In this document: positions 1 through 64,000 of the stretch, piece after piece
Numbering within the stretch: the stretch's first letter is position 1
Layout: every line of letters begins with the position of its first letter
The notes under the pieces: generated by a model
What the model was told of the DNA's origin: nothing
The model's database searches: none
Seen by the model: only the letters and a program-made list of their open reading frames with translations
Assembly: GCA_017509205.1 (NCBI GenBank)
Contig: JAFWQF010000019.1
Location: forward strand, 1 to 64,000
Source of the DNA: Clostridiales bacterium
GTDB lineage: Bacteria > Bacillota > Clostridia > Saccharofermentanales > Saccharofermentanaceae
DNA length: 64,000 nucleotides
Direction: 5' to 3'
Translations under genes and position numbers: made by a program

Positions 1-1105
1 GAGCGACGAACTTACAGAGGTTAACGTCTGCAAACCAGGGAGCCTGAAGGAGTTCAGGTCTGCGGTAGATGAGGTTGGTCGCAAATACCTTTGTGATGAT
101 TCCTTCCTCGTATGCCTGGTTGAACTTGTCGATACCCTCTGTGAAAAGACCGAAGGTAACTGCGCAGAGAACTCTCTTCGCGCCTCTGTCCTTCATTGCC
201 TTAGCGATGTCGAGGATTGAGTCACCTGAGGAGATCATGTCATCGATGATGAGGATATCCTTGCCCTCAACGGAATCACCGAGGAACTCGTGTGCAACGA
301 TGGGGTTACGGCCGTTAACGACTGTTGTGTAGTCTCTTCTCTTATAGAATGTTCCGAGAGGAACTCCGAGGATGGAAGCATAGTACATAGCTCTGGAGAT
401 ACCGCCTTCATCAGGTGAGATGATCATGAAACGGCCGTCTGAGAACTTGAGATCAGGGATCTGACGGTACATTTCCTTGATGATCTGATATGTGGTGGGA
501 AGGCTCTCAAAGCCTGCGAGAGGGATTGCGTTGGCAACACGCTCGTCGTGAGCATCGAAAGTGATGATGTTTGCAACACCGAGATCATAAAGCTCTTCGA
601 GAGCGAAAGCGCAGTCAAGAGACTCTCTTGCGTTTCTCTTGTGCTGACGTCCTTCATAAAGATAAGGCATGATGACGTTGATACGTCTTGATTTACCGGA
701 GCAGGCGAGGATTACACGCTTTAAGTCCTGATAGTGGTCATCAGGGCTCATTCTGTTGTCCTGGCCGAACATCTTGTATGTGCAGGAGCAGTTCATGACA
801 TCGCTGATGAGATAAAGGTCATGACCTCTGACAGTGTTCTTTACGACAGCTTTACCTTCGCCGGAAGAGAATCTTGCGTTCTCGAGGGGGATCCTGTAAT
901 CCTCTCTGAAGAATCCGGGGTAGGTGTTGACGAATTGCTCTTTCTGGTATTCCGAGCGTCTCTTGTTCAGGTAGAAATTAACCTTTTCGGTGAATTCCTC
1001 ACTTCCTCTGAGAGCGAGAAGGCCGATAGGGCCAACCGGAGCCATAGGGTTATCACCATATTGGTCATAACGGTAATAAGCTTTTTCATCGGATGCTGAA
1101 GTCAT
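1..1105 (-). CDS. prs: Ribose-phosphate pyrophosphokinase (PRPP synthetase), divergent long form, 3' end cut by window
   Basis: Transfers pyrophosphate from ATP to ribose-5-phosphate to make PRPP for nucleotide, histidine and tryptophan synthesis in the cytoplasm. Reading the minus strand from the ATG at 1105-1103 gives an open frame of about 368 residues that runs off the window edge. The C-terminal half has the PRPP-binding loop of the phosphoribosyltransferase fold (IIDDMISSGDSI) and the domain-interface motif FDAHDERVANAIP, where classical Prs has DLHAxQIQGFF. A KRRDYTT stretch corresponds to the flexible catalytic KRR loop. It is longer than the usual ~315-residue Prs and lies 35 bp downstream of a paralogue, so the two are probably co-transcribed. 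The family call is firm; activity is inferred. Confidence 0.85.
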   Translation of the reverse strand, partial: MTSASDEKAYYRYDQYGDNPMAPVGPIGLLALRGSEEFTEKVNFYLNKRRSEYQKEQFVNTYPGFFREDYRIPLENARFSSGEGKAVVKNTVRGHDLYLISDVMNCSCTYKMFGQDNRMSPDDHYQDLKRVILACSGKSRRINVIMPYLYEGRQHKRNARESLDCAFALEELYDLGVANIITFDAHDERVANAIPLAGFESLPTTYQIIKEMYRQIPDLKFSDGRFMIISPDEGGISRAMYYASILGVPLGTFYKRRDYTTVVNGRNPIVAHEFLGDSVEGKDILIIDDMISSGDSILDIAKAMKDRGAKRVLCAVTFGLFTEGIDKFNQAYEEGIITKVFATNLIYRRPELLQAPWFADVNLCKFVA

Positions 1106-1140
1106 AGTGTGTAGCCTGCCTTTCTTATGATGCTGTTGCT

Positions 1141-2358
1141 TTATTCGTCAACAAATTCAAGAAGTTCGCCGATCCTTATCTGGCTTGCAAGATCGGTAAG
1201 CCTTGAAGTTGAGTTTATGAGGTCATAAATTGATTCGTCCAGGTTGAGTGCATCGATGATCCTTGCAACGTAAGGGACCATGTTTGCGTCAACGTACCAT
1301 TCGCGCTCGAGAAGCTCGGGAGACCTGTAGATGAGGTTTGTGCAGCAGACAGCCTTAATGAGGCCGCTTTTGTATGCTTCATCAAAGACTTCAAGTCCGC
1401 CGGTGAACAGACCGTAAGGCGCGAGACAGTAGATGTTTGCGGCACCGTTGCGCTTGAGCTTTTCAGAAGTCTCGAGCATGGTGGTACCGGAGTTGATCAT
1501 ATCATCGATAATGAGGATGTCCTTGCCGCTGACGTCATCGCCAAGGTACTTGAAAGACTTGATCGGATGCTGTCCGTCGATCTTTGTTGTGTAATCCCTG
1601 TCACGGTAGAAGATGCCGAGGGGCAGGTTCAGGTGTGATGAGTAAAAAATCGCCCTCGAGACACCTGTCTCGTCAGGGCTTACAACGATCGTGCTTTCCT
1701 TATCCAGCTTGATGGAATTGAAACGGTTGAGAAGGGAAGATGTCAGCTTAAACTGACACCTCGGATACTCAATGCTCATGAGAGGAACGGCATTCTCGAT
1801 CCTGCCGTCGTGAGGATCAAATACGATGAGGTTGGCAATGCCGAGATACTGAAGTTTCTTGAGCATTTCGGCACAATCCCAGGACTCACGGTGAGAATCC
1901 AGCTTTTCACGCCTTCCTTCGTAAACGAAAGGCATGATGACGTTGATACGCTTAGCTTTGCCCTTGAGAACGGTGATCATCCTCAGAAGATCTCTGTAAT
2001 GATCGTCAGGGCTGATGACGTGATCGCCTTCAACGAGCTCATAACTGTAGCTGTGGGCGAGAACATCGGTGATTATGTACATGTCATGGCCGCGGCAGCT
2101 CTCATAAAGGGAGAAAGTGCCTTCACCATTATCGTATCTGTTGAGACCTGAATCGATGATATAGTCAGATCTGCAGTATCCTGGACTGTTTACATAGGGA
2201 TTGCTGTGTTTTTCAACGCGGGCGGACCTTTTCTGAAAGAGAATGTCAGAAACATTCCTGACGAAATCTTTGTTTGCTGTGTGTGTGATTATACCAATAG
2301 GTCCGAAAGGGGGCATAGATGCCTGATCATAACCTGAAGTGACATAAAGATCGCTCAT
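1141..2358 (-). CDS. prs: Second ribose-phosphate pyrophosphokinase paralogue, 405 aa
   Basis: Paralogue of the gene just downstream, with the same architecture: an N-terminal Prs domain with YDNGEGTFSLYES (in place of FSDGExxxxIxES), PFVYEGRREKL (in place of PYYGYARQDRK), FDPHDGRIENAVP at the dimer/ribose-phosphate region and IIDDMINSGTTM as the PRPP loop. The flexible loop reads FYRDRDYTT, so the canonical KRR basic pair of the catalytic loop is changed to RDR, whereas the neighbour keeps KRRDYTT. The C-terminal ~60 residues have no counterpart in classical Prs. The gene starts at an ATG behind AGAGGAGGGG and is first in a two-gene minus-strand unit. It could be a second synthetase with different regulation or a regulatory partner of the first; sequence alone does not decide. 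Confidence 0.8.
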   Translation of the reverse strand: MSDLYVTSGYDQASMPPFGPIGIITHTANKDFVRNVSDILFQKRSARVEKHSNPYVNSPGYCRSDYIIDSGLNRYDNGEGTFSLYESCRGHDMYIITDVLAHSYSYELVEGDHVISPDDHYRDLLRMITVLKGKAKRINVIMPFVYEGRREKLDSHRESWDCAEMLKKLQYLGIANLIVFDPHDGRIENAVPLMSIEYPRCQFKLTSSLLNRFNSIKLDKESTIVVSPDETGVSRAIFYSSHLNLPLGIFYRDRDYTTKIDGQHPIKSFKYLGDDVSGKDILIIDDMINSGTTMLETSEKLKRNGAANIYCLAPYGLFTGGLEVFDEAYKSGLIKAVCCTNLIYRSPELLEREWYVDANMVPYVARIIDALNLDESIYDLINSTSRLTDLASQIRIGELLEFVDE

Positions 2359-2390
2359 CGCAGACCAAACCCCTCCTCTTTAATACTTAA

Positions 2391-2418
2391 ATATTAAAGG
2401 ATAATTTTTCCGTTTCAA
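2391..2418 (-). promoter_or_regulatory. Putative sigma-A promoter for the PRPP synthetase pair
   Basis: On the minus strand TTGAAA (2418-2413) and TAATAT (2396-2391) are separated by 16 bp, about 33 bp upstream of the start codon of the 405-residue paralogue. No hairpin follows, so simple constitutive transcription is the likely reading. Confidence 0.5.
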
Positions 2419-2497
2419 ATGACATTCTTTGAATTTTTTGCACGAAAAGCAAAAGGAAAGTTGTTGATGTTTTTGTATTGCTTTATATATTGCATGG

Positions 2498-3115
2498 TTA
2501 GACACCGCTAATTATGTCAGAAATAGCTGATTTTAAATCGCTGATTCCTTTCTTATCTTTAGATGAAACGGCGAAAACCTGGGCATCTTCCTTGAAATCA
2601 AAATAATCTGATAAGATACCGAGCTGTTTTCTTATCTCGGCGTTGGAAAATTTGTCGCATTTGGTGAAAACGGTAATGTAGGGAATACCCTGACTGTTAA
2701 GGTATTCGAGCATTCCGATGTCTTCTTCTGAAGGAGTCCTTCTTATATCCATAAGAAATAATACGAGGGAGATCTTTCTTCCGCACCTGAAATAGTTGTC
2801 GCAAAGGTCTGAAAACTTTGCAGTTACTTCCTTTGAAGCCGCTGAATAACCATATCCAGGGAGATCTGCAACCAGAGCTTTTCCGTCAAGGTCAAAATAT
2901 ATGATCTCTCTTGTCTTTCCGGGCTTTGAAGATACCCTCGCAAGCTTATTGGAAGAAGCCAGAGCATTGACCAGAGAGGACTTTCCGGCATTTGAACGGC
3001 CTGAGATGACGATCTCGGGAAGGTCAGTAACGGGAAGACCTTTCACGTCAGCACAGGTGATCTTGTATTTCATGTTATTGAAGTTAATGTTCGTATCGTT
3101 CATAAGAATGTTCAC
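2498..3115 (-). CDS. engB: Ribosome biogenesis GTPase EngB/YsxC
   Basis: Essential GTPase of the TrmE-Era-EngA-YihA class that assists late assembly of the large ribosomal subunit. The P-loop GRSNAGKSSLVNAL, a DLPGYGYS switch II motif, TKCDK (G4) and SSKDKKG (G5) are all present in order. The longest frame begins with GTG at 3115, but neither this nor the ATG at 3103 has a clear ribosome binding site; family alignment suggests that the true start may be the internal Met at about residue 15 (MKYKITCADVKGLP). The gene is divergent from comEC with only about 70 bp between them. That gap carries a repeated element described separately, which overlaps the longest-frame start codon. Confidence 0.92.
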   Translation of the reverse strand: MNILMNDTNINFNNMKYKITCADVKGLPVTDLPEIVISGRSNAGKSSLVNALASSNKLARVSSKPGKTREIIYFDLDGKALVADLPGYGYSAASKEVTAKFSDLCDNYFRCGRKISLVLFLMDIRRTPSEEDIGMLEYLNSQGIPYITVFTKCDKFSNAEIRKQLGILSDYFDFKEDAQVFAVSSKDKKGISDLKSAISDIISGV

Positions 3116-3145
3116 TTTGTCGGTAATTGTCGGTTTTTGTATGTA
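3110..3145 (+). repeat. 10-bp direct-repeat element upstream of comEC (copy 1)
   Basis: Three consecutive 10-bp direct repeats (TTGTCGGTAA, TTGTCGGTTT, TTGTATGTAT), preceded by GTTCACT. The same 36-bp arrangement occurs at 20604-20639 in front of the TadE-like cluster, with 33 of 36 positions identical and in the same orientation. The last repeat ends 43 bp before the comEC ATG. No good sigma-A -35/-10 pair is visible in this gap. The element sits in a divergent intergenic region, so it could also act on engB. I read it as a candidate regulator binding site; function is inferred. Confidence 0.55.
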
Positions 3146-3188
3146 TTTTGACGCTGATTTTATCCATGGCGGTCTTTAAAATCGAATC

Positions 3189-5519
3189 ATGACAGATTTT
3201 AACAGAACAGGACCGATTATTCCAAGAACCAGGGCAGACATACTGATGCCGTGTGTCTTGGAACGCCTGATTAACAGGCCTTTGCTGATGCCTGCGCTGA
3301 TTCTTTTCGCTGTCTGTTATATGACTTTTCTTGCGGGAAACCTTATCCCGCTTTGTTTATCAGCGTTGATCATCTTGTCCGCGTGTGTCTTTTCACTGAA
3401 AATACATCAAACAAATCTGTTTTTATGTTCGCTTACATCCCTGATACTCATAGCATTCAGCTGTCTTCGCATGAACGCTGTGCTTAATTCGGCTATTCCT
3501 GAAAGCACTGAAGAGGTTTTCATCGGAACTGTCGTATCATGCGAAAGAAAACTTGCCGGAAAAAACAGAATAACCATTGAAATAGAAGGCGTCAGAGCTG
3601 AATTAAAGCTTGATGAAGAGACTGATCCTTCAAAGATTAAAGCAGGTCAGACACTCAAGATCACCGGAAGGTTCAAAGAGCCTGTAAAACCCGGGAATCC
3701 GGGAGAGTTTGATTATCCCGGATATTTAAGGAGCAAAGGCATCAGATATCTGTTTTATGCAGATTCGTACAGAATAATTGAAAAACCTGATGGAATAAAA
3801 GGTCTGATGCTTTCTTTTCCAGAATTCTGCTTTAATTGCAGAAAATATCTTTTTGATAGATTTACTAACGGCAGGAGCAAGGAAGAAAAGGCTCTTCTGG
3901 CAGCTGTCTGTCTTGGTGATTCTTCTCTTGCGGATGATGAAGTAACACGCGATTTCAGTCTTTCCGGATGTTCGCATCTTCTTGCGGTGTCAGGCACGCA
4001 TTTTGCAGGCTTTCTTGCTGTTTTGCCGTATGTGCTCAATTCTTTGCTTCCTGACAGGAGAAAAGGCTCTCTGATCTACATGTTCTTTGCGTTTCTAATT
4101 GCGTGTCTGACAGGGTGGAGTGAATCCGTCACAAGGTCAGCATTCATGTCTTCGTCAGCATTTGCAGGGAAAGACACGGTTTCTGCTATGGCTGCCGCGG
4201 CTTTGGTCATGATGGCTGCCGACCCGTTCTGTTCGTGCAGGACAGGCTTTCTGCTTAGTTTTTCCGCATGCATATCGATCAGGCTTTTATCAGGAAGAAT
4301 AGATAAATACTTGAAGTTCCTTAAGGAGAAAAAGGCACTGAGATCTGCATTGAGTGCTCAGACAGCAGCAATACTGGGAACACTGCCTTTTACCGGTCTG
4401 ATACAGACTAGGTTAAGCGCCGTGCAGTTTGTCGTACAGGCATTGGGAGGTGTTCTTGCCAAAGCAGTCTGCATGATGTTTGTTCCCGGAGCTGCTTTTT
4501 CACTGTTGTTACCGGTAAACTGTTCATCAGTGTTTTCAATGCCTTCTGCGTTCTTTTTGAATCTCCTTCGTAATCTTGTGAAGACAGGTGCATCGCTTAT
4601 CCTGAAAACAGCCGGCGGCAAGCCTTTGGAACCGTTTTTCGTAATGTGCGTTTGGATGTTTGTGTGTTTAATGCTTTTGCCAACTTTTTCAGTCAGGAAA
4701 ACACTTCTGAAAGTCAGCTGTGCACTGCTTTCCATAAGCCTCGGTCTCACTTTGTCAGGTGCTGTCAGGCCGTTAAGAGCGCAGATCGTATTTGCAGATG
4801 TGGGGCAGGGTGACTGTTGTCTGATAATGACTGGAAACCAAACCGTTCTGATAGACAGCGGAACATTTGAGAAAGGCGATAAACAGGTTTCAGACCTGTT
4901 AGATCATTACGGTATCAGCAGGATCGACATGGCATTCATGACACATTGGGACCAGGATCACGCAGGAGGCCTTGCAGCGCTCGATAATAAAGGCCGGATA
5001 AATGAAATCTATACAGGCTTTACGGAAACAGATCCTGATACTGAAGCTTTCGACAAATCTCTAAGATCACGAAACTGCGATCCTGTTTCATTCCGTAGGA
5101 TTCTTAAGAAGACTGAAGCAGGAGATGTTTTTGAACTTTCTGATGATGTCAGGCTCAAAGTGATATATCCAAAGGAATGTACGACGGGCGGAAATCCGGG
5201 AAGCCTCGTAATACTGCTTAAATGCTGCGGTAAAAGCTTTCTTTTCACCGGGGACATAGGCTCTGATACCGAAGAACTGCTGATAGAACAGGATCTGCTC
5301 CAAGATATTGATATCCTGAAGGTCTCGCATCACGGCTCAAAATACTCCAGTACAGATGGTTTTCTTGCAAAAACATCACCGGAAGTATCAGTGATTTCAG
5401 TCGGCAGGAACAATCTGTACGGCCATCCGTCGCCAAAAGTACTGGAAAGACTGGATTATGCAGGAAGTACCGTTTACAGAACAGATGAGGACGGTGCTGT
5501 AATCTTTGAATTCTATTGA
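3189..5519 (+). CDS. comEC: ComEC/Rec2 DNA-uptake channel protein
   Basis: Inner-membrane channel that imports single-stranded DNA during natural transformation. Residues ~30-200 match the N-terminal DUF4131-like region with two early membrane helices and a soluble segment. Residues ~220-510 are the polytopic Competence domain, including the CSHLLAVSGTHFAGFLAV signature. Residues ~535-775 are a metallo-beta-lactamase domain with FADVGQGDCCLI, THWDQDHAGG (THxDxDH metal motif), FTGDIG and SHHGSKYSS. At 776 residues it is full length for the family. The start ATG at 3189 has no obvious Shine-Dalgarno sequence, so it may be poorly or conditionally translated. It ends 6 bp from the convergent DUF2142 gene. 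No comEA or comEB is next to it. Confidence 0.93.
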   Translation: MTDFNRTGPIIPRTRADILMPCVLERLINRPLLMPALILFAVCYMTFLAGNLIPLCLSALIILSACVFSLKIHQTNLFLCSLTSLILIAFSCLRMNAVLNSAIPESTEEVFIGTVVSCERKLAGKNRITIEIEGVRAELKLDEETDPSKIKAGQTLKITGRFKEPVKPGNPGEFDYPGYLRSKGIRYLFYADSYRIIEKPDGIKGLMLSFPEFCFNCRKYLFDRFTNGRSKEEKALLAAVCLGDSSLADDEVTRDFSLSGCSHLLAVSGTHFAGFLAVLPYVLNSLLPDRRKGSLIYMFFAFLIACLTGWSESVTRSAFMSSSAFAGKDTVSAMAAAALVMMAADPFCSCRTGFLLSFSACISIRLLSGRIDKYLKFLKEKKALRSALSAQTAAILGTLPFTGLIQTRLSAVQFVVQALGGVLAKAVCMMFVPGAAFSLLLPVNCSSVFSMPSAFFLNLLRNLVKTGASLILKTAGGKPLEPFFVMCVWMFVCLMLLPTFSVRKTLLKVSCALLSISLGLTLSGAVRPLRAQIVFADVGQGDCCLIMTGNQTVLIDSGTFEKGDKQVSDLLDHYGISRIDMAFMTHWDQDHAGGLAALDNKGRINEIYTGFTETDPDTEAFDKSLRSRNCDPVSFRRILKKTEAGDVFELSDDVRLKVIYPKECTTGGNPGSLVILLKCCGKSFLFTGDIGSDTEELLIEQDLLQDIDILKVSHHGSKYSSTDGFLAKTSPEVSVISVGRNNLYGHPSPKVLERLDYAGSTVYRTDEDGAVIFEFY

Positions 5520-5525
5520 GCAAAA

Positions 5526-7472
5526 TTACCTTGTAAGGTATTTCTGCATTATGAAATAGAATGCGTAGAAAACCATTATCAGGGTAACCGGATATGCAGT
5601 GCTGCAGAATGCTTTAAAGCCTTTGGATCCGGCAATCTTCATCTTGCCTGCAAGTGTCCTTATGCCTTTGGCTGCCGCTATAGTGAACAGCGGGAGTACG
5701 GGCAGGAAATAATGACCCTGTATGCCGAGTATCACGTCAGAACCTTCAGGTGTCCAGCTGAGTAGCATTGCAGGCGTTGAAAGCAGCGAGATAAGTACGA
5801 CTATGCAGATGAACAGAATGTCTTTTTTCTTAAGCTGATCGATCCTTTCATCAGAAGATGCCAGCAGGATAAGGGCGATAAGCATTACGATGCTGAATAA
5901 TAACGGGATGGTCTGTTCGCCCCAGCTGAGTTTGGAACCGAAAAGGTCAGCGATCATTTCACCGCCGAATCTTCCGTATGTCTTAACGGTCATGACAAGG
6001 TAAGTAACGGGGTTTTCGAGAGCAAAAGAGGCTGTCATGAAGCCGTTTCCTTTGCTTCCGAACTGGTAAAGTCCGCGGTCAGGCAGGAACATGTCAAATA
6101 TGGCAACGGAGAAAAGGCCGCAAATGACCGGAAGGAACTTTCCGATATGCTTTAAACCCTTCTTTCTTGCGGGAACCATAAAGATGAGAGGCAGGAGAAG
6201 CAGGTATCCGCCGCCTTTCGTTGCTCCGAGGATGAATGCCCAGATGCTGGCAAAAGCAAGAGAACGGTTGTTGTCTGGTGATTCCCTGAGAAGCAGGACT
6301 GAAGCAATGAAGTTCAGTGCTGCGATTATTACCATGGGATCATAGGAAAAAGCGCCGCTCATCATGAGAGAAGAAGGCATTACTGCACAGAAAGCGATTA
6401 TGCCTTTGCAGTAAGGAGCCTTAATAATAGCGCGGTAACATAAAACTGTATAAAAAACGACGGTCAGAACCTTTACGAGATAGCAGTTGAAGATTGGTCC
6501 GAACCCGATGAGACGTCCTATTACGAGCGCTGCAGTCTGAGGAATATAGCAGAAGACCGAATAGTAATTCATCTTTTCGGATCTTGCAGTCATCTCAATA
6601 AGTGTTTTATCTGATGCAAATAACTGCATGTTGCTGCGGACGATCTCATAAGCGCCTGTTCTCGGCGTTGTTCCGTTCCACCAGATGTCCCTGAAGAACA
6701 ATACGTCATCAGTCCTGCCCATCCACTCGGCATTGCCTGACTGGCCTAAGAAAAGGTTTGACAGACGGTAGCAGGCGAGATAGTGAGCTTCACTGTCGCC
6801 GGTGCTCCAGGGCGGGATAAGGAAAATGCATGCAATGCTCAAAGGGATGACTGTTGCCAGGAAAAGCTTTTCGGGTGCGAGAACAGCCGTTGAACCGGCT
6901 TTCAGATAGAGACATACGGTCATTACTGCAAATGTCATCAGCATCAGGCAGACGGCGGCAAAAACGATATATCCGGTAATGGTCTTGACCAGCAGCCTTA
7001 CCGTGAGTGAACCGTCTTCTTTCTCAACAACGATATTGGCAGGGGAAGAGGAAGCGTTTGAAATGCTGACCGAATAATGTCCGGCATCAAATCTTATAGA
7101 GTCGGGGCGGAGCAGCTTAATTACAGTGCCGTTGCCTTCGCTTGTGCACATGGCCTGAGTTATGCGGACATCTTTGAGTGCTTCCGTGCCGTTATCTGCA
7201 TTTCTGACGCTTACGGTCAGTGAAGCGGCATCTCCGCCCATTATAAAGAACGACATTGAATCAAATCCGCACATCGTGCAGTCAAAACGGTATTCCGAAG
7301 TGCTGTTTGAAGGAAGTTCAACGGTTTTGTATTCGGTAATGCCTTTAATTGGTGATTCTATGCGGATCTTTGGATAAATGAAGATAAAGAGGAGCGATAC
7401 GAACAAAGCCGCCGCCAAAGAAGCGGCAATCACGGTGATAAGATTGGTTTTGCTTAATCTCCGGGATTTCAT
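5526..7472 (-). CDS. DUF2142-type polytopic membrane protein
   Basis: 648 residues: one N-terminal membrane helix (~10-30), an extracytoplasmic beta-rich region (~35-155), a second helix at ~160-190, then about ten more helices. The segment PPWSTGDSEAHYLACYRLS just after a helix resembles the PPDEPAHFxRAxxLS signature of DUF2142 proteins, which look like GT-C-fold membrane glycosyltransferases and are often linked to cell-surface polysaccharide work. The start ATG at 7472 follows a GGAG ribosome binding site. It is a single gene between comEC (convergent) and the GH25 lipoprotein gene (divergent). Transferase activity is not shown by the sequence. Confidence 0.7.
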   Translation of the reverse strand: MKSRRLSKTNLITVIAASLAAALFVSLLFIFIYPKIRIESPIKGITEYKTVELPSNSTSEYRFDCTMCGFDSMSFFIMGGDAASLTVSVRNADNGTEALKDVRITQAMCTSEGNGTVIKLLRPDSIRFDAGHYSVSISNASSSPANIVVEKEDGSLTVRLLVKTITGYIVFAAVCLMLMTFAVMTVCLYLKAGSTAVLAPEKLFLATVIPLSIACIFLIPPWSTGDSEAHYLACYRLSNLFLGQSGNAEWMGRTDDVLFFRDIWWNGTTPRTGAYEIVRSNMQLFASDKTLIEMTARSEKMNYYSVFCYIPQTAALVIGRLIGFGPIFNCYLVKVLTVVFYTVLCYRAIIKAPYCKGIIAFCAVMPSSLMMSGAFSYDPMVIIAALNFIASVLLLRESPDNNRSLAFASIWAFILGATKGGGYLLLLPLIFMVPARKKGLKHIGKFLPVICGLFSVAIFDMFLPDRGLYQFGSKGNGFMTASFALENPVTYLVMTVKTYGRFGGEMIADLFGSKLSWGEQTIPLLFSIVMLIALILLASSDERIDQLKKKDILFICIVVLISLLSTPAMLLSWTPEGSDVILGIQGHYFLPVLPLFTIAAAKGIRTLAGKMKIAGSKGFKAFCSTAYPVTLIMVFYAFYFIMQKYLTR

Positions 7473-7556
7473 ATGACTCTCCTTAAGCGAAGTATAACAT
7501 AAGGATGTAATCTTTCTTATTTCCTCACTATTTCCGACTTTTAATATAGATATCTT

Positions 7557-7565
7557 TGTTATAAT
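7557..7565 (+). promoter_or_regulatory. Extended -10 promoter for the GH25 lipoprotein gene
   Basis: TG-T-TATAAT (TG at 7557-7558, TATAAT at 7560-7565) lies 34 bp before the start codon at 7600. No recognisable -35 hexamer is present, which fits an extended -10 promoter. Confidence 0.5.
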
Positions 7566-7599
7566 TAGTCAAGAAACTGCAAGACGGAGTTAGGATTTA

Positions 7600-8811
7600 A
7601 TGAATAAAACCTTGAAAATAAAGGCTGTTTCGCTTTCTTTTTGCATGTGCGCCACAGCTCTCATGCAGGGCTGCATGCTCAATGCGAATGAATACAGTTA
7701 CATTTCACAGACCGGTACATCCGGTTCTGAATCAGCTGCATATACAGATACGGGCTCGGAGTCTTCTCCGGCTGATTCTTCTGACAACACTACTGAGGAA
7801 ACGATACCTTCATCACTTCACATGGAACCTCCGGAAGTTGATACGGAAGCTCCCGTGTTTATCAGCTATCCCAGAACTATATCGCTTGTAAAGGGCAAAG
7901 AGTTCGTTCCTGATGATTATGTCGGTTACATTGATGACACCGACAGGGACGTTGAATTAAAGGTTACCGGAGAGGTGGACAATAATACCGTTGGCGATTA
8001 TCCGATCCAGATGACGATCACTGACGATGCCGGCAACAGCAAGACCATTGACGTTACGGTCAAGGTTTACGCCAAGAAGCCCACACCCACGAAGAAACCG
8101 ACTTCTTCGACCAGCAAGACCAGCAGTACAGGCACTACGAAGTCCAAAAAGCCTTCGTTTGCCGATCTCAAGAGCAAATATGAGACCGGAAATGCCTTTA
8201 TCGGCATCGACGTATCCAAATATCAGGGCAACATCGACTTCCAGAAGGTAAAGGATGCAGGATGCCATTTCGTCATACTCCGTATGGCCATCTACAACAA
8301 CGGCAAATTCGGCATCGACACCAAGTTCGAGGAGAATTACAAGAAGGCTAAGGCAGCCGGACTTCTCATCGGTGTTTACTATTACAGCGTCGACAATACA
8401 GAAAAGCTCATGAAAGAGCACTGCGCAGAGCTTGCAAAAGCCCTGAAGGGCAAAGAGATCGATTTCCCGGTCGCTTACGACTTCGAGAAGTGGAAGGGTT
8501 TCCAGAAACTCAAGATGAACTCTTCTGATCTCAACAACATGTTTTATCTGTTCTGCACTGAGATGGAAAGCTACGGCTACGATGCAATGATCTACGCAAA
8601 TCCTTATTTCCTCAGGAACTGGTTCAAGCCCGGTCATTATAAGATCTGGCTTGCAGACTGGAAAACACAGCCTTCTTATGTCGGAACGTTCTATTTCTGG
8701 CAGTTCAGCGCTACCGGAAGGATCGCAGGCATCCAGGGCGATGTAGACGTTAACATTTACTATCCCGAAGGAAGGACTGTTGAGGCCAAGAAGGAGGATT
8801 CCAATGGCTAA
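7600..8811 (+). CDS. Lipoprotein with Ig-like domain and GH25 lysozyme domain
   Basis: Surface muramidase that probably cleaves the MurNAc-GlcNAc bond of peptidoglycan. The N-terminus has a basic region, a hydrophobic helix and a lipobox-like ALMQGC with Cys25 as likely lipidation site. A Ser/Thr-rich linker (~35-80) follows, then an Ig-like DUF5011-type domain (~85-165), a Lys/Pro/Thr linker, and a GH25 domain (~195-395) starting FIGIDVSKYQG. Catalytic acids are expected in IGIDVS and in VAYDFEKW (the DxE pair). The gene overlaps holA by 8 bp. It could remodel the cell's own wall or act on neighbours. Confidence 0.88.
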   Translation: MNKTLKIKAVSLSFCMCATALMQGCMLNANEYSYISQTGTSGSESAAYTDTGSESSPADSSDNTTEETIPSSLHMEPPEVDTEAPVFISYPRTISLVKGKEFVPDDYVGYIDDTDRDVELKVTGEVDNNTVGDYPIQMTITDDAGNSKTIDVTVKVYAKKPTPTKKPTSSTSKTSSTGTTKSKKPSFADLKSKYETGNAFIGIDVSKYQGNIDFQKVKDAGCHFVILRMAIYNNGKFGIDTKFEENYKKAKAAGLLIGVYYYSVDNTEKLMKEHCAELAKALKGKEIDFPVAYDFEKWKGFQKLKMNSSDLNNMFYLFCTEMESYGYDAMIYANPYFLRNWFKPGHYKIWLADWKTQPSYVGTFYFWQFSATGRIAGIQGDVDVNIYYPEGRTVEAKKEDSNG

Positions 8812-9841
8812 AGCCAAGGCACTCCCCAAGGGCGTCATCGGATACAAGGAGTTTTTCGATAAGCTCAAAGACCAGCCCGGTTCGCTTGGGCTGGTGCTGA
8901 TCTATGGTCAGGAGCAGTATCTGATAGACGGTGCCTTGAAGATGGCTAAGCAGAAATACATTACTGAAGGCGCTGAAAGCATTGATTTCAACATAATCGA
9001 TACCAGAAGCGACGATCAGTTCAGCTTTGACAGGCTTGATGAGATGGTCTCCATGCCTCCCATGATGTCTGACAGGCGTCTTGTCATCATCAGACAGTCA
9101 GGTATCACCGGTAAGGAAGTAACCGACAAGGAGCTGGATATGCTCAAGAACATTCCTTCATCATGCGTCGTATTATTCGTTGAGGATGAGGCTGATGCCA
9201 AGAGGAAAGTCTTCAAAGCATTTGTCCAGAACGGAACCGTTGTTTTCATGGGCGCGATGGAGGAAGATGACATTTCCGCCAGAGTAGCCAGAATGTTTGG
9301 CAGATATAACCTTACGATCGATTCAAGGGCATCCATGTCCCTGATCTCAAGATGCGGTTCTGGAATGCTCACGATCTCAAGTGAGGTCGCAAAGATCGCG
9401 CTATACTGCCAAAATGCCGGTTTTACCAGGGTAACCGAAGAGATAATCGAGGATTGCTGTCCACCGGATCTGAGCGGCAGGATCTTTGACATAATGGATG
9501 CATGCGGCTCAAAGAATCCGGCAAAAGCCTTGGGAACGCTCAATAACCTCATTGCTATGAGGGAACCTGTCATTCAGATAAGGGTTCAGGTAATAAACCA
9601 TTTAAAGCGCCTTATTATGGCGAAAGAGGCAGGGAGCGGCAGTAGACTTGCGGCTGAAGCGGGCATGAACGACTATTACGCGGGCAAACTCGTAAGCCAG
9701 GCACAGAACTTTTCCATGAACCGCCTTATTTCAACATATCTTGCGGCCTGCCAGTCGGATTCCGACGTAAAGCACGGACTGATAGATGAGCGTTATGCTC
9801 TGGAGATAATCCTCGTAAAAGCGGCAACGGGAGAAAGGTAA
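8804..9841 (+). CDS. holA: DNA polymerase III delta subunit
   Basis: Clamp-loader subunit that opens the beta sliding clamp. The longest frame begins at 8780, but the ATG at 8804 has AAGGAGG eight bases upstream and gives MAKAKALPKGVIGYKEF, so I place the start there (345 aa). The N-terminal domain contains the typical VLIYGQEQYLIDGAL segment, followed by the MPPMMSDRRLVIIR strand and the C-terminal collar helices. The start lies inside the GH25 gene's last codons, which implies translational coupling. Length and motif order fit HolA. Confidence 0.88.
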   Translation: MAKAKALPKGVIGYKEFFDKLKDQPGSLGLVLIYGQEQYLIDGALKMAKQKYITEGAESIDFNIIDTRSDDQFSFDRLDEMVSMPPMMSDRRLVIIRQSGITGKEVTDKELDMLKNIPSSCVVLFVEDEADAKRKVFKAFVQNGTVVFMGAMEEDDISARVARMFGRYNLTIDSRASMSLISRCGSGMLTISSEVAKIALYCQNAGFTRVTEEIIEDCCPPDLSGRIFDIMDACGSKNPAKALGTLNNLIAMREPVIQIRVQVINHLKRLIMAKEAGSGSRLAAEAGMNDYYAGKLVSQAQNFSMNRLISTYLAACQSDSDVKHGLIDERYALEIILVKAATGER

Positions 9842-9844
9842 CAA

Positions 9845-9873
9845 TTGACGCGTTAAAGTTAAAGTCTTAAAAT
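9845..9873 (+). promoter_or_regulatory. Putative sigma-A promoter for icd
   Basis: TTGACG (9845-9850) and TAAAAT (9868-9873) with a 17-bp spacer, 35 bp before the icd start codon, which has its own AAGGAG ribosome binding site. Confidence 0.5.
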
Positions 9874-9908
9874 CGCATATTGGACTTTATTTATTCAAGG
9901 AGAAATAT

Positions 9909-11105
9909 ATGAGTAAGATCGAGATGAAGACACCAATCGTCGAGATGGACGGCGATGAGATGACCAGAATAATCTGGAAAGAGATCAAAGACATCGTCAT
10001 CCTTCCGTTCGTTGATCTTAAGACAGAGTACTTTGACCTGGGACTTCCCAACAGGGACAAGACCGCAGATCAGGTTACCATCGATTCAGCTAACAGGACA
10101 AAGGAGCTCGGCGTGGCAGTTAAGTGCGCTACCATCACTCCCAATGCCCAGAGAATGACCGAATATAACCTCCACCAGATGTGGAAGAGCCCAAACGGCA
10201 CCATCAGGGCTATCCTTGACGGCACTGTTTTCAGGAGCCCGATCCTTGTTAAAGGCATCAAGCCCTTCGTTTCTTGCTGGGAGAAGCCCATCACGATCGC
10301 TCGTCACGCTTACGGCGACGTTTACAGAAACACTGAGTTCCTCGTAGACGGACCTGCCAGGGCTGACCTCGTAGTTACATATCCTGACGGCAGGGTAGAG
10401 AAGCAGACCGTTTTCGAATATACGGGCGGTGGCGTTCTCCAGGGCCAGTACAATACTGATAAGTCCATTGCCGCTTTCGCAAAGTCATGCTTCCAGTATT
10501 CACTCGATACAAAGCAGGATCTCTGGTTTGCCACCAAGGATACTATTTCCAAGGTCTATGACAGACGTTTCAAGGATATCTTCGAGAAGATCTACAAAGA
10601 AGAATTCGAAGCAAAGTTCACAGAAGCCGGAATCACATACTTCTACACGCTCATTGATGATGCCGTAGCAAGAGTTATGCGTTCACAGGGCGGTTTCGTC
10701 TGGGCATGCAAGAACTACGACGGTGACGTAATGAGCGACATGCTCGCTTCCGCATGCGGTTCACTTGCCATGATGACCTCGGTTCTCGTTTCACCTGATG
10801 GAGTTTACGAGTTTGAGGCTGCTCACGGAACAGTTACAAGACACTATTACAGATATCTGAAGGGTGAGACAACATCCACGAACCCGATGGCTACTCTCTT
10901 CGCATGGTCCGGTGTACTCAGGAAGCGTGCTCAGATGGACGGTATCAAGGATCTTGAGGACTTTGCCGACAGACTTGAAAAGAGCGCCGTCTCCACAATA
11001 GAATCAGGTATAATTACGGGTGACCTCAACAGCCTTCTTGATCATCCCGACAAGAAGGTCGTCGACACTGCCGAATTCCTTAAGGCAATTGCTTCAAAAC
11101 TGTAA
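9909..11105 (+). CDS. icd: NADP-dependent isocitrate dehydrogenase, eukaryote-like homodimeric type
   Basis: Oxidatively decarboxylates isocitrate to 2-oxoglutarate, supplying glutamate carbon and NADPH. The sequence resembles the eukaryotic cytosolic/mitochondrial subfamily rather than E. coli Icd: EMDGDEMTRIIWKEIK near the N-terminus, VKCATITPNAQRMTEY, the SPNGTIRAILDGTVFR substrate loop, and FEAAHGTVTRHYYRYLKG in the coenzyme region. At 398 residues it has the expected length. It is preceded by a promoter and followed 20 bp later by the SEC-C gene. No aconitase or citrate synthase gene is adjacent. Confidence 0.95.
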   Translation: MSKIEMKTPIVEMDGDEMTRIIWKEIKDIVILPFVDLKTEYFDLGLPNRDKTADQVTIDSANRTKELGVAVKCATITPNAQRMTEYNLHQMWKSPNGTIRAILDGTVFRSPILVKGIKPFVSCWEKPITIARHAYGDVYRNTEFLVDGPARADLVVTYPDGRVEKQTVFEYTGGGVLQGQYNTDKSIAAFAKSCFQYSLDTKQDLWFATKDTISKVYDRRFKDIFEKIYKEEFEAKFTEAGITYFYTLIDDAVARVMRSQGGFVWACKNYDGDVMSDMLASACGSLAMMTSVLVSPDGVYEFEAAHGTVTRHYYRYLKGETTSTNPMATLFAWSGVLRKRAQMDGIKDLEDFADRLEKSAVSTIESGIITGDLNSLLDHPDKKVVDTAEFLKAIASKL

Positions 11106-11125
11106 ATCATTAGGAGGATATATTA

Positions 11126-11650
11126 ATGAGCTACTATACAACATGGATCGAGAAGTCCGAGAACAATTCCAACGAGCAGGAGTACATCGAGTACGTAAAC
11201 CGTTACTATCAGCTTGAGAAGGGCGTTTACGAGAAGATCTTAGGCGCTTATCCTGACAACGCTGATCTCCTCAACGGCCAGGTTCTTGCTCTTTCAAGAA
11301 AGTTCGGCTTCAATGCATCAAACATGGAGATCTTCGTTGGTTTCTTAGACGGCATCAAGTCCAGCCTTAAGAACGGCGATGCACTCGATCTCGAGGCAAT
11401 CGTTGATGAGACTGAGATCAGCCTCGACATCGACTATGAGAAGCTTTACTACAACATGCACGATGCAAAGGCTGACTGGCTTTACAACATTCCTGCATGG
11501 AAGAACGTTCTCACAGAGGAGAGGATGAAGGAGATCACACACGATTACCGTGTTGCCAACATCGCTCACTCCGACAAGATCGGCAGAAACGATCCGTGCC
11601 CTTGCGGTTCAGGCAAGAAGTACAAGAACTGCTGCGGCAAAAAAGCATAA
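11126..11650 (+). CDS. SEC-C zinc-motif protein
   Basis: 174 residues ending in [19 protein letters not shown], the Zn-binding SEC-C motif (CxCxSGxxxxxCC) otherwise found at the SecA C-terminus, where it contacts SecB and ribosomes. The N-terminal ~150 residues are acidic, helical-looking and not recognised. The last 36 or so coding bases are nearly identical to the end of secA in this window (a 26-bp exact run, 11591-11616 versus 26886-26911), which suggests recent recombination or gene conversion. It lies between icd and mreC with short spacing. Role unknown. Confidence 0.75.
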
Positions 11651-11668
11651 AGGTAAGGTGCTGATAGT

Positions 11669-12580
11669 TTGAAGAAGCTTTTGACAGCTAAGTGGTTTAT
11701 CGTTCTTGCGGTATCACTTCTTTTGATTGCAGGCATCATTTTGAGCTTCCTCCCGGGAAGTCCTCTTAAAGCTGTGGTCGGGCTTTCTTCAAATGCGGTC
11801 TCACCGGCTCAAAAAGGCGTAAAATCCACTGGAAACGCTTTCTCGGACTTCTGGGCAGCCATAGCTGACGGTATCGCGATCAGGGAAGAGAACAAGACTC
11901 TGAAAGAAGAGATCGCTGACCTTAAGTACAGGCTCAACCAATACGAGGAAGCCGCAATCAGGTACGAAGAGCTTAAGAACGCATTCCATATCAGGGATAC
12001 GTTCAGCAACTACGATATCTACGGTGCCACGATCCTTTCCAGAGAAGCTGATGAATGGTTCTCGGTAATCAGGATAAACGCAGGCAAGAACGAGGGAATC
12101 TCACTTGAGCAGGGTCAGTCTTATCCTGTCGTTGACGTAGAGATGAACCTCGTAGGCCGTGTTATCGAGACACAGGGCTCTAATTCAATGGTTCTGCCGC
12201 TCCTTCACGAAGGTTTCTCCGCGGCAGGCAAGGTAAACGAAGTCAACGGTGCATCGGTAATCGTAAGCGGCGACTCAGTTCTCAAGAAATCGGGACTTTG
12301 CCGTGTTAAGGCATTCGATAAGAACATAAAGCTCGAGCCCGGAACGGTTATCGTAACTTCAGGTGAAGGCGGACTTTTCCCTGACGGTATTCCTATCGGA
12401 ACCATAGTTTCCGTTGATTACTCAAGTCCTACTGAAGTTACTGCCACGCTCAGGCCTTTCTGCAGCATCGGAGAGCTTGAGGATGTCTTCGTTATGATCC
12501 CTTATAATGCGGACGATAAGAAAGAAGCAGTTCCCGGAGCTTCCGAATCGTCTGCTCCTCAGGCAGGCGGACAGGGCTGA
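11669..12580 (+). CDS. mreC: Rod-shape-determining protein MreC
   Basis: Bitopic scaffold of the elongasome that links MreB filaments to PBP2 outside the membrane. It has a signal-anchor helix at ~7-27, a coiled coil at ~70-110 (EENKTLKEEIADLKYRLNQYEE) and the beta-barrel MreC domain to ~280, followed by a short Ser/Ala tail. It starts with TTG at 11669 after AAGGTAAGG. The stop overlaps the mreD start by one base. The mreB gene that usually precedes it is not in this position; icd and the SEC-C gene are instead. Confidence 0.92.
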   Translation: MKKLLTAKWFIVLAVSLLLIAGIILSFLPGSPLKAVVGLSSNAVSPAQKGVKSTGNAFSDFWAAIADGIAIREENKTLKEEIADLKYRLNQYEEAAIRYEELKNAFHIRDTFSNYDIYGATILSREADEWFSVIRINAGKNEGISLEQGQSYPVVDVEMNLVGRVIETQGSNSMVLPLLHEGFSAAGKVNEVNGASVIVSGDSVLKKSGLCRVKAFDKNIKLEPGTVIVTSGEGGLFPDGIPIGTIVSVDYSSPTEVTATLRPFCSIGELEDVFVMIPYNADDKKEAVPGASESSAPQAGGQG

Positions 12581-13206
12581 TGGACCGACGTAAACTTATC
12601 CGTAAGATAATAGTTTATGCCATATACATCCTGCTTTTGTCTTCATTGCAGGTGTCTTATCCGAACCGTTTGGGTTTCGGCGGCCAGACAGCCGATCTGG
12701 CTTTTGTTTTCGTTGTTCTGACAGGGTACTTTGAAGGTTTTGCTGACGGCGCCATAGTCGGACTGATAATGGGACTTGTTAGAGACTGTCTTGCTCCCAT
12801 TGCAATCGTCGGTATTGACGGAACGGTACACGTTACCGCAGGAATCGGAATGCTCGTTCTTTTCCTTGCTGGTGCACTGTCGTCTTCGTTCTTTACCAGG
12901 AGAATGCACAGGAACATTCCTTTTGCATTTGTTTCGATTGCGTTCTGCACATTGGTCTACAAGATAGGCGGGCATTTTCTCGCTTACAGCTGGACTTTTA
13001 TCGTTCCGGAATCAGGAAGTTATGATCTCGGTTTCTATGAGATAGCCGTAAGATCGTGCCTTCTGCAGACATTACTTAATCTTATCGCAGCGCTCCCGCT
13101 GCTCGTGCTTTGGAGATTTGCCGGACCTGTTTCAATGTCCGAGCAGAGAAAGACTGCTGACGACGTGATAAACACTAGTGAGGATACTTCATGGCTCCAG
13201 ATCTGA
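12580..13206 (+). CDS. mreD: Rod-shape-determining protein MreD
   Basis: Polytopic membrane protein of the elongasome, 208 residues with about six helices. The region FEGFADGAIVGLIMGLVRDCL matches the conserved G-x-x-x-G...D segment of MreD. It is coupled to mreC by a one-base overlap and to the PBP2 gene by a 16-base overlap. The family is weakly conserved, so position between mreC and PBP2 supports the call. Confidence 0.88.
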   Translation: MDRRKLIRKIIVYAIYILLLSSLQVSYPNRLGFGGQTADLAFVFVVLTGYFEGFADGAIVGLIMGLVRDCLAPIAIVGIDGTVHVTAGIGMLVLFLAGALSSSFFTRRMHRNIPFAFVSIAFCTLVYKIGGHFLAYSWTFIVPESGSYDLGFYEIAVRSCLLQTLLNLIAALPLLVLWRFAGPVSMSEQRKTADDVINTSEDTSWLQI

Positions 13207-15500
13207 AGATTGATGATTACGGTGCGTTTGACCGTAATGCAGACAACGGAGGAAAAAACGACAAGGACGGCCTGATCAAAAGGCTGTTGTCGCTTTTCGG
13301 CAACCGTTTTCTCGTTCTGGCCGTAATCTTCTGCTCATTCGGTGTCGCGATCCTCTTCATGACCGCAAGTCTTCAGTTTTCCGATTATCAGAAGACAATG
13401 TCAGAAAGTTCCACAGGTGTTCTTAGACAGTATGTTTCCGAAGCTCCGAGAGGTGACATTCTCGACAGCAAGGGCTTAAAGCTCGCTTCTTCGACTGAAT
13501 ACAACACCGTCATGATCGCCAACGCTTATCTGAGCGACAATGAACTCAACGAGCTCTGTTTGGAGCTTTCAAACCTCTTTGAAAAATACCACTGCATTCA
13601 GATTTCTGAGCTTGACCAGTACTTTACGATGAATCCTAATCCGACTTTTTTGAAGGAAGAGGAGAAGATAAGGAGCTGGCAGAGCAATACAAACCTTTTC
13701 GCGCTGGAAGACTATGCGCAGGGCGTCATCGTCACATATTCTGATAAATACGTTAAGACCGATCCGAACGTCTTTTTCCTCTATCTGAGACAGAAGTTCA
13801 ATCTCGACAACAGGTATACGATCGAGGAAGCATATAAGATCGTAAGGATCAGATATCAGATTTTTACTGATAACTGGGCTTTCATCAAAGGAACCCCGAT
13901 CAAGATCGCAACCGATGTTCCTGAGGATCTCATCAAGATCTTTGCTGAGGAGAATTACCATTACATGGGAATCGTCTGCAGCAAGGGATATGCGAGAACA
14001 TATTCACCTGAAGCTCTTTATTCATGCCATGTTTTAGGCTATGTAGGTCAGATCTCACAGACAACATACCAGGATCTTTCCAAGTTCGGTTATACGAACG
14101 ATGACATGGTAGGCAAATCCGGTGTTGAGTCGCAGATGGAAAGATATCTGCATGGCGACAGCGGTATAACGCCTTATAACATATGGACAAAAAAAGGGCA
14201 GGAGGGAATGTTCGTGCCTTCAAGTTACGGTGTTAAGGCAAAAGCCGGTGCAACCGTACACCTTACGATCGATTCCAACCTTCAGAAAGTCGGAACGGAT
14301 GCTCTTAAAGCATATATTACTGATGCGCAGAGAGAAGAGGCGATAAAGCATTCCGGCTTCAAAACGGCCAGTTCCGGAGCTTTTGTCGTCATGAACGTTA
14401 AGACCGGAGCCGTTCTTGCGATGGGTTCTTACCCGAATTACGATCCTAACGACTTCATCCTTGCAAACTACGGCGATCCGCAGGCTTCAGAGCAGGTTAA
14501 ATACTATCTCGGTCTTGATGAATACGCAGAAATGACTGCGGCGGACCTTCCTCTTTGGAACCGTGCGATCATGTCGATGTACGCTCCCGGTTCAACATTT
14601 AAGCCAATAACGGCTCTTGCAGGCCTTGAGAGCGGAACTATTACAACCGAGTCCAACTGGATTTCATGCATTTCTCCTTTGGACGTTGACGGATGGATCT
14701 TCCGTTGTCTCGAGTATCCCTACGGCGGTCACGGACCTCTTAACCTCGACAGTGCAATGGGTACGTCCTGCAATATCTATTTCATGAGACTTGGCGTAAG
14801 CACGGGTATCGACAACATAGCAAACATGGCTAAACGTTTCGGCCTCGGCGTTAAGACCGGTATTGACCTCCCCGGCGAGATAAAGGGCGTCATGTCCAGC
14901 CGTGAGACCAAAAGGCTCCTGCATGAATCCGAATACGACAAGATCTGGTTCCCGTCGAATACCGCACAGGTTTCCATCGGACAGTTCGATAACTGCTTTA
15001 CGATCCTTCAGCTTTGCAGATACGTAGCAGGAATCGCCACAAACAAGCTTGTAAAGCCTTATATTATTGATTCTGTCATAGCAAGTGACGGTTCAGTTCT
15101 TTATAAAGGTCAGGCGGAATCCGTCGATATCGGTATTCCGGAGGAAAACATCGAGGCTGTAAGAAATGCGATGACCTGCGTTACCGAAGGTTCGAAATAC
15201 TGGAGAGGAACGGCTCAGAAGCAGTTTTCATCTTTCCCCATCAGGGTTGTATGTAAGACAGGTACGGCTGAGACGGGTTTCGAGAAGATCAGAAAAGAGT
15301 ATTCAAACGGTCTTTTTGTCTGCTATGCGCCCAAGGATAATCCTGAGATAGCCGTTGCGCTCGTAGTTGAGCGAGGTGAGTGGGGTTCATCCACGACCAT
15401 CATTGCAAGAAGACTTATAGCAGCTTATTACAATGAGCCGGTAGCAAAATCTTTGAGGGTATTAGAAAATAACCCTATACCCGGTGACCATTTAGCCTGA
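13191..15500 (+). CDS. mrdA: Penicillin-binding protein 2 (elongasome transpeptidase)
   Basis: Class B PBP that cross-links peptidoglycan during side-wall growth. It has a cytoplasmic N-terminus, a membrane anchor at ~42-65, the pedestal/dimerisation region with the EAPRGDILDSKG motif, and a C-terminal transpeptidase domain with STFK (nucleophile Ser ~468), SCN (~526) and KTG (~689). At 769 residues it is somewhat longer than E. coli PBP2 because of insertions in the pedestal region (~130-240). It is the last of the mreC-mreD-mrdA set; in many Clostridia minCDE and rodA follow, but here they do not. Confidence 0.92.
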   Translation: MAPDLKIDDYGAFDRNADNGGKNDKDGLIKRLLSLFGNRFLVLAVIFCSFGVAILFMTASLQFSDYQKTMSESSTGVLRQYVSEAPRGDILDSKGLKLASSTEYNTVMIANAYLSDNELNELCLELSNLFEKYHCIQISELDQYFTMNPNPTFLKEEEKIRSWQSNTNLFALEDYAQGVIVTYSDKYVKTDPNVFFLYLRQKFNLDNRYTIEEAYKIVRIRYQIFTDNWAFIKGTPIKIATDVPEDLIKIFAEENYHYMGIVCSKGYARTYSPEALYSCHVLGYVGQISQTTYQDLSKFGYTNDDMVGKSGVESQMERYLHGDSGITPYNIWTKKGQEGMFVPSSYGVKAKAGATVHLTIDSNLQKVGTDALKAYITDAQREEAIKHSGFKTASSGAFVVMNVKTGAVLAMGSYPNYDPNDFILANYGDPQASEQVKYYLGLDEYAEMTAADLPLWNRAIMSMYAPGSTFKPITALAGLESGTITTESNWISCISPLDVDGWIFRCLEYPYGGHGPLNLDSAMGTSCNIYFMRLGVSTGIDNIANMAKRFGLGVKTGIDLPGEIKGVMSSRETKRLLHESEYDKIWFPSNTAQVSIGQFDNCFTILQLCRYVAGIATNKLVKPYIIDSVIASDGSVLYKGQAESVDIGIPEENIEAVRNAMTCVTEGSKYWRGTAQKQFSSFPIRVVCKTGTAETGFEKIRKEYSNGLFVCYAPKDNPEIAVALVVERGEWGSSTTIIARRLIAAYYNEPVAKSLRVLENNPIPGDHLA

Positions 15501-15506
15501 TTTGTT

Positions 15507-15538
15507 AAAACTGAATTGACATAAAGAACAGTTTTTTT
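15507..15538 (+). terminator. Weak terminator-like hairpin after the PBP2 gene
   Basis: AAAACTG (15507-15513) can pair with CAGTTTT (15529-15535), followed by further T residues. The stem is short and A/T-rich with a 15-nt loop, so this is tentative. Confidence 0.35.
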
Positions 15539-15622
15539 GCCGCAGTTTTGTATCAAAGGGAAATTGTCCGAGTACTGATAATACGATAAAATTCAGGCAG
15601 TATCTTTAATGGGGGCTTTTTG

Positions 15623-16036
15623 ATGAAGATCGTTTTGATGGCTGACAACAGGAAGACAGAGCTTCTTGTTAACTTCTGCATTGCCTATAAACCCCTTTTA
15701 GAGAAGCACCAGCTTATTTCCGTTTATAACACGGCAAAATTGCTCAAATCTTCCGCTGATCTTGAAGTTTCAGGCCTTTCGGTCGATTATTCGAGCGGTT
15801 TTGAGCAGCTGGCTTCAAGAGCCGAGTTCAACGGCATTGACTGTGTCATCTATTTAAGAGACGGCAGGACCAAGAGCGAATCCAATCCCGCCGAGCTTCT
15901 TGACGTCTGCGACCAGAACATCATTCCTTACGCCACAAACATCGCTTCAGCCGAGATTCTTATCACGGCCATCGATAACGGCGCTCTCGATTACCGTGAG
16001 TGGAATGCAGCCGACAGGCAGGGAACAGGCGCTTAA
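15623..16036 (+). CDS. Methylglyoxal-synthase-fold protein lacking catalytic residues
   Basis: 137 residues that align over their whole length with MgsA (dihydroxyacetone phosphate to methylglyoxal): IVLMADNRKTELLVNFC, GIDCVIYLRDG, IIPYATNIASAEILITA. Aligned by eye to E. coli MgsA, the active-site positions are changed: His19 in AHD is Asp (LMADN), the phosphate loop TGTTG is VYNTA, catalytic Asp71 in GGDQQ is Phe (SGFEQ), and the HxPD segment with His98 and Asp101 becomes SESN. The start ATG at 15623 has GGGGG seven bases upstream. Its place after mreCD-PBP2 matches mgsA in many Clostridia. Probably a non-catalytic ligand-binding or regulatory derivative; the fold is fairly sure, the role unknown. 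Confidence 0.7.
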   Translation: MKIVLMADNRKTELLVNFCIAYKPLLEKHQLISVYNTAKLLKSSADLEVSGLSVDYSSGFEQLASRAEFNGIDCVIYLRDGRTKSESNPAELLDVCDQNIIPYATNIASAEILITAIDNGALDYREWNAADRQGTGA

Positions 16037-16043
16037 TTTTTCC

Positions 16044-16652
16044 ATGAATATCATCTGCATCCCGAGGGGACCATTTATGTCAAATATGTATTTGGCATAT
16101 GTTTCCGATGAGGTTTTCATCATTGATCCTTCTGTGTCTCCGGATTCTCTAAAAGAGGATATTTCAGCTGTTTCCGCCATACTCATAACTCATGGTCATT
16201 ACGATCACATAAAATATGCGGAAGAATGGCATCAAAAGTATCCTGAAGCCCCCGTTTACATGAGTTCTGCGGATTCTGACCTCATAGGTGATCCAAGGGC
16301 GAACGCATCTTTCATGGACGGTATCCTGCAGCCTTTTGATTTTCCTTATGAAAACCCTGCAGATACGCTGGTTTTCGCATCTGTCAGCATTAAAGTGATC
16401 CCGACTCCCGGTCATACGATGGGTTCGGTATGTTATATGTTCTCTGAGGATGGTACGGATTATCTGTTTACAGGTGATACCGTTTTTGCAGGATCTGTGG
16501 GCAGGACTGACATGCCCGGCGGTTCTTATGAGCTGTTAAAGCGTTCCGTGGCTGTTTTAAGTACGTTTCCGGCTGAGACAAGGATCTTTCCGGGTCACGG
16601 ACCCGAATCCACGATCGGCGATGAGAACAGATACAACCCTTTCTTTAACTGA
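16044..16652 (+). CDS. Glyoxalase-II-like metallo-beta-lactamase-fold hydrolase
   Basis: 202 residues with the complete dinuclear metal set: ITHGHYDHI (HxHxDH), PTPGHTMGS, FTGDTVF and FPGHGPES. The N-terminus IPRGPFMSNMYLAYV matches the usual (V)GPLxxNxYLV opening of small cytoplasmic MBL hydrolases, so I start at the ATG at 16044 and not at the beginning of the longer open frame at 15900, which overlaps the upstream gene. Likely hydrolyses thioesters such as S-lactoyl adducts. Its position next to an MGS-fold gene is suggestive, but that neighbour seems inactive. Confidence 0.82.
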   Translation: MNIICIPRGPFMSNMYLAYVSDEVFIIDPSVSPDSLKEDISAVSAILITHGHYDHIKYAEEWHQKYPEAPVYMSSADSDLIGDPRANASFMDGILQPFDFPYENPADTLVFASVSIKVIPTPGHTMGSVCYMFSEDGTDYLFTGDTVFAGSVGRTDMPGGSYELLKRSVAVLSTFPAETRIFPGHGPESTIGDENRYNPFFN

Positions 16653-16665
16653 ATCAGGGCATTTC

Positions 16666-16695
16666 TTGACTTTTTTCTGAATATATAAGTATAAT
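16666..16695 (+). promoter_or_regulatory. Sigma-A promoter for the pheST T-box transcript
   Basis: TTGACT (16666-16671) and a perfect TATAAT (16690-16695) with an 18-bp spacer, directly in front of the T-box leader. Confidence 0.75.
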
Positions 16696-16701
16696 GGGCG
16701 A

Positions 16702-16980
16702 TGCAATGAAGGTGCGTAAGTAGTCTTTCTGCTACCGTAAAAGAGAGTCGTGTCACCGGCTGAAAGCACGATACGAAGGGCATAAAGATGAATTTCAACA
16801 CTGGAGCTTCTGGCGAAAACGGCTTATTTAGCTGATTAAGCAGATGCGATGCGCGGCAAAACAGCGCGATTCAAGTGTGAGATGCTATAGAGGCATCTTG
16901 AACATGGGTGGTACCGCGAAGGTGCAGTGATAATGCGAATTCGTCCCGTGGCAATTTAGTGTTGCTGCGGGCTTTTTTAT
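16702..16980 (+). promoter_or_regulatory. T-box riboswitch controlling pheST (Phe specifier)
   Basis: Leader RNA that senses uncharged tRNA-Phe. The 14-base universal T-box core lies within AACATGGGTGGTACCGCG at 16901-16918. A candidate specifier codon TTC (Phe) at 16794-16796 is followed by A, in the 3' side of Stem I. Downstream, an intrinsic terminator (CCCGTGGCAA at 16945-16954 pairing with TTGCTGCGGG at 16962-16971, then CTTTTTT) competes with the antiterminator formed by the T-box sequence. The pheS ribosome binding site begins about 30 bp later. Binding of uncharged tRNA-Phe should stabilise the antiterminator and allow pheST expression. Confidence 0.93.
16945..16979 (+). terminator. 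T-box regulated intrinsic terminator
   Basis: Ten-pair stem (including two G.U pairs) at 16945-16954 and 16962-16971 with a 7-nt loop, followed by a CTTTTTT tract. It is the terminator arm of the pheST T-box. Confidence 0.88.
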
Positions 16981-17015
16981 TGCTTAAGAAGACTAAGTAC
17001 AAGGAGGAGGCAAAT

Positions 17016-18059
17016 ATGGCTGAACTTAATGAATTAAGCGCAAAGCTGTCAGAGATTAAAGCCAGGATCGAATCAGATCTTACTGAGATCAAGAGCTCCA
17101 AGGGTATCTTTGAGTACAGAAAGAGCGTCATGGACTCAAAGGAAGGTAAGATCGGCTCTCTTATGAAGGAGATGGGCAAGATCCCGAAAGAGCTTAAGGC
17201 TGACTACGGTAAGATGGTCAACGAGATAAGGAACTGGGCAACAGAGAGATTTGATACCCTAGACGCGCAATTCAAGGCTGCCGAGCAGAAGGCACGCTAC
17301 GAAGCTGAGACCATTGACGTTACTCTGCCTTCAAAGAAGCTGAAAAAGGGTTATCTCCATCCCAATACCCAGGTAAGAAACCAGATAGTCGACATCTTCG
17401 GCTCAATGGGTTTCGAAGTATATGAGGGTAATGAGATCGAGACGGATCACTATAATTTCACGGCTCTCAACATTCCGAAGGATCACCCTTCAAGAGACAT
17501 GCAGGACACTTTCTACTTAAGCCCTGAATTCCTTTTGAGAACCCAGACTTCTGCTGGCCAGGTCCATGTCATGGAATCACAGAAGCCCCCGATAAAGATC
17601 ATCTCACCCGGTAAGGTATTCCGTTCGGATGACGATGCAACTCATTCTCCGATGTTCTCCCAGATGGAAGGACTCGTAGTAGACGAGGGCATCACACTCT
17701 GCGACCTTCAGGGTATGCTCGACGTATTCGTTAAGAAGATCTTCGGTGAAGAGACAAGAACCCGTCTCAGACCTTCATATTTCCCGTTCACGGAACCTTC
17801 CGTTGAGGTTGACGTATCCTGCTTCCAGTGCGGCGGCAAGGGATGCAAACTCTGCAAGGGAACAGGCTGGATCGAAGTCCTCGGTGCAGGCGTGGTCAAC
17901 AAGAAAGTACTCGAAGGCTGCGGCATAGACAGCGATAAATACAGCGGTCTGGCTTTCGGTATCGGTATCGATCGTATTGCCATGCTCAAGTACGGCATCA
18001 ACAACATCAAACTCCTGTTTGAGTCTGATCTGCGCGTGCTTGAACAGATCGATGACTAA
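17016..18059 (+). CDS. pheS: Phenylalanyl-tRNA synthetase alpha subunit
   Basis: Catalytic class II subunit of the alpha2-beta2 enzyme that charges tRNA-Phe. The N-terminal coiled-coil tRNA-binding arm (~1-90) precedes the catalytic core. Motif 1 lies around [22 protein letters not shown], motif 2 is in [19 protein letters not shown] and motif 3 is [12 protein letters not shown]. The [10 protein letters not shown] segment is typical of bacterial PheS. The start is the ATG at 17016 behind AAGGAGGAGG; the longer open frame begins inside the T-box and is not coding. At 347 residues the length is normal. pheT follows after 18 bp. Confidence 0.96.
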
Positions 18060-18077
18060 GGAAAGGGAGGCAGTAAT

Positions 18078-20495
18078 ATGTTAGTACCATTAAGTTGGCT
18101 TAAAGATTATGTAGATATCGACGTTACACCTGATGAGCTCGAAGAAAAGCTCTTCTCCTGCGGCTTCGAAGTTGAGGAAAAATACCAGGTTGGCAAGGAC
18201 ATCAGCAAGGTCGTTGTCGGTGAAGTCAAGACTTGCGAAGGTATTGAAGGCACACACCTTCATCTTTGCACGGTCGATGCCGGCGAGAACGGCGTCCTTC
18301 AGATCTGCTGCGGCGCTGATAACGTGGCTGCAGGCGGCAAGTATCCACTGGCTCTCATCGGAGCACAGGTTTATGCTACCGCAAAGGACCATAAGACCGT
18401 TGAAGGTCTCATGACGATCGGTCAGGGCAAGCTCAGGGGATACGATTCGTTCGGTATGCTCTGCTCAGGTGTTGAGATCGGCGTAACCGAGGACATGTTC
18501 CCCGGTGCAGGTTATGACGGACTTCTCGTTCTTCCTGATGACAGTGTTCCCGGTGCTGATGTTAAGCCCATCTTAGGCCTGGATGACTATATTTTCGACG
18601 TTTCCATCACTGCAAACAGGCCTGACTGCCAGAGTATCTTCGGCATCGCAAGGGAAGTTGCTGCCGTTCTCGGCAAGCCCATAAAAGAGCCTGCGCTGGA
18701 TTACACTGAGAGCGATGTCGCGATCGATTTCAACATCCGTGTATCAGCTCCTGAACTTTGCCCGAGATACATCGGACACTATGTTTCTGATGTAACCATC
18801 GGTGAGTCTCCGCTTTGGATGAAGCGCCGTCTTGCTCTTGTCGGATGCTCTGCGATCTCGAACGTCGTAGATATCACAAACTACGTTCTTTATGAGCTCG
18901 GACAGCCGATGCACGCTTTCGATTTCTCATACCTCGAAGGCGGTGAGATCCATGTACGCCGTGCTGAGAACGGTGAGAAGATCCAGACTCTCGATGAGAA
19001 GGAATTCTCTCTTACATCAGAAAACCTCGTTATCTGCGACGGAAAGAAGCCCGTTGCTCTTGCAGGCATCATGGGCGGTCTCAACTCAGAGATCCTGGAT
19101 TCCACTAAGGCCGTAATGTTCGAGGCTGCAAAGTTCGCTCATGACAACATCCGTAAGAGTTCAAAGGCTCTTGGTCAGGTGTCCGATTCGAGCTTGAGAT
19201 TCTCCAAGGGTGTAGACGAATACACGACAGTAATGGCTATGAAGAGAGCCCTGCATCTCATCGAAGAACTCGGCTGCGGAAAAGTCAGCAAGACAGCTTT
19301 CGATGTCAACACTGGCAATTCCATTGAGCCCAGAAAGCTTACTGTCAGCGTAAAGAAGGTCAACGGCGTATTAGGTATCACTGTTCCTGATGAGGATATC
19401 GTACGCATCCTTACAGGACTTAACTTCGCACCTGAGCTTAACGGTGATGAACTTACGATCTACATTCCCGGATACCGTGTTGACATGGAATCCTATCAGG
19501 ATGTAGCTGAGGAAGTCATCCGTATGTACGGTTACGATCACATCGTGCCCACATTCATTCCGACAGCAAAGGTTACGTCAGGCGGATATAATCTCAAGCA
19601 GCGTTCCGAGCTCAAGATCAGGCGTGATCTCTGTGCTGCAGGCGCAAGTGAAGGCGTTCATTATTCATTCTTCTCGCCCTCGGATCTTGATCTTCTGAAG
19701 ATCCCCGAAGACGCTCCTGAAAGGTTCGCGATCAAGCTGGTCAACCCGATCAACATCGATCTTTCTCTGATGCGCACGACACTTGCTCCTCAGATGATAA
19801 GGGCAATGGCTAGAAATCAGAAGAACGGCATTCTCGAAGGCCGTATCTATGAGATGGGCAACAAGTTCCTGCCCAAGTCTCTGCCTCTCACTGAATATCC
19901 TGACGAGCGCGAGACAATCTGCATCGGCGTATTCGGCGAAAAGGAAGATTTCTATTCACTGAAGGGCCTCGTAGACGTAATTGCTGCTTCTCTTGATGTT
20001 GAATTCGATTATGAGAAGACAGAGAAGACATTCCTCCATCCCGGAAGGACCGCAAAGGTTGTCTGCGGCGGTGAAGAGGTAGGTTACTTAGGTCAGGTAC
20101 TCTATGAGATCTGCGACGAGCTCGACATGAGAGTTCCCGCATATGTCGCCGAGATCGACCTGCGTGCTTTGAGCAAGTACTACGGCAAGGAAAGGAAGTT
20201 CATTCCGCTCCCGAAGTATCTTGAGGAAAAGCGTGACTTCTGCTTCGTAATGGACAAGAGCATTTCCTGCGCTGCAGTTGAGAAGGAGATCAAGGCTTCA
20301 TGTGAGTACATCACCAAGATCGAACTCTTCGACATCTATGAAGGCATCCAGCTTGGCCTCAACAAGAAGAGTCTCGCTTTCAGCGTTGTATTCACGCCTA
20401 AGGATGAGGAATTCAAGCCTGAGGTGATCGACGGATTCGTAAGCACGATCCTTAATAACCTCGGTGAGAAGTACGGCATTACTCTCCGTGCCTGA
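18078..20495 (+). CDS. pheT: Phenylalanyl-tRNA synthetase beta subunit
   Basis: Structural, tRNA-binding and editing subunit, 805 residues. Domain order is as in the family: EMAP-II/OB-like tRNA-binding domain (~40-150, with CSGVEIG), B3/B4 editing domain (~210-380), B5 domain (~400-470), catalytic-like core (~480-680) and C-terminal ferredoxin-fold anticodon-binding domain (~710-805). A GGAGG ribosome binding site precedes the ATG. It is co-transcribed with pheS under T-box control. A hairpin at 20586-20603 probably ends the transcript. Confidence 0.96.
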   Translation: MLVPLSWLKDYVDIDVTPDELEEKLFSCGFEVEEKYQVGKDISKVVVGEVKTCEGIEGTHLHLCTVDAGENGVLQICCGADNVAAGGKYPLALIGAQVYATAKDHKTVEGLMTIGQGKLRGYDSFGMLCSGVEIGVTEDMFPGAGYDGLLVLPDDSVPGADVKPILGLDDYIFDVSITANRPDCQSIFGIAREVAAVLGKPIKEPALDYTESDVAIDFNIRVSAPELCPRYIGHYVSDVTIGESPLWMKRRLALVGCSAISNVVDITNYVLYELGQPMHAFDFSYLEGGEIHVRRAENGEKIQTLDEKEFSLTSENLVICDGKKPVALAGIMGGLNSEILDSTKAVMFEAAKFAHDNIRKSSKALGQVSDSSLRFSKGVDEYTTVMAMKRALHLIEELGCGKVSKTAFDVNTGNSIEPRKLTVSVKKVNGVLGITVPDEDIVRILTGLNFAPELNGDELTIYIPGYRVDMESYQDVAEEVIRMYGYDHIVPTFIPTAKVTSGGYNLKQRSELKIRRDLCAAGASEGVHYSFFSPSDLDLLKIPEDAPERFAIKLVNPINIDLSLMRTTLAPQMIRAMARNQKNGILEGRIYEMGNKFLPKSLPLTEYPDERETICIGVFGEKEDFYSLKGLVDVIAASLDVEFDYEKTEKTFLHPGRTAKVVCGGEEVGYLGQVLYEICDELDMRVPAYVAEIDLRALSKYYGKERKFIPLPKYLEEKRDFCFVMDKSISCAAVEKEIKASCEYITKIELFDIYEGIQLGLNKKSLAFSVVFTPKDEEFKPEVIDGFVSTILNNLGEKYGITLRA

Positions 20496-20585
20496 TCTTT
20501 CGAATCTAAATATAGGTTAATATGGCGTTCCCGAACGGGATAAATGCCTGAAATCATTTAAAATCAAAGCTTTGAAGCAATGTGG

Positions 20586-20612
20586 CGCCCGGTGATCCCG
20601 GGCGTTCATTTT
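20586..20612 (+). terminator. Terminator-like hairpin after pheT
   Basis: CGCCCGG (20586-20592) pairs with CCGGGCG with a short TGATC loop, followed by a T-rich stretch TTCATTTTG. The T tract is interrupted, and it merges into the repeated element at 20604-20639. Confidence 0.6.
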
Positions 20613-20639
20613 GTCGGTTTTTGTCGGTTTTTGTATGTA
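20604..20639 (+). repeat. 10-bp direct-repeat element upstream of the TadE-like cluster (copy 2)
   Basis: GTTCATT followed by TTGTCGGTTT, TTGTCGGTTT and TTGTATGTAA: three 10-bp direct repeats, the third divergent. It matches 3110-3145 upstream of comEC at 33 of 36 positions, same orientation. It ends 57 bp before the ATG of the first TadE-like gene. TTATCCA occurs downstream of both copies (3160-3166 and 20666-20672) at distances differing by about one helical turn. No sigma-A promoter is evident. Candidate site for a shared activator or alternative sigma factor. Confidence 0.55.
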
Positions 20640-20696
20640 AATTCCGCCCCCGTTCCGTTGTAAGATTATCCAAATCTTCATACGGGGGTGAAATAT

Positions 20697-20978
20697 ATGT
20701 CCACACTTGAATCGGCTATCGTATTCACACTGATCCTGACATTGCTGACCTTTATGGTGACCGCTCCTGAATCCACGGCCATTATGGCTTTTGACGACTG
20801 CAGGCACGGCTTTGAAGAGAGCAGCTTTCAGAACACTGACAAAAAGCTTCTCAGCGAAAAGAAGATTGGCAATGTCGTTTCTTATGACACGTCTCCTGAA
20901 AAGCTCTGCACATATCTTACCGGGCTTTCCGACAATTTCCGTCTTGTTTACGGAAAAGCCGCAAGCTTAGCAAGCTGA
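20697..20978 (+). CDS. Small TadE-like pseudopilin-type membrane protein
   Basis: 93 residues, with a membrane helix right at the N-terminus (MSTLESAIVFTLILTLLTFMV) and a short soluble C-terminal part. The hydrophobic segment with a Glu at position 5 resembles a mature TadE/type IV pilin helix, but there is no leader peptide with a Gly in front of it. The start ATG at 20697 has GGGGGTG six bases upstream; an in-frame GTG at 20688 would add only MKY. First of three genes in an apparent operon with the DUF5702 and TadE-like genes. It probably belongs to an envelope or pilus-like assembly; exact role unknown. Confidence 0.65.
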   Translation: MSTLESAIVFTLILTLLTFMVTAPESTAIMAFDDCRHGFEESSFQNTDKKLLSEKKIGNVVSYDTSPEKLCTYLTGLSDNFRLVYGKAASLAS

Positions 20979-20989
20979 GGAGGCACGAT

Positions 20990-22354
20990 ATGAGAAGAAG
21001 AGCTAAAGAGAGAAGAACACGTTACGGTGCATCTTCCATATTTCTGGCGATAATCCTGTCGGCCGTGATCCTTGTGGAATGCACATTTCTGACTTTTGTC
21101 TGGGAACTTGATTACATAACCAAGGTTAACAATGCAGTTGATGCACAAGTGGAGAGCATTATGTGCGAATACAACCGCCAGCTCTTTGACGTTTACGGCA
21201 TCTACGCTTTCACGATGACGGCTGTTGATGATGACGTCTACTGCAGCGCACTCCTGGCCTGCGGTTACGAAGAAGGCCCCAAGCTCGATCTCGGCGGATA
21301 CAAGACGATCGACAAGAAGGCTTTGAGAGACGCGATCAACATGTATTACTCATACAGGTCCACAGGAATTGCTATCTGCCAGGTTGCTGACGTCTTTTCG
21401 GAAATGATAGATGAACTCATCAGCGAGGACGTGTTGAAGAAGATCAAGGAATACACTTCAAGCCCCGCGGCGGGCAAAGTCACCGAGATAATCCAGGGTG
21501 CTGAAAAGATCAGTTCCTGGTTCGAAAAGGCCGGAGAAAAGTTGAATATAAACAACTACAAGAAAGAACTGGAGATCCTTGAATCGCTGCAGAAGAAGAT
21601 CAGCAGTGATGACAACGATCTGGAAGACCTGTCTTTCAACATCAGCATAAAGGACATGAAACCTGCAATACAGCTGTTTGAAGGCCTCATGGATCTTCAT
21701 GAGACGCTCGGAAAGAACAGCTTTCTCTTGGTATCCCACATTAATCAGGCTAACTACTATGCGTACAACTTTGACTGTTCGCTTAAGCAGGATATTGACT
21801 CATCCATAAACGGAACGGCATTTTCGGACATCCACAGCAAGAATCAGGACGATTCCGAATACATTTTGACGGGATTAAAAGGTACAAAGGCCCTTGCGGC
21901 AGTGAATTTCCTTATGCTTCAGGTACTGACGGGAACCAATTTCCTCAGGGATTACGCTGACAAAGCATACAGGGCCAAGGTGGATGCCGTGGCAAAGGTC
22001 ATTTCTGCGATAATCGCAGCCTGCTCTGAAGGCTCGGTGGATATCGATTACAGGATAATCACGGTTGCCCTGATCGTTCTGATCGCAACATTCAAGGCAG
22101 GCAAGGACATACAGACATTAAGGAACGGCGAACGTGTCTCGCTTTATGAGAAGAACGGCAAAAAGGTCGTTACGGCGGGATACAGGGATTTCCTGTTCCT
22201 GTTCATGCAGGCAGTTCCTGATGAACTGATGCAGGAAAGGGCTCTTCTGGTCCTTAGAAGGGATTACGGCAATCTTTATACTGGTCTTACCGCAACAGCG
22301 GACACCGGGATAAAGAAGATCAGCGTAACAAGAAGCTATGCGCTTTACGGGTGA
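20990..22354 (+). CDS. DUF5702-type membrane-anchored protein
   Basis: 454 residues: a basic N-terminus, a membrane helix at ~15-37 (FLAIILSAVILVECTFLTFVW), then a large extracytoplasmic helical region containing SIMCEYNRQLFDVYGIYAF, the signature of the DUF5702/TadG-like proteins found beside TadE-like genes in Clostridia. A hydrophobic segment lies at ~350-372. The ribosome binding site GAGGAGG precedes the ATG. It overlaps the next gene region by a few bases at most. Function not known; the context suggests a Tad-like surface or pilus-associated structure without the ATPase and channel genes nearby. Confidence 0.65.
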   Translation: MRRRAKERRTRYGASSIFLAIILSAVILVECTFLTFVWELDYITKVNNAVDAQVESIMCEYNRQLFDVYGIYAFTMTAVDDDVYCSALLACGYEEGPKLDLGGYKTIDKKALRDAINMYYSYRSTGIAICQVADVFSEMIDELISEDVLKKIKEYTSSPAAGKVTEIIQGAEKISSWFEKAGEKLNINNYKKELEILESLQKKISSDDNDLEDLSFNISIKDMKPAIQLFEGLMDLHETLGKNSFLLVSHINQANYYAYNFDCSLKQDIDSSINGTAFSDIHSKNQDDSEYILTGLKGTKALAAVNFLMLQVLTGTNFLRDYADKAYRAKVDAVAKVISAIIAACSEGSVDIDYRIITVALIVLIATFKAGKDIQTLRNGERVSLYEKNGKKVVTAGYRDFLFLFMQAVPDELMQERALLVLRRDYGNLYTGLTATADTGIKKISVTRSYALYG

Positions 22355-22359
22355 ACCAT

Positions 22360-23349
22360 ATGAAAGACAAAAAGGGAAGTGTAACGGTAGAATCAGCCAT
22401 CTGCTTTACGGGCGTGCTTATTCTTTTGGCATGCATAATAAGTGCTTTGAATCTGTACAGGACAGACATTCTCATGACAAGGTCAGTCAATCAGTGCTGC
22501 GAGAACCTTTCTCTGCTTTATCCTCTTACCGTGCCTGCCGGTGATGCCGCATCCGTGCTCTTAAACGCGTTCCCGGATACAGGAGTTGAAGGAACAAAGG
22601 CCGGCTCTGTGCTTGGAACCGTGGCAAAAGCAGTAGGCGGACTCGATTCCGTATCAGGTCATAAGCTTGAGGAATCCGTTCTGGACGGCGTTCTTGCAGG
22701 CACTATGGCCAAGAATATTGCAAACAACTATAAGCAGCGTAACGGAGGATCTTCGTTCTTCTGTCCGGATGACATTGACGTAAGGTTCGACATAAGCTCA
22801 AAGAGACACATTATCGAAGTTACGACTGAATACTCCGTCCTGACTGTGGCAGGAAGAAAATACAGAACCATTTACTCCGTGATCCCGCTTTACGGTGATT
22901 CTTCGCTTATTTTGCAGGGTGATGACCCGAAAAACGGCAGCGGAGACATCTGGGGGCTTGATAATTTTAAGAGGGGAGAGGCTTTCAGAAAGCTCTTCGG
23001 GACAAATCTGCCAAAGACTTACCCCGTAATCGACAGCAATGACAACGGGAACGTCAATTCTCTCAAATCAATTGACCTGACTGCTCCATACTACAAGTCA
23101 AACTCAAAGATCAACAAGAGCATTAAGTCTGACATTGACCGTCTGGGCAACTTCAGCGGTGCGGACAAGAACATAAACGGCAAAGAATACAGTGTTAAGA
23201 ACATAAAAAGCAGGACTCTTACGGTCGTGATACCCAAAAATTCGCCCCAGGAACGCAAAAATACTGTAAAATCCCTTACGGAGTATGCAAAGGGCAAAGG
23301 CGTCAAGCTGGTTATCAAAGAATACGGCACTTCGACAAAATACTCCTGA
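22360..23349 (+). CDS. TadE-like minor pseudopilin
   Basis: 329 residues. The N-terminus MKDKKGSVTVESAICFTGVLI looks like a TadE prepilin: a short basic leader, Gly, then a mature helix with Glu at +5 after the Gly. The helix runs to about residue 30, and the rest is a soluble extracytoplasmic domain. I start at the ATG at 22360, seven bases after GGGTG, instead of the overlapping GTG at 22351. The C-terminal part (DNFKRGEAFRKLF, then a K/N-rich segment) is not recognised. It ends the three-gene cluster. Cleavage would need a prepilin peptidase encoded elsewhere. Confidence 0.68.
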   Translation: MKDKKGSVTVESAICFTGVLILLACIISALNLYRTDILMTRSVNQCCENLSLLYPLTVPAGDAASVLLNAFPDTGVEGTKAGSVLGTVAKAVGGLDSVSGHKLEESVLDGVLAGTMAKNIANNYKQRNGGSSFFCPDDIDVRFDISSKRHIIEVTTEYSVLTVAGRKYRTIYSVIPLYGDSSLILQGDDPKNGSGDIWGLDNFKRGEAFRKLFGTNLPKTYPVIDSNDNGNVNSLKSIDLTAPYYKSNSKINKSIKSDIDRLGNFSGADKNINGKEYSVKNIKSRTLTVVIPKNSPQERKNTVKSLTEYAKGKGVKLVIKEYGTSTKYS

Positions 23350-23454
23350 AATCCGTTTTTCCTGAAGTTTGACGGGATATTTCCTTATATTTAATTTATT
23401 GTATTAAAATTGATATTGCGTTATCATATATCGGTAAATTTGGAGGTATCTTGT

Positions 23455-23688
23455 TTGAAACACGAAAATACTGTCAGAACACCGAGCCTTGCCAATTCAA
23501 GGATCAATACGGACAGCACCGCAAATCTGTCCATCGGAGACACTTTAAGAAAGGCTAAGAAGAACCTTTTCTTTTCAAGATGTCTGATGGGAATGCTTGC
23601 GGTTCTTATCGTTACCATCCTTTTCGTAATCTTCTTCATGGGATTCGGCAAGTATTTCCTTGATTATGTCAGCAATCCTGTCGGGTGA
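23455..23688 (+). CDS. Small single-span membrane protein, unknown
   Basis: 77 residues if started at TTG 23455, which has GGAGG (23442-23446) eight bases upstream. A polar N-terminus of ~42 residues is followed by one strong membrane helix (CLMGMLAVLIVTILFVIFFMGF) and a short tail. No family recognised. It lies just before the YerC-like regulator and secA, with its stop overlapping an alternative start of the next gene, so it is probably co-transcribed with them. Confidence 0.55.
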   Translation: MKHENTVRTPSLANSRINTDSTANLSIGDTLRKAKKNLFFSRCLMGMLAVLIVTILFVIFFMGFGKYFLDYVSNPVG

Positions 23689-23693
23689 ACTTC

Positions 23694-24146
23694 ATGATTA
23701 AGAACAAAGACAAAAACGAGCTGAAATTCGCAGCCGCTTTTTCCGACAGTGAGATGGAAGAGCTTACGGATCTTTACAACGCCATCCTCACTCTCAAGAA
23801 TCCTGAGGAAGTACACAAGTTCTTCAAGGATCTTTGTTCCGTAAATGAGCTTCAGTCGTTTCTTCACCGCTGGCAGATCGTAAGAAGGATCGAGCAGGGA
23901 AAGAGCTACGAAGAGATCATCAAAGAGCTTTCCGGATCTTCCGAAGGCGAAAAGGCCGCAGAGGCTACAACCGAAAAGCGCGCAAGCGGCAGAGTCAGAG
24001 GCAAGTCCAGGAGCAGCACGAAGGTCAGTTCCACGACTATTTCACGTGTGAAAACATGCTACATCAACCCTGATGGCGGTTACAGAACCGCATTAAATCG
24101 TTTGAACGAACGCGATAATAAAGAACAAGAGGAGAAATCGGAGTAA
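23694..24146 (+). CDS. TrpR/YerC-type DNA-binding regulator with split helix-turn-helix
   Basis: 150 residues. Residues 20-80 follow the YerC/TrpR-like repressor pattern (LYNAILTLKNPEEVHKFFKD, SVNELQSFLHRWQIVRRI, GKSYEEIIKEL), and residues 114-134 resume it with TTISRVKTCYINPDGGYRTAL. In YerC the two parts are joined by about four residues forming the turn of the helix-turn-helix. Here some 33 residues rich in Ser, Thr, Ala, Glu and basic residues (80-112) are inserted. The ATG at 23694 follows GGGTG; a GTG at 23685 is possible. The gene ends directly before the secA ATG. It may autoregulate this operon, but the ligand and target are unknown. Confidence 0.75.
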   Translation: MIKNKDKNELKFAAAFSDSEMEELTDLYNAILTLKNPEEVHKFFKDLCSVNELQSFLHRWQIVRRIEQGKSYEEIIKELSGSSEGEKAAEATTEKRASGRVRGKSRSSTKVSSTTISRVKTCYINPDGGYRTALNRLNERDNKEQEEKSE

Positions 24147-26941
<2,795 letters not shown>

Positions 26942-26942
<1 letters not shown>

Positions 26943-27781
26943 TGATCGTAAATAAGGAAGAATATTTTAAATCTTTAAAGTACGCAGGTAATTACATAAT
27001 AAGCTGTCTTAACGGACGCAAAGTCCCTGAGATCTGTCTTGTTCTGGGTTCCGGCCTTGGCCCGCTTACTGAGGTTTGCGACAAGTATTTTTCCGTTCCT
27101 TACTCCGATATCCCTGATTTCCCGAATTCAACGGCTCCCGGTCATGCGGGAACCCTGATCGCGGGAAACCTCGCAGGCAAGGATGTCTTCATGATGAACG
27201 GCAGGTTCCATTACTATGAAGGCTATCCGATCGAAACACTCGTTTTCTATATCAGAGTCTTAGGCCTTATCGGCGTTAAGACTCTCGTTCTGACAAATGC
27301 GGCAGGCGGAATCAACACAGAGATGACGCCTCCTGAATTTGTCGCAATTACGGATCATCTGTCTTTTTACTGTGAATCAGTGTTAAGGGGACAGAATCTT
27401 GATGAACTGGGCACCAGATTCCCCGATCAGAGCAATGTCTATGACAAGGAACTCGTAGATCTTCTTGAGCAATGCGCAAAAGACCTCGGGATCAAGCTTT
27501 CTCGCGGAGTCTATGCATATATGAAGGGACCTCAGTATGAGACTCCCGCGGAGATCAGAGCACTCCGCACACTTGGCGCTGACTGTGTAGGAATGTCCAC
27601 CGTTCCCGAAGCTGTCTGCGCATCGCACATGGGTATTCGTGTTGCAGGTATTTCCTGTATTACAAACATGGCTGCAGGCATTAACAAAAATCCTTTGAGT
27701 GAAAAAGAAGTGCTTGATACAGCCAACGCTGCTTCAGAGCAGAGCTGCGCACTCGTTAAGGAATTCGTCAGACGCATGTAA
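26942..27781 (+). CDS. punA: Purine nucleoside phosphorylase (inosine/guanosine type)
   Basis: Phosphorolyses inosine or guanosine to the free base and ribose-1-phosphate in purine salvage. The 279 residues match the trimeric class II PNP family: VLGSGLGPLTE phosphate loop, NGRFHYYEGYP, TNAAGGINTEM, MKGPQYETPAEIRALRTLGAD around the base-binding Glu, and GMSTVPEAVCASHMGI, the family signature. It overlaps secA by one base and precedes ahcY by 17 bp. Together with AhcY it would help recycle nucleosides from methylation reactions. Confidence 0.93.
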
Positions 27782-27798
27782 GTAAAGGAGAACTGTTT

Positions 27799-29052
27799 AT
27801 GCACGCTTATGAAGTAAAAGACATCACACTTGCACCTTATGGTCTCGAGAAGATCGATTGGGCATACCGCAATATGCCGGTGCTTCGCGCCATCGAAGCT
27901 GAACTGATCGAAAAGCAGCCTTTTAAGGGTCATAAGATCGCTGTTTCAGTTCACGTTGAGGCTAAGACAGCATGCCTTGCAAGAGCACTTGCAAGAGGCG
28001 GAGCTGAAGTTGCACTTACCGGATGCAATCCTTTGTCCACTCAGGATGATGTTGCCGCAGCACTTGCTGCAGGCGGCATGATGAGCGTTTACGCTGTTCA
28101 CGGAGATACGGAAGAGGAATATTTCGGCCGTCTTAAGAAGACTCTGGCATTCGGACCCGACATCGTAATTGATGACGGCGGCGACTTAGCACTGCTGCTG
28201 CATTCTAAACTTAAGGATCTTGCCAAGAACGTCATCGGCGGATGCGAAGAGACAACCACAGGCGTACACCGTCTTGAGATACTTAAGAAAGAAGGAAAGC
28301 TCGCTTATCCCGTTGTCGCTGTAAACGACGCAAGATGTAAGCACCTTTTCGATAACAGATTCGGTACGGGCCAATCCGTCTGGACTGCCATCATGGCTAC
28401 CACAAATCTTGTTGTTGCAGGTAAGACCGTAGTAGTAGCAGGCTACGGAATGTGCGGCAGGGGAGTAGCGATGAGAGCCAAGGGATTAGGCGCAAGAGTC
28501 ATCGTTACCGAGATCGATCCCGTAAAGGCATGCGAAGCACTCATGGAAGGTTATACCGTAATGACCATGGATGAGGCTGCTCCTCTGGGTGACTGCTTTG
28601 TAACCGTAACTGGCTGCAAGGATGTTATCACCGAAAAGCATTTCCTCAACATGAAAGACGGTGCTATCTGCTGCAACGCAGGTCACTTCGACTGCGAAGT
28701 CAGCATAAAGGATTTAAAGAGGATCGCAGTATCCGATTCTGAACTCCGTCACAACGTTGTCGGATATAAGCTCGAAAACGGAAAGACAGTCTGCGTAATC
28801 GCTGAGGGAAGGCTCGTTAACCTTGCTTCAGGCGACGGACATCCGGTTGAGATCATGGACATGAGCTTTGCTCTTCAGGCACAGTCAGCGATGTATATCG
28901 CAACTCAGAATGCCCGTCTGCCCATTGATGTTTATCAGACACCCGAAGAGATCGACAACAGGGTTGCAGAGATCCTTCTCGCAACCAAGAAGATAAATAT
29001 AGACATACTTACAGACGAGCAGAAGAAATACATTTCTTCCTGGGAATTCTGA
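27799..29052 (+). CDS. ahcY: S-adenosylhomocysteine hydrolase
   Basis: NAD-dependent hydrolysis of S-adenosylhomocysteine to adenosine and homocysteine, relieving product inhibition of methyltransferases. Visible features are VHVEAKTACLARAL, TGCNPLSTQDDVAAAL, DDGGDLALLLH, GGCEETTTGVHRL, VNDARCKHLFDNRFGTGQS and the NAD site VVAGYGMCGRGVAMRAKGLG. At 417 residues it is of the shorter type, close to archaeal/Thermotoga-like enzymes, and I do not see the C-terminal PxxYRY motif of longer homologues. Good AAGGAG ribosome binding site. Two RNA methyltransferase genes, rsmB and rlmN, lie in the same operon. Confidence 0.94.
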   Translation: MHAYEVKDITLAPYGLEKIDWAYRNMPVLRAIEAELIEKQPFKGHKIAVSVHVEAKTACLARALARGGAEVALTGCNPLSTQDDVAAALAAGGMMSVYAVHGDTEEEYFGRLKKTLAFGPDIVIDDGGDLALLLHSKLKDLAKNVIGGCEETTTGVHRLEILKKEGKLAYPVVAVNDARCKHLFDNRFGTGQSVWTAIMATTNLVVAGKTVVVAGYGMCGRGVAMRAKGLGARVIVTEIDPVKACEALMEGYTVMTMDEAAPLGDCFVTVTGCKDVITEKHFLNMKDGAICCNAGHFDCEVSIKDLKRIAVSDSELRHNVVGYKLENGKTVCVIAEGRLVNLASGDGHPVEIMDMSFALQAQSAMYIATQNARLPIDVYQTPEEIDNRVAEILLATKKINIDILTDEQKKYISSWEF

Positions 29053-29073
29053 GTAATACAGCGAGGTAGTTCT

Positions 29074-29574
29074 ATGGCTTTACGTAATCTTGTCATCGAA
29101 GGAGATCCGCTTCTCCGTAAAAAGTCCCGTCCCGTGGACGAGATCACACCCAGGATAATCAAGCTCCTTGATGATCTTGCGGATACAATGTATTACGAGA
29201 ACAGAGGCATCGGCATCGCGGCTCCCCAGGTCGGAGTATTAAGACGCGTCTTCATCGTAGACATAGGTGACGATCACGGAAAGATCGAGTTCATTAACCC
29301 TGAGATCATTGAAATGAGCGGCTCACAGGTCGGAAGCGAGGGCTGTCTTTCAGTTCCCGGCAAGACTTGTGAAGTAGACCGTCCTGACCATATCAAGGTT
29401 AAGGCTCTTGACCGTGACGGAAATGAGTTCGTTCTTGAGGCTGATGATCTTCTTGCAAGATGCATCTGCCATGAGAATGACCATCTTGACGGCATTCTTT
29501 TCATCGACAAGTCCGTAGACGGTAAGGTCTACAGAGTTGAAGAAGATGATGATGATGACGAAGAAGAGGAGTGA
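29074..29574 (+). CDS. def: Peptide deformylase
   Basis: Metal-dependent removal of the formyl group from nascent N-termini. All three motifs are present: GIGIAAPQVG (motif 1), EGCLSVPG (motif 2, metal-binding Cys) and CHENDHLDG (motif 3, HExDH). The 166 residues end in a strongly acidic Asp/Glu run. A GCGAGG-like ribosome binding site precedes the ATG. Followed by fmt, the classic pairing of deformylase with formyltransferase. Confidence 0.96.
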   Translation: MALRNLVIEGDPLLRKKSRPVDEITPRIIKLLDDLADTMYYENRGIGIAAPQVGVLRRVFIVDIGDDHGKIEFINPEIIEMSGSQVGSEGCLSVPGKTCEVDRPDHIKVKALDRDGNEFVLEADDLLARCICHENDHLDGILFIDKSVDGKVYRVEEDDDDDEEEE

Positions 29575-29580
29575 TTCCTT

Positions 29581-30549
29581 TTGATTAATCCTCACGATTT
29601 CAGAATCGTTTTCATGGGCACGCCTGAATTTGCAGCAGTCAATTTCAGGGCTCTTATAAGTGCCGGCTTTAACGTGGTTTTATGCTGCTGCCAGCCTGAC
29701 AAACCCGTCGGAAGAAAGCAGATCCTTACGCCTCCGCCGGTAAAGGTCGCAGCTCTTGAAAACAACATCGAAGTCTATCAGCCCAACACGCTGAAGACTG
29801 AAGAAGCATTTAACAAGATCTCGGAAGCAAAGCCTGACATGATCGTCACGGCTGCATACGGAAAACTTCTTCCTGTAAATGTTCTTGAGATCCCCAAATA
29901 CGGATGCATCAACTGTCACGGAAGCCTTCTTCCCGCAAGAAGAGGCTCTGCTCCCGTTCAGAGAGCCGTCATGGATGGAGACAAGGTTACGGGCATCACC
30001 ATCATGGAGATGGCAGAAGGAATGGATACGGGCGATATCCTCATTCAGAAGGAACTCGAGATCGGTCCCGACATGCATTCCGACGAGCTCATGATGGCAC
30101 TCGCTGAACTCTCTGCTTCAATGCTTCCTTCAGCTGTTACAGACATCGCAGAAGGAAAGATCACACCTGTTAAGCAGGACGATTCAAAAGCTACATACTG
30201 TCCGCCTTTATCTTCTGAGGAAGGTCATTTCACTTGGGACATGCCGGCACAGATAATACATAACAGAGTAAGAGCTCTCAGTTCCTGGCCCGGTGCATAT
30301 ACCGAGGCAGGTGACAGGAAGCTTAAGATCTACGATACAAGGATCTCAGCAGAACTTCCGCCTTTTGCGGATCTCTCAGTTGCAGAATCCGCTGCTCCCG
30401 GAACGGTAGTTGCCGCCAAGGGCGCTGATCTCATCGTTAAGTGCGGTGACGGTTTCATTAAGATCGTTGAACTCCAGTTTGCCGGCGGCAAGAGGCTCAT
30501 GGCAAGAGACGTTGCTCACAACTATAAGCCGGGACAGGTATTTTCCTGA
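29581..30549 (+). CDS. fmt: Methionyl-tRNA formyltransferase
   Basis: Formylates initiator Met-tRNA using 10-formyl-THF. The N-terminus reads FRIVFMGTPEFAAVNF. The catalytic region is CINCHGSLLPARRGSAPVQRA, with Asn, His and later MDTGD. The C-terminal OB-like domain starts at ~205. It begins with TTG at 29581, eight bases after GAGGAG; an internal ATG would truncate the conserved first strand. It is 322 residues, seven bases after def. Confidence 0.95.
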   Translation: MINPHDFRIVFMGTPEFAAVNFRALISAGFNVVLCCCQPDKPVGRKQILTPPPVKVAALENNIEVYQPNTLKTEEAFNKISEAKPDMIVTAAYGKLLPVNVLEIPKYGCINCHGSLLPARRGSAPVQRAVMDGDKVTGITIMEMAEGMDTGDILIQKELEIGPDMHSDELMMALAELSASMLPSAVTDIAEGKITPVKQDDSKATYCPPLSSEEGHFTWDMPAQIIHNRVRALSSWPGAYTEAGDRKLKIYDTRISAELPPFADLSVAESAAPGTVVAAKGADLIVKCGDGFIKIVELQFAGGKRLMARDVAHNYKPGQVFS

Positions 30550-30561
30550 TCAGAGGTATAA

Positions 30562-31989
30562 ATGAGTACGCAGATCAGATACAAGAAAAAGGACATCACC
30601 AAGCTCATAGAAGCAGGTAATGAGAGGGAGCTTTGCTTCCTGATGCTCTATCAGGTATATGTTGAAGGTGCTTTTTCGAATCTGGTAATAAAGAAAGCCG
30701 ACAAAGCAGCCGCTGAACTCGGCAGAAAGCTCGATTTCACCAGAGCTATGCTCTACGGAACTATCACTTACACATTTACGATCGATTTCCTCATAAGGCA
30801 CATAACCAAGGAAGAACCCGATGAGATGGATCCCGTTACGAGGACCATCATCAGGATGGCCATCTGGCAGCTCCAGTTCGGCGAGAACATCCCTGATTAC
30901 GCAGTTACGGATTCTTCTGTAGAGATCGCAAAGAAGTATAACCACAAGGTTTCAGGATATGTAAATGCAGTCGTAAGAAAATACGCATCAGCACCTGAAG
31001 CCAAGAAATACATCGAACAGTACAAGCCCGGCATCAGGGTTTCATTAAAGCCTGAGATCTACGGCATTTTCAAGAAGGATTTCGGAAAGGGAAGAGCTTA
31101 TGACATTGGCATGGCTTTCCTTAAGACCGCAGGCACGACCGTAAGATTTGACAGTTCAAAGATCGATCAGAATTCTCTCATCAATGAACTCAAATCAGCC
31201 GGTATATTTGCTCAGCCGGCAAAGCTTATCGCTGATGCCATTGAGATAACCGGAGGCCTTAAAGGTCTTGAGAATTCTGATATCTATTCCAAATACGGCA
31301 TGTTCATCCAGGGTGAAGCTGCAATGCTCGCATCACTCATAGCAGATCCGAAGGAAGGAAATAAGATCCTTGACTGCTGCTCAGCTCCCGGCGGAAAGTC
31401 TACTCACATGGCAACGATCTGCCATGACAACTGCACGATACTTTCATGCGATGTCAGTGAACCCAGGCTTCAGCTCGTGACTGAAAACGCAGACAGACTT
31501 GGACTTAAATCCATCTCCGTCAAATGCTGTGATGCCTCCAAGATAAGCAAGGAAAACAAAGACTTAAGAAAGTCTTTCGATCTTGTTCTCTGCGATGTTC
31601 CGTGCAGCGGTCTGGGCCTCATTGGAAGGAAGCCCGACATAAGGGAAAAGATCACTTTCGAGAGAATAGAAGAACTGCTCCCCATACAGGAAGCGATCCT
31701 GGACAGTGCATCCAAGATGGTAGCACCCGGCGGAACGCTTGTTTACTGCACATGCACGCTCAACAGCGATGAGAACGAATCGCAGGTTGCTGCATTCCTT
31801 GAATCACATAAGAGTTTCCACACGGTATCGATCACAAGATATCTTCCGGATTCCATATATCTCGATGACGAAAGAAAAGAAGCTGCCGAAAACGGTATGA
31901 TAACGCTTTTCCCTGATACTGACGGCTGTGAAGGATTCTTCATCTGCAGGATGGAGAAAGACAGAAAGGATGATCCGAGTGAAGGATAA
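30562..31989 (+). CDS. rsmB: 16S rRNA m5C967 methyltransferase RsmB
   Basis: SAM-dependent cytosine-C5 methyltransferase of 16S rRNA. An N-terminal NusB-like RNA-binding domain (~1-145) is followed by a Rossmann methyltransferase domain with CCSAPGGKSTHMA (SAM loop), CDVPCSGLGLIGRKPDI (one catalytic Cys) and LVYCTCTLNSDENE (the other conserved Cys). At 475 residues it is of normal length. Its last codons overlap the rlmN start. Confidence 0.95.
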   Translation: MSTQIRYKKKDITKLIEAGNERELCFLMLYQVYVEGAFSNLVIKKADKAAAELGRKLDFTRAMLYGTITYTFTIDFLIRHITKEEPDEMDPVTRTIIRMAIWQLQFGENIPDYAVTDSSVEIAKKYNHKVSGYVNAVVRKYASAPEAKKYIEQYKPGIRVSLKPEIYGIFKKDFGKGRAYDIGMAFLKTAGTTVRFDSSKIDQNSLINELKSAGIFAQPAKLIADAIEITGGLKGLENSDIYSKYGMFIQGEAAMLASLIADPKEGNKILDCCSAPGGKSTHMATICHDNCTILSCDVSEPRLQLVTENADRLGLKSISVKCCDASKISKENKDLRKSFDLVLCDVPCSGLGLIGRKPDIREKITFERIEELLPIQEAILDSASKMVAPGGTLVYCTCTLNSDENESQVAAFLESHKSFHTVSITRYLPDSIYLDDERKEAAENGMITLFPDTDGCEGFFICRMEKDRKDDPSEG

Positions 31990-33016
31990 GTTCTGCCTTG
32001 ATCTGACAAAAGAAGAACTTGAGATCTGGTGCAAGGAAAACGGCATCCAGTCTTACAGGGCCGGTCAGATCCATAAGTGGCTGTCTTCAGGCGTAACCGA
32101 TACTACTGACATGAACAACGTTCCTCTCGCAGTAAGAACCAAACTTGAGGAAAGCTTTATTTTCGGAAGCTTCAAGGTTCGTCAGAAGCTCGTGTCAGAG
32201 ATCGACGGCACCACCAAATTCGTATATGAACTTCATGACGGAAACATAATCGAGACCGTCGTAATGCGTTATAAAACAGGTCTTTCCGTATGCATTTCTT
32301 CACAGGCAGGATGCAAGATGGGCTGCACGTTCTGTGCTTCCGCAAAGCTCGGATTCGGAAGGTCACTTTCATCAGGCGAGATGTTCGCTCAGGTCGCTGT
32401 TTCCCAGAGAGAAATGGGAGAGAGGATCAGGAGCGTTGTGATCATGGGCATCGGCGAGCCTTTCGATAACTTCGATGCCGTTATAGGCTTTGTAAAGCTT
32501 GCAAATGACCCTAACGGACTCAATCTCGGTGCAAGGCACATCACGATCTCGACCTGCGGTCTTGTTCCCATGATCGATAAGTTCACGGAACTCGATCTTC
32601 AGGTAAACCTTTCAGTATCACTGCATGCCGCAACAGATGAGCTCAGAAAGCAGCTCATGCCGATCGCAAGGAAGTATGCTTTAAACGAGCTCATGGATGC
32701 ATGCCGCAGATACACATCCAAGACCAACAGAAGACTTACTTTTGAATACAGCCTCTTTGCCAACGTGAATGACAGCGAAAAGGATGCCGAAACGCTTGCA
32801 AGGCTCCTCGGTAAAGGCCTCTGGCACGTCAATCTCATTGCGGCAAACGAATTCCCCGGAAGCGATTACCACACTTCTCCGAAGCACAGGGTAAGAAGAT
32901 TCCAGGAGATACTCGAGTCAGGCGGAATCAATGCAACGCTTCGCAGGGAAATGGGTACGGACATAATGGCTGCCTGTGGTCAGCTCAGGCGCGGTATGGA
33001 GACTAAGGATCAGTGA
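31979..33016 (+). CDS. rlmN: Dual-specificity 23S rRNA/tRNA adenine-C2 methyltransferase RlmN
   Basis: Radical-SAM enzyme that methylates A2503 of 23S rRNA and A37 of some tRNAs. The CKMGCTFC cluster motif (CxxxCxxC) and the C-terminal ATDIMAACGQL-type Cys (here TDIMAACGQL), needed for the methyl relay, are present, as are VIMGIGEPF and NLSVSLHA. I place the start at GTG 31979, eight bases after AAGGA (345 aa); ATG 31970 is an alternative and the frame is open to 31928. It overlaps rsmB and shares four bases with prpC. Confidence 0.94.
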   Translation: MKDKFCLDLTKEELEIWCKENGIQSYRAGQIHKWLSSGVTDTTDMNNVPLAVRTKLEESFIFGSFKVRQKLVSEIDGTTKFVYELHDGNIIETVVMRYKTGLSVCISSQAGCKMGCTFCASAKLGFGRSLSSGEMFAQVAVSQREMGERIRSVVIMGIGEPFDNFDAVIGFVKLANDPNGLNLGARHITISTCGLVPMIDKFTELDLQVNLSVSLHAATDELRKQLMPIARKYALNELMDACRRYTSKTNRRLTFEYSLFANVNDSEKDAETLARLLGKGLWHVNLIAANEFPGSDYHTSPKHRVRRFQEILESGGINATLRREMGTDIMAACGQLRRGMETKDQ

Positions 33017-33768
33017 ATTACGCATTTGCCAGTGAAAAAGGTCCTGTAAGGGAATTAAACGAAGACTTCTGCGATGTCAGGATGATCGGAAGCTGTCTTT
33101 GCATGGCTGTTGCTGACGGTCTTGGCGGTGAAGTTTGCGGCGAGATCGCAAGCAGACTTGCAGTCGAGACTCTCATGAAAGAACTCGAAACGGATCCTGA
33201 AGTTCTCAAGAACGAAGACGTAATAAGTGATTATCTTTCTTCGGTTTTTAATAAGGTAAACGTTGAGATCTTAAGATACGGCTCAGAGCATCACGAATCA
33301 AAAGGAATGTGCACGACGCTTACAGTTGCTGTCCTTAACGACAGGAAGCTTTACATCTCACACATTGGTGATACGAGAGCATATCTTTGCCATGCCAGGG
33401 AGATCCAAAAGCTCACCAATGACCACAATAAAGCAGCAAAACTCGTAAAAGAAGGAATAATCACGGAAACTGAGGCGAAAGTGCATCCCGGGCGCAATGT
33501 GCTGCTTAAAGTCCTTGGTGAAAATGTATATCTCAAGCCCGATTTTTTTAGTTATAATTTAAGTTACGGTGATATCGTCATGCTAACCTCGGACGGTCTT
33601 TATGCGTTCGTGGAAAGGGAAGACTTTATTGCCGCGCTGAACCTTCGAAAGGACCTTAAGATGGTCTGCGACAGCCTCGTGGAAGCATCTTTGAGGAACG
33701 GAAGTTCAGACAACACGACGATAGTGGCCGGATTGTGCAGACCTTCCGGCGGTAATACAGGGGTATAA
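33013..33768 (+). CDS. prpC: PP2C-family serine/threonine phosphatase
   Basis: Metal-dependent protein phosphatase that reverses phosphorylation by the PASTA kinase encoded next. The motifs ELNEDFCDV, VADGLGGEVCGEIA, ISHIGDTRAYL, MLTSDGLYAFV and GSSDNTTIVA supply the acidic metal-binding residues. The 251 residues are started at GTG 33013, which overlaps the rlmN stop by four bases (GTGA). The prpC-prkC pair is standard in Gram-positive genomes. Confidence 0.95.
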   Translation: MNYAFASEKGPVRELNEDFCDVRMIGSCLCMAVADGLGGEVCGEIASRLAVETLMKELETDPEVLKNEDVISDYLSSVFNKVNVEILRYGSEHHESKGMCTTLTVAVLNDRKLYISHIGDTRAYLCHAREIQKLTNDHNKAAKLVKEGIITETEAKVHPGRNVLLKVLGENVYLKPDFFSYNLSYGDIVMLTSDGLYAFVEREDFIAALNLRKDLKMVCDSLVEASLRNGSSDNTTIVAGLCRPSGGNTGV

Positions 33769-33772
33769 AGTA

Positions 33773-35953
33773 ATGGCAAATCAGGCACACGGCCCGGAGG
33801 GCATGATATTTGCGAACAAGTACCGCATCGTAAAGCTTATCGGCAGCGGCGGAATGGCAAATGTTTACCTCGGAATAGACATGAACACCGGTTTGAACGT
33901 CGCTATTAAGATCCTTAAACCGGAATACTCATCGGATGACGAATTCATCCGCCGTTTCGATTCAGAAGCAAAAGCTGTCGCTTCACTCGATCACTCCAAC
34001 ATCGTTAAGGTTTTCGGTGTAGGCCACGAAGGACAGTTCCGTTATATCGTAGAGGAATATGTTGAAGGCATCACGGTCAAGGATCTGATCAACCAGAACG
34101 GACACCTGGACTGGAGAAATGCAGTCCCGATCGTTATCCAGATCAGCCTTGCTTTGGATTATGCTCATCAGAAGGGCATCGTTCACCGTGACATCAAGCC
34201 TCAGAACATCCTCATTTCAAGAGACAAGGTTTCAAAGATAACAGACTTCGGCATTGCACGTGCGGCTTCATCCACAACGATCACAATGACCGGCGGCGTT
34301 ATCGGTTCAGTACATTATTTCTCGCCCGAGCAGGCCAGGGGAAGCAAGGTAGGTCCCCAGTCCGACATCTATTCGATCGGTGTTACGCTTTTCGAGATGG
34401 TAACAGGACGTGTTCCTTTTGACGGCGAATCCAATGTTTCAATTGCAGTTAAGCATCTTCAGGAGAATCCGCCTTCGGCTTCTTCAATGATGCAGGGCAT
34501 TCCTCAGGGTCTTGATGCCATCATCAACAAGTGCATGCAGAAGTCTCCTGAGAGAAGATATCAGACAATGAGACAGCTGGTAGACGAGCTCGATGCTCTC
34601 CTCGTTGATCCTAACGGCGTTTACGGTGTCATCACCGAAACAAGCGAGCATACTGCAGTATCTGAGCCCAACATCTCATTCAGACAGAATCCTGAATACG
34701 ACAAGATCAGCGAGATCGAGAAGAGTGCTGAGGCAATCAGGCTCTCAAGATACAGGGACAACATCCTGTTAGCGCTCATTATCACCGTTATCGTCGGTGT
34801 TCTGATCGGTCTTGGCGTACTTGTCATCAAGTCAGTGCATAATGCGACCAACATCGAGCAGAACCTTGATTACACGGTCAAGAACTATGTCGGAATGAAG
34901 GCCGAGGACGCCATTAAGGAACTTGAGACAAACAAGATCAACTATTCCGTTGAATATGAGAAGAGCGAAGAGTTCCAGCCCGGTCTCGTCATCGCTCAGA
35001 GCATCAGCGAAGGCGTTGTCATCACAGCAGGCAGCACTTTCAGCAAGCTTGTAATCACAGTTTCTTCTGCTGATGAGACCATCACGCTCGCCGATTATTC
35101 CGGCGTTGACTACAAGGATGTTTACTCATCACTTACCGCACTTAACCTCGAAGTATCCTTGAGGCCTGAGCCTTCTGATACTGTTGAGCCCGGTCTCGTC
35201 ATCAAGACAGAGCCTGCAGCAGGAACAACGGTTCCCAGAGGATCCGCAGTAGTCATCATTTATGCTACAGAGCCTACGAGCAGCGTAATCCCTGACGTTA
35301 TCGGCAAGTCCGTAAAGGCTGCAAAAGAACAGCTCGAGAAGAACAATCTCTCATTCACGCTCGAAGGTTCCGCTGAAGTCATGAAGCTCAAGGAAACAGA
35401 GCAGATCGTTCTGCTTACTGACCCTGTACCCGGAACATCCGTTGCAAGACAGTCTTCAGTCAAGCTCTACATCGGTACCAAGGAAGACTACAAGAACGGC
35501 GGTACGCCGACACCCACACCTCCGCAGATCGTTGTAACGGTTAAGGTTGGTGAAGGAAGCGGTACCGTTACAGGCGGCGGCTCTTACGATGAGGGCACCC
35601 AGGTAACTCTCACGGCTACACCTGCATCCGGATTCAAGTTCGATTCTTGGGTAGACGGCGACGGCGAGATCGTATCGCTCACAAGCAACTTCACATTCGA
35701 AGTAGGCAATGCAAACGTTGCATTCTATGCAATCTTCAAGTCTGCACCTACGCCTACACCGATACCGCCGGCAACTCCGACACCGGAGCCTGTTCCTACG
35801 CCGACACCGATACCTACTCCGACTCCGGTTCCCACACCGACACCGGTTCCGGAACCTACGATGCCGACCATAGACCCGCCTCCGCCGCCGACACAGCCGA
35901 CGGAGCCTACCAAGCCGACTCTCAAGGACGGCCCTGACAAGCCCGAAGGCTGA
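33773..35953 (+). CDS. prkC: PASTA-domain Ser/Thr kinase with InlB-type repeat and proline-rich tail
   Basis: Membrane receptor kinase that senses peptidoglycan fragments or lipid II and controls growth, division or germination. The N-terminal kinase (~18-280) has GSGGMANVYLG, VAIKIL (ATP Lys), VHRDIKPQN, ITDFGIA and SPEQARG. A membrane helix lies at ~330-353. Three PASTA repeats follow (~366-572). Unlike typical PrkC, the outside part continues with a divergent InlB B-repeat (~585-655: VGEGSGTVTGGGSYDEGTQV...SGFKFDSWVDGDG) and a ~65-residue Pro/Thr-rich tail of PTP units. The last two parts suggest contact with the wall matrix. It starts four bases after prpC. Confidence 0.94.
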   Translation: MANQAHGPEGMIFANKYRIVKLIGSGGMANVYLGIDMNTGLNVAIKILKPEYSSDDEFIRRFDSEAKAVASLDHSNIVKVFGVGHEGQFRYIVEEYVEGITVKDLINQNGHLDWRNAVPIVIQISLALDYAHQKGIVHRDIKPQNILISRDKVSKITDFGIARAASSTTITMTGGVIGSVHYFSPEQARGSKVGPQSDIYSIGVTLFEMVTGRVPFDGESNVSIAVKHLQENPPSASSMMQGIPQGLDAIINKCMQKSPERRYQTMRQLVDELDALLVDPNGVYGVITETSEHTAVSEPNISFRQNPEYDKISEIEKSAEAIRLSRYRDNILLALIITVIVGVLIGLGVLVIKSVHNATNIEQNLDYTVKNYVGMKAEDAIKELETNKINYSVEYEKSEEFQPGLVIAQSISEGVVITAGSTFSKLVITVSSADETITLADYSGVDYKDVYSSLTALNLEVSLRPEPSDTVEPGLVIKTEPAAGTTVPRGSAVVIIYATEPTSSVIPDVIGKSVKAAKEQLEKNNLSFTLEGSAEVMKLKETEQIVLLTDPVPGTSVARQSSVKLYIGTKEDYKNGGTPTPTPPQIVVTVKVGEGSGTVTGGGSYDEGTQVTLTATPASGFKFDSWVDGDGEIVSLTSNFTFEVGNANVAFYAIFKSAPTPTPIPPATPTPEPVPTPTPIPTPTPVPTPTPVPEPTMPTIDPPPPPTQPTEPTKPTLKDGPDKPEG

Positions 35954-35973
35954 CATATACAAGGGCGTTGTAT

Positions 35974-36900
35974 ATGGGTTCAGACGGAAGGATTGAAGGA
36001 ATAATAACCAAAGGCGTTGGCGGATTATATACCGTAAGGATCAGCGATGATTCCGGTGTAAGGAAAGTCTACTGCTCGGTAAGAGGCATCTTCAGGCAGA
36101 AAGATTTCATTCCGCAGGCAGGTGATACCGTATATATCGAAGAGTCCGGTGACGTTGACATTCCTTATGTCATCAGTGCTTTTGCGCCCAGGAGAAACAG
36201 CCTCATGAGGCCTCCTCTCGCAAATGTGGATTATCTGCTCCTGACATTCTCGGTCATAGAGCCCGTTCCTGATCTCAAGCTTCTTGATAAGATGCTCATA
36301 ATATCAGGAGTACTCGGCATCAAGCCCGTGATCATCTTCACCAAGAGCGATCTTGGCCAGGAAGAGGCAGATAAACTTGCCGGCATCTATAAGAATGCAG
36401 GTTTTGACGTCATGATCTCATCGCCTGAAAATCCTGTATCGAAAGAGATGCTTATGGAGCTGACCGGAAGCGGGATCTCTGCTTTTGCAGGACCTTCGGG
36501 AGTCGGAAAGAGCTCACTTTGCAACCGTATTCTCGGCACCCGTGCCATGGAAACAAACACCATCAGCGTAAAGCTTAAAAGAGGAAGACACACGACCCGT
36601 CACTGCGAGCTTCATGACTTCGGAGACGGTTTCATAACGGACACGCCGGGATTTACTTCGCTGTCTTTGTTTGAACTCGACATTACCCATAAGGATATCT
36701 GCAAAGGTTATCCCGAGATAATGAAATACGCAAAGGAATGCAGATACGATGACTGCGGCCATGTCGGAGAAGCCGGATGTGCTGTGGACGAAGCGTTTCA
36801 AAAGTGTATGATAGACGAGGGAAGAATGCAAAGATACAGAGAATTCTATAAAGAACTCTACGATAACCGTAACAACTATAAACGGAGGAAGAGAAAATGA
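35974..36900 (+). CDS. rsgA: Ribosome small-subunit-dependent GTPase A
   Basis: Circularly permuted GTPase acting in 30S maturation. An N-terminal OB fold is followed by G4 FTKSD, then G1 GPSGVGKSSLCN, then G3 DTPGF, the permuted order characteristic of RsgA. The C-terminal Zn knuckle is CRYDDCGHVGEAGC. The longest frame begins at a TTG at 35968, but ATG 35974 is eight bases from AAGGG and gives the usual N-terminus (308 aa). The stop overlaps the rpe ATG. Confidence 0.95.
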   Translation: MGSDGRIEGIITKGVGGLYTVRISDDSGVRKVYCSVRGIFRQKDFIPQAGDTVYIEESGDVDIPYVISAFAPRRNSLMRPPLANVDYLLLTFSVIEPVPDLKLLDKMLIISGVLGIKPVIIFTKSDLGQEEADKLAGIYKNAGFDVMISSPENPVSKEMLMELTGSGISAFAGPSGVGKSSLCNRILGTRAMETNTISVKLKRGRHTTRHCELHDFGDGFITDTPGFTSLSLFELDITHKDICKGYPEIMKYAKECRYDDCGHVGEAGCAVDEAFQKCMIDEGRMQRYREFYKELYDNRNNYKRRKRK

Positions 36901-37559
36901 GTGATTTTGAGATAGCGCCGTCGGTTCTTGCTGCTGATTTCGGATATCTCATGCGTGATATCAAGGCTGTTGAAGGAAAGACAAACTACCTTCATCTTGA
37001 TGTCATGGACGGTCATTTCGTTGATAATCTCTCGATCGGTGTACCAGTCGTTGAATGCATAAGAAAATACACGGACATGTTCTTTGACGTGCATCTCATG
37101 CTCACTAATCCCGAAAAGTTCATTAAGCCTTTTGCCGATGCAGGTGCCAGCATGATCACTTTTCATATCGAATGCACCAAGGATCCTGAAGGTCTCATAA
37201 AGCTCATCAGGTCATACGGTCTCAAGGTCGGCATCTCCATTCATCCTCATACACCCATCGAAGAAGTTCTTCCGTTTGCGGATAAAGTCGATCTCATCCT
37301 TGTAATGACTGTCGTTCCCGGCTTCGGCGGCTCTTCATATCTGAACGGTTCTGACGAGAGGATCGCAGCTGTCAGAAAAGCAATCGATGAAAAGGGAGCC
37401 AAAACATTCCTTTCCGTTGACGGCGGCATAAACAAGAAGACCATAAAGGAAGCTTACGATTCAGGAGCAAGGTATTTCGTTGCCGGAAGCGCTGTTTTCG
37501 GTGCCGAAGATGCAGGCAAGGCAGTTGAGGAACTCAGGTCGTGCATTACTATGTCATAA
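36897..37559 (+). CDS. rpe: Ribulose-phosphate 3-epimerase
   Basis: Interconverts ribulose-5-phosphate and xylulose-5-phosphate in the pentose phosphate pathway. TIM-barrel signatures are present: PSVLAADFGYL, LHLDVMDGHFVDN (metal-binding His/Asp), VHLMLTNPEK, VMTVVPGFGGSSY and SVDGGINKKT. It is 220 residues with an ATGA overlap with rsgA. The order rsgA-rpe-thiN is widespread in Bacillota. Confidence 0.96.
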   Translation: MSDFEIAPSVLAADFGYLMRDIKAVEGKTNYLHLDVMDGHFVDNLSIGVPVVECIRKYTDMFFDVHLMLTNPEKFIKPFADAGASMITFHIECTKDPEGLIKLIRSYGLKVGISIHPHTPIEEVLPFADKVDLILVMTVVPGFGGSSYLNGSDERIAAVRKAIDEKGAKTFLSVDGGINKKTIKEAYDSGARYFVAGSAVFGAEDAGKAVEELRSCITMS

Positions 37560-38185
37560 CAGGCGGACCGCTTACCCCTGAAGCAGCAGGAGTAATAGGA
37601 GAGGGTGAGGTCATCGCAGCTGATGCCGGAATCGATTTCTGCCTGGCGCATGACATCAGACCTTCTTTTGCCATCGGTGATTTTGATTCCGTAACGCCTT
37701 CAGGTCTTGAGCAGATCAGGCAGTCAGGTGTTCCTCTTAAGACTTATCCTGTCGAAAAGGACATGACCGATACCGAGCTTGCTCTTTCAATGATCCCTTC
37801 TGATGCTGAAGTAACCGTTATTTGCCCACAGTCCGGAAGGTTGGATCACACGATCGCCAACATACAGCTTGCTTCCAGGCTTCATTCTGAAGGAAGGAAC
37901 ATAACTCTCGATGACGGCATAACAAGTGTTCAGTTCCTTTCTGACGGAGAATCACTGTTTGCAGACCTTACGAGATGGGGTGATGAATCAGCAGTCTCAC
38001 TCGTTCCTCTTGATAAGACAATAATTGGAGTTACCACAGAAGGACTCTACTATTCTTTGAATAATGAAAACCTTGAATTCGGTTCGACTCTTTCTTATTC
38101 GAACAAGCCTGAAGAAGGAGCTTCAAAAGCCCGTATCTCAATAGTTCAGGGGCATCTTGCCGTAATCGTCGGCAGGGCTGTTTGA
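37541..38185 (+). CDS. thiN: Thiamine pyrophosphokinase
   Basis: Transfers pyrophosphate from ATP to thiamine to make ThDP. The 214 residues contain AADAGIDFCLAHDI, IGDFDSV, EKDMTDTELAL and SGRLDHTIANIQLA, the conserved Asp-rich substrate and metal motifs. It starts at GTG 37541, 19 bases inside rpe, so translation is probably coupled. It is the last gene of the long operon beginning with punA; a strong hairpin follows at 38259-38296. Confidence 0.93.
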   Translation: MHYYVITGGPLTPEAAGVIGEGEVIAADAGIDFCLAHDIRPSFAIGDFDSVTPSGLEQIRQSGVPLKTYPVEKDMTDTELALSMIPSDAEVTVICPQSGRLDHTIANIQLASRLHSEGRNITLDDGITSVQFLSDGESLFADLTRWGDESAVSLVPLDKTIIGVTTEGLYYSLNNENLEFGSTLSYSNKPEEGASKARISIVQGHLAVIVGRAV

Positions 38186-38209
38186 ACCGAAAATTGAGAC
38201 TTTTTCGTA

Positions 38210-38238
38210 TTGAATGAGACTCTGATCGCTCCTATACT
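38210..38238 (+). promoter_or_regulatory. Putative promoter upstream of a leader terminator and the DUF5688 gene
   Basis: TTGAAT (38210-38215) and TATACT (38233-38238) with a 17-bp spacer. Transcription would start near 38245, just before a perfect terminator hairpin, so transcripts from here would be attenuated unless the hairpin is overcome. Confidence 0.55.
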
Positions 38239-38258
38239 GATAATGCAAAAGAAATGAG

Positions 38259-38296
38259 CGCATCTTTTGGACAAAAGTCCGGAAGGTGCGTTTTTT
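38259..38296 (+). terminator. Strong intrinsic terminator or attenuator before the DUF5688 gene
   Basis: A 14-pair uninterrupted stem (38259-38272 with 38277-38290, including G.U pairs) with an AAAA loop, followed directly by six T residues. It lies 73 bp after thiN and 33 bp before the DUF5688 start. It may terminate the long upstream operon, attenuate the local promoter at 38210-38238, or both. An open frame from ATG 38254 runs through the hairpin in frame with the downstream gene but lacks a ribosome binding site. Confidence 0.85.
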
Positions 38297-38328
38297 CATG
38301 CAAAAAATCAGTCAGGAGGACATTAAAG

Positions 38329-39291
38329 ATGTTGCTGGATTACGAAGAATTCAAAGAGCGTGTCATGAATGAGTTCATTGATTACCTTCCCGAGAGATAC
38401 TCGGACTGTGTGCTTGAACTCCATCAGGTACCTAAGCTCAACGAGGTACTTACGGGCATTGCGATCAAGCCGAAAGAGCCCTGTAAAGCCTTTATCGCAC
38501 CGACCTTTTACATGGAGAGACTTTATGCGCAGTACGAAGAATCAGGTTCATTCGAGCAGACAATGTCTGAGCAGGCGGTATATCTTGAGGAATCGATAAA
38601 GTACATTCCTAAGAACATTTTGTCTTTGGACTTTTCCAAGGTCAGGAAGAAGATAGTGTTCCAGATAGTAAACACAGCTGACAATATTGAGATGCTTATA
38701 AAATGCCCGCACAGGAATTTCGAAGACCTGTCAGTTGTATACAGGGCGATCACGGGCATCAGCAATTCAGGCGTTTCAGGCTTTCTGATCACCAATGACA
38801 TAGCAGAAGTAGAAGGACTTACCGAAGAGGAACTCTACAACTGTGCTTACGAGAACACCAGACGTCTTTTCCCGTTCAAGTCAGAAAGGATAGAGGTCAT
38901 AATGAGGCGTCTCATGAGGAAGTGGGGAGCTGACGAAGAAGAGATCAAGGAAGCATTTCCGGGATACACAAAGACACCGCTCAGGGAACGGATATACGTT
39001 GTTTCAAACAAGCATGATTTCTTCGGTGCGAATGCGCTTCTGTACAGTGACGTCATAGCGGAAGTGGCCGCAAAGATAGGAACCGACTGCTATATTCTGC
39101 CTTCATCCGTGCACGATCTCATAATCCTGTCCACCGAAACCTACTACAAGGAAAACAGACTCGCAAACATCGTAAAGACCACTAATAACGAAAGTGTAAG
39201 GCCTCAGGAACGTCTCTCAGACAGCGTTTACATGTACTCGATAAACAGCGGGGAGATCTCACGCGCATCTTTGGAAGAAGATGTTTCTTGA
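38329..39291 (+). CDS. DUF5688 family protein
   Basis: 320 residues starting MLLDYEEFKERVMNEFIDYLP, with AGGAGG nine bases upstream. The longest frame starts at 38254 inside a terminator hairpin, so I do not use it. The sequence resembles DUF5688 proteins common in Lachnospiraceae and relatives: FIAPTFYMERLYAQYEE, IVFQIVNTADNIEML, ERIYVVSNKHDFFGANALLY, CYILPSSVHDLIIL. No catalytic motif, signal peptide or membrane span is evident, so it is probably cytoplasmic. Followed after 16 bp by the large surface-protein gene. Function unknown. Confidence 0.7.
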   Translation: MLLDYEEFKERVMNEFIDYLPERYSDCVLELHQVPKLNEVLTGIAIKPKEPCKAFIAPTFYMERLYAQYEESGSFEQTMSEQAVYLEESIKYIPKNILSLDFSKVRKKIVFQIVNTADNIEMLIKCPHRNFEDLSVVYRAITGISNSGVSGFLITNDIAEVEGLTEEELYNCAYENTRRLFPFKSERIEVIMRRLMRKWGADEEEIKEAFPGYTKTPLRERIYVVSNKHDFFGANALLYSDVIAEVAAKIGTDCYILPSSVHDLIILSTETYYKENRLANIVKTTNNESVRPQERLSDSVYMYSINSGEISRASLEEDVS

Positions 39292-39307
39292 TCTCGGGAG
39301 GCATCAC

Positions 39308-42300
39308 ATGAAAAGGAAACAAACTAAACTGCTTCAGGCGTGCCTGGCAGCCGTGATCGCCGTGAGCCAGGTATTCCTGTATCTGCCTGTCAGTGCTGAC
39401 GAAACGGCTGAAACAGCAGCAGAGACAACAACAGAGATCACGGAAACCGAAACGGAACAGACAACGTCTGCATCAAAGAAAGAGACGCCTAAAGAAACCG
39501 CTGAAGAAACAGATGAAGAACCCTGTGATGAAACGGGGGAAGAGACTTCAGAGGAAACAACTGCAGAGTACAAAAGAAAGCACAGGATCACTTCTGCAAA
39601 GAACGGTAAAGAGTTCGTAAAAGGCGTATCCAGACTTTCAAGGAAATACAGGATCGCAGCATCGACCAAAAAGAGAATGCCTGATCTTTCAGGTGCTGAT
39701 GGTGTTGATTACGGCGGATCATGCGTACTTTCCTTTGACAGCAAAGCTGATTACGATAATGCGCTAAAGGAACTCGAAAATAAGGACATAGATTACAGCT
39801 TAGACGGCAGCGTAAGCATATGTTCATCAGTTGATATACCTTCACGTAAAGACGTTAAGATCAACCCTGACGCCAAGACAAGGATCGTAATGATAGATAC
39901 GGGTTCTGAAATTGCCAACGAAAAGATCTCGCTTCTTGAAGATGACGGTTCTGATAAAAACGGACACGGAACTTCCATGGCTACTCTGATCCTTAATGAA
40001 ACCGAAGATGCCTACATAATATCGGTCAAAGCGATAGGGGATAACGGTAAAGGAAAGCTCGCTGATGTTTACGCAGGCGTCAGATATGCAATGGATCATA
40101 ATGCCGATTACATCCTGATGGCCATTTCACTTAAAGATAATGGTAATTATGAGAGTTTCGTATCTCTAGTAATGGAAGCCATAAGCAAAGGGATCAGGGT
40201 CATTGCATCTGCCGGAAACAACAGTAGCAATGCATCCGGTTACATACCGGCAGGAATAAAAGGCGTAATAACAGCAGGTGCGATCGATGATGACGGATTC
40301 AAGCTCGATATATCAAACTACGGAAATTGCGTAGATTACTATGTTCATTCAGGCTCAACGTCAGAAGCTGCAGCTATATTGGCAGGTCTCATGATAGAGG
40401 GTAAGGAAAGCGAGTGCGCTACATCTTACTATACCGACGGTGACGAGAACGTAAATGATGAAGAACCGGATCAGGATGAACCTGATGAAGACGGTGAATT
40501 CACAGTAGACAAATCCAAGATGACCTGGCCCACAAAGACAAATCTCGTCGATGCAGGCTATAGGGATTCTGACGATTTCGCAGATGCGGTAATAGCAGCA
40601 TGCAAAGCAATGAAAGGCGCAGAATACGGAACCGGAAACGGGCAGGTAGACTGCATGAGATACGTAAACCTTGCTTATGCGCAGGCGCTAAATCTCATAT
40701 CAGGATTGAAGGTAAACAGCAAAGGCAAGATCCCGGGGTTAAAAAGATCCAAAGGAAACGTTACTTTCAATGGTTTCAGCCTCACCAAATGCAAGTACCA
40801 TCTGGTTGACGGCTGTACGACGTGGTCAACCAAAAAGCCTCACAACATCGGACATCCGGGAGGAATCAACATAAAGGATAACGGAGGTCTTGAGGAATGT
40901 TTAAAGAAACTCGGTGCTAAAAAAGGCAGCATTCTGCTTTTCGGCGGAGCAAAAAAGAATGAGGAATTCAAATGGACGCACGCTGCCATTTATGCAGGAA
41001 CAGGAAAGACCGTATACGATGCCCCCGGAGGAAGCCAGACTACCGGTGTTCCGTATTCAAAGAGCGAGGGCGGGTCGAGCAAAAAGAAGTACACGCACGT
41101 TGCAGTGTTAAACTTTGCCTCTTACGAGCTTCCGGCTAATGTAACCATAGTCAAATCTTCAAAAGACACGCAGCTGACTGACAACAATGCATGTTATTCG
41201 CTGGAAGGCACAAAGTACGGTTTCTATAATGCTTCAGGAACACTTCTTCATGAGTTTGTCTTAGACGAGAACGGAAAGACCGGTTCTTATCAGATTCCTG
41301 ACATGACCAAGAAATACTATATAAGCGAGATATCTGCAGGCCCGGGCTATATGCTGTCCACGACGAAATACAATGTTAATCCTTCGTCATCCACGGGAAG
41401 CTTGATAACCGTAAAAGCAGAAGATGTTCCGCTAGGTTCTGAAGCGGGATTACTTTTAGAAAAACAGGATCCTGAAGGATGGTACAACATAACCGGACAC
41501 GGCATGAATGAGGCAAGGTTCAGAGTCGATTACTACGATTCTTTCATAATCGAAAGCTATAAGGATCTAAAGCCCTCCGACGGCAGCGCTCTTCCTCAGC
41601 CAAAAGCATCAGTTGAAATCGGCTCAAGTTTCGTAACAGAAGGCAAGGCAGAATTCCGGATAGATGCCGATACTCTGAGAGATGCGGCGGATTCAGGTTA
41701 CTTTTATAACTTCAAAGGAACGACGCTTCCTTTAGGCACTTACGTGATCACGGAGATCAAAGCTCCTGAAGGTTACATGACGGTTGATCCTTCCAAGCCT
41801 CTGATAATGAAGATCAAGCAGGAAGGGAATACGGCTGTCACATACTTTTCGGCTGATCCTGATACATATAAAGTTTTAGATGACAGAATACTGCTTAACG
41901 AGACAGCGTTTACTGCAAGGGGCCTGTTCAGAAAAAAGGTTACTGTTCCAGAACAGTTAAATGCAAATACAAGTCTTTATTCACCTGAAGGAACAACATA
42001 TGTCATCAGCCATAAGGAAAGCGGAAAGACGGCTGTCACACTCGTGTTCGGCAAAGACGGAAAAGTATCTGAGATCAAATATCCTGACGGTGTTAAGCCT
42101 GATACCCAAGGAGATGACGGTTATGTCACGCTTCCAATAGGAGAATACACGGCAAAAGAAACGCATTCCGGTTACGGACTGTATCTGAATACGGAAGAGA
42201 AGACTTTTACAGTTGAATACAACAAGAACAGTGAGATCGAATTCAGCGATGAACCGGTGTTTACCGGATTTGACCTGCTCTTGAAAAAAGTCAGGAACAG

Positions 42301-44503
42301 TTCGCTCTCTGATGAAGTACTGTCTCTTATACCTGTCGAAGGCGCAGAGTTCACGCTGTCCTATTACGCAGCTTTCTATGAAGATGACAGTTATAAGGAT
42401 AAAGAGCCTGACAGTAAATGGATACTGAGATCAGACAGCGAAGGAAAGGTCATGTACGACAAAAATCATTTTGTCAGCGGAGACAGCCTTTTCACGGATT
42501 CAGAAAGTGCATATATAGCTGTTCAGGGAACTTATGTGATCACCGAAACAAAAGCTCCGGCCGGGACAGAGTTAAACAATGAAGCAAGAGTGATAGTAGT
42601 AAGGTTTGCCAAAGACATAGTAAAAGGCTCTCCAAACGATCCGGCAAATAAAAAGGCTACAGCTTCCACGGTATCAGAAATCGACATGACAGGCATCAAG
42701 GACGGACAGATCGATTACTACAACGACTACAACACATCGATATCGACCAAAGCGGTAAGCACTGCAAACGGAACAAAGGAAATTGCAGCAGAAAAAGGCG
42801 TAGGCATAACGGATACTCTGACATATAAGAACCTTCTGCCGGGATATCAGTACAAGATCACAGCATGGATCGTTAGATCTGACGGTTCTGTCGTGGTAAA
42901 CCCTTTTGACACTACGATGCAGATCAAGAGTGACGAAGAAAGAAGCGGAACATTTAAGATACAGTTTACGGTTGATGCTTCCGTACTTAAGGGCGAGACG
43001 CTGACAGTCATGGAAGAAGTGTATATCACGGATCCTTTGGGAACAGAGCATCTCTATCTGGATCACAAGGACATCAACAACAAAGAACAGCAGGTAACGG
43101 TACCTGACATCAAGACAGAACTGATAGATGTAAAGATAGATGAATTCAACAATGCAGACAATTCAAAGATAGTATCTTACGGAAAGGACGTAACCCTGAC
43201 TGACCTTATCACGTATAAGAACCTGATACCCGGAAACACATACAAGATGATCGGAACGCTGCTTGATAGGGAAACAGGGAAGACCATACTCAATCCAAAA
43301 GGAAAAGTATATGCAGCATCCGTCGAATTCATTCCCGAAAAGAGCGACGGAACGGTAAAAGTAGAATTCGAACACGTGGATACGACGATCTTCACAGGCA
43401 AAGTCGTCGCAGGTGAAAAACTCAATTCAAACGGAATAGTCCTGATCACTCATTATGACACTGAAGATGAAATGCAGACGGTTAAGCCCGTAATGATAAA
43501 GACAACGGCGAAAGACAGCAACAACGGAACAAAGACTCTCAATTTTTCGGAAACGGCAGACATTACTGATACGGTTACATATAAGGATTTAAAGCCCGGA
43601 AAGAAATACAGCATCACGGCAACCCTGATGGACAGGGCAACGGGAAAAGCATATACGGACATAGACGGAAACACTTATGTTAAGACGGTTGAGTTCACCG
43701 CCCAGACAGAAGACGGAACGGTGGAAGTGAAATTTGAAAAAGTTAAGATCTCATACGAATACAAAGAACTCGTGGTATTTGAAGACCTTAAAGATGACAA
43801 GAACGGAGCATCAGTAGCCGTTCATGCGGACATAAACGACAATGACCAGACAGTATACAGGCCCCAGGCATCAACTGTAGCAAGCTCAAAGTCCGGATCC
43901 AAGACGATAAACGAAAACAGCGGAAACGCAAAGATAACGGACAAAGTAATGTACAAAGGATTTACTCCCGGCAACACATACCGTGCGGTGGCAACATTAT
44001 ATAAGACAAACGGAAAGCAGATGATGAATCCAGACGGAACGCCGGTTGCCAATTCAGTAACGTTTACGCCGAAGAAGAGTAACGGAACCATTGAAGTACC
44101 GCTAACTTTTAATGTTGATGATCTTAATCCCGGAGAAGCTGTGGTCATTTTCGAGAACATCTATGATGCAGCAACACAGGAAGAAATAGCTTCAGGCAAA
44201 CAGAAAGAAGACATCGAGATCGTAAGACATGCGGATCTCAACAATAAGGATCAGACGCTTAAGTACAAAATTCCCACAGTACCAAAAACAGGAGAAGAAA
44301 CTTCTCCTGCTTTGATGGTCGGGTTATTGCTTGTAAGTGCTTCGGCAGGCCCTATGGGCTTTGCACTCAGAGTGAAGCGCGGTGCGAAATGCCGAGCTCC
44401 TCGGCGATCGCGAAGAAAGCCTGACGTGAGTTCTTTATTGTGCTCTCTGAAACGCAGAATGCGAGACGGCAGTAGCCGGGTCTGGAGAAACTTGATCCCT
44501 TGA
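39308..44503 (+). CDS. Sortase-anchored multidomain surface protein: S8 protease, NlpC/P60-like, SpaA-like and VaFE-like repeats
   Basis: 1731 residues, start ATG 39308 behind GGGAGG. Order: signal peptide (~1-28), acidic Thr/Glu-rich spacer (~30-80), compact subtilisin-like domain with Asp197 (MIDTG), His220 (NGHGTS), oxyanion Asn304 (SAGNN) and Ser352 (STSEAA), Asp/Glu linker, NlpC/P60-like domain with Cys449 (QVDCMRY) and His558 (THAAIYAG), three to four SpaA/Cna-B-like domains (~611-1130), and four VaFE-like repeats starting near 1143, 1267, 1397 and 1520 (pattern TDxxxYKxLxPGxxY). VPKTG at 1658-1662 precedes a hydrophobic helix and RVKR, a sortase signal. The frame then runs ~35 residues beyond the usual end, antisense to the next gene. 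No sortase gene is nearby. Confidence 0.82.
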   Translation: MKRKQTKLLQACLAAVIAVSQVFLYLPVSADETAETAAETTTEITETETEQTTSASKKETPKETAEETDEEPCDETGEETSEETTAEYKRKHRITSAKNGKEFVKGVSRLSRKYRIAASTKKRMPDLSGADGVDYGGSCVLSFDSKADYDNALKELENKDIDYSLDGSVSICSSVDIPSRKDVKINPDAKTRIVMIDTGSEIANEKISLLEDDGSDKNGHGTSMATLILNETEDAYIISVKAIGDNGKGKLADVYAGVRYAMDHNADYILMAISLKDNGNYESFVSLVMEAISKGIRVIASAGNNSSNASGYIPAGIKGVITAGAIDDDGFKLDISNYGNCVDYYVHSGSTSEAAAILAGLMIEGKESECATSYYTDGDENVNDEEPDQDEPDEDGEFTVDKSKMTWPTKTNLVDAGYRDSDDFADAVIAACKAMKGAEYGTGNGQVDCMRYVNLAYAQALNLISGLKVNSKGKIPGLKRSKGNVTFNGFSLTKCKYHLVDGCTTWSTKKPHNIGHPGGINIKDNGGLEECLKKLGAKKGSILLFGGAKKNEEFKWTHAAIYAGTGKTVYDAPGGSQTTGVPYSKSEGGSSKKKYTHVAVLNFASYELPANVTIVKSSKDTQLTDNNACYSLEGTKYGFYNASGTLLHEFVLDENGKTGSYQIPDMTKKYYISEISAGPGYMLSTTKYNVNPSSSTGSLITVKAEDVPLGSEAGLLLEKQDPEGWYNITGHGMNEARFRVDYYDSFIIESYKDLKPSDGSALPQPKASVEIGSSFVTEGKAEFRIDADTLRDAADSGYFYNFKGTTLPLGTYVITEIKAPEGYMTVDPSKPLIMKIKQEGNTAVTYFSADPDTYKVLDDRILLNETAFTARGLFRKKVTVPEQLNANTSLYSPEGTTYVISHKESGKTAVTLVFGKDGKVSEIKYPDGVKPDTQGDDGYVTLPIGEYTAKETHSGYGLYLNTEEKTFTVEYNKNSEIEFSDEPVFTGFDLLLKKVRNSSLSDEVLSLIPVEGAEFTLSYYAAFYEDDSYKDKEPDSKWILRSDSEGKVMYDKNHFVSGDSLFTDSESAYIAVQGTYVITETKAPAGTELNNEARVIVVRFAKDIVKGSPNDPANKKATASTVSEIDMTGIKDGQIDYYNDYNTSISTKAVSTANGTKEIAAEKGVGITDTLTYKNLLPGYQYKITAWIVRSDGSVVVNPFDTTMQIKSDEERSGTFKIQFTVDASVLKGETLTVMEEVYITDPLGTEHLYLDHKDINNKEQQVTVPDIKTELIDVKIDEFNNADNSKIVSYGKDVTLTDLITYKNLIPGNTYKMIGTLLDRETGKTILNPKGKVYAASVEFIPEKSDGTVKVEFEHVDTTIFTGKVVAGEKLNSNGIVLITHYDTEDEMQTVKPVMIKTTAKDSNNGTKTLNFSETADITDTVTYKDLKPGKKYSITATLMDRATGKAYTDIDGNTYVKTVEFTAQTEDGTVEVKFEKVKISYEYKELVVFEDLKDDKNGASVAVHADINDNDQTVYRPQASTVASSKSGSKTINENSGNAKITDKVMYKGFTPGNTYRAVATLYKTNGKQMMNPDGTPVANSVTFTPKKSNGTIEVPLTFNVDDLNPGEAVVIFENIYDAATQEEIASGKQKEDIEIVRHADLNNKDQTLKYKIPTVPKTGEETSPALMVGLLLVSASAGPMGFALRVKRGAKCRAPRRSRRKPDVSSLLCSLKRRMRDGSSRVWRNLIP

Positions 44504-45557
44504 CGAGGAGCAGGTTCTTGGACGCGCATATCTCAGAGAATTTGTCGTCGGTTAAGCCTTCCGGAGTATTCATGAAGATATAGAGTGCTCCGTTGGGTTT
44601 GACCGCGTCAAATCCGGCATCGATGATGTTGGAGTAAAGAAGGTTTCTTCTGTGCTCATAGTTTGAAACATCAACTTTTGCATTGAGAGACTTCTCGATT
44701 ACCCTCTGCCAGATGGCAGGTGCGTTTACGCTGCCGAGTGTTCTGTTGGAAAGAACGATTGCAGCGGTGAGATCGTCGTAATCCTCGTTCTTAGGTGAAA
44801 CGAGAGTATAGCCGATACGCTCACCGGGAAGTGAGAGTGATTTACTCCATGAGAAGCAAACGATGAGGTTATCGATGTACTTGAGTGCGCAGGGAACTGT
44901 CATTCCGTCATAGACGAGATCGATGTAAGGTTCGTCGGAGATTACCTGGATGACGTGATCCTGAGCCTTGAGCATGTCGTTAAGCGCGGAAAGAAGTGAA
45001 GAAGGATATACAACACCTGAAGGGTTGTTGGGTGAATTGATGATAACAGCCTTGGTCTTGGGAGTAATGGCAGCCTTGATGCTGTCGATGACGGGCATGA
45101 ACTTGTCGTCAGTCTGAACGATGACAGCCTTGCCGCCGTGGTTTGCGATGTAGCCGTTATACTCCATGAAGTAAGGTGCGATGACGATGACTTCATCATC
45201 AGGATCAAGAAGAGAATGCAGAACGTCGTTCATTGCAGATGCTGCGCCGACAGTCATGCAGACTGCACCGCTGGAGATCTCAAGTCCGGATTCTTCAGAC
45301 TTCTTTGCAGCAATTGCGGCACGTGTTGATTCATAACCGCTGTTGCTCATATAGCCGTGCATGCCGGGTGTGGGATTTGATGCGAGTTCCTTAAGAGCGT
45401 CACTTACCTCATGAGGGGGCTCCAGGTCAGGATTGCCGATAGAGAAATCGTAAACCTTGTCAGCACCGTAGATGGCCTTGAGGCGGTTGCCTTCTTCAAA
45501 CATCTTGCGGATCTGCGAACCTGCAGCCAACTGTTTCTTAAGCCTTTCTGAAATCAT
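44367..45557 (-). CDS. Class I/II PLP-dependent aminotransferase
   Basis: 396 residues of the fold-type I aminotransferase family. DFSIGNPDLEPP, MTVGAASAMNDVLHSLLDPDDEVIV, NSPNNPSG, SDEPYIDLVYDG and the PLP-lysine segment CFSWSKSLSLPGERIGY are present. It may be aspartate aminotransferase-like; substrate is not decided. GGAGG precedes the ATG at 45557. Its 3' end overlaps the convergent surface-protein gene by 137 bp, and the C-terminus ends shortly after FAIAEELGISHRASL. The GGDEF-EAL gene lies 42 bp upstream on the same strand. Confidence 0.9.
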   Translation of the reverse strand: MISERLKKQLAAGSQIRKMFEEGNRLKAIYGADKVYDFSIGNPDLEPPHEVSDALKELASNPTPGMHGYMSNSGYESTRAAIAAKKSEESGLEISSGAVCMTVGAASAMNDVLHSLLDPDDEVIVIAPYFMEYNGYIANHGGKAVIVQTDDKFMPVIDSIKAAITPKTKAVIINSPNNPSGVVYPSSLLSALNDMLKAQDHVIQVISDEPYIDLVYDGMTVPCALKYIDNLIVCFSWSKSLSLPGERIGYTLVSPKNEDYDDLTAAIVLSNRTLGSVNAPAIWQRVIEKSLNAKVDVSNYEHRRNLLYSNIIDAGFDAVKPNGALYIFMNTPEGLTDDKFSEICASKNLLLVKGSSFSRPGYCRLAFCVSESTIKNSRQAFFAIAEELGISHRASL

Positions 45558-45599
45558 AAAAGGACACCTCCGAATAATTAGAATCTTGTTAAGTGAAGA

Positions 45600-47240
45600 T
45601 CAGCCGTCGTAATCAGGATTCTTGAGTCTTCTCTCAAAGAACCTTTCGCTCAAAGGCTTGTCATAGATGAACGACTGGAATCTTGTGCATCCGCAGAGCA
45701 TGAGTTCGTTAGCGTCTTCACGTGTCTTAACGCCTTTGCATATGACTGTGAAGCCGAGCTTTTCTGCGAGATTGATCATGTCTTTAACGATGATGCTTCC
45801 TCTGGGATCTTCCAAAGAGAGCTGACCGAAGTCGAATTTGAGGTAATCGGCCTTGAGATCCTGAAGGAGATCCAGTGAAGATCTTCCGAGACCGAACTTG
45901 TCGATCGTGACCTTAACGCCTTTATCGGAAAGATCCTTGGCAGCCTGGGTAAGAAGAATTCTTCCGCCTTTGAAATCAGGCTCTGAGAATTCGATGCCGA
46001 TAAGCTTCCTGTCAACGCCGTGGCTGTCGATGATGTCAATGATGTCAGACACGAGCTTGGAATTGAACAGGTTCTTGGAAGCAAAGTTGCAGGTGATGGG
46101 AACGATGTTCATGCCTGAATCAGTCCATACCTTGATGGCTTCGCAGACTTTGCGCAGGACATGGAAATCGATCTTGGTAACGATGCCGGAATTACGCGCA
46201 TATTCGATGAACTCATCGGGAGCGGTGATCCTTCCGTCACGCGGCCATCTTGCAAGAGCCTCAGCCTCAAAAAGGGTGGGCTTGCTTTCGGTTGCGACAA
46301 CAGGCTGATAGTAGATGAGAAACTTGTTCTCGTCTACGGCCTTGGAAATGGTCATTGCGATATTCTTCTGATTGTCGTGTGCCGCATCCATCTCGGAGAA
46401 CATGACGAAATCCTGACCGGTACGTCTTGCGATCTGAAGAGTGATGGAGCATTCACCGAGGACATCGTTGGATGTCATGTGTCGGGGCATAATGGAAGTA
46501 ATGCCGGCTCTTGCGGAAACGATATGGGCAAAGCTCTCACCGTCGCTTTCAAGATTTACCTGAACGGCAGTAAGGAATGACTTGAGTGCATCAACCCTGG
46601 TGGAGTGGATGACGACTACGAAATTGTCACCGCCGACATGAACAGCAAACTCACCGGATTCCTGATTAACAAATTCCTCGATCTTCTGGGCAAACATCTT
46701 GATTGCTTTGCCCGTGATGTCGGAACCGAAGAAACGGTTTAACTGGTTGAATCCCTTAAGGCTGATGAAAGCACAGGAGAACATGAAGCGGTCTTCGGAA
46801 TCCATGATCTTTCTGATCGCCATGTGATAGTAGTTGAGGTTGTGAAGACCCGTATCCGGATTGATGTAGCGCATGTTGCCGAACAGCTCTTTGATGCGGG
46901 CGAGCGCAATGCAGTCGCTGACGATCTTGGAGAACATCATCGTAAGTTCGCTTCTGTAATCGTCATTAACGGGAGCAAAGCTGTGTCTGTAGTAGCGTAC
47001 GACAACGTTTACACCGTCAACACACTCAATGTTGTTGTCGATGTAATCTGCATCTGAATCATCGGAAATATAGGTGACAGTGCGCTTGATAAGCTTTCCG
47101 TCAACATAGACAAGATCCTCGATCTTGGAAATGGATAATCTGTTACAGCAATTCGAAAAAGCAACACCGGAAAAACTGTTTCCGTCAAACGCTTCAAGAG
47201 ATGCGGAGATATCTGCAAAGGATATACTTTCGCCGCCCAT
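45600..47240 (-). CDS. GGDEF-EAL domain protein with degenerate motifs
   Basis: 546 residues: an unrecognised N-terminal region (~1-120), a GGDEF domain (~125-285) whose signature reads HVGGDNF instead of GGDEF, and an EAL domain (~295-540). The EAL motif itself (EAEALARW), the metal Asn (TCNFASKNL) and LKFD are kept, but DDFGTG is DKFGLG and the AEGVET loop is CKGVKT, so two acidic catalytic positions are Lys. It is soluble, with no membrane helix. It is more likely a c-di-GMP sensor or a protein-protein regulator than an active cyclase or phosphodiesterase, though weak phosphodiesterase activity cannot be excluded. The start has GGGG(T)GA upstream. Confidence 0.85.
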   Translation of the reverse strand: MGGESISFADISASLEAFDGNSFSGVAFSNCCNRLSISKIEDLVYVDGKLIKRTVTYISDDSDADYIDNNIECVDGVNVVVRYYRHSFAPVNDDYRSELTMMFSKIVSDCIALARIKELFGNMRYINPDTGLHNLNYYHMAIRKIMDSEDRFMFSCAFISLKGFNQLNRFFGSDITGKAIKMFAQKIEEFVNQESGEFAVHVGGDNFVVVIHSTRVDALKSFLTAVQVNLESDGESFAHIVSARAGITSIMPRHMTSNDVLGECSITLQIARRTGQDFVMFSEMDAAHDNQKNIAMTISKAVDENKFLIYYQPVVATESKPTLFEAEALARWPRDGRITAPDEFIEYARNSGIVTKIDFHVLRKVCEAIKVWTDSGMNIVPITCNFASKNLFNSKLVSDIIDIIDSHGVDRKLIGIEFSEPDFKGGRILLTQAAKDLSDKGVKVTIDKFGLGRSSLDLLQDLKADYLKFDFGQLSLEDPRGSIIVKDMINLAEKLGFTVICKGVKTREDANELMLCGCTRFQSFIYDKPLSERFFERRLKNPDYDG

Positions 47241-47370
47241 TACTTCACCCCTTAAGTTTATTTATAAAAATAATATGTCACGCGCATATTTTATGCAAAT
47301 AAATTACCAATATAACAAAAATCCATAAGATTTATTAAACAAACTTGATTGTTTTTTGACGGAGAAGAAA

Positions 47371-47748
47371 ATGAAAAACGAAGATAAGAGAACAGCCAAA
47401 AGAATAAACGGAGACAACGCTGAGGAAGCCGTCATCCGAATGATGACCCAACAAGGCTTCAAACTGATATGCAGGAACTTTGAAATACACAATGTCGGTG
47501 AACTGGACTGCGTATTCTGCAAGGGAGAAGATGTCTATGTGGTCGAGGTCAGATCAAGACACAACAACGGCAATTATCCGAGCTCGGCAGAGACTGTTGA
47601 TCACCGAAAGAGGCTAAAGATAGAGAGGACCACGGAACACCTTATATGCCGTTACCGTTTTTTCGAAAAGAACATCATTTTCCTTGTCGCCCAGGTCACT
47701 CATGACTCAAGCGGAATGATAAAAAACATCGAGTTAATTCCGTTTTAG
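47371..47748 (+). CDS. yraN: UPF0102/YraN family protein
   Basis: 125 residues of the YraN family, which has a restriction-endonuclease-like fold: GDNAEEAVIRMMTQQGFKLI, NVGELDCVFCKGEDVYVVEVRSR (the E...D...ExK-like core, here GELD and VEVR), and a C-terminal strand region. The Lys of the usual FVEVKxR is Arg here. The start is ATG 47371, seven bases after GGAG, rather than the longer frame from 47356. It is divergent from the GGDEF-EAL gene with a 130-bp AT-rich gap. The cellular role of YraN is unclear. Confidence 0.8.
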   Translation: MKNEDKRTAKRINGDNAEEAVIRMMTQQGFKLICRNFEIHNVGELDCVFCKGEDVYVVEVRSRHNNGNYPSSAETVDHRKRLKIERTTEHLICRYRFFEKNIIFLVAQVTHDSSGMIKNIELIPF

Positions 47749-47909
47749 TGGTGCAATATGTAGAAAAATCCCTCCTTTATATAAATATATGAAATTTGAT
47801 TGCTTTGAAATTGCATATTCAATATAATTGTTGAGGTTTTGGGGCGGCACATACCGTTATTTTGCAATTTTGATCCAACCAAATTTCATTTCGAAAGAGG
47901 AAATCTGAC

Positions 47910-49199
47910 ATGAAAAGCTACAGGGAAATGAATGCGGAAGAGCTTAAGCAGGAAAAAGAGCTTCTGGTTAAGCGCTATGAAGAGTACAAGGCAATGGGCC
48001 TTTCTCTCAACATGACACGCGGAGTTCCTTCATCAGAACAGCTCGATCTTACAAGCAACATGTACGATGACCTGAGCAAGTCAGGCTTTAAGTCCGTAAA
48101 GGGCGAGGATGTCAGAAACTATGGCGTTCCCGCAGGTATCGAAGACATCCGTGCAATCTTCGCAGAAGTACTCGGCACAGACAAGGACAACATCTTCATG
48201 GGCAACTCTTCAAGCCTTAACCAGATGTTCGACGCGATCATGAGAGCAATGGTATTCGGTGAGATCGATTCCGCCAAGCCCTGGGTACAGGTTGAAGGCC
48301 GTAAGTGGCTTTGCCCGGCACCCGGTTATGACAGACATTTCAGGGTAACAGAAACAATGGGCTTTGAGCTCATTCCCGTACCCATGACAGAGAACGGTCC
48401 CGACATGGATGTTGTTGAGGAACTCGTTAAGGATCCCAAGGTTCTTGGTATCTGGTGCGTACCCTGCTACAGCAATCCTGACGGAATCGTATATTCGGAA
48501 GAGACATGCAGAAGACTTGCTTCAATGAAGACTGCAGCTCCTGATTTCAGGATCTTCTGGGACAACGCATATGTCGTTCACCATATCACAGACGTTGAGA
48601 GCGAGAGGGGACATCTGCCTGACATCCTTTCACTCTGTGCAGAAGCAGGCAACCCCAACAGGCCTTACGAATTCGCATCTTCATCAAAGGTTACATTCGC
48701 AGGCGGCGGTATCTCATGCTTCGCAGCAAACCCTGACAACATGGCAAGAGCAAAGAAGTATCTCGGTGTTCAGGCCATCTGCACAAACAAGGTAAACCAG
48801 CTTGCTCATTCAAGATTCCTTCCCAATGCTGAAGCAGTCGACAAGCACATGAGAAAGCACGCAGAGATCTTAAGACCCAAGTTCGCTGCAGTTCAGAACG
48901 TTCTCAAAGAAGAACTCGGCGAGAACGGCGGTCTCTGGCATTGGACAGACCCCAAGGGCGGTTACTTCGTAAGCTTCTATGCTTATCCCGGCACTGCGAC
49001 AAAGGTCGTTTCAATGTGCAAGGAGGCAGGAGTTGCTCTTACACCCGCAGGCGCAAGCTATCCTTACGGTAAGGATCCTGACGATTCAAACATCCGTCTT
49101 TGTCCTTCATTCCCGCCGGTCGAAAACATCGTCAAGGCGGTGAGCATACTCAGCGTTTGTGCTAAAATTACTGCTATAGATAAACTTCTGGAGGAGTAA
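47910..49199 (+). CDS. Aspartate aminotransferase, type Ic (AspT-like)
   Basis: 429 residues matching the subgroup Ic aspartate aminotransferase family (PF12897-like): LNMTRGVPSSEQLDL near the N-terminus, GNSSSLNQMFDAIM, LCPAPGYDRHF, GIWCVPCYSNPDGIVY, WDNAYVVHH and the PLP-lysine region FASSSKVTFAGGG. Converts aspartate and 2-oxoglutarate to oxaloacetate and glutamate. A GAAAGAGG ribosome binding site precedes the ATG. The 161-bp gap upstream is AT-rich and has no clear feature. purB follows within 10 bp; aspartate is a purB-pathway and argG substrate. Confidence 0.9.
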   Translation: MKSYREMNAEELKQEKELLVKRYEEYKAMGLSLNMTRGVPSSEQLDLTSNMYDDLSKSGFKSVKGEDVRNYGVPAGIEDIRAIFAEVLGTDKDNIFMGNSSSLNQMFDAIMRAMVFGEIDSAKPWVQVEGRKWLCPAPGYDRHFRVTETMGFELIPVPMTENGPDMDVVEELVKDPKVLGIWCVPCYSNPDGIVYSEETCRRLASMKTAAPDFRIFWDNAYVVHHITDVESERGHLPDILSLCAEAGNPNRPYEFASSSKVTFAGGGISCFAANPDNMARAKKYLGVQAICTNKVNQLAHSRFLPNAEAVDKHMRKHAEILRPKFAAVQNVLKEELGENGGLWHWTDPKGGYFVSFYAYPGTATKVVSMCKEAGVALTPAGASYPYGKDPDDSNIRLCPSFPPVENIVKAVSILSVCAKITAIDKLLEE

Positions 49200-49206
49200 T
49201 CCCGTG

Positions 49207-50649
49207 ATGACAAAAGATACTTATGAGAGCCCCCTGAATTCAAGATACGCGAGCAGGGAGATGCAGTTCATTTTCTCTCCCGACAAGAAGTTCCGCACAT
49301 GGAGACTTCTTTGGATCGCATTGGCAGAGGCAGAGAAGGAATTAGGCCTTAACATCACAGACGAGCAGATCGCTGACCTCAAGGCTCACAAGGAAGACAT
49401 CGACTATGAGGATGCCGCAGCAGAGGAGAAGATCCGCCGCCACGACGTTATGGCTCACGTACATTCATACGGCAAGCAGGTGTCAGGTTCCGGTGCAGAC
49501 AGGATCATCCACCTCGGTGCTACATCATGCTACGTCGGTGACAACACAGACATCATCATCATGAGAGACGCTCTGACTCTCGTTAAGAAGAGACTGGTCG
49601 TTCTCATTTCCAAGCTCTCTGAATTCGCAGACGAGTATAAGGCAATGCCTACTCTCGGATTCACTCATTTCCAGCCCGCACAGCTCGTAACGGTAGGAAA
49701 GAGGGCAACACTCTGGCTCCAGGATCTCGTATTCGACCTTGAGACAGTTGAAAATGCGATCGCATCACTCAAGCTCCTCGGATGCAAGGGTACAACAGGT
49801 ACACAGGCATCTTTCCTTGATCTTTTCGACGGCGATCACGCAAAGTGCGTAGAGCTCGACAAGAAGATCTGTGCAAAGATGGGATTTGAGTCTTCTTATT
49901 ATGTATCCGGTCAGACCTATTCCAGAAAGATCGATTTCACAGTACTTTCCGCACTCGCAGCAATCGCACAGAGCGCACACAAGTTCTCTAACGACATCAG
50001 ACTTCTCCAGCACTTAAAGGAGATCGAAGAGCCTTTCGAGAAGAACCAGATCGGATCTTCCGCAATGGCATACAAGAGAAACCCGATGAGATCCGAAAGA
50101 ATCGCATCTCTTTCAAGATACGTAATCGCAGACGTTCTCAATCCCGCAATGACATCTTCAGAGCAGTGGTTTGAAAGAACATTAGATGACTCCGCAAACA
50201 AGCGTATTTCTGTACCTGAGGCATTCCTCGCAGTTGATGCTATCCTCGGTATCTACACAAACGTAGTTTCCGGTCTTGTCGTATATCCCAAGATGATCGA
50301 GAAGCACATTCTTGACGAGCTCCCGTTCATGATGACAGAGAACATCATGATGGAAGCAACAAAGAAGGGCGGAAACCGTCAGGAACTCCACGAGGAGATC
50401 CGTCAGCTCTCAATGCAGGCAGGTTCCGTCGTCAAGAACGAAGGCAAGCCCAACGACCTTCTCGAGAGAATTGCTGCTGACCCGAAGTTCGGCATGACAA
50501 TGGACGAGCTCATCAAGCTCAGAGATCCCAAGCTCTACATCGGCAGATGCCCCGAGCAGGTCGATGCATTCCTTAACGAGTGCGTAAGGCCTCTGCTTGC
50601 ATCACACAAGGACGATCTCGCAGTAGACGAAGTCGAGCTGAAAGTCTGA
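49207..50649 (+). CDS. purB: Adenylosuccinate lyase
   Basis: Cleaves adenylosuccinate and SAICAR with release of fumarate in purine synthesis. The 480 residues contain RRHDVMAHVHSYG, IHLGATSCYVGDNTDIIIM and the fumarase/aspartase signature GSSAMAYKRNPMRSE (here with the catalytic Ser loop). The start is ATG 49207, preceded by GGAGGAG; an overlapping GTG at 49204 adds one residue. A strong terminator follows at 50674. Confidence 0.96.
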   Translation: MTKDTYESPLNSRYASREMQFIFSPDKKFRTWRLLWIALAEAEKELGLNITDEQIADLKAHKEDIDYEDAAAEEKIRRHDVMAHVHSYGKQVSGSGADRIIHLGATSCYVGDNTDIIIMRDALTLVKKRLVVLISKLSEFADEYKAMPTLGFTHFQPAQLVTVGKRATLWLQDLVFDLETVENAIASLKLLGCKGTTGTQASFLDLFDGDHAKCVELDKKICAKMGFESSYYVSGQTYSRKIDFTVLSALAAIAQSAHKFSNDIRLLQHLKEIEEPFEKNQIGSSAMAYKRNPMRSERIASLSRYVIADVLNPAMTSSEQWFERTLDDSANKRISVPEAFLAVDAILGIYTNVVSGLVVYPKMIEKHILDELPFMMTENIMMEATKKGGNRQELHEEIRQLSMQAGSVVKNEGKPNDLLERIAADPKFGMTMDELIKLRDPKLYIGRCPEQVDAFLNECVRPLLASHKDDLAVDEVELKV

Positions 50650-50673
50650 TACTGTTTTCAAATGAATTAATGA

Positions 50674-50702
50674 AGGCTGTTCGTAATGAACAGCCTTTTT
50701 TT
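50674..50702 (+). terminator. Intrinsic terminator of purB
   Basis: AGGCTGTTC (50674-50682), loop GTAAT, GAACAGCCT (50688-50696), then seven T residues. Perfect 9-bp stem 25 bp after the purB stop. Confidence 0.93.
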
Positions 50703-50706
50703 ACTT

Positions 50707-50900
50707 AACCTACGGACTAAAACAGCAAATACAATAAATCAGTCCGTAGGTTTCTAAAATATTAGAAATAGAAATACCTAAACCTACGGACCGGATATAA
50801 GATTTAATCAATTCAGTCCGTAGTTTTCTGGTTTATTGATCCAAATACAATCTAAACCTACGGACTAAAAACACAAAAATGCCAATTTAGTCCGTAGTTA
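50707..50900. repeat. Three tandem inverted repeats with exact 74-bp period
   Basis: Six copies of an 8-bp core alternate in orientation: CTACGGAC at 50710-50717, 50784-50791 and 50858-50865, and GTCCGTAG at 50742-50749, 50816-50823 and 50890-50897. Both series have a period of exactly 74 bp. Each pair forms an inverted repeat with 8-12-bp arms (AACCTACGGACT...AGTCCGTAGGTT in the first) around an AT-rich loop of about 16-24 nt. The loops and the spacers between units differ, so only the arms are conserved. Core centres are 32 and 42 bp apart, close to three and four helical turns. The array lies between the convergent terminators of purB and argG, outside both transcripts. It is not a CRISPR. 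Function unknown. Confidence 0.9.
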
Positions 50901-50925
50901 ACTGAAAAATGAGATATAGATCAAA

Positions 50926-50954
50926 GAAAAAGGCTGCCACACGAGTGACAGCCT
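50926..50954 (-). terminator. Intrinsic terminator of argG
   Basis: Read on the minus strand, AGGCTGTCAC and GTGGCAGCCT form a 10-pair stem (one G.U) around a TCGT loop, followed by a run of T. It lies just after the argG stop codon and faces the purB terminator across the repeat array. Confidence 0.9.
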
Positions 50955-50979
50955 TGATTTGATCAATCAGAAACAGTTA

Positions 50980-52194
50980 TCAGAGAAGTCCGTTCTTCTT
51001 CTTCATAGCTGCGTTGACTTTCATCGGGAGACCGAAGCAGTTGATGAATCCGCCTGCGTCAGCCTGGTTGTAAACGTCATCAGCCTCAAATGTAGCGATC
51101 TCAGGATCGTAGAGGGAGAAGGGTGACTTTGTGCCTGCAGGTGTGCAGTTGCCCTTGTAGAGCTTCATCTTAACTTCGCCTGTGACAGTCTTTTCCGTGT
51201 CATCAACGAAAGCTGTGAGAGCTTCTCTGAGAGGGTGGAACCACTGTCCGTAGTAAACGAGCTCAGCGAACTTCTGGGATACGAGATCCTTGTAGTGGAG
51301 AGTGTCACGCTCGATGGTGAGGAGCTCAAGCTCTCTGTGAGCTGCGAAGAGGAGTGTTCCGCCAGGAGTCTCATAAACGCCTCTGGACTTCATGCCTACG
51401 AGACGGTTCTCAACGATGTCAGCGATACCAACGCCGTTTGCGCCGGCAACCTTGTTGCAGTACTTGAGAAGATCAGCGGGAGCGAGCTTCTGGCCGTCAA
51501 CTTCAACAGGGATACCCTTTTCGAACTTGATGGTTACATATGTAGGAGTGTCAGGTGCCTTCTCGGGAGAAACCATGAGCTCAAGGATCTTGTCGAGGTT
51601 AGGCTCATTTGCGGGATCCTCAAGATCCATACCCTCGTGAGAGAGGTGCCAGAGGTTCTCATCCTTGGAGTAGTTGTTTTCCTTAGTAACAGGAACTTCG
51701 ATGCCGTGAGCTGCTGCGTAGTCGATCTCTTCGTCACGAGACTTGATGTCCCAGATTCTCCAGGGAGCGAGGATCTTCATCTCAGGAGCAAGAGCCTTGA
51801 TGGAAAGCTCAAATCTTACCTGATCGTTGCCCTTGCCGGTGCAGCCGTGAACGATCGTTGTGCAGCCTTCCTTACGTGCAACATCAACGAAATGCTTAGC
51901 GATAAGAGGACGTGCCATGGATGTTCCGAGGAGGTACTTACCCTCGTAAACTGCGTTAGCCTTGAGAGTAGGGTAGACGAAGTCTGTAACGAACTCGTCT
52001 TCGATGTTCTCAACGTAGCACTTTGTGGCGCCGCACTTGAGTGCCTTAGCCTTGAGGTAGTCGTTGTCGACACCTACGCCGACCTCACCGCAGTAAGCGA
52101 TGACTTCGCAGTCGTAATGCTCAAGGAGCCACGGAATGATGATTGATGTGTCGAGACCGCCTGAATATGCAAGCAGGAACTTTTCTTTTGCCAT
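50980..52194 (-). CDS. argG: Argininosuccinate synthase
   Basis: ATP-dependent condensation of citrulline and aspartate in arginine synthesis. The 404 residues begin [21 protein letters not shown], with the SGGLDTS P-loop of the N-type ATP pyrophosphatases, and continue with [13 protein letters not shown], the [10 protein letters not shown] segment and [10 protein letters not shown]. The true start is ATG 52194 with GGAGG upstream; the frame is open further to 52224. No argH is adjacent in the window. A sigma-A promoter lies at 52246-52274. Confidence 0.96.
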
Positions 52195-52245
52195 AAGGCA
52201 CCTCCGTAATGAATAATTATGCAAGCTGTTGAATAAATCGACAAC

Positions 52246-52274
52246 ATATTACTCTTTGTTAACCGCCGAGTCAA
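52246..52274 (-). promoter_or_regulatory. Sigma-A promoter of argG
   Basis: On the minus strand TTGACT (52274-52269) and TAATAT (52251-52246) with a 17-bp spacer, about 52 bp upstream of the argG start codon. No ARG box was recognised by eye. Confidence 0.65.
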
Positions 52275-52429
52275 TAGGCTTTATTGTAAATAGCGCTCTT
52301 AAGAAAAACAAGTAAATATATTATAGTGTTTTTTGTGCATGTTTTTAGCGGTCTCATTTTGTAAAAAGCATGCATATTGGGTACAATTCTATTGGATATT
52401 TTTCAAAAGTGGAGAGCGGAGATTTTCAG

Positions 52430-53290
52430 ATGGCATATCCTTTGATGGAGCATCCGTCAGGAACAGAGTTTTTCTTTGACGGAGCTTTTTATGATGTCTG
52501 TTCTGACAAGGCAGAAGAGCTTTCAAAGCCTACCGATGACAGAACATACTATGAGACTGTAAGGATCAAGAGGGGAGTGCTTCTGTTCCTGGAAGACCAC
52601 ATGGCAAGGCTTACCAAGTCAGTCGCTGGTCTTGAGAACTTTCCCATCAATACAAATGATATTTCAGATAAAGCTTATTCATTTTTAAAAAAGATAGGTT
52701 TTGGCAAAGACGGCAACATCCGCATCGTCCTTACTAAAGACCATCTTCTTATTCATCTTGTTGAAGTTAACGTTCCCGATGAGTCAAAGTTCGCAAACGG
52801 CATCAACACGAGCCTTTTCCAGTGGGAAAGGCAGACGCCCAACCTCAAGATATTCAGGGGCGACTACAAGAATGCCGTAAACGAAAAGTTCAGGACAGAG
52901 AACGCTCACGGCAAACCTTTTGAATTAGTCCTTTCAGATAACGAAGGAAAGCTCTACGAAGGATCCATGTCCAACCTGTTCGTCATTATGGACGGCAAGG
53001 TTTATTCCGCTCCCGATGACAAGATCCTCATAGGCATCACCAGAAGGCGCGTGATCGAGGCTTTGAAGAGATCAGGCCTTGAGCTTCACACGGGCATGTT
53101 CACCATGGATGAACTCATAAAGGGCAATGCTGCGATCTTTGTTAGCAGCACGCCTTTTGACATACTTCCTGTCACTTATATAGATGACAATACTTTTGAT
53201 TCCGTATCCAACCCGCTCCTCAAGATGATCTCCGAAGCTTATGCGGGCTATACGGAAGAATACATTGCTGATCATTTGGAGGTGATATAA
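52430..53290 (+). CDS. Class IV PLP-dependent aminotransferase/lyase (IlvE/PabC-like)
   Basis: 286 residues of fold-type IV: ETVRIKRGVLLFLEDHMARL, the likely PLP lysine in RGDYKNAVNEK, and ELVLSDNEGKLYEGSMSNLFVI (the conserved E...G...SN loop). It could be a branched-chain or D-amino-acid aminotransferase or aminodeoxychorismate lyase; the sequence does not settle which. The start ATG at 52430 is preceded by GCGGAG; the open frame extends to 52370 without better support. It ends directly before htpG. Confidence 0.8.
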   Translation: MAYPLMEHPSGTEFFFDGAFYDVCSDKAEELSKPTDDRTYYETVRIKRGVLLFLEDHMARLTKSVAGLENFPINTNDISDKAYSFLKKIGFGKDGNIRIVLTKDHLLIHLVEVNVPDESKFANGINTSLFQWERQTPNLKIFRGDYKNAVNEKFRTENAHGKPFELVLSDNEGKLYEGSMSNLFVIMDGKVYSAPDDKILIGITRRRVIEALKRSGLELHTGMFTMDELIKGNAAIFVSSTPFDILPVTYIDDNTFDSVSNPLLKMISEAYAGYTEEYIADHLEVI

Positions 53291-55219
53291 ATGGAAACAA
53301 AGAAGGGAAAGGTATCGGTTACCACCGAAAACATTTTTCCGGTAATCAGACAGTGGCTCTACGAGGATAAGGACATCTTCGTCAGAGAGCTCGTTTCAAA
53401 CTGCGCGGACGCTATCTCAAAGCACAGACGTCTCGCAGAACTCGGCAAGGCTGAAGCAGGAGCAGATCCCAAGGCTGATTATTCCATAAAGATCATTTAC
53501 GATGACGACGCCAAGACACTTGCATTCTGCGACGACGGTATCGGAATGACGCAGGAGGAAGTCGAAAAGTACATCAACCAGATCGCATTCTCCGGAGCAC
53601 TTGACTTCGTTACGAAGTATCAGGAGGAATCCACAGACAAATCAGGCATCATCGGACATTTCGGCTTAGGTTTCTACTCAGCATTCATGGTATCCGATGA
53701 AGTAACCATCGATACAAAGAGCTTCGTTGAAGGCTCAGAGGCAGTCACATGGAAGTCCGCTGACGGCATGGATTATGAGATCGCACCTTCCGACAAGAAG
53801 GACAGGGGAACAGTAATAACACTTAAGCTCTCTGAAGAAGCAATCAAGATCTTTGATTCCGCAACGATCCGCATGACACTGCGCAAGTACTGCTATTTCG
53901 CACCTGCAGACATCTATTTCGTTGACACAAAGGCCGACAAGCTCCACGAGGAGGCTGAGGCAAAGAGGAAGAAGGAAGCAGAGGAGAAGGGTGAAGAGTA
54001 TAAGGAAGAACCCATCAAGAACCTTCCCGTAAACAACAAGAGTCCTCTGTGGACAAAGAAGCCCTCCGAGTGCACCGATGAAGAGTACAAGTCCTTCTAC
54101 CACAGTGTATTCAATGACGGCCGTGATCCGCTTTTCTGGATCCATCTCAACATGGATTATCCTTTCACACTTCAGGGTATCCTTTATTTCCCGAAGACAG
54201 ACAACGTTTATCAGTCACTCGAGGGAAGGATCAAGATCTACAATCACCAGATCTTCGTAGCAGACAACATCGAGGAGATCATCCCTGATTTCCTGTTCCT
54301 GCTCCAGGGCTGCCTTGACTGCTCAGACCTGCCGCTCAATGTTTCACGTTCCGCACTCCAGCAGGATGAATACGTAAAGAAGCTTTCAGGACACATCATC
54401 AAGAAGGTATCCGACAAACTTAACGAGCTCTTCAAGAAGCAGCGTGAGGACTATGAGAAGTACTGGTCCGACATCTCCATCTTCGTCAAGTACGGCATGA
54501 TGAAGGAAGAGAAGTTCTACGAGAAGGTGGAAGGCATCTGCCTCTTCAAGACAGTTGACGGCAAGTTCAAGACACTTGCAGAGCTCACTGAAGGTGATCA
54601 CAAGACCATCAGATATACCACAGATCCAAAAGCTCAGGCAGCTTATGTCGAGATGAGCAAGAAGGACGGATTTGACGTTGTCATCATGAACGAAGAGATC
54701 GACAACAACTTCATGTCATTCCATGAATACAAGAAGCCCGAGAACAGGTTCCAGAGAGTCGACTCAGAGCTTTCCGGCAAGGAATCCGACGAAGAGACAA
54801 AAAACAAGCTCAAGGACTATTTCCGTGCAGCGCTTAACAACGACAAGCTCAACGTATTTGCCCAGCAGATGGGTGCTGACTCAATGCCTGCTCTCATCAG
54901 GGAAGCAGAGCACAACAGACGTATGAAGGAAATGCGCTCACAATATGAGAAAATGATGCAGATGAGCAATATGTCACCCGAAGAGATGGCTGACATGTTC
55001 CCTGATACAGAGGAACTCGTCATCAACACGGACAGCCCGCTCATCACGAAGCTCGAGGCTCTTGAAGCTATGGGCACAAAGAAGGAGCAGGCTGACCGTC
55101 TCGCACAGCACATCTACGATCAGGCAAAGCTTGCTCACGGATCGCTCGACAGCGAAGGTCTTGAGAGGTTCCTCAGATACAATACAGAACTGCTTGCTAA
55201 AAGCGCCGACAATATTTAA
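53291..55219 (+). CDS. htpG: Hsp90-family chaperone HtpG
   Basis: Dimeric ATP-dependent chaperone, 642 residues. The GHKL ATPase domain shows VRELVSNCADAISKHRR (ATP-binding Glu/Asn helix), FCDDGIGMTQEEV and GHFGLGFYSAFMVSD. A charged linker (KRKKEAEEKGEEYKEE) separates it from the middle domain with LNVSRSALQQDEYVKKL, and a short C-terminal dimerisation region follows. GGAGGTGATATAA precedes the ATG. No CIRCE-like operator was seen upstream. Confidence 0.95.
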   Translation: METKKGKVSVTTENIFPVIRQWLYEDKDIFVRELVSNCADAISKHRRLAELGKAEAGADPKADYSIKIIYDDDAKTLAFCDDGIGMTQEEVEKYINQIAFSGALDFVTKYQEESTDKSGIIGHFGLGFYSAFMVSDEVTIDTKSFVEGSEAVTWKSADGMDYEIAPSDKKDRGTVITLKLSEEAIKIFDSATIRMTLRKYCYFAPADIYFVDTKADKLHEEAEAKRKKEAEEKGEEYKEEPIKNLPVNNKSPLWTKKPSECTDEEYKSFYHSVFNDGRDPLFWIHLNMDYPFTLQGILYFPKTDNVYQSLEGRIKIYNHQIFVADNIEEIIPDFLFLLQGCLDCSDLPLNVSRSALQQDEYVKKLSGHIIKKVSDKLNELFKKQREDYEKYWSDISIFVKYGMMKEEKFYEKVEGICLFKTVDGKFKTLAELTEGDHKTIRYTTDPKAQAAYVEMSKKDGFDVVIMNEEIDNNFMSFHEYKKPENRFQRVDSELSGKESDEETKNKLKDYFRAALNNDKLNVFAQQMGADSMPALIREAEHNRRMKEMRSQYEKMMQMSNMSPEEMADMFPDTEELVINTDSPLITKLEALEAMGTKKEQADRLAQHIYDQAKLAHGSLDSEGLERFLRYNTELLAKSADNI

Positions 55220-55234
55220 TAAAGGAGAATTCCA

Positions 55235-58200
55235 ATGAACGAGAGCGACGTCAGAAGAGTCCTGTCAGAAAAGAAAGAAGGTTACAACGTTGAGGCCGGC
55301 GGCATCCTGCACGACGTTAAGTATGACCTTGAATGCGCAGGCATCGAAAAGGTAAGAGTTATCAACCGTTACGATGTTTCGGGCATTACTGATGAAGAAT
55401 ACGAGAAGGCAAAGACCGTCGTATTCAGCGAACCCCCGGTAGATACTGTTTCTGACGAGACAGTAGATCTTTCAGGCGCAGCTTATGTGCTCATCATCGA
55501 GTCACTCCCGGGCCAGTACGACCAGAGAGCAGATTCCGCCGCACAATGCATCCAGTTCCTTACACAGAAGGAGCGTCCTCTCGTTAAGTGCGCAAGGATC
55601 GTAGCTTTCTACGGCTCTGTTTCCGAAGACGACAAGGAGAAGATCAAGGGTTACCTGATCAACCCCGTTGAGGCAAGGGAAGCTTCAGCAAAGAAGCCTG
55701 CAACTCTTGTCGATACATACGTTATTCCCACAACAGTTCCCACAGTCGAAGGCTTCACTTCAATGGACGATGCCGAGCTCAAGGCTTTAAGGGACGGCAT
55801 GGGCCTTGCAATGAGCTTTGAAGACATCAAGTTCGTTCAGGATTTCTTCAAGACACAGGGAAGACAGCCGACAGTAACAGAGATCAGGGTTCTCGATACA
55901 TACTGGTCAGATCACTGCCGTCACACGACATTCCTCACTCAGCTCACTGACGTTAAGTTCGACGGCGACGACGAGCTCACGGAAGAGATAAAGAAGACAT
56001 ACGCAGACTACCTTTCAAACCGTGAGGAAGTCTACGGTGACAGGATCTCCAAGAAGCCCATCTGCCTCATGGACCTCGCTACTCTCGCTGCAAAGAAGCT
56101 CAAGAAGGACGGCAAGCTCGCTGACTTAGATGAATCAGAAGAGATCAACGCATGCTCAATCAAGGTCAAGATCGAAGTAGACGGCAAGGAAGAAGATTAC
56201 ATCTTCATGTTCAAGAACGAAACCCATAACCATCCTACCGAGATCGAACCTTTCGGCGGCGCTGCCACATGCCTCGGCGGTGCCATCAGAGACCCGCTCT
56301 CAGGAAGATCTTATGTATATCAGGCTATGCGCGTTACGGGCGCAGGCGACCCGACAGTACCTGTTTCCCTTACTCTCAAGGGCAAGCTCTCACAGAAGAA
56401 GCTCGTAAGGACAGCTGCTGCAGGTTATTCCTCATACGGCAACCAGATCGGTCTTGCTACAGGCCAGGTAGATGAGCTCTATCATCCCGGCTATGTCGCA
56501 AAGAGAATGGAGATCGGCGCAGTTGTAGGTGCAGCTCCCGCATACAACATCGTCCGTGAAAGACCCGCTGCAGGCGACATCGTTGTACTCCTCGGCGGAA
56601 GAACCGGACGTGACGGTATCGGCGGTGCAACAGGTTCATCCAAGGCACACGATACAAAGTCAGTAATCACCTGCGGATCTGAAGTTCAAAAGGGTAACCC
56701 TCCGACCGAGCGTAAGCTCCAGAGACTCTTCAGATATCCTGAAGTCACAAGACTCATCATCAGATGTAATGACTTCGGTGCAGGCGGTGTATCAGTTGCC
56801 ATCGGTGAGCTCGCAGAGGGCCTTAAGATCAACCTCGACGCAGTTCCGAAGAAGTACGAAGGTCTTGACGGTACGGAGATCGCAATCTCCGAGTCACAGG
56901 AGAGAATGGCTGTCGTAGTTCACCCAGCTGACCTCGACAAGTTCATGAAGGCAGCAGAGAAGGAAAACCTTGAAGCAACCGTTGTTGCTGAGGTTACCGA
57001 AGAGCCTTCAATGAGAATGGTATGGAACGGCAACACTATCGTCGACCTGCCCAGATCATTCATCGATACAAACGGTGCAAGCCAGTTCACCGAAGCAGTC
57101 GTCAAGCCCGCTGAAGGAGAGGTTTACCTCGACAAGAAGGCTGACGGCGTAATTGACGGTGATTTCGCAGCTTCCCTCAAGGGCACTCTTAATTCACTCG
57201 ACGGCTGCTCACGTAAGGGCCTCATCCAGAGATTCGACTCTTCCATCGGTGCAGGCACGGTCATCATGCCTTACGGCGGTAAGATGCAGAATTCACCTGA
57301 GGAAGGCATGGCATGCAAGATCCCGCTCGACAAGGGTTACACAAAGGACTGCTCCGTAATGGCTTACGGTTTCGATCCTTATTTCACTGAGTGGAGCCCT
57401 TTCGCAGGTTCATATCACGCAGTAGTTGAGTCATTGCTCAAGCTCCTTGCCATGGGCTGTGATCCTTCAAAGGCAAGACTCACATTCCAGGAATACTTCG
57501 AGAGAATGGGCGAACCTTCAACATGGGGCAAGCCGCTCTCAGCACTCCTTGGTGCATACAGGGCTCAGCTCGACTACGGTACTGCGGCTATCGGTGGAAA
57601 AGACTCAATGAGCGGAACCTTCAACGATATACACGTACCTCCGACGCTCGTTTCCTTCGCTGTCGGCATGTCAAAGTCCGACAAGATCATTTCCGCAACA
57701 CTCAAGGGCGCAGGCCAGAAGCTCTATATGCTCTCATGCGCAAGGAACGGAATAGGCTTCTACAAAAAGGATCACGTTCTCCGCGTATTCAAGTCCGTAA
57801 AGGAACTGCAGGAGAGAGGACAGGTCAAGAACGCTGCTGTAGTTAAGTCAGCAGGTCTTGCATCAAGAGTCGCTGCAATGTGCTTTGGTAACGAGCTCGG
57901 CTTTGAATTCTCCGACAAGCTCACATTCGATGATCTCTTCTCAAGAAAGATGGGAACCATCATCGTGGCAATCCCTAACGATTCCAACGCCATCGACAAG
58001 GTCGAGATGGCAGGCGGCAAGTTCGTAGGTACTACAAACGATTCCGGCAAGTTCACATGGAACGGTGCTTCACTTGATCTTGCTGACGCTCTTGAAGCTT
58101 ACGAGGGCAAGCTCGAAAGGATCTTCCCGACAAAAGCAGCTGACGCACAGATGCCCGTCGAGATCAAGGAATTCACAACTGATAAGACATTCAAGGCAGC

Positions 58201-59020
58201 TCCCGGAATCCTCAAGGGTGCCAAGCCGAAGGTCGTCATCCCCGTATTCCCGGGTACCAACTGTGAGATCGATACCGCAAGAGCTTTCGAGCGTGCAGGC
58301 GCTGAAGCTGAGGTATTCGTAATCCGCAACAGGAACCAGAACGACATCAACGAGTCATTCGCAGAGCTCGCAGCAAAGATCAAGCAGGCTAACATCGTCA
58401 TGATCCCCGGCGGTTTCTCCGCAGGTGACGAGCCTGAAGGATCAGGTAAGTTCATTACCGCATCTTTCAAGAACAGCGCTCTTGCTGATTCCATCACAGA
58501 CCTTCTCAAGAACAGGGACGGTCTCATGCTCGGTATCTGCAACGGCTTCCAGGCTTTGATCAAGCTCGGTCTCGTACCTTTCGGTGAGATCCGTGAACTT
58601 ACTGAGGACGCACCGACGCTCACATTCAACAACATCGGCCGTCACCAGAACAAGTACGCGGCAACAAAGATCATGTCCAACAACAGCCCTTGGCTCATGG
58701 GTGTTAAGACAGGCGATGTATACGAGATCCCGTTCTCACACGGTGAAGGTAAGGTCGCATGCAGCCCCGAGCTCGTGGAAAAGCTCGCAAAGAACGGTCA
58801 GATCGCTACCTGCTACGTTGATTTCAACGGCAATCCCGCTAAGGAGACACAGTTCAATCCGAACGGCTCCGTATGCGCTATTGAAGGTATCCTTTCACCT
58901 GACGGCAGGGTATTCGGTAAGATGGGACACTCAGAGAGATACGACATCGATCTGTGCTCCAACATCCCCGGACCCAAGGATCAGAAGCTCTTTGAATCGG
59001 GTGTTAAGTACTTCCTCTGA
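55235..59020 (+). CDS. purL: Phosphoribosylformylglycinamidine synthase, single-chain form
   Basis: Converts FGAR, ATP and glutamine to FGAM in purine synthesis. At 1261 residues it joins the PurS-like N-terminal part, the linker and PurL core ([28 protein letters not shown] split over this region), and a C-terminal class I glutamine amidotransferase domain with the catalytic Cys in [10 protein letters not shown] and His in FSHGEGK. Bacillus splits these into purS, purL and purQ; Clostridia often have the fused form. AAAGGAG precedes the ATG. The stop overlaps the rsmA start. Confidence 0.95.
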   Translation: [1261 protein letters not shown]

Positions 59021-59808
59021 TGACAAAGGAACGCGTCTTACAGATAATGAAGGAAAACAATATTCTGCCTGAAGCCGGCTTCGGGCAGAATTTCCTTTGT
59101 GATGAGGACATTATCGAAGGCATCATCGAAGCGGCTGACATCAGGCCCGGAGATACCGTTCTTGAGATAGGCCCCGGCATCGGAGCGCTTACTGAACCGC
59201 TTTCCAAAATGGATATAAACCTCAGATGCGTTGAGATCGACAAAAGGCTCGTAAGCTATCTAAGAGGCGCTTATCCTGACGTTGAGATAATCGATTCGGA
59301 CTTCTTAAAACTCAAGGATTACGGTGCGGAGAAGATAGACGTCGTCATTTCAAATCTGCCGTATTACATCATGACGGACATCATGATGAAGGTCTTTGAG
59401 GAAGCGGTAAACGCAAGAACTATCGTCTACATGGTAGAAGAAGCAGCTTTGGACCGCATACTCTGTGAATCATCCACCAAGAGTTACGGACCTCTGGCAG
59501 TCGTGTCAGAGCTTTACGGTGCGATCCGTATCGTATCAAAAGTTCCCGGGACGTGTTTCGTTCCGCAGCCCAGGACCACTTCGGCAGTCATAAGCTTCAA
59601 ATGCAATGAAAACAGGCCTGACAAAGAACTGATGGCTTTCATAAAGAAGTGCTTTGCCCAGAGAAGAAAGACTCTTGCCAACAACCTCAAGGGCTGTGAC
59701 AAGGAAAAGCTCTCGAACTGGGTTAAAGAAAACTTCACAACGGAAAGCATCAGGGCAGAGGTATTGGAGCCCTGTGACTTCAGAGACCTTTATAATACTT
59801 TAAAGTAA
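59020..59808 (+). CDS. rsmA: 16S rRNA A1518/A1519 dimethyltransferase
   Basis: Dimethylates two adjacent adenosines near the 3' end of 16S rRNA (KsgA). 262 residues with GQNFLCDEDI, the SAM loop VLEIGPGIGALTEPL, the acidic CVEIDKRL, and the adenine pocket ISNLPYYIMTDI (NLPY). The C-terminal domain FVPQPRTTSAVISF is typical. The one-base overlap with purL indicates coupling. Confidence 0.95.
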   Translation: MTKERVLQIMKENNILPEAGFGQNFLCDEDIIEGIIEAADIRPGDTVLEIGPGIGALTEPLSKMDINLRCVEIDKRLVSYLRGAYPDVEIIDSDFLKLKDYGAEKIDVVISNLPYYIMTDIMMKVFEEAVNARTIVYMVEEAALDRILCESSTKSYGPLAVVSELYGAIRIVSKVPGTCFVPQPRTTSAVISFKCNENRPDKELMAFIKKCFAQRRKTLANNLKGCDKEKLSNWVKENFTTESIRAEVLEPCDFRDLYNTLK

Positions 59809-59810
59809 AA

Positions 59811-59819
59811 TGTTATAAT
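59811..59819 (+). promoter_or_regulatory. Extended -10 promoter for zapA-U32-dut
   Basis: TG-T-TATAAT at 59811-59819, 33 bp before the zapA ATG. No clear -35 is present. It would separate the zapA transcript from purL-rsmA. Confidence 0.45.
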
Positions 59820-59852
59820 TAAGTATTACGCAGATAAGCGGGGATCAAACTT

Positions 59853-60434
59853 ATGAGAAAATCTAATTCGAGCATTCTTGGCAAGTATTCTGACGGCTCC
59901 AATAAGAAAAAGGGGTCAAAGGATTCCGGTATCGTTGAATACAGGCAGCTCTACAAGGGCGAGATATCTGCCAAGAACGTTACCGAGAAGAAGGTCCAGA
60001 CATTAGAGGACAAGATCGCCGCGCGTGATTATCGTGCAAACGATGACAAGAAAAAGGATGAGGAGAGTGCCCAGATCACGATCGGCGGCATCTCTTACAT
60101 CGTAAGAAGTGAGGATGCATCACCGGACAGAATCCGCAAGGTAGGCGACCTCGCTGACGAGATCTATAAAGAAACACGTGACAACAATCCGTACATCGCT
60201 TCGCTCAAGACAGCCATCATGTCACTCTTTGAGGCATGCGACAGACTCATCACTTTAAGGGCAGAGAACAATGCTCTCAAGACTGAGCTGATGTACTACA
60301 AGCAGAAGGACAAGCTCAACGAGGAGAAGGAGAAGAAGCCTGATCCCACACCCATGGAAAAGCTCGCTGAATCATCTTCCATCGGAAAGAGCATTTTGTT
60401 TTCACACTTAAAAGACAATGAGAAAAAAGATTGA
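59853..60434 (+). CDS. zapA: Cell division protein ZapA-like
   Basis: 193 residues. The C-terminal half (~68-165) is a ZapA domain: ITIGGISYIVRSEDASPDRI, KVGDLADEIYKETRDNNP, then a long coiled coil (LFEACDRLITLRAENNALK). ZapA bundles FtsZ filaments at midcell. An N-terminal extension of about 65 charged, low-complexity residues is longer than in typical ZapA (~100 residues total). It overlaps the U32 peptidase gene by 17 bases, a pairing common in Bacillota. Confidence 0.82.
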   Translation: MRKSNSSILGKYSDGSNKKKGSKDSGIVEYRQLYKGEISAKNVTEKKVQTLEDKIAARDYRANDDKKKDEESAQITIGGISYIVRSEDASPDRIRKVGDLADEIYKETRDNNPYIASLKTAIMSLFEACDRLITLRAENNALKTELMYYKQKDKLNEEKEKKPDPTPMEKLAESSSIGKSILFSHLKDNEKKD

Positions 60435-62754
60435 ATTACTGGCTCCCGCCGGTAACCTTGAGATACTCAAGGCTGCTGTTGACATGGGAGCCGATGCCGT
60501 TTATTGCGGCCTTGGACGTTTTAACGCAAGAGTAAATGCAGATAACCTTGATCTTTACGGGCTTGAAGAAGCCCTTGATTATGCGCATCTGCGTTCATCG
60601 AAAGTCTATCTGACTGTCAACACGCTGATGAACGACATGGAGTTCGAGGAATTCCTGCCGGAAGTCGCAAGAGCTGTGGAGATGGGCGTTGACGGCCTCA
60701 TAATCGCTGACACCGCGTTAATGATAAAGCTCGCCAAAGCTTTCCCTGACGTGCTCATAAACGCGAGCACCCAGATGAACGTATTCTCCGAAGATGAGTT
60801 CTTTAACCTTTCAAAGCTCGGCGTTAACCGCATCGTTCTGCCGAGGGAACTCACGATGGACGAGATAGCTTCAAGGACCGCAAAGGCTGCCAAATACGGC
60901 ATGGACACCGAAGTGTTCGCTCACGGCGCAGTATGCGTCTGCGTTTCAGGTCTTTGCCTTTTCTCCGCAATGAACAAGAGCGGTACGAGATCCGGCAACA
61001 GGGGAACATGCGCTCAGCCTTGCAGGGAAGAGTACACCCTCTTAAATGACGGATTAAAGCTTCGAAAAGGACATCTCCTGTCACCCAAGGACAGGGACGT
61101 AACCGACTATATCGGAAGGCTCATTGATTCAGGAGTCGCATCATTAAAGCTCGAAGGCAGGATGCGTGAGATCAGCTATGTCAGATCATGCGTTTCCGCT
61201 TACCGCACCATGATAGATGCCTACTACGAAGGAGCACTGGATGATCATCTCAAGAGGAGACTCAGACAGGACCTCTTGATCAACTTCAACAGAGGCGGCA
61301 GCTATACGACTCAGGCGCTCTCGGGCAACAAGGACAGCAATCTCCTTTCAGGTGAATACCCGGGCAAGTACGGTCTTTACATCGGCAAAGTCATCAGGAC
61401 CGACAGGGGGAGCGGCGAGATCCGCATGAGCTTCGGCAGAAACCTTCCTGTTCCTTCAAAGGGCGACTATCTCTCGATAAGGAAGAGCAGGTCTTTCGAG
61501 GTTTGCTCATTCCCGATAGGAAAGCTCGTCGAATATCCGGATCACCTTGACGTAAGAGGACTTCATCCCGACATGTTCAGGAAGATAGAACCCGGCATGG
61601 AGATCTTCCTGATGAATCACAACGAGCCCGTTTCAAAGGACCTTTTCAGAAGGACACCCATCAAGATGACGGTCTCACTCAAGGGCAGTTCTTTATCGCT
61701 CCAGTCAGTCGTTACTGAAGGCATGTCGGCAGGAACCAAGGCAGTAACTGTTAAGCCTCTTCCTGAGGATTTCCAGGGCGCTCTGATGGATCCCGAAAGA
61801 ATGGACACGCAGCTCCATAAGACGCTCGATACCGCATTTGAAGTAACTGAGGTCAAGACGGAAGGCGATTTCGATCTTTACTGTCCGGTGAGCTTCATTA
61901 ACGAACTCAGACGTGAGAACTTAAAGCTCCTCGAAGAAAAGGTCGCAAAGAGATTCAAGAGAAACTCTGACTATTCTATAGATACCGTCGAAAAGACCGA
62001 AGGCACGCCTTCAGGAAAGAACCTCGTGATGTACACATATCCCACGATAAGGCTCTTCAAGAATGCGTTTGAGCCCGGTGCAGACATCTACTGCTTCAGC
62101 CTTTACGACCTTTCCGTACAGGCATTGAGAAATGAGATCGTATCTTTCGTAAAAGAGCAGGGCGCTGAGCTCTGCCTCATGCTGCCTGACTTTTACCATG
62201 ATAAAACGGCTAAAGTCGTGGACAATACGATAGACATCCTTAAGAAAGAATTGGAAGATAAGTTTACGGCAGTACTTACATCCCAGCTCTTCGAGGATAA
62301 GAAGAAGTACAGCGACAAAGGCCTTAAGAAGTATGTTTCCGCTGCCGCGAACATCTACAGCAGGGATTCGCTGAAGGCTGCAACAGCTTACTGTGACGCT
62401 CTCTTCATGTCTCACGAGCTCTCCGCAGAAGAGATAATGGAGTGTTCTGAAGTCCTGGAAGGCACAGGAACGGCCCTGATCGTACAGGAAGAGGGCCAGA
62501 TACCCTGGATGCAGTCGGATTTCTGCTGCTGCGGCCAGAACGCAAAGGACTGCAAGTTCTGCGAGCGTCAGAGCGTTTTCGCGCTTAACGGCGTCAGCAG
62601 TGAAGAGACGAAGTGCTTGGCGGTTCCTCACAGGGCAGACTGCTCATGCACGATCTACGGACCTTCAAGGAATCTCTGGAAAGATATGGATTACCCGGAC
62701 TGTGATATAATCACTAACCGCACGATAATACCCAAGGGGGAGAGATATGGCTGA
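60418..62754 (+). CDS. U32 family peptidase / RNA hydroxylation-type protein with DUF3656
   Basis: 778 residues. The N-terminal TIM-barrel-like part starts IELLAPAGNLEILKAAVDMGADAVYCG, and RGTCAQPCREEY together with VSLKLEGRMREISYV-type motifs are the U32 signature (here SLKLEGRMREISYV). Members such as RlhA and TrhP hydroxylate rRNA or tRNA using prephenate-derived intermediates and Fe-S-type cysteines. The C-terminal ~400 residues match the DUF3656-like extension with Cys-rich DFCCCGQNAKDCKFC. The name peptidase is historical; RNA modification is more likely. Overlaps dut by 8 bases. Confidence 0.88.
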   Translation: MRKKIELLAPAGNLEILKAAVDMGADAVYCGLGRFNARVNADNLDLYGLEEALDYAHLRSSKVYLTVNTLMNDMEFEEFLPEVARAVEMGVDGLIIADTALMIKLAKAFPDVLINASTQMNVFSEDEFFNLSKLGVNRIVLPRELTMDEIASRTAKAAKYGMDTEVFAHGAVCVCVSGLCLFSAMNKSGTRSGNRGTCAQPCREEYTLLNDGLKLRKGHLLSPKDRDVTDYIGRLIDSGVASLKLEGRMREISYVRSCVSAYRTMIDAYYEGALDDHLKRRLRQDLLINFNRGGSYTTQALSGNKDSNLLSGEYPGKYGLYIGKVIRTDRGSGEIRMSFGRNLPVPSKGDYLSIRKSRSFEVCSFPIGKLVEYPDHLDVRGLHPDMFRKIEPGMEIFLMNHNEPVSKDLFRRTPIKMTVSLKGSSLSLQSVVTEGMSAGTKAVTVKPLPEDFQGALMDPERMDTQLHKTLDTAFEVTEVKTEGDFDLYCPVSFINELRRENLKLLEEKVAKRFKRNSDYSIDTVEKTEGTPSGKNLVMYTYPTIRLFKNAFEPGADIYCFSLYDLSVQALRNEIVSFVKEQGAELCLMLPDFYHDKTAKVVDNTIDILKKELEDKFTAVLTSQLFEDKKKYSDKGLKKYVSAAANIYSRDSLKAATAYCDALFMSHELSAEEIMECSEVLEGTGTALIVQEEGQIPWMQSDFCCCGQNAKDCKFCERQSVFALNGVSSEETKCLAVPHRADCSCTIYGPSRNLWKDMDYPDCDIITNRTIIPKGERYG

Positions 62755-63241
62755 GATCTATATAGAAAAGTGCCGTGACACCGCTGTTATACCTGCATAT
62801 GCCCATCCTGGCGATGCAGGCATGGATATCTATGCAGCAGCAGATGTCACAGTCGAACCCGGCAGGAGCGTACTCGTTCCTACTGGTCTCAAGATGGCCA
62901 TTCCCGTTGGATATGAGGTCCAGATAAGACCCAGGAGCGGTATTTCATTAAAGACACCTTTAAGAGTGCCCAACGCTCCCGGAACTATCGATGCGGGCTA
63001 CAGGGATGAGGTTAACGTCATCATCTACAACGCATCCTATAAGGATGAGTCAGAAAACGGCGAGCCTTTCGATCTCAGCACAAAGGGCTGCAAACACGGA
63101 ACATACAAGATCTGCTGCGGTGACAGGATCGCGCAGATGGTAATAGCAAAGGTCGAGGAGTGCACTTTCACTGAGTGCTCCGACGTATCTGCAATAGGAG
63201 AGAACAGGGGCGGAGGATTCGGCTCCAGCGGAATTAAATGA
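62747..63241 (+). CDS. dut: dUTP diphosphatase
   Basis: Trimeric dUTPase that hydrolyses dUTP to dUMP and PPi, limiting uracil in DNA. All five motifs are visible in 164 residues: PGDAGMDIYA, RPRSGIS, PNAPGTIDAGYRDE, GDRIAQMVI and RGGGFGSSG. An insertion of about 18 residues (KDESENGEPFDLSTKGCK region) lies between motifs 3 and 4. GGGGGAG precedes the ATG. Confidence 0.96.
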   Translation: MAEIYIEKCRDTAVIPAYAHPGDAGMDIYAAADVTVEPGRSVLVPTGLKMAIPVGYEVQIRPRSGISLKTPLRVPNAPGTIDAGYRDEVNVIIYNASYKDESENGEPFDLSTKGCKHGTYKICCGDRIAQMVIAKVEECTFTECSDVSAIGENRGGGFGSSGIK

Positions 63242-64000
63242 AATTATCTGAAGAAAACCTTTATGTAGATTACAAGAAGACGAAGAAGAGGAGAAAGAAC
63301 CCTTTCGCCGTTCGTTTCGCACTTGTATTGAGTATCATGGCAACGATCATCATCGTAATGATCACGCTTACGGTTTTCTCATCAAACCATCTTCTGAACA
63401 TCGAAAAGAACTATCTTTCAAACGTTCCTTCAAACATCCTGCCGTCATACAGCACGACGAGCTTTGAGTCGATAGACGGCCAGACATCACTTCAGGGTTG
63501 GTTTTTCAAGACCAAGAACCCGATCTCCACGATCATCGTAAATCACGACACCGGTTCAAACAGACTCCCGTTCGGCGTTGAAATGATCGACATGATCGAG
63601 ACGTGGCTCGACAACGGCTACAACGTTTTCTTATACGACCAGAGAAACTCAAACGCTTCAGGCGGCGATATCTCATGCTACGGCTATCTTGAATGGCAGG
63701 ACGTCCTTGGAGCGATATCCATCGTAAGAAAGATCTCCGTCACGACGGATGTCATCTTATTCGGCATCGGCACGGGATGCACATCACAGATCATTGCTTA
63801 TCAGAAGCTCCCGGCTCCCAACATAAACGACATGGAGCTTCAGCAGTACAGCAGAAATATAAGGGAGATCGGCTTTGACAGATCCTATATCAAGGGCATG
63901 ATCTTCGATTCGCCTGCAAAGATGTCAGATGATTACATCAGACCCGTCGTTGCACAGAAGGAGTTCATGGGATTCCTTACCCAGTATTTCGTTCCTTACG
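63238..64000 (+). CDS. Membrane-anchored alpha/beta hydrolase-like protein, 5' part only
   Basis: The frame opens at ATG 63238, overlapping the dut stop, and runs off the window. A basic cytoplasmic segment is followed by a membrane helix (~25-48: FALVLSIMATIIIVMITLTVF), then an alpha/beta hydrolase fold: IIVNHDTGSNR (oxyanion region), YNVFLYDQRNSNASGG and the nucleophile elbow VILFGIGTGCTSQI. In relatives that elbow is GxSxG; here the middle residue is Gly, so the usual Ser is absent unless the alignment shifts. About 254 residues are visible. The family call is moderate because the C-terminal part is missing. Confidence 0.7.
   Translation, partial: MKLSEENLYVDYKKTKKRRKNPFAVRFALVLSIMATIIIVMITLTVFSSNHLLNIEKNYLSNVPSNILPSYSTTSFESIDGQTSLQGWFFKTKNPISTIIVNHDTGSNRLPFGVEMIDMIETWLDNGYNVFLYDQRNSNASGGDISCYGYLEWQDVLGAISIVRKISVTTDVILFGIGTGCTSQIIAYQKLPAPNINDMELQQYSRNIREIGFDRSYIKGMIFDSPAKMSDDYIRPVVAQKEFMGFLTQYFVPY

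Follow-up and report, generated by a model that had tools for sequence, protein, structure and literature searches.

In the window, by which we mean the whole 64,000-nucleotide stretch of Clostridiales DNA that was analysed, comEC and a TadE-like pilin operon are preceded by nearly the same array of 10-bp direct repeats. This element very probably constitutes the operator and the core promoter of a competence regulon, which a receiver-less Spo0A-family protein would directly activate. The gene set found behind the arrays strongly supports the existence of a competence regulon, and the identity of its regulator as a Spo0A-family protein is suggested by the resemblance of the repeat unit to the 0A box of Spo0A.

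Repeat arrays and the genes behind them

Positions 3110-3145 and 20604-20639, which are on the same strand, are identical at 33 of 36 positions. This agreement and the 10-bp direct repeats had been pointed out in an earlier note on this DNA and were confirmed by a recount, as were the distances of 43 and 57 bp between the array ends and the start codons at 3189 and 20697. The array of comEC exhibits TTGTCGGT at 3117 and 3127 and TTGTATGT at 3137, and that of the TadE-like operon exhibits TTGTCGGT at 20611 and 20621 and TTGTATGT at 20631. When up to 3 mismatches are allowed, the 29-bp core matches the window at these two places and nowhere else; 100 dinucleotide-preserving shuffles gave no match. 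The features of the two loci are the following.

3117..3144, + strand: three 0A-like boxes with a 10-bp period, 5' of comEC; the comEC array is also present in three named relatives
3148..3155, + strand: likely fourth, degenerate box TTGACGCT, 29 nt before the comEC -10
3177..3182, + strand: -10 hexamer TAAAAT of comEC, 40 nt from the third box, no -35; present in 4 of 4 comEC promoters
3189..5519, + strand: comEC, DNA-uptake channel (Pfam Competence 2.8e-28, DUF4131, Lactamase_B)
20611..20638, + strand: three 0A-like boxes with a 10-bp period, 5' of the TadE-like pilin operon; array shared by 13 named loci
20661..20666, + strand: -10 hexamer TAAGAT of the TadE operon, 30 nt from the third box, no -35; kept in relatives
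20697..20978, + strand: first operon gene, short pilin-like protein (MSTLESAIVF...), no Pfam match; conserved behind arrays (protein cluster 2)
20990..22354, + strand: second operon gene, weak DUF5702 match (5.7e-5, below the Pfam cut-off)
22351..23349, + strand: third operon gene, pilin-like N-terminus and CdiA-CT(EC869)-like nuclease-fold domain (PF21111 and fold match)

In support of the likely fourth box of comEC, L058, L083, and L117 retain TTGACGCTG in their comEC promoters. The earlier note had reported that neither site has a good sigma-A promoter. This holds for the -35, which is missing at both sites, and not for the -10, which is present at both. It had also reported the motif TTATCCA at both sites. 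The motif is present, and this appears to be a coincidence: its start is offset from the first unit by 43 nt in the comEC promoter and by 55 nt in that of the pilin operon, and the three other comEC promoters that were compared do not contain it. We rejected it as a part of the element because it is neither in register between the two sites nor found in the other comEC promoters.

The element was then sought in the assembly to which the window belongs (2.38 Mb, 125 contigs, 93% complete). At up to 3 mismatches, the pattern scan gave 21 matches, versus none in the reversed control, and these, together with a further scan, collapse to 18 separate sites. Twelve of these sites precede a gene on the same strand, as listed below.

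Contig C14: array before comEC and array before the TadE operon
Contig C66: array before comM, with dprA next and then topA (by eye)
Contig C51: arrays before comEA and recA
Contig C32: array before an operon with the tad ATPase (T2SSE match at C32:7976)
Contigs C29, C62, C78, C92, and C106: arrays before five members of an unnamed nuclease-like family (about 250-290 aa; C92 member by eye)
Contig C89: array before one gene without an assigned function

The presence of the element before comEA, comM-dprA, recA, the tadA-containing operon, comEC, and the TadE operon supports the common competence or surface-structure regulator that had been suggested from the window. As a rough estimate that assumes 1000-2000 transcription units, the probability of finding these six core operons among 18 sites by chance is 1e-11 to 2e-13. 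Many hits without a link to competence, or inside genes, had been named beforehand as the mark of a generic repeat; instead, 11 of the 12 gene-preceding sites are located before competence, recombination, pilus, or nuclease-like genes, and no site lies inside an ORF of more than 97 aa, except for ORFs that merely start at an array TTG. The six other sites (C9, C10, C44, C48, C91, and C107) have no same-strand gene behind them, some being placed between convergent genes; therefore, not every copy fits the regulon. Five of these copies (C9:9151, C44:48802, C107:6481, C91:3131, and C48:18563) comprise two units followed by TATG, and several of the gene-less two-unit copies share the flank TGTTCACA. 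They may mark small RNAs or serve as decoys.

An exact pattern scan of a collection of 84,980 genomes gave 81 genome-contig stretches, nearly all from rumen Clostridia labelled Saccharofermentans, Mageeibacillus, Ruminococcaceae, Clostridia, or Clostridiales. Eighty loci were examined, L129 being left out. In 66 of the 80, all in named relatives, the downstream protein falls in one of eight gene groups: the nuclease-like family (16), the TadE operon (13), the tad ATPase operon (13), ComM (8), ComEA (6), an unnamed group (4), ComEC (3), and RecA (3). Nine more loci show no grouped downstream protein, several because the contig or locus ends there. Among the relatives, the cultured Ruminococcaceae bacterium AB4001 has an array in front of recA. 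Four loci from other phyla (L081, L085, L094, and L125) and one with a different, longer tandem repeat (L124) were left out of the clustering. Among 59 relatives, the own genome included, the two-unit TTGTCGGT pattern is found in 21 and the three-unit TTGTCG pattern in 35, and the reversed controls of both patterns gave zero everywhere.

The arrays extend to some other families of the order. At up to 2 mismatches, 10 of 19 genomes from these families have matches, with 2 control matches over the 19 genomes, and 10 of the 27 loci examined (37 places listed) precede ComEA, ComEC, ComM, RecA, or TadE-type proteins. The signal outside the own family is clear in G037 and G042 and weak elsewhere. 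At the same threshold, no array was found in 9 of the 19 genomes, though all 19 have a Spo0A_C protein. Arrays were also seen before toxin-antitoxin-like genes (L230, L236, and L255, in G029 and G011; RelE/HicA/HicB-like, by eye), which may be co-regulated with competence. Eight viral contig stretches (L130-L137) contain tandem repeats of TTGTCGGTAA with a different flank, which are probably unrelated to the genome arrays. A mobile or viral origin of the arrays was rejected, viral contigs giving only these eight stretches, with a flank that differs from that of the genome arrays.

The unnamed nuclease-like family, found behind many arrays (e.g., L127:3203-3952, L014:1160-1963, and L019:639-1448), often has several members in one genome, every one of them behind an array of its own. 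Its first member showed no PDB sequence match and no Pfam match above the cut-off, and Foldseek alone gave nothing for the structural model (pLDDT 84) at E up to 0.001. In a check of the model for the PD-(D/E)XK fold, TnsA came first (1f1z, Z 8.7, rmsd 3.2, 110 aligned; 1t0f, Z 8.6), followed by other nucleases mixed with unrelated structures. The C-terminal half is modelled as a putative restriction-endonuclease-like fold, closest to TnsA. In the TadE operon, PF21111 is present in 10 of 10 orthologues of the third gene, and the fold of this domain matches 4zqu (Z 12.9, rmsd 2.7, 106 aligned) and 4g6u (Z 12.5), the next match being at 7.0. The product of 22351-23349 could be a DNA-cutting or DNA-holding pilus subunit. 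With regard to pilus ATPases, the own genome encodes the tad ATPase (C32) and a PilT-like ATPase that is cut by the contig end (L309, on C73; PilT by eye); one further, weak match reads by eye as an ABC protein. A PilB/ComGA-type pilus was considered as an alternative uptake device and set aside. Because of the PilT-like ATPase on C73, the genome may encode a type IV pilus in addition to the tad pilus, and a second pilus system may have escaped the assembly, which is 93% complete.

Box sequence and promoter geometry

Upstream of comM orthologues that were chosen by protein similarity and not by motif, TTGTCG is the top-ranked 6-mer within 130 nt, with 54 occurrences observed versus 2.0 expected, in 25 of 30 genomes. 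In several members of the genus, the units upstream of comM are TTGTCGAA, four of them in tandem in G029. This unit contains TGTCGAA, the core of the 0A box, in which Spo0A contacts G2, C4, and G5 according to the relevant part of PMC3485338. All three bases are kept in TTGTCGGT, in both full units of the window arrays. Positions 6-7 of the core are GT in the window arrays and AA in the relatives, and the third unit, TTGTATGT, is degenerate. Across seven genomes, 39 loci with arrays of TTGTCGAA or a related type were examined, and in 28 of them the array stands before a member of the protein groups named above. One clade, which includes G003 and G034, has irregular comM boxes that lie at a greater distance from the gene. 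From these comparisons, we propose that the TTGTCGGT box derives from the 0A box TTGTCGAA and has drifted in the clade of the window.

LytTR-type sites (ComE/AgrA) are direct repeats about 21 bp apart, whereas the period of the arrays is 10 bp; ComK sites are AT-box pairs. The earlier note had already set the repeat apart from both types; its sequence and spacing would fit the 0A box, which occurs in tandem, one turn apart, at abrB and spoIIG.

We aligned 76 promoters of the grouped genes on the third unit and scored hexamers with at least 5 of 6 matches to TATAAT. Such a -10 hexamer is found at +29 or +30 in 33 of the 76 promoters and at +40 in 7, including all four comEC promoters, compared with a mean of 0.47 -10-like hexamers per offset in shuffled sequence. 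Many of the promoters inspected exhibit, at +30, a hexamer below the 5/6 cut: TAAGAT (TadE), TATTCT (ComM), or TATGCT (ComEA). No -35 was seen at a matching distance in the aligned promoters, its place being occupied by the third unit. The fixed distance of the -10 and the missing -35 therefore indicate, as far as sequence can tell, that the array promoters are activator-dependent. In comEC, comEA, and many nuclease-like genes, the ATG is located about 6 nt past the -10; the corresponding mRNAs should therefore be leaderless.

A Spo0A-family protein as candidate regulator

The own genome encodes one candidate for the activator.

G000:C109:5797-6330: Spo0A-family protein without a recognisable receiver, about 179 aa

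Proteins of the Spo0A_C family are present in 57 of the 59 genomes, with one match each except for a broken one in G050, and are mostly about 180-210 aa long in the relatives. The own protein scores 33.3 bits against PF08769 (Spo0A_C; cut-off 25), and only the Spo0A chains 1fc3 and 1lq1 were significant in a PDB profile search (5e-17). All 18 aligned members match PF08769 at E up to 0.1, and none of the 18 matches Response_reg at that threshold, below which a remnant is possible. Against the Spo0A equivalog TIGR02875, the own protein scores 24.5 bits, the cut-off being 200. SpoIVA (SpoIVA_ATPase) was detected in the B. subtilis positive control and in none of the 59 genomes; on this one marker, sporulation is therefore unlikely in these genomes. 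By its domain, the protein is thus classed in the Spo0A family, and it appears to lack two defining features of Spo0A, namely the receiver and sporulation.

As the protein is near-universal in the searched genomes, its presence alone does not single it out. Its link to the arrays is suggested by the box sequence and the gene set, taken together with this near-universal presence. In the proposed model, two to four, typically three, direct repeats of TTGTCGGT stand in tandem, one helical turn apart, and the receiver-less protein would bind them head to tail. The gene-proximal box would abut the place of the missing -35, where the bound protein would act as a class II activator and bring RNA polymerase to the -10, located 29-30 nt away. 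Activation of the array promoters would switch on both DNA uptake (comEA, comEC, and the tad pilus) and processing and recombination (comM-dprA, recA, and the nuclease-like genes). The tad pilus presumably serves DNA uptake, and the Spo0A family would have been kept in this lineage for this function instead of sporulation. The broader proposal is evenly balanced between true and false: throughout this SpoIVA-less order, a Spo0A relative stripped of its receiver would be the direct master activator of transformation, acting via tandem 0A-box arrays that changed from TTGTCGAA to TTGTCGGT in one clade, with the tad pilus and its nuclease-fold pilin as the uptake device.

It is unlikely that the arrays bind another regulator, such as a response regulator of the OmpR type, and that the Spo0A-like protein is unrelated to them. 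OmpR-type response regulators also use head-to-tail sites about one turn apart, and G005 and G021 have array-like comM promoters, while no Spo0A-like protein was found in either genome. In a search in which 9 of 12 genomes matched, two species with arrays like those of G005, namely G060 and G061, do have the protein; G021 stays an exception. The Spo0A-like gene also carries no array of its own: no boxes precede it in G000, TGTCG/CGACA is absent upstream of it in 26 of 30 genomes, and autoregulation was rejected, TTGTCG not being among its top upstream 6-mers in the 30 genomes. What speaks for the Spo0A-family protein and against another regulator is the box itself, since the unit of the relatives holds the published 0A core and every array type seen retains the three contacted bases in its full units. 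No residue of the recognition helix separates the TTGTCGGT and TTGTCGAA box types cleanly among the 30 genus genomes and G018, and therefore no recognition-helix code is claimed.

Upstream of the Spo0A-like gene in L161, at about 1096-1190, a terminator-like hairpin with a conserved AAAGTCTCA loop (AGTCTCA) was observed. A second AGTCTCA copy precedes the hairpin, and GTCTCA is found upstream of the gene in 19 of 30 genus genomes. Rfam gave one match at this locus, far below the gathering score.

It is still less probable that the element is mainly a repressor operator, at which the protein would block the -35 region and the genes would be derepressed under stress. The last box does touch the place of the -35, and Spo0A represses some genes elsewhere, but these promoters have no -35 to block, and the -10 is at a fixed distance from the boxes, as expected of activator-dependent promoters. 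A generic interspersed repeat, present before these genes by chance only, is very improbable: 6 of the 18 own sites adjoin the end of a gene or lie between two convergent ones, several of them carrying the TGTTCACA flank, and some arrays of relatives precede toxin-antitoxin-like genes, but the same gene families are targeted in many species with different box sequences, and the shuffled and reversed controls of the window, the own genome, and the 59 relatives gave none.

Comparison with known systems

Activation by a Spo0A-family protein would bear on the retention of Spo0A by bacteria that do not sporulate. Non-spore-forming Firmicutes encoding Spo0A, among them the genomospecies BVAB3, are described in PMC3533761, and a recent loss of sporulation or an alternate role was suggested in PMC6136694. 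In the relevant passages of these two papers, competence is not proposed as this role, and the reason for which many non-spore-forming Firmicutes retain Spo0A is left open. If true, a shortened Spo0A relative running DNA uptake in this order would be a concrete answer. Our search of open-licence papers found no Spo0A-type competence regulator in this order and no receiver-less Spo0A. The protein is also a candidate master regulator of competence in Clostridia from the rumen and in other anaerobic Clostridia, for which a set of promoters is at hand as well; both would be of interest for the genetic manipulation of these bacteria and for the way in which genes spread in the rumen. The arrays would further be an example of an operator that drifts while its regulon stays.

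The candidate regulator shares with the Spo0A of Bacillus and Clostridioides the DNA-binding domain family Spo0A_C, and the arrays share with the 0A box the core TGTCG with the contacted G2, C4, and G5, relatives having TTGTCGAA arrays. Unlike Spo0A, the candidate has no recognisable receiver domain, and therefore no phosphorelay input is evident. The targets also differ, being competence and tad genes in genomes of which none of the 59 has SpoIVA, and the box of the window's clade is TTGTCGGT.

In the ComK regulon of Bacilli, one regulator jointly activates com genes, dprA, recA, and a pilus. The same functions would be placed here under one proposed regulator, and both the type of site and the regulator family differ from those of ComK. 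In B. subtilis, Spo0A acts on competence via the timing of ComK, as stated in the part of PMC3297582 that deals with it. For the alphaproteobacterium Liberibacter crescens, the corresponding part of PMC8513845 describes experiments on DNA uptake that depends on the Tad pilus. As in L. crescens, tad and com genes would act together in the lineage of the window; in contrast to the experiments carried out there, co-regulation is read here from a shared operator in the sequence.

Follow-up and report, generated by a model that had tools for sequence, protein, structure and literature searches.

The block between the convergent genes purB and argG is probably, judging from its sequence and that of its relatives, a helically phased array of dyad-symmetric candidate sites for a cooperative, sequence-specific oligomerising protein. 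The window, i.e., the whole stretch of DNA that was analysed, is 64,000 nucleotides long. According to the proposed mechanism, each 40-bp unit would present a 12-14-bp half-site twice, in inverted orientation, and the units, repeated at integral helical turns (seven in the window), would all face the same side of the double helix. A sequence-specific oligomerising protein would bind the units cooperatively and, once bound, may form a filament, a bridge or a loop where transcription units end; this trans-acting protein would be predicted to co-evolve with the core. The parts of the block and its flanks are:

49204..50649, + strand: purB (adenylosuccinate lyase), upstream flank; Pfam Lyase_1, ADSL_C
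50672..50698, + strand: purB intrinsic-terminator-like hairpin, left border of the block; GAAGGCTGTTCGTAATGAACAGCCTTT, then a T-run
50710..50749, no strand: unit 1, 40-bp dyad, half-site CTACGGACTAAA / AGTCCGTAG; paired arms 50707-50752
50753..50779, no strand: spacer between units 1 and 2, sequence diverged, length conserved
50784..50823, no strand: unit 2, 40-bp dyad, 74 bp past unit 1
50828..50853, no strand: spacer between units 2 and 3, diverged
50858..50897, no strand: unit 3, 40-bp dyad, 74 bp past unit 2
50930..50955, - strand: argG intrinsic-terminator-like hairpin, right border of the block
50980..52224, - strand: argG (argininosuccinate synthase), convergent flank; Pfam Arginosuc_synth, Arginosuc_syn_C

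The preliminary description of the block had reported six cores in alternating orientation, and their coordinates proved exact (forward copies at 50710, 50784 and 50858; reverse copies at 50742, 50816 and 50890), as did the 74-bp period of both the forward and the reverse series. Arms of up to 12 bp, as had been stated, show exact complementarity in units 1 and 3, and the position between the purB and argG terminators was borne out by intrinsic-terminator-like hairpins on both sides and by Pfam support for PurB and ArgG. It had also been argued from centre spacings of 32 and 42 bp that every site occupies one face of the DNA; that derivation depends on the reference base chosen, the half-sites being inverted, and only the direct period of 74 bp, equal to seven turns, is free of any reference. 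The core CTACGGAC is found nine times in the window against 0.83 expected, a count that none of 100 shuffles matched.

The window array belongs to a family within its own genome, where the half-site ACCTACGGACYRRA forms five unlinked arrays (C6, C14, which is the window array, C24, C99 and C115), each of exactly three units with a 74-bp period and, among them all, a single interval of 75. These amount to 15 units and 30 half-sites, whose consensus is ACCTACGGACYRRA, with little information in the loops and spacers. The 2.38-Mb genome contains nine instances of the pair CTACGGAC-N24-GTCCGTAG, all of them inside arrays, and none of its reversed control. The same plan is followed by other cores, i.e., TACCCATAAGAA, which immediately precedes the arrays of C6 and C99, and GCATATAAG, with a period of 73 bp on C17. 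On C6 (L010 4868-5131) four TACCCATMA dyads with one off-phase 81-bp step separate the groEL terminator from the CTACGGAC array, and on C99 (L077 328-1302) an IS30-like transposase gene ends 20 bp upstream of the composite array, which looks like an insertion into the array or next to it. A chance local duplication had been named as the alternative if no second occurrence existed and arms were no better conserved than loops; there are five arrays in this genome and dozens in relatives, and the arms are conserved relative to the loops, so that both checks favoured the original interpretation.

The arrays extend to related species, with a core that turns over. A covariance model built on the 15 units matches 24 of 85 congeners, repeatedly at steps of 74 or 148 bp, and its matches among 188 genomes of the order are confined to this family. 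None of 114 other genomes in the family has the exact core, an absence that is misleading, because the cores have drifted, as the covariance model revealed. A sequence-blind scanner, which looks for one core in three equally spaced inverted pairs, detected arrays in most of the loci examined and in no shuffled DNA of comparable size, where the shuffles preserved local base composition only; some 400 kb taken from eight further members of the genus yielded no arrays, nor did 50 kb of E. coli. Chance origin is ruled out by the excess of CTACGGAC, the genome-wide pair search and the array-free shuffles. The cores in congeners are CTACAGAC/CTACCGAC, CGACGGAC, CTACGGGT, TACCGACTAA and ACGGATAA, together with unrelated ones such as TGTTTACACC, CATCCCAAA, TGTCCCRA and ACTGTCAAA, and arrays in other genera of the family carry TTTACTGGT, CCTACTAAAC, ATTACCACAC and TATCCGTA. 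Core sequence varies between species and also between arrays of one genome, and core base 5, which is G, A/C or C depending on the clade, switches in all arrays of a genome together, as expected of a trans factor. The suggestion of an attachment or partition site found no support, since the arrays are numerous, dispersed and of many cores; phage and plasmid records contain nothing that matches the window array, so that a phage or plasmid origin was rejected, and four viral contigs that carry a bare core pair have no array.

What the family keeps is its architecture of dyads with AT-rich loops and its geometry. In the main superfamily, 79 of 81 units from the species examined have their arms 32 bp apart, even where the period is 63. 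Most species show a period of 74; G033 and its relatives share one of 63, G064 has 52 and 62, G030, G013 and G098 have 53, and G003 has 64, 84 and 95. Spacings were surveyed in selected genome stretches by a scan of 30-135 bp that gave no preference to any spacing, and the arrays were pooled after exclusion of L307, L337, L153 (a 52-bp Anaerostipes repeat) and duplicate loci. The 178 adjacent spacings between 45 and 100 bp took only the values 51-53, 62-65, 72-75, 84 and 94-95 bp, i.e., five, six, seven, eight and nine helical turns. All 178 are within 2.5 bp of a multiple of 10.5, a range outside which uniform spacings would fall about half the time, and with the phase fixed at zero the best-fit repeat is 10.51 bp; many arrays are homologous and the 178 are not independent events, and for the six collapsed family spacing values p = 1.5e-4.

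The strongest single cases for turn-quantised spacing are arrays that mix turn numbers, such as L199 (steps of 53, 63, 84 and 63, with a single half-site and a constant unit span), L365 (63, 73, 72, 73 and 63, across a core switch) and L240 (63, 73, 74 and 74). The exceptions are the 81-bp step in the C6 TACCCAT array, a 39-bp tandem in G047 (L337) and a weak irregular array in C115, and an 87-bp array at L307 was discarded as a coding repeat. Site spacing in whole helical turns, by which a phased array is recognised, is thus found across the family and supports the DNA-level role on one face that had been proposed, together with cooperative binding, which we infer from it; this support is stronger than that on which the proposal was first made. 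Two further loci were recorded. In G003 (L364 1664-2190, 2329-2570) long arrays of 94-95-bp period with two cores, ATTACCACAC and TACCTCCAAA, stand beside a 64-bp array, and in Anaerostipes butyraticus, a member of another family, at least 15 tandem 52-bp units with the dyad CACAGGAGG..CCTCCTGTG (L153 881-1700) are possibly coding.

The arrays sit after the 3′ ends of genes, and convergent gaps are enriched. Among 37 arrays with both flanks, 19 are convergent, 15 tandem and 3 divergent, compared with 21, 72 and 24, respectively, among 117 background gaps of 250-700 bp (19/37 vs 21/117 convergent, p 2e-4 with orthologues counted in), and a terminator-like hairpin lies at most 110 bp away for 29 of 39 arrays. 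Conservation of the array at the purB-argG junction across the genus was not found, and in congener G023 this junction lacks one. In congeners G016, G037 and G019 (L348, L351, L354) the argG terminator is followed by hairpin units of another core (GTAAACTTT; TTACCACAAA at 52 bp). Related species keep orthologous arrays where they share a gene junction (L211/L218/L220, L216/L224). At one convergent junction, species differ in the core family to which the array belongs (L212/L219 vs L223).

Paralogous arrays (L227/L238, L226/L238, C6/C99) differ by 5-7% in the arms and by 27-43% in the loops and spacers; the arms had been described as kept while loops and spacers diverged, and this pattern was recovered both within the genome and between paralogous arrays. 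It is the arms and the lengths that appear, from these comparisons, to be under selection, and not the sequence of loops and spacers. One may ask if the units act as RNA. An RNA-hairpin family, whether of tandem small RNAs, of terminators or of mRNA stabilisers, would account for the stable folding of every unit, seen on both strands with z of -3.2 to -6.7, and for the position of hairpins after terminators, but it is very improbable. G-T and A-C stem mismatches number 37 vs 32 with no strand bias (per-array asymmetry p 0.93), so that the asymmetry between G-U and A-C is missing, and at core position 5 non-pairing bases are fixed in several genomes (12 of 76 units); mismatch balance and fixed position 5 together fit half-sites that act independently on double-stranded DNA better than a stem of RNA. 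An RNA role gives no reason for spacing in helical turns, Rfam models gave no match at gathering score across the whole window, and no promoter-like site was found at the window array. Pairing has nevertheless left some trace, in that pairs covary moderately, the apical loop columns 22/31 have changed on both sides 15 times vs 8.2 expected, and C99 contains a compensatory unit CAACG..CGTTG; base pairing may thus also matter. This covariation, the placement at convergent junctions and the fact that cores all differ, yet every core stays self-complementary, would suit palindromes extruded as cruciforms or hairpins under negative supercoiling, which would serve as torsional sinks or as targets of structure-specific proteins. 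We consider this improbable, since structure alone does not need the arm sequence to be conserved across dispersed units, as it is, nor non-pairing bases to be fixed at core position 5 in several arrays, and DNA loops of about 16-24 nt, such as those of the units, disfavour cruciform extrusion.

A non-autonomous mobile repeat, i.e., a REPIN- or MITE-like satellite whose half-sites are transposase-binding ends and whose arrays are passengers devoid of host function, is a less improbable proposal and still an unlikely one. Copies of entire arrays occur at different places in one genome, and in G091 (L230 2946-3261, L233 58-372, L228 2986) MITE-like elements of about 316 bp with a 3-unit array have the ends TGAAGTGAACC/TGAAGAGAACC; two of these copies have identical TGAAG..CTTCA ends and one of them splits a terminator hairpin. 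Tolerated insertions would likewise show placement at 3′ ends. The TGAAG..CTTCA ends are seen in the G091 copies only, a possible 3-bp duplication is seen in one copy, and none was seen for the window array. Outermost TG..CA half-sites were rejected as element ends because the same variants are present inside arrays too. The five arrays of the source genome have no end sequences in common, only C6 and C99 being similar outside the arms, and orthologous retention also counts against a mobile repeat. Whole-turn spacer lengths amid diverging spacer sequence would be unexpected for passenger DNA, and array-rich genomes have no Y1/RAYT gene. PF01797 is absent from G073, G071, G091, G026, G033, G079, G018, G089 and G069, so that membership in RAYT-driven REPINs or BIMEs was rejected, and the source genome has one interrupted PF01797 fragment.

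Known palindromic elements resemble the arrays in part. REPs usually exceed 100 copies and are obligately associated with RAYTs, which they flank, and BIMEs are REPs that are regularly spaced with alternating orientation; both were reported as protein-binding sites (PMC2817692). The arrays likewise consist of extragenic palindromic units with regular spacing and alternating orientation. However, their units are two separated half-sites with free loops of 16-24 nt, unlike compact GC-rich REP/BIME palindromes, and they combine absence of RAYT, low copy number per core, many cores per genome and turn-quantised spacing. In the source genome the 15 units fall short of the copy number usual for REPs, and the exact-pair search matches array members only. 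The half-sites are not palindromic by themselves, and GTAG, found only where some reverse arms end, is missing from other cores. In Pseudomonas fluorescens SBW25, REPs form ordered tandem arrays as inverted pairs at a fixed distance, as the arrays here do, but the ordered REPIN clusters contain nearly identical repeats adjoined by RAYT genes (PMC3116915), whereas the spacers here are equal in length and unrelated in sequence. GTAG/CGTC-tagged palindromes are extragenic and form multiple families, the CGTC class having no dedicated transposase; as far as the consulted part of that source describes them, they differ by their tags, by short 4-5-bp loops and in that no helical-turn arrays are described (PMC3733652).

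In a search of open-licence papers nothing was found on extragenic palindromes with helical-turn spacing. A parallel in geometry comes from arrays of helically phased operators for cooperative DNA-binding proteins, where sites at whole-turn spacing lie on one face. Such arrays are typically associated with promoters or origins and read by one known protein; the arrays described here differ from them in being dispersed by the dozen at gene ends, with cores that drift.

A half-site shared over unlinked loci, a genome-wide switch of that half-site between species and phase-locked spacers of neutral sequence are what would be expected from a sequence-specific protein that binds cooperatively along one DNA face. 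Spread of the arrays as mobile DNA would not conflict with their being read as binding sites, and many cores per genome need several proteins or a mainly structural reader. The most likely use of a phased array of such sites would be architectural, at the ends of transcription units, where it may serve as a boundary, a loop anchor or a roadblock between convergent genes; an architectural or insulating role is inferred for the arrays. More tentatively, and with the balance somewhat against it, the arrays may be family-wide gene-end elements in which palindromy and helical phase alone are constant and the recognised sequence turns over between species and arrays, thus forming a bacterial chromatin-like or insulator system run by fast-evolving, sequence-specific oligomerising proteins. 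The window array offers a concrete bait for a new DNA-architecture protein, and dyads at whole-turn spacing provide a simple scanner for similar elements elsewhere. If the broader proposal is true, uncultured gut bacteria would mark the ends of their transcription units by the geometry of arrays, not by their sequence, and selection on the helical phase of DNA would be directly legible in genome sequence, at 10.51 bp per turn.
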